Assembly (NCBI GenBank): GCA_937868555.1 | Contig: CALMNI010000062.1 | Span: 1-15,653 of the forward strand | Length of the DNA stretch: 15,653 nucleotides | Source of the DNA: an uncultured bacterium | GTDB lineage: Bacteria; Patescibacteriota; Patescibacteriia; Patescibacteriales; Patescibacteriaceae | Direction: 5' to 3' | Shown here: in pieces, positions 1-15,653 of the stretch | Layout: each line of letters starts with the position of its first letter | Numbering within the stretch: the stretch's first letter is position 1 | Program-made: the position numbers and the translations under genes | Notes under the pieces: generated by a model | Seen by the model: only the letters and a program-made list of their open reading frames with translations | What the model was told of the DNA's origin: nothing | Databases searched by the model: none

Positions 1-79
1 TCTTGTTTCCTGAAAGAGTTCAGTTCTAATTATTAATTAACTTATAAAGCCGGTAATTCGGAAGGCAGGGGCGTCCGCA

Positions 80-110
80 GAAAAGCCGCGAATTATGGTC
101 GCGGCTTTTC
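80..110 (+). terminator. Rho-independent terminator of a gene left of the window
   Basis: A 12-bp perfect stem (80-91 with 99-110) encloses a 7-base loop. The 3' arm ends in CTTTTC and is followed by TAAAAT. The arms are AAAAGCCGCG-like, so the reverse strand could also terminate here. It separates whatever lies to the left from the target-gene promoter. Bases 1-79 hold no reading frame that I can support. Confidence 0.7.
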
Positions 111-145
111 TAAAATACTTAGAAAATAGGCTAATTTTAAGATAC

Positions 146-174
146 TTGACTTATTTACCAATATATGGTAATAT
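146..174 (+). promoter_or_regulatory. Sigma-70-type promoter of the DGR target gene with operator-like inverted repeat
   Basis: TTGACT (146-151) and TAATAT (169-174) are separated by exactly 17 bases. A perfect inverted repeat, TTACCA-N5-TGGTAA (155-171), fills most of the spacer and enters the -10 box, where a bound repressor would block polymerase. The start codon at 271 is about 90 bases downstream, leaving an untranslated leader. Which protein binds is unknown. The LexA-like repressor at 8172 is one candidate in the window: the 11 bases ATGGTAATATA at 165-175 recur at 8172-8182, but that copy covers the start codon of that gene, so the link is weak. Confidence 0.65.
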
Positions 175-270
175 ATAGGTATCTTTCCAATAATGGCAAA
201 GATCCCACGACTTCGGGCAGGAGTCACATTGCTTTCGGGCTTATAGCTTGAAAGAAGGAGAAATTTAAAA

Positions 271-1176
271 ATGAAATATCCAGGAATCACATTGGGCAAG
301 ATAGAAGCCCTAATCAACTGTTTAAATGGCATGGAAGTCGTTGACAAGCTGTGCAGCGGCGAATTAACAGTCAGTTTCAAGGGATCAGCTTTGGAAATCA
401 TCGAAGCCCTCAAGAAGCTGTTCGATAAGAACGGCAGAAGAATCCCTGAGAACCTTAAAGCCGCGGTCTGCGACCCGAATTCAGGGTATTTCCTGAAACA
501 GCCAGCCATTGATTATGCAAGAAGCTTTTCGAAAGGATTTGAAGGAACCGGCCTTGCTGCTAACATGTCAGCATCTGATTTCGAAGAAACCGCGAAACAA
601 CTCATTGAAGAGCTTAAAGCGGATGAGCGCACGAAGAATCTCTTAAAGGGAGTCTATCTGCCAATCATCATTCCTCAAACGGAAATTGCTGACCTGGGCG
701 AAGCCGTGGAAGAATTCGTCGGCATGGCTGAAAAGTCATACCGCAAGGAATTCAAGAAGCGCAACTTTACCAATCATCGCAAGAACGACTTAAAAGGAAA
801 AGTTACCGTTGTTGCAGGAAGCCGCTATGAAAAGCTTATAGAAAAGATGCAGAAGGAATCGGTTGTCGGAATCTATTTCCCAAATCCGTTGCAGGGCTTT
901 TCAGTCGATGCTCAGCGCGAGCAAATGGCTGCCTTGCCCGAAGGGTTCAGCTTATCGGGTCCGATAGACACTGCAATGGGCTTTGCGATGTATCCTGAAC
1001 TCTTAGGCAAGGATGCAACTACTCCGGTTTATGACTGCTCAGCCGTACAGTGGCAGTCGTCCGGGTATTCGCTCAACTTCGGCGCCGACGACGACGATGC
1101 GGACTTCGGCAGCGGGTCGAACCTGTCCGATGCCGACGACTACTGCTCCGGCGGTCTGCTGTTCGTCAAGGGGTAG
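271..1176 (+). CDS. DGR target protein with C-terminal variable region
   Basis: This 301-residue protein is diversified by the adjacent retroelement. The start is supported by AAGGAG (255-260) ten bases before the ATG. The variable region is residues 261-301 (Trp261 to the end). Its scaffold reads WQSS.YSLNF...SGGLLFVK, as in C-type-lectin-like DGR targets of candidate-phyla bacteria. The conserved lead-in (MAALPEGFSLSG, then TPVYDCSA) also fits that group. Residues 1-200 are mostly predicted helix, with no signal peptide or membrane segment, so the protein is probably cytoplasmic. Relative to TR the codons changed at Gly265, Gly271, Asp273, Asp276, Asp278, Gly280, Ser281, Gly282, Asp287, Asp289, Tyr291 and Cys292. 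The present VR is very acidic, with eight Asp in 18 residues. The ligand is unknown. Confidence 0.93.
   Translation: MKYPGITLGKIEALINCLNGMEVVDKLCSGELTVSFKGSALEIIEALKKLFDKNGRRIPENLKAAVCDPNSGYFLKQPAIDYARSFSKGFEGTGLAANMSASDFEETAKQLIEELKADERTKNLLKGVYLPIIIPQTEIADLGEAVEEFVGMAEKSYRKEFKKRNFTNHRKNDLKGKVTVVAGSRYEKLIEKMQKESVVGIYFPNPLQGFSVDAQREQMAALPEGFSLSGPIDTAMGFAMYPELLGKDATTPVYDCSAVQWQSSGYSLNFGADDDDADFGSGSNLSDADDYCSGGLLFVKG
1051..1171 (+). repeat. DGR variable region (VR)
   Basis: This 121-base segment, at a constant offset of 482, matches the template repeat at 1533-1653. There are 13 mismatches and no gaps. The VR differs at 1064, 1081, 1082, 1087, 1096, 1102, 1109, 1112, 1114, 1129, 1135, 1141 and 1145. 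TR has A at every one of these sites. VR has G at all of them except 1141, which is T. The last 26 bases (1146-1171) are identical in both copies and GC-rich, the position expected for the initiation-of-mutagenic-homing element. The repeat ends one codon before the stop. Confidence 0.95.
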
Positions 1177-1242
1177 TGTTGCTCTTGGTCTTTATATTTT
1201 GTACTTTGAATGTATTTGGATTTTTATCTTTGGATTGTATGT

Positions 1243-1281
1243 AAGATGCATGTTTACGCAAGTGAACATGCATCTTTTTCT
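1243..1281 (+). terminator. Hairpin downstream of VR, terminator of the target gene
   Basis: A 12-bp perfect stem (1243-1254 with 1265-1276) continues inward through a T-G, an A-T and a C-G pair to a GCAA tetraloop (1258-1261). It is followed by a T-rich run (CTTTTTCTTTTT). This fits a strong rho-independent terminator. In the Bordetella phage DGR a hairpin or cruciform after VR helps retrohoming. This one lies 72 bases beyond VR rather than immediately after it, so termination is the simpler reading. Confidence 0.75.
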
Positions 1282-1532
1282 TTTTAATCTTTTCCCGTAT
1301 ACTGAGAATGAAAGTAGGCTCATGCCCGCCCGTTCAAGGATCGGCGGCGCCGAAATCTTGAAAGCGCAGCCGTATCAGAATCGCGCCGGGCTATATTGGA
1401 CGGCGCGAGCGCATACCGCGTTTTTAGACACTACTTGCCTTTCTCTAGATCCAGCGAGGGATCGGATAAAATTCAGGAAAATGTCCGCAAGGTCATGCTC
1501 CGGTGGGTACGGAAGGAGGAAGGCATATTTTT

Positions 1533-1653
1533 TGGCAGTCGTCCGAGTATTCGCTCAACTTCAACGCCAACGACGACAATGCGAACTTCGACAACAGGTC
1601 GAACCTGTCCAATGCCAACGACAACTACTCCGGCGGTCTGCTGTTCGTCAAGG
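1533..1653 (+). repeat. DGR template repeat (TR)
   Basis: This is the invariant donor copy of VR. It contains 31 adenines by my count, 13 of which are substituted in VR. Read in the VR frame it contains ten AAC or AAT (Asn) codons, the usual DGR arrangement that allows many substitutions without creating stop codons. All non-adenine positions are identical in the two copies. Confidence 0.95.
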
Positions 1654-1665
1654 TTGTGTCTAAAA

Positions 1666-1691
1666 AAGAGTCCCGTTACCGGGACTCTTTT
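1666..1691. terminator. Bidirectional terminator between TR and avd
   Basis: AAAAGAGTCCCG and CGGGACTCTTTT form a perfect stem around a 2-base centre (effectively a 4-base loop). On the minus strand it starts directly after the avd stop (1693-1695) and is followed by six Ts, a strong avd terminator. On the plus strand only four Ts follow, so it could close the TR RNA less efficiently. Confidence 0.75.
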
Positions 1692-1692
1692 G

Positions 1693-2043
1693 CTACGCGG
1701 CCAGCGATTTTTTCCAGCCGCCGAGCATGCGTCCGATCTCCTGTACCATCTCCTGGAGGTGGACGTACTTCTTGAGATCTAGGATCTTCAGCTCGTGCGC
1801 CATCCGGATGAAGAGTTTGAGCGCGTCGAACTTTACGTTGGCCTGCTGGATGTTCGCGAGCTTTTCCGCTTTCGGGACGCTGCTCGCCATGATGACCAGC
1901 TCAAGCGTTTCAAGCAGATAGGCTTCGCATTTCGTCCCGATCATGTGCTTGTCCTTTTTCGGGAACAGGGAGAGGTATTGATAGAATACTTTGTAGAGGT
2001 CGAATAATTTCTTAATAATCGGTATATCGCTCGTATGGATCAT
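1693..2043 (-). CDS. avd: Avd-like accessory variability determinant (four-helix bundle)
   Basis: This is a small basic protein of about 116 residues. It is recognisable as the Avd / 23S rRNA intervening-sequence-type four-helix-bundle family by DIPIIKKLFDLYKVFYQ near the start, FPKKDKHMIGTK, then KFDALKLFIRMAHELKILD and the closing IGRMLGGWKKSL. Avd forms a pentamer that binds the DGR reverse transcriptase and template RNA and is required for mutagenic cDNA synthesis. The reading frame is open back to 2379, but everything upstream is antisense to RT, so I place the start at ATG 2043 (2052 is the alternative). Neither has a clear ribosome binding site. The gene is on the strand opposite to TR and RT, and its 5' end overlaps the RT start. 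Confidence 0.88.
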   Translation of the reverse strand: MIHTSDIPIIKKLFDLYKVFYQYLSLFPKKDKHMIGTKCEAYLLETLELVIMASSVPKAEKLANIQQANVKFDALKLFIRMAHELKILDLKKYVHLQEMVQEIGRMLGGWKKSLAA

Positions 2044-2634
2044 CGTGGTCATAAGTATGAGGAAATAGTTAGCATTAGTAATCTGTTTTCCTGCTGGCAG
2101 GAATTCCGCAAGAACAAGGCGGTCAGGGAGGATATCATGGAATTCGAGCGAAATCTCGAGGACAACGTCTTCCGCCTGCATGAAGACTTGATAGCGGAAC
2201 GGTACGAGCACGAGCCGTATTACAAATTCCATATCTACGATCCCAAGCACCGGATCATCAGCAAGGCGACGGTGCGGGACCGCCTGGCGCACCATATGAT
2301 ATTCAATGAATTGTACGAGGTGTTCGATCAGTCCTTCATTTACCATTCGTACGCTTCCCGGCTGGGCAAAGGCTCTCATCTCGGCGTGGCCAATGTCGCG
2401 CGGGCGCTGAGAAAATCAAGCCTGAATAATGCGCGGACGGTCTATGCCCTGAAATGCGATATCAGGAAGTTCTTCGACAGCGTCGATCACAGGAAGCTCG
2501 AGCAGATAATACAGAAAAAGATTAGCGACCATAGATTCGCTCGTTTGATTAGCAAGATTATCGGCAGTTTCTCTAAAACTGTGGATAACTTTGCGCAGAG
2601 AGAGAGAGAGAGAGAGAGTTGGCTGAGCCCTTAA
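2035..2634 (+). CDS. DGR reverse transcriptase, N-terminal half (frame broken at AG tract)
   Basis: This is the fingers and early palm of a retron/DGR-type reverse transcriptase. Visible features are FHIYDPKHRIISKATVRDR (about residues 68-86), IYHSYASRLGKGSH and LKCDIRKFFDSVDH, which carries the first catalytic Asp. The frame is closed upstream by TAA at 2005-2007, so ATG 2035 is the likely start, although no ribosome binding site is clear. After about residue 188 the frame reads RERERE through an AG repeat and then stops at 2632-2634. The rest of the enzyme continues in another frame from 2619. Alone this product lacks the YADD catalytic motif and should be inactive. A weak promoter (TTGTAG 1991-1996, AATAAT 2014-2019) lies inside avd. 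Confidence 0.9.
   Translation: MDHRGHKYEEIVSISNLFSCWQEFRKNKAVREDIMEFERNLEDNVFRLHEDLIAERYEHEPYYKFHIYDPKHRIISKATVRDRLAHHMIFNELYEVFDQSFIYHSYASRLGKGSHLGVANVARALRKSSLNNARTVYALKCDIRKFFDSVDHRKLEQIIQKKISDHRFARLISKIIGSFSKTVDNFAQRERERESWLSP
2597..2618 (+). repeat. (AG)11 dinucleotide microsatellite inside the RT gene
   Basis: There are 22 uninterrupted bases of AG repeated eleven times. The upstream RT frame and the downstream RT frame differ here by two bases. Ten copies, or thirteen, would join them into one frame, and eleven copies leave them broken. Long pure dinucleotide tracts expand and contract by slipped-strand mispairing, and tracts in coding sequence are a known basis of phase variation. 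The repeat encodes Arg-Glu alternation in a loop between conserved RT blocks, where length changes should be tolerated. Confidence 0.9.
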
Positions 2635-3113
2635 AAGGCTTGCCGATCGGCAACGTAACTTCGCAAATTTTTTCAAACATATATTTGAACGAGTTAGATC
2701 AGTTCGTGAAGCACGGCCTGAGGGAAAAACATTATTTCAGGTACGCGGATGACTTCTTAATTATACACGAGGACAAGAAGCATCTTGAAATGATTCTTGA
2801 AAGGATAGCCATTTTCTTAAGCAGCGCGTTGCGGCTCGAGCTTCATCCGCGCAAGGTAGAGATCAGAAAATACGGGCAAGGGATAGATTTTCTCGGATAC
2901 GTGATCCTGCCGCATCATATCGTTTTGCGGACGAAAACCAAAAAGAGGATGTTGGGTAAGCTTCTAGAAAAACAGGAGCTGCGCTCCCAGGGCCGACTGG
3001 AGGACTTCTCGTATAACCAGAGCCTCCAGTCGTACCTTGGAATGATATATCACAGCGATGGCTACGACCTGCAAACGCTGATAAAAAACAATTTCACTAT
3101 CATCGGGCAATAA
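2619..3113 (+). CDS. DGR reverse transcriptase, C-terminal half (second frame)
   Basis: This is the rest of the palm and the thumb of the reverse transcriptase. It has KGLPIGNVTSQIFSNIYLNE (the IGxxxSQ motif typical of DGR enzymes in place of the usual QGxxxSP), YFRYADDFLI with the catalytic Asp pair, then LELHPRKVEIR and GIDFLGYVILPH. With one AG unit removed the two halves give a 358-residue protein, a normal DGR RT length. It could be translated alone only from TTG 2619, with the GA-rich tract acting as a poor ribosome binding site. That product would lack the first catalytic Asp. The gene ends 35 bases before the terminase stop on the other strand. Confidence 0.9.
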   Translation: MAEPLKGLPIGNVTSQIFSNIYLNELDQFVKHGLREKHYFRYADDFLIIHEDKKHLEMILERIAIFLSSALRLELHPRKVEIRKYGQGIDFLGYVILPHHIVLRTKTKKRMLGKLLEKQELRSQGRLEDFSYNQSLQSYLGMIYHSDGYDLQTLIKNNFTIIGQ

Positions 3114-3148
3114 TCTTTTCGCCCTCTCAAGTGCGCCCGTCTCTCCGG

Positions 3149-4606
3149 CTAAAGGACTATGATCCTGAACGAGTGAGGCGGGTCTGTCTGCACGCTCAAG
3201 ACGAGGTTCGAGAAGGCATCTGCAAGATCGTCATGCTTCTCGACCCCGAAATGAACGATTTGCTGTATCAGCTCTTCCGCTCCTTTTCTCGGAAAGAGCA
3301 CTTTGCTGGTCTTGATCAGATTGGCCGTGAGCACAAGGCGCGTCCGCTTGTCCTGCATTCCAAGCTTCACGGATTTGACATCGTAGAGCCCTTCGCTTTT
3401 CAATTGCTGGGGAAGAGCCCGCTGGTAGGCGACATCTTCGATGAAGAAGGTGGGATGCCAGCCATCTTTGATATGCATCTTGTTCACTTCCTTGCACATT
3501 TCGACGGTTTCCGGGAATGTCATGCGGCGATTAATAATATTAGGCAGGATGTAAATCTTAGCGCCTACTTCTCCATGTATCAGCGCCGATACGAAAGCGG
3601 TGTAGTCGGCCGTATCGCTTTGGCTTATGGCGAGATCGACGCTCACGCGGATGCTTTTGTGCCGAGGATAATTAAAGGCATCCAGCTCGCTATCATCAGG
3701 CAGCTCGTCGTAGTAATGGATCCATTCGCGGTGGATGGCCTGGTCTTCGGCTGGGACTATCTGGAGAAGGTATTCGCGCTGCCAGGCGTATTCGTTTCCG
3801 GCTTTGCGTTTTTCTTTTTCAATATCATCCATGGTCGGATACTTTCCGGGCCATAATATCGAGCCTCCAGCTACCAGAGGGTACTCCTTGAACACGCCGT
3901 CGATTTTCTTTTTCTCGACGTCTTCCTTGATCCGCATAAGGAGCGAGTCTTCGTGCAGAAGGTTGCCAACTATGACGATCCTGGTATTGCGGTCTCCGGT
4001 AGGAATGACTTCGCCGGTAAACCACTGGTACGTTTTATTGCGCCCTTCGCGCGTCTTGGTCGAGGCGATGTCCTCGACGTCGTCGCCGATGATGAGATCG
4101 GGGCGGTGCTGGTTATGGCGCAGTCCGCGGATGCTCTGGTCGGTTGAGGCGGCGGTGATGCGCGCTCCGCTTTGCGTGAAGACGATGGAGGCCGAACCCC
4201 ACTCGTTCGAGTCTTCCTTGAATGGACCGAGGTCGCGCTTAAGAATGGGATTGTTTTCCAGTTCTCGGCGCAGGTTCATCATATGCTGCTTCGCCTGGAC
4301 CTGCGTCTGGCAGAGTATGAGGACGTATTTCTTCTGAGGCTTGCCGAGGATCGACCATAGCGGGTATGACGTCGTGATGATCGTTGATTTCGCAGAACCT
4401 CGGAAGGCAACGACGAAGAAGTTCTCATCGGCTTCGCTTTCCGTCAGGTCGAACATTTCCTTATGGAACTGCGCGGTCGCGTACTTAACGTAATGCGCGA
4501 AATAGAAATGGAAGAAGTACCAATGGCTTTGCCTAGTTATCGCCACTCGGACTTGCTTGTCCTTGATCATCTGATCCATGAGCTCCTGGGTTATTATTTC
4601 CTTCAT
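3149..4606 (-). CDS. terL: Phage terminase large subunit
   Basis: This is the ATP-driven DNA packaging motor of a tailed-phage-like element, 485 residues from ATG 4606. It has the ATPase half with Walker A AFRGSAKST (67-75) and Walker B LIIGDD (171-176), and the RNase-H-like nuclease half with Asp324 (SVDLA), Glu390/Asp391 (FIEDVAYQ) and Asp459/Asp460/Asp463 (KHDDLADAF). All key residues are present, so it looks intact. ATG 4579 is preceded by AGGAG (4583-4587) and may be the real start. The 4606 start would overlap the upstream gene by 74 bases and shows no such site. It is the last gene of the packaging operon. The usual next gene, portal, is absent, and the DGR lies there in opposite orientation. 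Confidence 0.92.
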   Translation of the reverse strand: MKEIITQELMDQMIKDKQVRVAITRQSHWYFFHFYFAHYVKYATAQFHKEMFDLTESEADENFFVVAFRGSAKSTIITTSYPLWSILGKPQKKYVLILCQTQVQAKQHMMNLRRELENNPILKRDLGPFKEDSNEWGSASIVFTQSGARITAASTDQSIRGLRHNQHRPDLIIGDDVEDIASTKTREGRNKTYQWFTGEVIPTGDRNTRIVIVGNLLHEDSLLMRIKEDVEKKKIDGVFKEYPLVAGGSILWPGKYPTMDDIEKEKRKAGNEYAWQREYLLQIVPAEDQAIHREWIHYYDELPDDSELDAFNYPRHKSIRVSVDLAISQSDTADYTAFVSALIHGEVGAKIYILPNIINRRMTFPETVEMCKEVNKMHIKDGWHPTFFIEDVAYQRALPQQLKSEGLYDVKSVKLGMQDKRTRLVLTANLIKTSKVLFPRKGAEELIQQIVHFGVEKHDDLADAFSNLVLSVQTDPPHSFRIIVL

Positions 4607-5012
4607 ATTGTTCTTGATTAGAATTTGTAAGTTCGGCCGGATTTAATGCCGCCAGCCGGAGGGCTTCCCTGACAACCGCTTCCTGTTCAGGTGTCAGAGT
4701 CTCGTCTTCGATCGAATGCTCGATCTTTAGCTTGTTCGCGTAGCCCGGGTGATGGTTGCGAAGCCAGTACATGATCGCTGGAAGATTGCGATCTTTAACC
4801 GCGCCTATCAACTGGCTCTCCGCAAGATCGTTGACGAGCTTATGGCCGTCGAGGATCGCTTCCTCGGCCTGCTTGGCGAATTCCTTGTCGTCCTCTTTCC
4901 AGCGGTAGTACGTCATTCGGGATATCCCGGCTTTTTGGCAGGCTGCCTCGACGATGGGCGTTTTGCGAAGCTGTTCGATGACGAGCTTTCTTGTCGCTTC
5001 ATTCTTCTTCAT
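4533..5012 (-). CDS. Terminase small subunit-like HTH protein
   Basis: This 159-residue protein is likely the DNA-recognition partner of the large terminase. The N-terminal 60 residues carry a homeodomain-like helix-turn-helix (VEAACQKAGISRMTYYRWKEDD, quoted in part as AACQKAGISRMTYYRW) of the kind seen in phage small terminases. A helical middle is followed by an Asn/Gln/Gly-rich tail that looks disordered. Its ATG overlaps the TGA of the upstream methylase (ATGA at 5012-5009), indicating translational coupling. The assignment rests on the HTH and the position next to terL. Confidence 0.78.
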   Translation of the reverse strand: MKKNEATRKLVIEQLRKTPIVEAACQKAGISRMTYYRWKEDDKEFAKQAEEAILDGHKLVNDLAESQLIGAVKDRNLPAIMYWLRNHHPGYANKLKIEHSIEDETLTPEQEAVVREALRLAALNPAELTNSNQEQYEGNNNPGAHGSDDQGQASPSGDN

Positions 5013-5782
5013 AGTATTTTCGCCTTAAGGCCGGTCAGCTTTTCCCACTGCCTGATCGACGTCAGGCAGTACTCGGGATCGATCTCGCAGGCAAAGCATC
5101 GCCGCTTGGTTTGCTCGCAAGCGAGTAGCGCGGTACCTGATCCCAAGAAGCCGTCGTACACTGTCTCTCCTATCTCCGACGAATTGAGGATGAGACGGCG
5201 GATCAGCCCGACCGGCTTAGTGGTCGGATGCAATTTGCTTTTCGACGGCCGGGGATAGAATAGTACGGACTTATCCTTCGATCTGCGATACTTATGCGTA
5301 CCTTTCCAGCCGTAGGCAATCAGCTCGTGCTGCGGCGCATAGTCGAGCCGCCCGACCACGCTTTGCGACTTTATCCAGATCAGTAGCTGCGCTACCTTGA
5401 AACCCGCGTCTATCATTCCGTCCCTAAGCGGCCAGACCATCTTATCGGCGTTGAAGATATAGCAGCTGTTTTTCTGCGCAAGAAAAGGCGAAACTACACC
5501 CAGCCACTCTCGGTTGAAGGCGCGATACTCTTCATCGGTCTGCAGCTGGTCGTTCGCTATTTCTTTATCTTTGGCGAGCGTCTTGAAGCTGCGTTTCGAC
5601 TCGACTACAGCAACGCCGTACGGAACGTCCGCGCAGATAAGATTTATCTTTTCCTTGTCGATAAGCCGCGCAATAAGCTTCTTGTCGCGACAGTCTCCGC
5701 AGGCAAGCCGATGCTCGCCGAGCTGCCAGATGGTACCAGTCTTAATTGAGTTTCTTGGCTTTGAGGCCGGTGAGTTTTTCAT
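5009..5782 (-). CDS. DNA methyltransferase (N4/N6-type), variant motif IV
   Basis: This 257-residue amino-methyltransferase has the beta-class order. Motif IV comes first (ADVPYG, residues 51-56), then HPTTKP (185-190) and the AdoMet-binding motif I YDGFLGSGTALLACE (209-223). The usual DPPY catalytic motif is DVPY here. The first Asp, the second Pro and the Tyr are kept. It should methylate adenine or cytosine in element DNA, perhaps to evade host restriction. It starts inside the end of the preceding methylase (41-base overlap) and both proteins end in EKLTGLKAK, suggesting a tandem duplication. No restriction enzyme gene is nearby. Confidence 0.85.
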   Translation of the reverse strand: MKNSPASKPRNSIKTGTIWQLGEHRLACGDCRDKKLIARLIDKEKINLICADVPYGVAVVESKRSFKTLAKDKEIANDQLQTDEEYRAFNREWLGVVSPFLAQKNSCYIFNADKMVWPLRDGMIDAGFKVAQLLIWIKSQSVVGRLDYAPQHELIAYGWKGTHKYRRSKDKSVLFYPRPSKSKLHPTTKPVGLIRRLILNSSEIGETVYDGFLGSGTALLACEQTKRRCFACEIDPEYCLTSIRQWEKLTGLKAKIL

Positions 5783-7028
5783 ATCGGTTTATCGCTAATT
5801 GAACGAATATCGGTTCGCGCTCGACTAAATACGCTGACCGCTTTAATTGCTCGCACGCAACCATAAGACTGGCAGAGCCGGAAAACAGGTCAAGAACAAT
5901 ATCGCCGGGTTTGGTGCAGCGGCGCAATGGGCGTTCGTGGATAGAGGGCGGTTTTTCCGTCGGGTGCTGGTAGTCCGCGCCATTGATCCGTTTGGCGAGC
6001 CAGATGTCAAATAGGTCGTAGATGTCGTCAATCGTTTTGTTGCCGCTGCCGATTTCAGGGTTCAGCACCTCTGAGAAGTTGAAAGCTCTGTCCGATAGGT
6101 ACGGCTTTCCGACCGTTCCGTACAGTACGGGCTCGTACTGGCGGTTAAAGCCTACATTGGGCGTTGGTGTGCTGTTATTCTTAATCCATAGGCAGGTGCG
6201 TTTATATGCGATGCCCAACTCTTTATAGATACCTTGCAGCATCCAGGCGTATCGTGTATCGTGATATACGAACACATGAGCGTCTTTCGTGCATACGGAC
6301 AAGCCGTTGCCGATCGCCGCTTTCAGAAACGCTTCATACTCCTTGTCCGACTTGGAATCGTCCACGGTCCCTCCATATGAGCCCTTGCCTCCGATTCCGT
6401 GGTTATAGGAAAGACCTATATTAAATGGAGGGTCAAAAATTAGAGTTGTCGCGCGATCTCCTTTCATAAGTTTCTTGACCGACGCCGGATCGGTACTGTC
6501 GGCGCAGAGAATTTTGTGTTTTCCCAGCTGGTATAAATCACCTAGCCTAACGTTCGTCTTTTTGATTTTCTTCAATTCATCTTCCGGCCGGAATTCGTCG
6601 TCTTCGACGGATACGTCGTCGAAGATCAGGGCGAGATCGCCATCTTCGAATCCGCTGGCGAGGATCGTATCGATATCGAAGTTATCGGCCAGCTTCTGCC
6701 AGTCGAATTCGCCGCTGATTCGGTTGCTCGACAAGAGATATCGGTCGTATTCTTTTTTTGTCAGTTTGCGATTAGGAACCCGAACCGATATGACAGCGTC
6801 GGCCGGACCAATGAGCTTAAGCGCTACCAAGCGCTGGTGGCCGGCAATGACTTTGTTATCCCGGTCGACAACGGGAAGCTCAACCACACCGAAGTCGAGG
6901 AGGCTTTTCTTGAGCGCTGCCATTTGGCGGTCGCTCATCACCCTGGGATTCAGGGCATTGGGCACGAGATCGGAGATTTTCCGAGATTCTGTGCGCCATG
7001 ATAATGCATGTTTTTTCATAAAACGCAT
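5742..7028 (-). CDS. ParB-domain DNA methyltransferase
   Basis: This 428-residue fusion is typical of phages and plasmids. Residues about 15-105 form a ParB/sulfiredoxin-like domain (VIAGHQRLVALK, 60-71). Residues about 165-428 form an N4/N6 amino-methyltransferase with motif IV DPPFNIG (199-205), HPTEKP (355-360) and motif I VLDLFSGSASLMVACE (378-393). It is the first gene of the modification and packaging operon. ATG 7028 is followed by another ATG at 7019. The only AGGAGG on this strand is about 20 bases upstream, inside a GGAGG/CCTCC inverted repeat (7041-7056), too far for normal use. It probably modifies the element's own DNA. Target sequence unknown. Confidence 0.9.
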   Translation of the reverse strand: MRFMKKHALSWRTESRKISDLVPNALNPRVMSDRQMAALKKSLLDFGVVELPVVDRDNKVIAGHQRLVALKLIGPADAVISVRVPNRKLTKKEYDRYLLSSNRISGEFDWQKLADNFDIDTILASGFEDGDLALIFDDVSVEDDEFRPEDELKKIKKTNVRLGDLYQLGKHKILCADSTDPASVKKLMKGDRATTLIFDPPFNIGLSYNHGIGGKGSYGGTVDDSKSDKEYEAFLKAAIGNGLSVCTKDAHVFVYHDTRYAWMLQGIYKELGIAYKRTCLWIKNNSTPTPNVGFNRQYEPVLYGTVGKPYLSDRAFNFSEVLNPEIGSGNKTIDDIYDLFDIWLAKRINGADYQHPTEKPPSIHERPLRRCTKPGDIVLDLFSGSASLMVACEQLKRSAYLVEREPIFVQLAINRYEKLTGLKAKKLN

Positions 7029-7092
7029 TAATGAATTAGGGGAGGATATACCCTCCTATTAGTAGCTGCTGATATTTCATCGCAAATAAAAA

Positions 7093-7112
7093 AATCCCTA
7101 AGATAAGGGATT
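7093..7112 (-). terminator. Terminator of the coiled-coil gene
   Basis: AATCCCT and AGGGATT form a 7-bp stem around a 6-base loop, followed on the minus strand by a run of Ts (seven). It follows the stop of the gene ending at 7170. A second hairpin without a T tract, CCGCTGA-AATC-TCAGCGG (7139-7156), lies between the two. Confidence 0.7.
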
Positions 7113-7169
7113 ATATATTAGAGGATATGTAAAATTGCCCGCTGAAATCTCAGCGGCACCTATGTCGCG

Positions 7170-8099
7170 CTATTCGTATTGATCTTCGGCGCGTATATCT
7201 TCTCTTGCTGCGTATAGTTGACCTCCTGAGCTATGCAGCTCTCCCGTTCCACGTAATATGGGCACGGGCTTGAGGGCAAATTTCACTTTATAGCCATAGG
7301 CGGAATCGTAGGGATGGAATGGGTCTTCTTTTAGGCCAAAAATTTCCGACAGCTTTTTAGCTAAAGCGCTTTTTGTTTTCAGGAAGGCGTTTCTCTTTAC
7401 TTTTAACTGAGCCGCTAACAAGTCAGTAGAAGTAACAAGCTTAAATTCTTTGTGATTAAGAGCTATGGCAAGCTGAGTTAATAGCTTCCATTGATTGTCG
7501 GGAATTTTGTCGGCGGTATTTTTTCGACAAAATCCTAAACTTTCGTAGTCATACTTGCCAATAAGCTCGTTTTTAAGATGAATGGTTACGGTATAATTAT
7601 CAACAAAAGCAATTGATAAATCCTCAAACCGGCTGTTTTGCGGAAGGGGAATAAGTGGTTCCCTTTCCTCTTGCAGGCGGCGTCTTTCGGGAATAACTCC
7701 TTCTTGTCGTAGCTTCTGAATAACTATATCGGCTATCTCATCCCGGCTAGCCGGGGCGGTATGATAAGGGATTGGCGAGGGTAATATGGCTATCGGTTCG
7801 GGGCGCGCTGCTTCTGCAATCATTCGTGCATGCGCGACCTCAGCTTTGGCGAATTTTTCAAGAGTAGGGCTAATCAGCTCCATAGCCTTAATCTGAATAG
7901 GCATGAAATCAAGCTTTAAATCAGCCCACTGCTTGAGCATGGGAGCTGTCTGTCTGGCGATTTCCTCTGCCAGCTTGCTGGCCGCCTCTAAGGTCGGCCT
8001 CATCTGTTCGGCTGCTTCGGCGACCCTGCGAGCTAATTCCGAAAATTCTTCCCTCATGGGCCAGTCTGCAGATTGCAGTAGCTTATTAACGTTATTCAT
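7170..8099 (-). CDS. Unrecognised coiled-coil protein with possible DNA-binding C-terminus
   Basis: I do not recognise this 309-residue protein with certainty. Residues 1-105 are rich in Ala, Glu and Lys with heptad-like spacing and look coiled-coil. A proline-rich linker follows (PIAILPSPIPYHTAP, about 107-122), then a charged helix. The C-terminal 100 residues (LLTQLAIALNHKEFKLVTST, then LKVKRNAFLKTKSALAKKL and a GYKVKF strand) read like a winged-helix domain. It is transcribed divergently from the LexA-like repressor, with 72 bases between the starts, so it may share control with it. GAGGG lies only one base before its ATG, an unusually close ribosome binding site. No signal peptide or membrane segment. 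Confidence 0.75.
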   Translation of the reverse strand: MNNVNKLLQSADWPMREEFSELARRVAEAAEQMRPTLEAASKLAEEIARQTAPMLKQWADLKLDFMPIQIKAMELISPTLEKFAKAEVAHARMIAEAARPEPIAILPSPIPYHTAPASRDEIADIVIQKLRQEGVIPERRRLQEEREPLIPLPQNSRFEDLSIAFVDNYTVTIHLKNELIGKYDYESLGFCRKNTADKIPDNQWKLLTQLAIALNHKEFKLVTSTDLLAAQLKVKRNAFLKTKSALAKKLSEIFGLKEDPFHPYDSAYGYKVKFALKPVPILRGTGELHSSGGQLYAAREDIRAEDQYE

Positions 8100-8130
8100 G
8101 CCCTCAACATAGCATACAAGCTTTTACAAG

Positions 8131-8165
8131 GCAATATAGTAAAAACAAAGTATTGCAATATATTG
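8131..8165. promoter_or_regulatory. Divergent control region with repeated GCAATATA motif
   Basis: The gap between the coiled-coil gene and the repressor contains GCAATATAGTA (8131-8141) and GCAATATATTG (8155-8165) as direct repeats. The second includes the perfect 10-base palindrome CAATATATTG (8156-8165). TATATT (8159-8164) is a reasonable -10 box for the repressor, although no good -35 is visible. The motif is placed for autorepression, but this is inference. Confidence 0.45.
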
Positions 8166-8171
8166 TTGGAC

Positions 8172-8819
8172 ATGGTAATATACAAGGGTATGGCTAGAAA
8201 CAAAGTACAAGGGTGGGAATCCTTGCATCCAAACCAGCAGAAGCTCTATCAGTATTTGTCTGATAACGCCCATGATGACCAAGTTACGCTGGCCGACATG
8301 TCGTCCGTATTGGATACGACTTCACTGAATACCGTGGTTCATCATATCAGACAGCTTGAAAAAAAGGGCTATATACGCCGCAAGGGAACCGGAAATCAGT
8401 TTGAAGTCTTGTCGGCACCCGTACAGGATATCGTCTATCTTAACTTATATGGAATGGCTGGCTGCAGCCCAGATGGATTTTTTAACGATGATAATGTCGT
8501 TGATAGGATACCTTTCCCAGCTAAGCGAATGAGCGTGCCAGCCGACTCTTTTCTTGTCGAGGCAAGAAATGACTCCATGGAACCCTTGATTCATGACAGA
8601 GATTTGGTTCTTGTAGACAAAGGACCCGTTGAGAATGGATCAATCGTGGTAGTTGTCCATAAAGACGGAGCCAAGATAAAAAAAATATTCAAAGACAAGA
8701 AGCATATGATTCTACAGTCTCTCAATCAAAAATATGATCCCGATATAGTTGAAGCTGATGATATTCGCATTGTCGGCTCTGTTCGGGGCGTAATTAGGAA
8801 TTTTCCTATGAAGGTTTAA
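8172..8819 (+). CDS. LexA-like S24-family repressor
   Basis: This self-cleaving transcription repressor probably governs the element's lysogeny or SOS-type response. From ATG 8172 it has 215 residues. Residues about 15-75 form a winged helix (LADMSSVLDTTSLNTVVHHI, then KGYIRRKG). The C-terminal half is the LexA/CI latent-protease fold with an Ala-Gly cleavage site (YGMAGCSPDG, Ala96-Gly97), nucleophile Ser135 (NDSMEP) and general base Lys170 (KIKKI). All three are in place, so RecA-stimulated autocleavage is expected. The frame could begin at TTG 8163 or ATG 8190. The latter has AAGGG one base upstream, and the 8172 start may be leaderless behind TATATT. Whether it is the host LexA or an element repressor cannot be settled here. 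Confidence 0.87.
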   Translation: MVIYKGMARNKVQGWESLHPNQQKLYQYLSDNAHDDQVTLADMSSVLDTTSLNTVVHHIRQLEKKGYIRRKGTGNQFEVLSAPVQDIVYLNLYGMAGCSPDGFFNDDNVVDRIPFPAKRMSVPADSFLVEARNDSMEPLIHDRDLVLVDKGPVENGSIVVVVHKDGAKIKKIFKDKKHMILQSLNQKYDPDIVEADDIRIVGSVRGVIRNFPMKV

Positions 8820-8825
8820 AAATCA

Positions 8826-8854
8826 GAAAGGGCCGCCAATCCGGCGGCCCTTTC
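8826..8854 (+). terminator. Terminator of the LexA-like gene
   Basis: GAAAGGGCCGCC and GGCGGCCCTTTC form a perfect 12-bp stem around AATCC, beginning 7 bases after the stop codon. The T tract is short (three), but the stem is very stable. Confidence 0.75.
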
Positions 8855-9007
8855 GGGCGTTTAAATTTAAGAAAAAGGGTCTCTTTCTCAGACATTACCT
8901 TTTAGGTCGATTCTTAAAGAAGCTGGAGAACGATATACTGAAACCCTCATCAGTTTTAGATTATCATATCTGACGCCCCCTTGGCAACAATGTGCAAAAA
9001 AAACATT

Positions 9008-9148
9008 ATGTCCAATTCCAAAACGTTTCCGCTAGGTCGGGATTCTGAGAATGGCCGCTTTACTCCGGTAAAAGAGGCTAAGCAGCATCCTAAGGACCAT
9101 GAAGTGGAACGGATCCCGAAACGGGGTTACGGAGACACCAAGAAGTAG
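9008..9148 (+). CDS. Small hydrophilic protein, 46 residues
   Basis: An ATG at 9008 opens a 46-codon frame ending TAG at 9146-9148. The product contains FPLGRDSENGRFTPVKEAKQ and ends in RIPKRGYGDTKK. The pattern RDSxxGxFxxVKEAxxxP resembles short bacterial hypothetical proteins with a GRD-x-GRF core, often found near phage or toxin-antitoxin-like genes. Function unknown. It has no membrane segment and no clear ribosome binding site (an A-rich run precedes the ATG). It is followed by a small hairpin over its stop codon and then a very stable one. Confidence 0.6.
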   Translation: MSNSKTFPLGRDSENGRFTPVKEAKQHPKDHEVERIPKRGYGDTKK

Positions 9149-9174
9149 CATAAGCGCTACTTAGAGAAAGCAAA

Positions 9175-9216
9175 GCGCAAGGGCAGGAGCCGGGAAAGCG
9201 GCTCCTGCCCTTGCGC
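9175..9216. other. 18-bp perfect inverted repeat
   Basis: GCGCAAGGGCAGGAGCCG pairs fully with its complement across the 6-base loop GGAAAG. No T tract follows on the plus strand, so it is not a classic intrinsic terminator. It could stabilise the end of the 46-residue gene's mRNA or stop transcription by itself. It lies between two small plus-strand genes. Confidence 0.7.
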
Positions 9217-9298
9217 CCTGAGAATAGGCTATTAGGATTGTGACACTTGTAATGCAGAAAATTTGTAACATTTGTAACATTTTTAATTATCAACATGT

Positions 9299-9550
9299 AT
9301 GGCTGGTAAAAAACTCACCAAGTTTACCTTGGAGCTGAACGAAAAAAAGGAACGGTGGGAACTCCGAAACGACAAAACCGACAAACTGGTTAAGTCGTTT
9401 GATACGAAAGGAGAAGCAACTTCCGGCGGAGTTCTTCGTAAGGCGGTCGGAAAAGATGGCGGATCCGTTAAGATCCAGAAGGAGAATGGCCGGATTCAAG
9501 AAGAGCGCACCTACCCAAAGTCCGCAGACCCCAAGCAATCGCCAGGTTGA
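9299..9550 (+). CDS. DUF2188-like small protein
   Basis: This 83-residue protein has the DUF2188 layout: a WELRNDKTDKLVKSFDTKGEA strand-turn-helix (cited in part as WELRNDKTDK), a helix, then SVKIQKENGRIQEERTYP at the end. The function of DUF2188 is unknown, and members are common in phages and small operons. No ribosome binding site precedes ATG 9299. The upstream 50 bases carry two tandem TTTGTAACA units. The gene ends with TGA and is followed by about 165 bases with no supported gene before the shared terminator. Confidence 0.75.
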   Translation: MAGKKLTKFTLELNEKKERWELRNDKTDKLVKSFDTKGEATSGGVLRKAVGKDGGSVKIQKENGRIQEERTYPKSADPKQSPG

Positions 9551-9716
9551 TCGTTATTCGCCTGATTTGCGATTAGAGCCGTAGACCCGAAGGCCTCGGC
9601 AGCCGCTGGGGAAGGATCTCAAAATTCCTTTTGAAAGGCGCTGAAATTTGGTACTAGACCGGTGCGCCCCGCAGTTAGCATTTTTTATCGGACGACCCGA
9701 ACGCCCTAGGAAATGC

Positions 9717-9751
9717 AAAAAAAGACCGAGTCTTGTGCCCGGTCTTTTTTT
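9717..9751. terminator. Bidirectional terminator between DUF2188 gene and copper operon
   Basis: AAAAAAAGACCG and CGGTCTTTTTTT flank an 11-base loop. A-run on one side and T-run on the other make it a good terminator in both directions. It lies 12 bases after the end of the copper operon on the minus strand. Confidence 0.85.
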
Positions 9752-9763
9752 GTTACTTAATTA

Positions 9764-10237
9764 CTAACTATTAAAGGCTACAGAAAACCCGTACATTCCC
9801 ATACTGCACAATGCCTCTAAGGTTGTTCCCGCAACTTGTGCAGGCACTTCAATATCAGTCGTGCCGGTCGGTGGGAGATTCTTACTGTAGTTAAGAGTCG
9901 GGATCCGCAAGGCAGATGAGCAGTCAAAAGTTGCGCTCGTTTGTATACGTAGAATTGTCGGCACATTCGCCTTAGCAGTAGTCATGCTCGGAGCATATCC
10001 GCCTTTCGCGCTCACTTCTATGATTTGCTTTCCGTCCTCGTTCTTAACATTATTAGCCGATGCTTCGGTCTTGTTCGGAGTAGCATGACTTCCTGAACAG
10101 CCACCTACCGAAGTATTGGAACATGTTGCATATGAAACGCTTTGAGAAGCGGGCTTGCTATCGATATTGACTACGATAAGGATAGCTGCGATCGCAGCTA
10201 TTCCTGCCACGGCGGAAATGATATTTTTCTTGGTCAT
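9764..10237 (-). CDS. Membrane-anchored cupredoxin-like copper protein
   Basis: This 157-residue protein starts with one N-terminal membrane segment (about residues 5-24), so the rest lies outside the membrane. A Cys-containing linker (Cys39, Cys47) leads to a beta-rich cupredoxin-like domain from about residue 70 (IIEVSAKGGYAPSMTTAKAN). It ends with Cys144-Ser-Met146-Gly-Met148, a plausible copper site like that of the EfeO/plastocyanin-type small cupredoxins. It is the last gene of the copper operon, 12 bases after its neighbour. It probably receives or sequesters exported copper. It could instead be redox-active through its Cys residues. Confidence 0.75.
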   Translation of the reverse strand: MTKKNIISAVAGIAAIAAILIVVNIDSKPASQSVSYATCSNTSVGGCSGSHATPNKTEASANNVKNEDGKQIIEVSAKGGYAPSMTTAKANVPTILRIQTSATFDCSSALRIPTLNYSKNLPPTGTTDIEVPAQVAGTTLEALCSMGMYGFSVAFNS

Positions 10238-10249
10238 ACTATAAGTATA

Positions 10250-11278
10250 TTAGAAATTAAATACATGGGGCAAGGCCCCAATAGCAACGAGGCTCGAATA
10301 GAGGTTAAATAGCCCGAAGACTATCACGATCAAGCCGGCTGTTTTAAAGAAGATTCCCGCTCTCAGGCTTTTGCCAATCGTAAGCGAGCTGAAGCTGACA
10401 AGGGCAAGAACGGGCAAGGTGCCGAGCGCGAAGGCAAGCATCGTCAGTCCGCCCGAAAGAAAGCTCCCCGTTGAAAGCGAATAGATCTGCATGGACTGCG
10501 TAAAACCACAGGGCAGGAAGAATGTAATAATTCCGAGAAGAGCCGGTGTCAGCGTATGATTGAATTTCGTAACATTCAAAGCTTTATGCGAAAGAAATTT
10601 CGGCATTGTTGGCGTAAGGAGCTTTGTCCATGGGAAGATATCTAATAAGTTGAGTCCGAGCAGTATCATGACTGATCCGATTAAGACGCTAAGAACAAAC
10701 ATGCCAGTCACCCCCAAAGCGAAACTCGAACCGATCGCTCCAATTACGCCGCCGAGAACAAAGAAGCTAATAATCCGTCCGACATGAAATAGCAACTGTG
10801 GCTTTACTTTGTCGCCAGTTTGCGCGAATGTAGCCGACATCGATAATACCAATCCGCCTACGACTGCCATGCACGTGGACAAGGAAGCAATAATGCCAAC
10901 AAAGAATGCGGTGCCGTATGTTACCTTATCGCTCGTAATAAGATTCACGATACCGAGCTTTTGCAAAAGGATAAACAAAGCGATGAAGCCAAGGGCGATC
11001 GGTACGGCAATCTTAAAGTCTTTCCAATTAACAGAGGTTACGGGTTTGCTAGTTACGACAGTATAGCCATGAGGCTGCAGCGTCTGGCTCAATTGCTCGG
11101 CGATTGTTTCGGGGGAATCGGTATCAAACCTGCCTGTAACTTCAACGGAGCATGTTGCCAGAGTTGCCTTAGCTTTCTCTATCTGAGGCAAGTCCTGTAA
11201 TTCGCTTTCAGTAAGAAGTACGCAAGCTGGGCAGTGCATGCCTTTGACATGGAATGAGTATGTTTTTGTTTCACGCAT
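10250..11278 (-). CDS. HMA-domain DsbD/TauE-like membrane protein
   Basis: This 342-residue fusion has an N-terminal heavy-metal-associated domain (GMHCPACV, metal ligands Cys16 and Cys19) and six or more membrane helices of the DsbD_2/UreH-like (often annotated sulfite exporter TauE/SafE) type. The helices carry Cys136 (STCMAVVGG) and Cys257 (FFLPCGFTQ) at the positions of the DsbD cysteine pair. It likely moves copper or reducing power across the membrane together with CopA and the cupredoxin. It starts one base after the copA stop and is translationally coupled. The substrate is inferred from context. Confidence 0.82.
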   Translation of the reverse strand: MRETKTYSFHVKGMHCPACVLLTESELQDLPQIEKAKATLATCSVEVTGRFDTDSPETIAEQLSQTLQPHGYTVVTSKPVTSVNWKDFKIAVPIALGFIALFILLQKLGIVNLITSDKVTYGTAFFVGIIASLSTCMAVVGGLVLSMSATFAQTGDKVKPQLLFHVGRIISFFVLGGVIGAIGSSFALGVTGMFVLSVLIGSVMILLGLNLLDIFPWTKLLTPTMPKFLSHKALNVTKFNHTLTPALLGIITFFLPCGFTQSMQIYSLSTGSFLSGGLTMLAFALGTLPVLALVSFSSLTIGKSLRAGIFFKTAGLIVIVFGLFNLYSSLVAIGALPHVFNF

Positions 11279-11279
11279 A

Positions 11280-13553
11280 TTATAGTTTGGCGTTCTTAAG
11301 CCTCAGAGAATTAACCACTACGGTAATGCTTTCAAAGGCCATAAGCGCACCGGCAACCGCCGGACTGAGCGTCCAACCGTAGAATGGGAACAGGATACCG
11401 GCGGCAATCGGAATGCCAATGGAATTATAGCCAAACGACCAAATAAGATTCTGCCAGATCGTTCGGTTGGTCTTGCGGGCCAGATTAAGCGCTTCGGCAA
11501 CTTTGCCGATATCGCCGTTAAGAAGGACGATATCCGAACTCTCAATCGCAATATCAGAGCCGTTGCTCATGGAAATGGCCACATCCGCTTGGGCAAGAGC
11601 CGGAGAATCATTAACGCCGTCGCCGATCATCGCAACTTTTAAGCCTTCTTTCTGCAAGTCAGAGATAATCTTCAGCTTGTCCGCAGGCTGCACATCGCTA
11701 AAGACTTCGCTGATGCCAAGCTTGTGGGCGACTTTTTCACTTGTCTTCTTATTATCGCCGGTCGCCATGATCATTCGCAAGTTCAATTTTTTGAGCTTGG
11801 CGATTTCCGCTGCCGCCGTTTGCTTGATGGTGTCGTGAATCTTAATGAGCGATAATACTTCTTTCTCACTAGCTAAGTAAAGCTCGCGGCCGCTTGCAAA
11901 GCGGTCAGTATTAAAATTATCCCTGATGTGCTTGGGCGTAAGGCCAGTGGCTTCCGAAACAAAATCAATTGAACCAAGATAATAGGCCATGCTCTTATAT
12001 ACTCCAGTCATGCCCTTGCCGGGAATCTCAGTTACCTTCTTAAGCGTTAGCTCTGACGTTTCATGTTCCTCTAGCCACTGCCTCATGCTTTGGGAGATCG
12101 GGTGGTGCGACGCTTTGGCAAGCGACAGGGCAAGCGAACGCTTGAAAGCAGTTTCTTCAATGTCGCAGGCATGATCCGTGTCTTGGCAAAAGATTCCTTC
12201 AATAGAGAGCTTGTTTTCCGTGAGCGTTCCGGTCTTGTCAAACACAATCGCCTGCACTTTGGAAAGCTTTTCAAGGCTCTCGGCGTTCTTAATCAGGATG
12301 CCGCGGCGAGCGCCTGCGCCTACCCCCGTAATGATCGCTGTTGGCGTGGCAAGGCCAAGCGAGCAGGGGCAGGCAATGACCAATACTGCCATCGTTGAAG
12401 ACAAGGCCAAAGCTATAGCGCGATCAAGGCCAAGGCTGCCGGGGCCGAATACCAGCCACGCGATTATGGTTATCAACGCCAGCACTAAAACGACGTAGAC
12501 AAATACGCCCGAGATTTTGTCAGCGATCCGTTCAATCGGCGCTTTTGAGCTTTGCGCGCTTTCTACAATCGAGATGATATGTGCTAAAGCGGTTTGGGTG
12601 CTGTCTTTCTCAACCTTAATCTTGAGCAAACCCTGAAAATTCTGCGTTCCGGCAAATACAGTGTTACCGATAGTCTTATCGACAGGAATGGATTCCCCTG
12701 TAAGGTTCGATTCATCAAGGCTACTGCTGCCGTATACAATTGCGCCGTCTATCGGCACTCGCTCGTTGGGCTTGATGATCACGATATCTCCGACCGTAAC
12801 TTGCTCAATTGGCAATTCAAGTTCTTTGCCATTTCTCTCAACCAGCGCCGACTTACTGGATAGCTCAGCCAGCTTTTTGAGCGCCTCGTTGGTTTTCCTC
12901 TTAGCCTTAGCTTCAAGGTGCTGGCCAAAAGCGATAAGTCCGATCACGACAATAACGACGTCATAAAAGTTGGAATGGACATCCAAGTAGCGGGATAGCG
13001 GCACTTCAAAGGCGGTTACCGCAAAGGAATAGATAAAAGCGACAACCGTTGAGATGCCGACGAGCGTATCCATGCTGGCAACGCCGGTCTTCAGAAATAT
13101 CCACAATGAGCGGATATAGCGGCGGCCGATGCCGAACAAGACGAAGGTCGCGAATATCGGCATGAGATGATGAGCCGCTTCGTATACGGTCTCGCTCATC
13201 GGATCAATCAGGTTGTTTTGCGCCAGTACTTCCCATGCCATCATGGCAAAGGAAAAGATAATCATGGGAATAACGAACTTCATCTCAAAGGCCATTTTCT
13301 TCTCATGGCTGTCAGGCGAGCCTTTTGCGTCCGCTGAAACCGCATTGGTATCCACCAAGCTGTATCCAAACGGAGTAATCGCGGCGTTGAGCGTATCAAA
13401 AGCCACAGGCCTGTCCGCAAAGGCAACGGTCGCCTTTTGGGCAGGCAGGTTAACCGAAACCTTATCTATGCCGGCAAGCTTGCCTATGTTTTTCTGGATC
13501 AGGGAGACGCAGCTGGCGCAATGCATTCCTTTGACGCTGTAGGTTTGTTCCAT
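11280..13553 (-). CDS. copA: Copper-exporting P1B-type ATPase
   Basis: This 757-residue pump has one N-terminal heavy-metal-associated domain (GMHCASC, Cys12/Cys15), the membrane metal site CPC (395-397), actuator TGES (285-288), phosphorylation loop DKTGT (439-443), the HP motif at 484-485, TGD (598-600) and hinge GDGVND (644-649). The YN pair at 709-710 fits the Cu(I)-specific P1B-1 group. The last helix reads MAFESITVVVNSLRL, where most Cu(I) pumps have MxxSS, so the third metal-binding site is altered. The gene begins 3 bases after csoR. Expected role: ATP-driven Cu(I) export from the cytoplasm. Confidence 0.95.
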   Translation of the reverse strand: MEQTYSVKGMHCASCVSLIQKNIGKLAGIDKVSVNLPAQKATVAFADRPVAFDTLNAAITPFGYSLVDTNAVSADAKGSPDSHEKKMAFEMKFVIPMIIFSFAMMAWEVLAQNNLIDPMSETVYEAAHHLMPIFATFVLFGIGRRYIRSLWIFLKTGVASMDTLVGISTVVAFIYSFAVTAFEVPLSRYLDVHSNFYDVVIVVIGLIAFGQHLEAKAKRKTNEALKKLAELSSKSALVERNGKELELPIEQVTVGDIVIIKPNERVPIDGAIVYGSSSLDESNLTGESIPVDKTIGNTVFAGTQNFQGLLKIKVEKDSTQTALAHIISIVESAQSSKAPIERIADKISGVFVYVVLVLALITIIAWLVFGPGSLGLDRAIALALSSTMAVLVIACPCSLGLATPTAIITGVGAGARRGILIKNAESLEKLSKVQAIVFDKTGTLTENKLSIEGIFCQDTDHACDIEETAFKRSLALSLAKASHHPISQSMRQWLEEHETSELTLKKVTEIPGKGMTGVYKSMAYYLGSIDFVSEATGLTPKHIRDNFNTDRFASGRELYLASEKEVLSLIKIHDTIKQTAAAEIAKLKKLNLRMIMATGDNKKTSEKVAHKLGISEVFSDVQPADKLKIISDLQKEGLKVAMIGDGVNDSPALAQADVAISMSNGSDIAIESSDIVLLNGDIGKVAEALNLARKTNRTIWQNLIWSFGYNSIGIPIAAGILFPFYGWTLSPAVAGALMAFESITVVVNSLRLKNAKL

Positions 13554-13556
13554 ATG

Positions 13557-13820
13557 CTATTTGCGCTTTAGGCGGTAGACTTTGAGAATTTCGGCTTGGG
13601 CCTTTTTCTCTTTTCCTTGCTTTACCTGGTTTACTACGCAATTAGTGAGGTGGTTTTCCATGAGCACGTCCTCAACGCCCGACAGAGCCTGCTTAACGGC
13701 AGAGGTCTGGGTAATGATATCGATGCAGTAGGCGCTCTTGGTCACCATGTCTTGCAGGCCGCGCACTTGGCCTTCAACGATCTTGAGACGGTTAAGGAGT
13801 TTTTTCTTGTCTAGTTTCAT
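13557..13820 (-). CDS. csoR: CsoR-family copper-sensing repressor
   Basis: This 87-residue all-helical repressor of the CsoR/RcnR/FrmR family has the copper ligand set Cys32 (AYCIDI), His57 (ENHL) and Cys61 (TNC), which separates Cu(I)-sensing CsoR from the nickel and formaldehyde relatives. It should release DNA when it binds Cu(I). First gene of the copper operon, so it regulates itself together with copA. GGGAG lies 3 bases before ATG 13820, and the predicted transcript start is only a few bases upstream, so the leader is extremely short. Confidence 0.92.
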   Translation of the reverse strand: MKLDKKKLLNRLKIVEGQVRGLQDMVTKSAYCIDIITQTSAVKQALSGVEDVLMENHLTNCVVNQVKQGKEKKAQAEILKVYRLKRK

Positions 13821-13828
13821 ATACTCCC

Positions 13829-13857
13829 AGTATATACCCCATGGGGGTATATGTCAA
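13829..13857 (-). promoter_or_regulatory. Copper operon promoter with CsoR operator in the spacer
   Basis: On the minus strand TTGACA (13857-13852) and TATACT (13834-13829) are 17 bases apart. The perfect inverted repeat ATATACCCC-ATG-GGGGTATAT (13832-13852) fills the spacer and touches both boxes. The TACCCC...GGGGTA core is the known CsoR operator type. Bound CsoR would block polymerase until copper is present. The promoter lies just inside the end of the recombinase gene region (stop at 13862-13864). Confidence 0.9.
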
Positions 13858-13861
13858 AACG

Positions 13862-15181
13862 CTATTCTACTGAAACTACCTTATTAGCAATTTTTATTCG
13901 TGATTGGAGAAAACCCATTAACTCTCTTTTTTCCTCATTTGATCCTTCTTTCAAGATATATTTCATATACACCTTCAGATCAATATCCGTATGCTTGGCA
14001 TTAGGATCGCTCTGTTGCAGTACTCCTCTTTGGAACTTGTTGAATCGTTTCAGTTCATCTTCAAATTTATGCTGGATGCCCTTTTGATTAAAGTCCATTT
14101 TGTCTATCAGTTGTATTAGCTGGCTGATAAGTTCTTCTTCCCGTAGATAACTGTTCTTACAAAATCTATCTTTGCCACGCCCGCATCCATAATAGATATA
14201 TTTTGTTACGGTGCCATTCTTTAGTTGCTTGTATTTTTCCTCGGCGCATATGGATGATCCGCATAAGCCGCAGATAAGTAGTCTCGTGAAGGCGAATTCC
14301 TTACTTTGCTTTATCATATGATCTCGCGACAGCCGTTTCTGTACCTCGTCAAATAATTCTTTGGTAATAAGCGGCTCGTGTTTTCCTTGGTACCAGTTGC
14401 CCGAATTCTTGGGATATTCAAAGACACCGTAGTAGAAGGTATTGGTTAATGCTCGGTAGACGTTACCGAGGGAGAAGTCGTGGTTACTGATCGTTTTGAA
14501 GTTCAGCTCGAACTTGAGCCAGTGGTATATCTTTCGTCCGGACCATTTATCGTATCCGACTTTTTCAAACATGCTCTTGATGATGTGAGCACGCTCTGGA
14601 TCAAGTATTGGCATGCACTTACGATCCATGAGTCGCTGACTTAGGTAGCCTGTCGGCGGCTGGTTTGGCCATAGCCCCATTTCTACTCGTGTTCTAATTC
14701 CTCGTTTCACGTTAACACCTCGATTATCGTTTTCAAGCTTGGCTTGCGAGCCAAGGATCATGAGAAGGAACTTTTCATTAGGCGAGTTGGTGAAGCGTTG
14801 GCCATAGGTTCGTATCTCTTTAAGGATGCCAGCGTCCATAAGATCAACAACCTTTCCAAGGTCGCCAGCGTTTCTCGATATGCGATCCGGTGCCCAGGTC
14901 AGGATGCCGTTATACTTGCCGTCCTTTATCTCGTTGATAATTTCATTAAAAACCGGCCGCTGGCCGGTTTCTTTGGCTGAATGGGATTCCCGCTTCATGC
15001 AGACAATCTCGAGGTTCTCTCGTTCGGCTAGCTGGAGCATCTCATTAACTTGGCTATCTATGGATAGCACCTGCCGTTCTTCCGACTCTGTGCTCTTACG
15101 CGCGTAGAGGCAGTACTTAACAGGTATTTCTGAAGTGCTAGGTACAGCACCAAAGCGCTGGGTCGTCAAAGGCTGTTGCAT
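13862..15181 (-). CDS. Large serine recombinase / integrase
   Basis: This 439-residue site-specific recombinase is the likely integrase of the element. The resolvase-type catalytic domain begins at YCLYARKSTE (catalytic Ser30, with Arg28) and continues through LTWAPDRISRNAGDL with its conserved Arg residues. A recombinase DNA-binding domain (about 175-285, PPTGYL to GVFEYP) follows. A zinc ribbon comes next (CGLCG near residue 311, then GCGRGKDRFC), and a coiled-coil-like helical tail (LIQLIDKMDF onward). All domains of a large serine integrase are present. No ribosome binding site is obvious before ATG 15181, and the 21 residues before the first strand could be shorter in reality. The gene ends where the copper promoter begins. 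Confidence 0.92.
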   Translation of the reverse strand: MQQPLTTQRFGAVPSTSEIPVKYCLYARKSTESEERQVLSIDSQVNEMLQLAERENLEIVCMKRESHSAKETGQRPVFNEIINEIKDGKYNGILTWAPDRISRNAGDLGKVVDLMDAGILKEIRTYGQRFTNSPNEKFLLMILGSQAKLENDNRGVNVKRGIRTRVEMGLWPNQPPTGYLSQRLMDRKCMPILDPERAHIIKSMFEKVGYDKWSGRKIYHWLKFELNFKTISNHDFSLGNVYRALTNTFYYGVFEYPKNSGNWYQGKHEPLITKELFDEVQKRLSRDHMIKQSKEFAFTRLLICGLCGSSICAEEKYKQLKNGTVTKYIYYGCGRGKDRFCKNSYLREEELISQLIQLIDKMDFNQKGIQHKFEDELKRFNKFQRGVLQQSDPNAKHTDIDLKVYMKYILKEGSNEEKRELMGFLQSRIKIANKVVSVE

Positions 15182-15413
15182 AGATGTGTGGTTACTAATT
15201 AGTTATTCCACTACATCAATGCCGCAGACCCGCACACTAGTCTAGTTGGTAAGCTGTTGGTAACTAAGCCTTCATAAGGCTCTTTGTTTAAGCTAGTATT
15301 CAGTGGACTTTTAGCCTCTTTTCGGCTAATATGAACATTAACAACTTAATAGCATTGGCTTTTAGCCAAATGCCTAACCCCGAAAGTTATTCTTCGGATA
15401 TGGCATAAAATCT
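15182..15413. other. Non-coding stretch upstream of the recombinase, candidate attachment region
   Basis: No gene is supported here. It holds an imperfect palindrome TTACTAATTAGTTA (15192-15205), ACTAG-T-CTAGT (15236-15246), two GTTGGTAA units (15245-15252 and 15255-15262 approximately) and short hairpins (AGCCTTCATAAGGCT, AGCC/GGCT, GGCTTTTAGCC). Serine integrase attachment sites usually lie beside the integrase gene, so one may be here. No second copy of a core can be identified in this window. An ATG at 15331 opens 25 codons ending at 15408, which I do not call a gene. Confidence 0.35.
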
Positions 15414-15528
15414 CACGACAATACTGATCCCCACGATCAGCTACTTGTCGTGAGTCATACCTGGAAACGGGTATGGGACCGTAAGGTCCAGCTGGCGTGG
15501 GGTTTTGTGTATCTCCGCCTGCTCCTTA
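15414..15528 (+). ncRNA. Candidate structured RNA, unrecognised class
   Basis: Several helices stack in a row. TCACGACAA pairs with TTGTCGTGA and encloses CTGATC-CCCAC-GATCAG. CATACCTG-GAAA-CGGGTATG is an 8-bp stem (one U-G) with a GAAA tetraloop. GGACC-GTAA-GGTCC is a 5-bp stem with a GTAA tetraloop. The CCCAC loop of the first hairpin can pair with GTGGGG downstream, a pseudoknot. Both GNRA loops exist only on the plus strand, which fixes the orientation. It ends shortly before the membrane-protein ORF, so it could be a cis-acting leader. I could not match it to tmRNA, RNase P, SRP RNA, 6S RNA or a riboswitch. Confidence 0.55.
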
Positions 15529-15543
15529 CAACTATATTATTTT

Positions 15544-15653
15544 ATGAAATTCAAATCATTAAGACCCTTTATTAAATTTCTGATTATTGCATTAGGAATC
15601 TTCCTAGCCCTTTTTATTCTTATTGGTGTTTTATCTCCGGATTCTCCATCAAA
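15544..15653 (+). CDS. Membrane or exported protein, truncated by window end
   Basis: The first 36 codons from ATG 15544 read MKFKSLRPFIKFLIIALGIF and then more hydrophobic residues before SPDSPS. A basic start followed by about 20 hydrophobic residues is a membrane anchor or signal peptide. No ribosome binding site is visible (AT-rich run before the ATG). It may belong to the host chromosome next to the element, or be controlled by the structured RNA upstream. Function cannot be said. Confidence 0.5.
   Translation, partial: MKFKSLRPFIKFLIIALGIFLALFILIGVLSPDSPS

Follow-up and report, generated by a model that had tools for sequence, protein, structure and literature searches.

The (AG)11 repeat that separates the two halves of a DGR reverse transcriptase (RT) in the window, the whole stretch of 15,653 nucleotides analysed here, is probably a phase-variation (contingency) repeat and one case of a recurrent Patescibacterial design. 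From the sequence data we put the probability of this reading at about 0.85. An earlier note on the same DNA had proposed a contingency microsatellite that reversibly gates the RT. The gating is supported by tracts that recur at related RTs, by linker tracts found in all three phases with no other stop in the RT halves, by three different repeat units at one spot within a single clade and by a second record of the gene whose tract appears to differ in length; that the switching is reversible is an inference.

The DGR of the window and its interrupted reverse transcriptase

The window is a single contig from an assembly of 1.016 Mb in 202 contigs that is 94% complete. Contigs from two genomes of the same order have tract flanks that match exactly those of records deposited as Candidatus Falkowbacteria (L005 with L081, L006 with L077), which places the host in Patescibacteria. 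A full DGR occupies its left end, with the following features.

271-1176, plus strand: DGR target gene, 301 aa; no Pfam, NCBIfam or PHROGs match
1051-1171, plus strand: VR, at the 3' end of the target gene; forms a 121-bp pair with TR
1533-1653, plus strand: TR; 13 mismatches with VR, 13/13 of them at A of TR
1693-2043, minus strand: avd, head-to-head with the RT gene, ATG at 2043 and a further in-frame ATG at 2052; NF033474 DivGenRetAVD 88.8 bits (cut-off 80, scanned as 1693-2046); phrog_3206 Avd protein of DGR
2035-2634, plus strand: RT N half, a 199 aa frame with the blocks up to the first catalytic Asp, ending shortly past the tract; PF00078 E 9.4e-09, phrog_1423 reverse transcriptase E 3.8e-55
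2597-2618, plus strand: (AG)11 tract in the RT linker, 100% pure; proposed slip switch
2619-3113, plus strand: RT C half, from GLPIGN and YADD onward, in a different frame, with a TTG at 2619; PF00078 E 6.8e-13, phrog_1423 E 5.4e-52

The DGR-like RT, the TR-VR pair with mismatches at A and an Avd above the NF033474 cut-off together mark this locus as a DGR, and the 5' ends of avd and RT overlap. The changes from TR to VR are 12 A to G and one A to T, which is strongly biased for a process that should give all bases.

The two RT halves match PF00078 over positions 8-107 (N half) and 117-205 (C half). They lie in differing frames, the frame change is located at the AG tract and the aligned parts of both halves are free of stops, so that the halves are, as the earlier note had claimed, out of register only at the repeat. 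The motif KCDIRKFFDSVDH, which we take to hold the first catalytic Asp, belongs to the N half, and YADD, presumably the catalytic block, to the C half; the placing of the two on opposite sides of the tract is thus confirmed. The frame arithmetic, by which ten or thirteen repeats would give a full enzyme of 358 residues, is also correct.

The repeat had been placed in a loop between conserved blocks, and the structure predicted for a close relative agrees with this. P0002, a natural RT of full length whose tract is shorter, is 91% identical over 76% of the query. Its model (mean pLDDT 80.7, 19 sequences) has two stretches below 50, one of which, 152-159, contains the repeat of P0002, and the linker is predicted as a low-confidence coil. 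The closest solved fold to this model is the BPP-1-type DGR RT structure PDB 8ub7 (Foldseek E 4.6e-18, TM 0.68, 29% identity), and profile comparison also finds the DGR RT structure (8ub7 and kin, E 2.6e-61). Palindrome-like inserts are seen in the RT linker of the relatives L011 and L007, the latter with a stop there as well, suggesting that the linker loop takes inserts in general.

A simple-sequence contingency locus is expected to hold a long pure repeat beyond chance, and this is what was found. The expectation for (AG)11 was 0.00 in 200 dinucleotide-preserving shuffles of the window, and a pattern search shows it to be the sole AG tract of at least seven units in the genome, which excludes a general excess of AG repeats there. 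Poly-G tracts of at least 9 number six in the genome and none is on the RT contig.

The contig resembles a provirus or some other mobile element, because both terminase subunits, large and small, and two DNA methylases, of which one has a ParB-like part, lie next to the DGR on the opposite strand (3149-7028) and a serine recombinase is found at 13862-15181. Between these, on the minus strand (9764-13820), is what we take to be a copper-handling block of a P-type ATPase, a membrane protein with a metal-binding domain and a small CsoR-like regulator. No match was found when the window was compared with phage records by megablast, and searches of viral contigs with the RT C half and with an exact 20-mer at the tract did not find the window's gene.

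Slip-prone tracts at two places in related DGRs

Tracts are present at DGR RTs in other genomes too, so the window is not a special case. The nearest RTs in 61 genomes had seemed repeat-free, with a short variable linker from SF to GLPxGN, but a search of the same genomes for AG tracts overturned this. It gave 24 tracts in 12 genomes, of which 6 are inside or just ahead of a DGR RT: that of the window, and tracts ahead of the RT in G042, G043, G046, G051 and G024. Poly-G tracts of at least 9 are more numerous (127 tracts in 42 of the 61 genomes), and 10 are just ahead of an RT (8 seen, 2 judged by distance). AG tracts followed by GTA are also seen near the starts of other genes at L031, L039, L038 and L040 (genomes G043, G017, G035 and G026, respectively), all from the same order as the window and some with signal-peptide-like sequence; judging by these, other genes in this order may also be phase-variable.

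We surveyed related loci twice. The first survey compared the full RT profile with genome contigs, which favours whole RTs, and gave 80 loci, most with Patescibacterial names. With thresholds of 9 for single-base runs and 14 nt for pair repeats, a repeat is present in 42/80 loci (39 in the 5' zone and 3 in the linker). The RT body (74.7 kb) has 0 such tracts and the remaining 716 kb has 11. Among viral contigs, 2/11 of the closest (L121-L131) have a tract, and a search for a second copy of the L131 tract returned its own contig only. No tract was found in the 62 distinct viral-contig RTs among L132-L200, which are mostly less than 42% identical to the query.

The second survey used the RT N half alone as the query, which makes it blind to the linker, and covered 380 genomes of the same class of Patescibacteria. 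From 150 listed matches one duplicate was dropped, leaving 149 distinct RTs among the matches listed. A slip-prone tract (G of at least 8, or AG/GA/CT of at least 12 nt; A and T runs were left out) is present in 104 of these 149: in the 5' zone in 86, in the linker in 18, in both in none and in neither in 45. Many of the 45 hold a shorter tract, for example a G7 run in the 5' zone or, in the L232 linker, 8 nt of AG. The 86 listed 5'-zone tracts are G (78) or GA/AG (8), and the 18 listed linker tracts are AG/GA (9), G (7) or CT (2). There are 86 tracts in 28.4 kb of 5' zone and 18 in 10.2 kb of linker among the matches listed, in comparison with 17 in 701 kb of the flanks of L041-L120 at the same thresholds; the density at the two places is therefore approximately 70 to 125 times that of flanking DNA. 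Within the RT body a single tract was found among the matches listed (L264), in 130 kb. The chance of finding no RT with both tracts among the 149 listed is small (p 3.7e-8, uncorrected for kinship).

Tracts were also seen elsewhere around the RT. Near or past its 3' end they occur in L107, L226 and L268 (same contig) and in L264 near +926, and in L082 and L103 near +1100; these are G9-10 and GGAT/TGGA repeats of 40-44 nt, perhaps a third switch place. Ahead of the RT there is a CCTGT repeat of 49 nt in L068 (Daviesbacteria) and a CT repeat of 29 nt in L119 (Microsaccharimonas), so the feature extends beyond the class of the window.

At the 5' place the tract may act on two divergent genes. 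An opposite-strand open frame begins at the tract in 79 of the 86 loci, the remaining 7 having no avd-like frame. Ten of the 79 frames were taken at random, and NF033474, the Avd model, hits all 10 with E 2e-14 to 2e-21; none of the hits reaches the 80-bit cut-off, which is unsurprising since the tract truncates the sequences. The avd start is on the far side of the tract, in frame in 32/79 and not in 47/79, 7 of the latter having an ATG further in. With ATG as the only start codon counted, an ATG that precedes the tract is in frame with the RT at 21 of the 86 loci and not in frame at 16; another 43 have an in-frame ATG past the tract and 6 have no ATG on either side. This suggests that at 43/86 loci the RT is ungated and avd alone is gated. 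Avd is required for the DGR of phage BPP-1, so that a switch at the avd junction would serve equally well. The proportion of avd frames that are on (32/79) does not depart from one in three (p 0.19), whereas that of 5' RT frames (21/37) is above it (p 0.0045), suggesting that the 5' RT class is not free-running.

A tree was built from the RT N halves by a quick method with SH-aLRT support. The window falls in a clade of 11 (SH-aLRT 97) in which the linker tract is AG in 5, G in 3, CT in 2 and absent in 1. The minimum number of changes on this tree is 5 between linker and not linker, 21 between tract and none, and 9 in the unit among tract bearers. Taken together, the tract density, the exclusion of one place by the other and the swaps of unit within one clade point tentatively to the repeats being retained by selection, with kinship not fully corrected for.

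Tract length, reading phase and other explanations

Repeat number should differ between close relatives and should set the reading frame, and both are seen. Where the tract flanks of two loci are 80-89% alike, tract length is unequal in 7/11 non-identical pairs. The protein P0001 equals the window RT over 194/194 residues and then continues with RVG where the window has SWLSP. Its tract is read as 12 units, in comparison with 11 in the window, a value inferred from the protein and the window flanks; P0001 may come from related data. The RT C half is found on another contig as P0221 (identical at 162/164 positions). As for frame, the 18 linker-tract RTs among the matches listed are in frame in 5 and in the other two phases in 7 and 6, so that the in-frame share does not depart from the one in three that a repeat free to vary would give (p 0.80).

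The best of the other explanations, albeit an unlikely one, is an assembly or sequencing slip: the true length in the cell would be in phase and the recorded frame an artefact. Repeats are the likeliest places for indel errors and the source is a MAG of many contigs, so that a slip confined to the copy in the window has some small probability. An error cannot, however, create the tract or make it recur at two places. P0001 and the window give unequal lengths from separate contigs of 2977 and 15653 bases, and off-phase records are numerous. The search with the RT N-frame protein found 527 proteins, and by a rough pattern the 120 of these that were listed comprise 41 full-length proteins, proteins that end at the linker in an RE tail (35) or a GG tail (21), 5 with other endings and 18 that are short or irregular. 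This pattern misfiles a few, P0069 being full-length yet filed as truncated and several of the short proteins ending in GGG.

It is very improbable that the gene is decaying, with the AG repeat as its first or an incidental lesion. The N frame of the window does end shortly past the tract, and a few relatives are otherwise broken: RTs without a tract are in frame in 45/45 and have a stop in the N half in 3/45, and the halves of 5'-tract RTs are in frame in 82/85 and out of frame in 3/85, while the C half has a stop in 3/85. Against decay, stops were sought in the aligned N and C halves of the 18 linker-tract RTs and none was found, and a simple pattern finds YxDD in 17/18 (the exception, L238, is on-frame). 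Frame breaks between the halves go with the linker tract, being present in 13/18 of this class in comparison with 3/130 of the others with a C half (Fisher p 2.8e-12, uncorrected for kinship).

The TR-VR pairs also argue against decay, all 13 mismatches in the window being at A. Among the linker loci, mismatches at A number 188/199 in the off-phase class (a pair was found in 11/13 loci, including the window) and 73/79 in the in-phase class (5/5 loci). Pairs with fewer than 75% of their mismatches at A were discarded by the search, so that systems without the bias are invisible to it; under this setting no pair was found in 2/13 off-phase linker loci (L384 and L396) or in 20/80 of the loci L041-L120. 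This shows that off-phase DGRs retain the A bias wherever a pair is found, not that none has lost it.

Just as improbable is programmed ribosomal or transcriptional slippage, in which a fixed share of events changes frame to give a low and steady level of full RT. Pure repeats are known slippery sites and leaky readthrough in the off phase is possible, but a programmed site would be expected to keep one constant frame relation, and the 18 linker loci are spread over all three. AG, G and CT tracts at the same linker spot, and other tracts at the starts of avd and RT, do not fit this either. Both decay and a constant programmed frameshift, which the earlier note had listed with the assembly slip, are therefore a poor fit.

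Least credible is a split enzyme whose halves are made separately and then assemble: the TTG at 2619 in the window overlaps the end of the N frame and would allow re-initiation, but among the 13 off-phase linker loci an ATG precedes GLPxGN in the C frame in only 2 and there is no ATG, GTG or TTG in 6, and the in-phase relatives are one chain.

Proposed switch and known systems

Under the phase-variation reading, slipped-strand copying in the living cell would alter the number of AG units. With a length in one phase, the RT would be made as a single uninterrupted chain and the DGR would work. In either of the other phases translation would end within the linker loop, short of the catalytic YADD block, and the DGR would be off; a return to phase would make the switch reversible. 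More generally, a poly-G, AG/GA or CT tract in the RT loop would gate RT, and one placed where the starts of avd and RT overlap could gate avd, RT or both. The benefit may be bet-hedging on when the target is mutated, with selection for a random on-off state.

The contingency loci of Neisseria, Campylobacter and Helicobacter, as described in the sources available to us, likewise have a pure mono- or dinucleotide tract in or near the start of a frame, the length of which shifts the frame. In contrast, those cases gate surface, modification or restriction genes, whereas here the hypermutation machinery would be gated, as judged from DNA sequence. The Patescibacterial DGRs of Roux et al. (2021; PMC8144416; DGR clade 2, to which this RT may belong) have in common with the window the RT, Avd, TR, VR, A-specific TR-VR mismatches and host group. 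They differ in that here the RT or avd frame is interrupted, or preceded, by a slip-prone tract. The survey of Roux et al. retained RTs of 250-550 aa, a filter that would pass over many off-phase halves. In PMC8778435 and PMC10053308, 'phase variation' is the result of DGR action or a change of the host surface. We found no phase-variable DGR that works through simple repeats in the literature searched, which left out preprints and most subscription papers, and within this scope the view that a repeat-switched hypermutation system is undescribed holds. DGRs and contingency repeats are each known; a contingency-gated DGR enzyme or cofactor would be new within the literature searched.

We consider it likely, though with less confidence than for the reading of the repeat given at the outset, that the Patescibacterial DGR is under a random genetic switch in which differing tracts have repeatedly settled at two alternative places, and in which one tract can set the phase of two genes. 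A minority of cells would then have hypermutation on, and two layers of chance-driven variation would be present in some of the smallest known genomes. If this is true, it offers an answer to the question of when a costly targeted mutator is active and how many cells run it. Surveys that demand a full-length RT would then miss many DGRs that happen to be in the off phase, and a truncated RT or avd annotation in Patescibacteria ought not to be read as decay.
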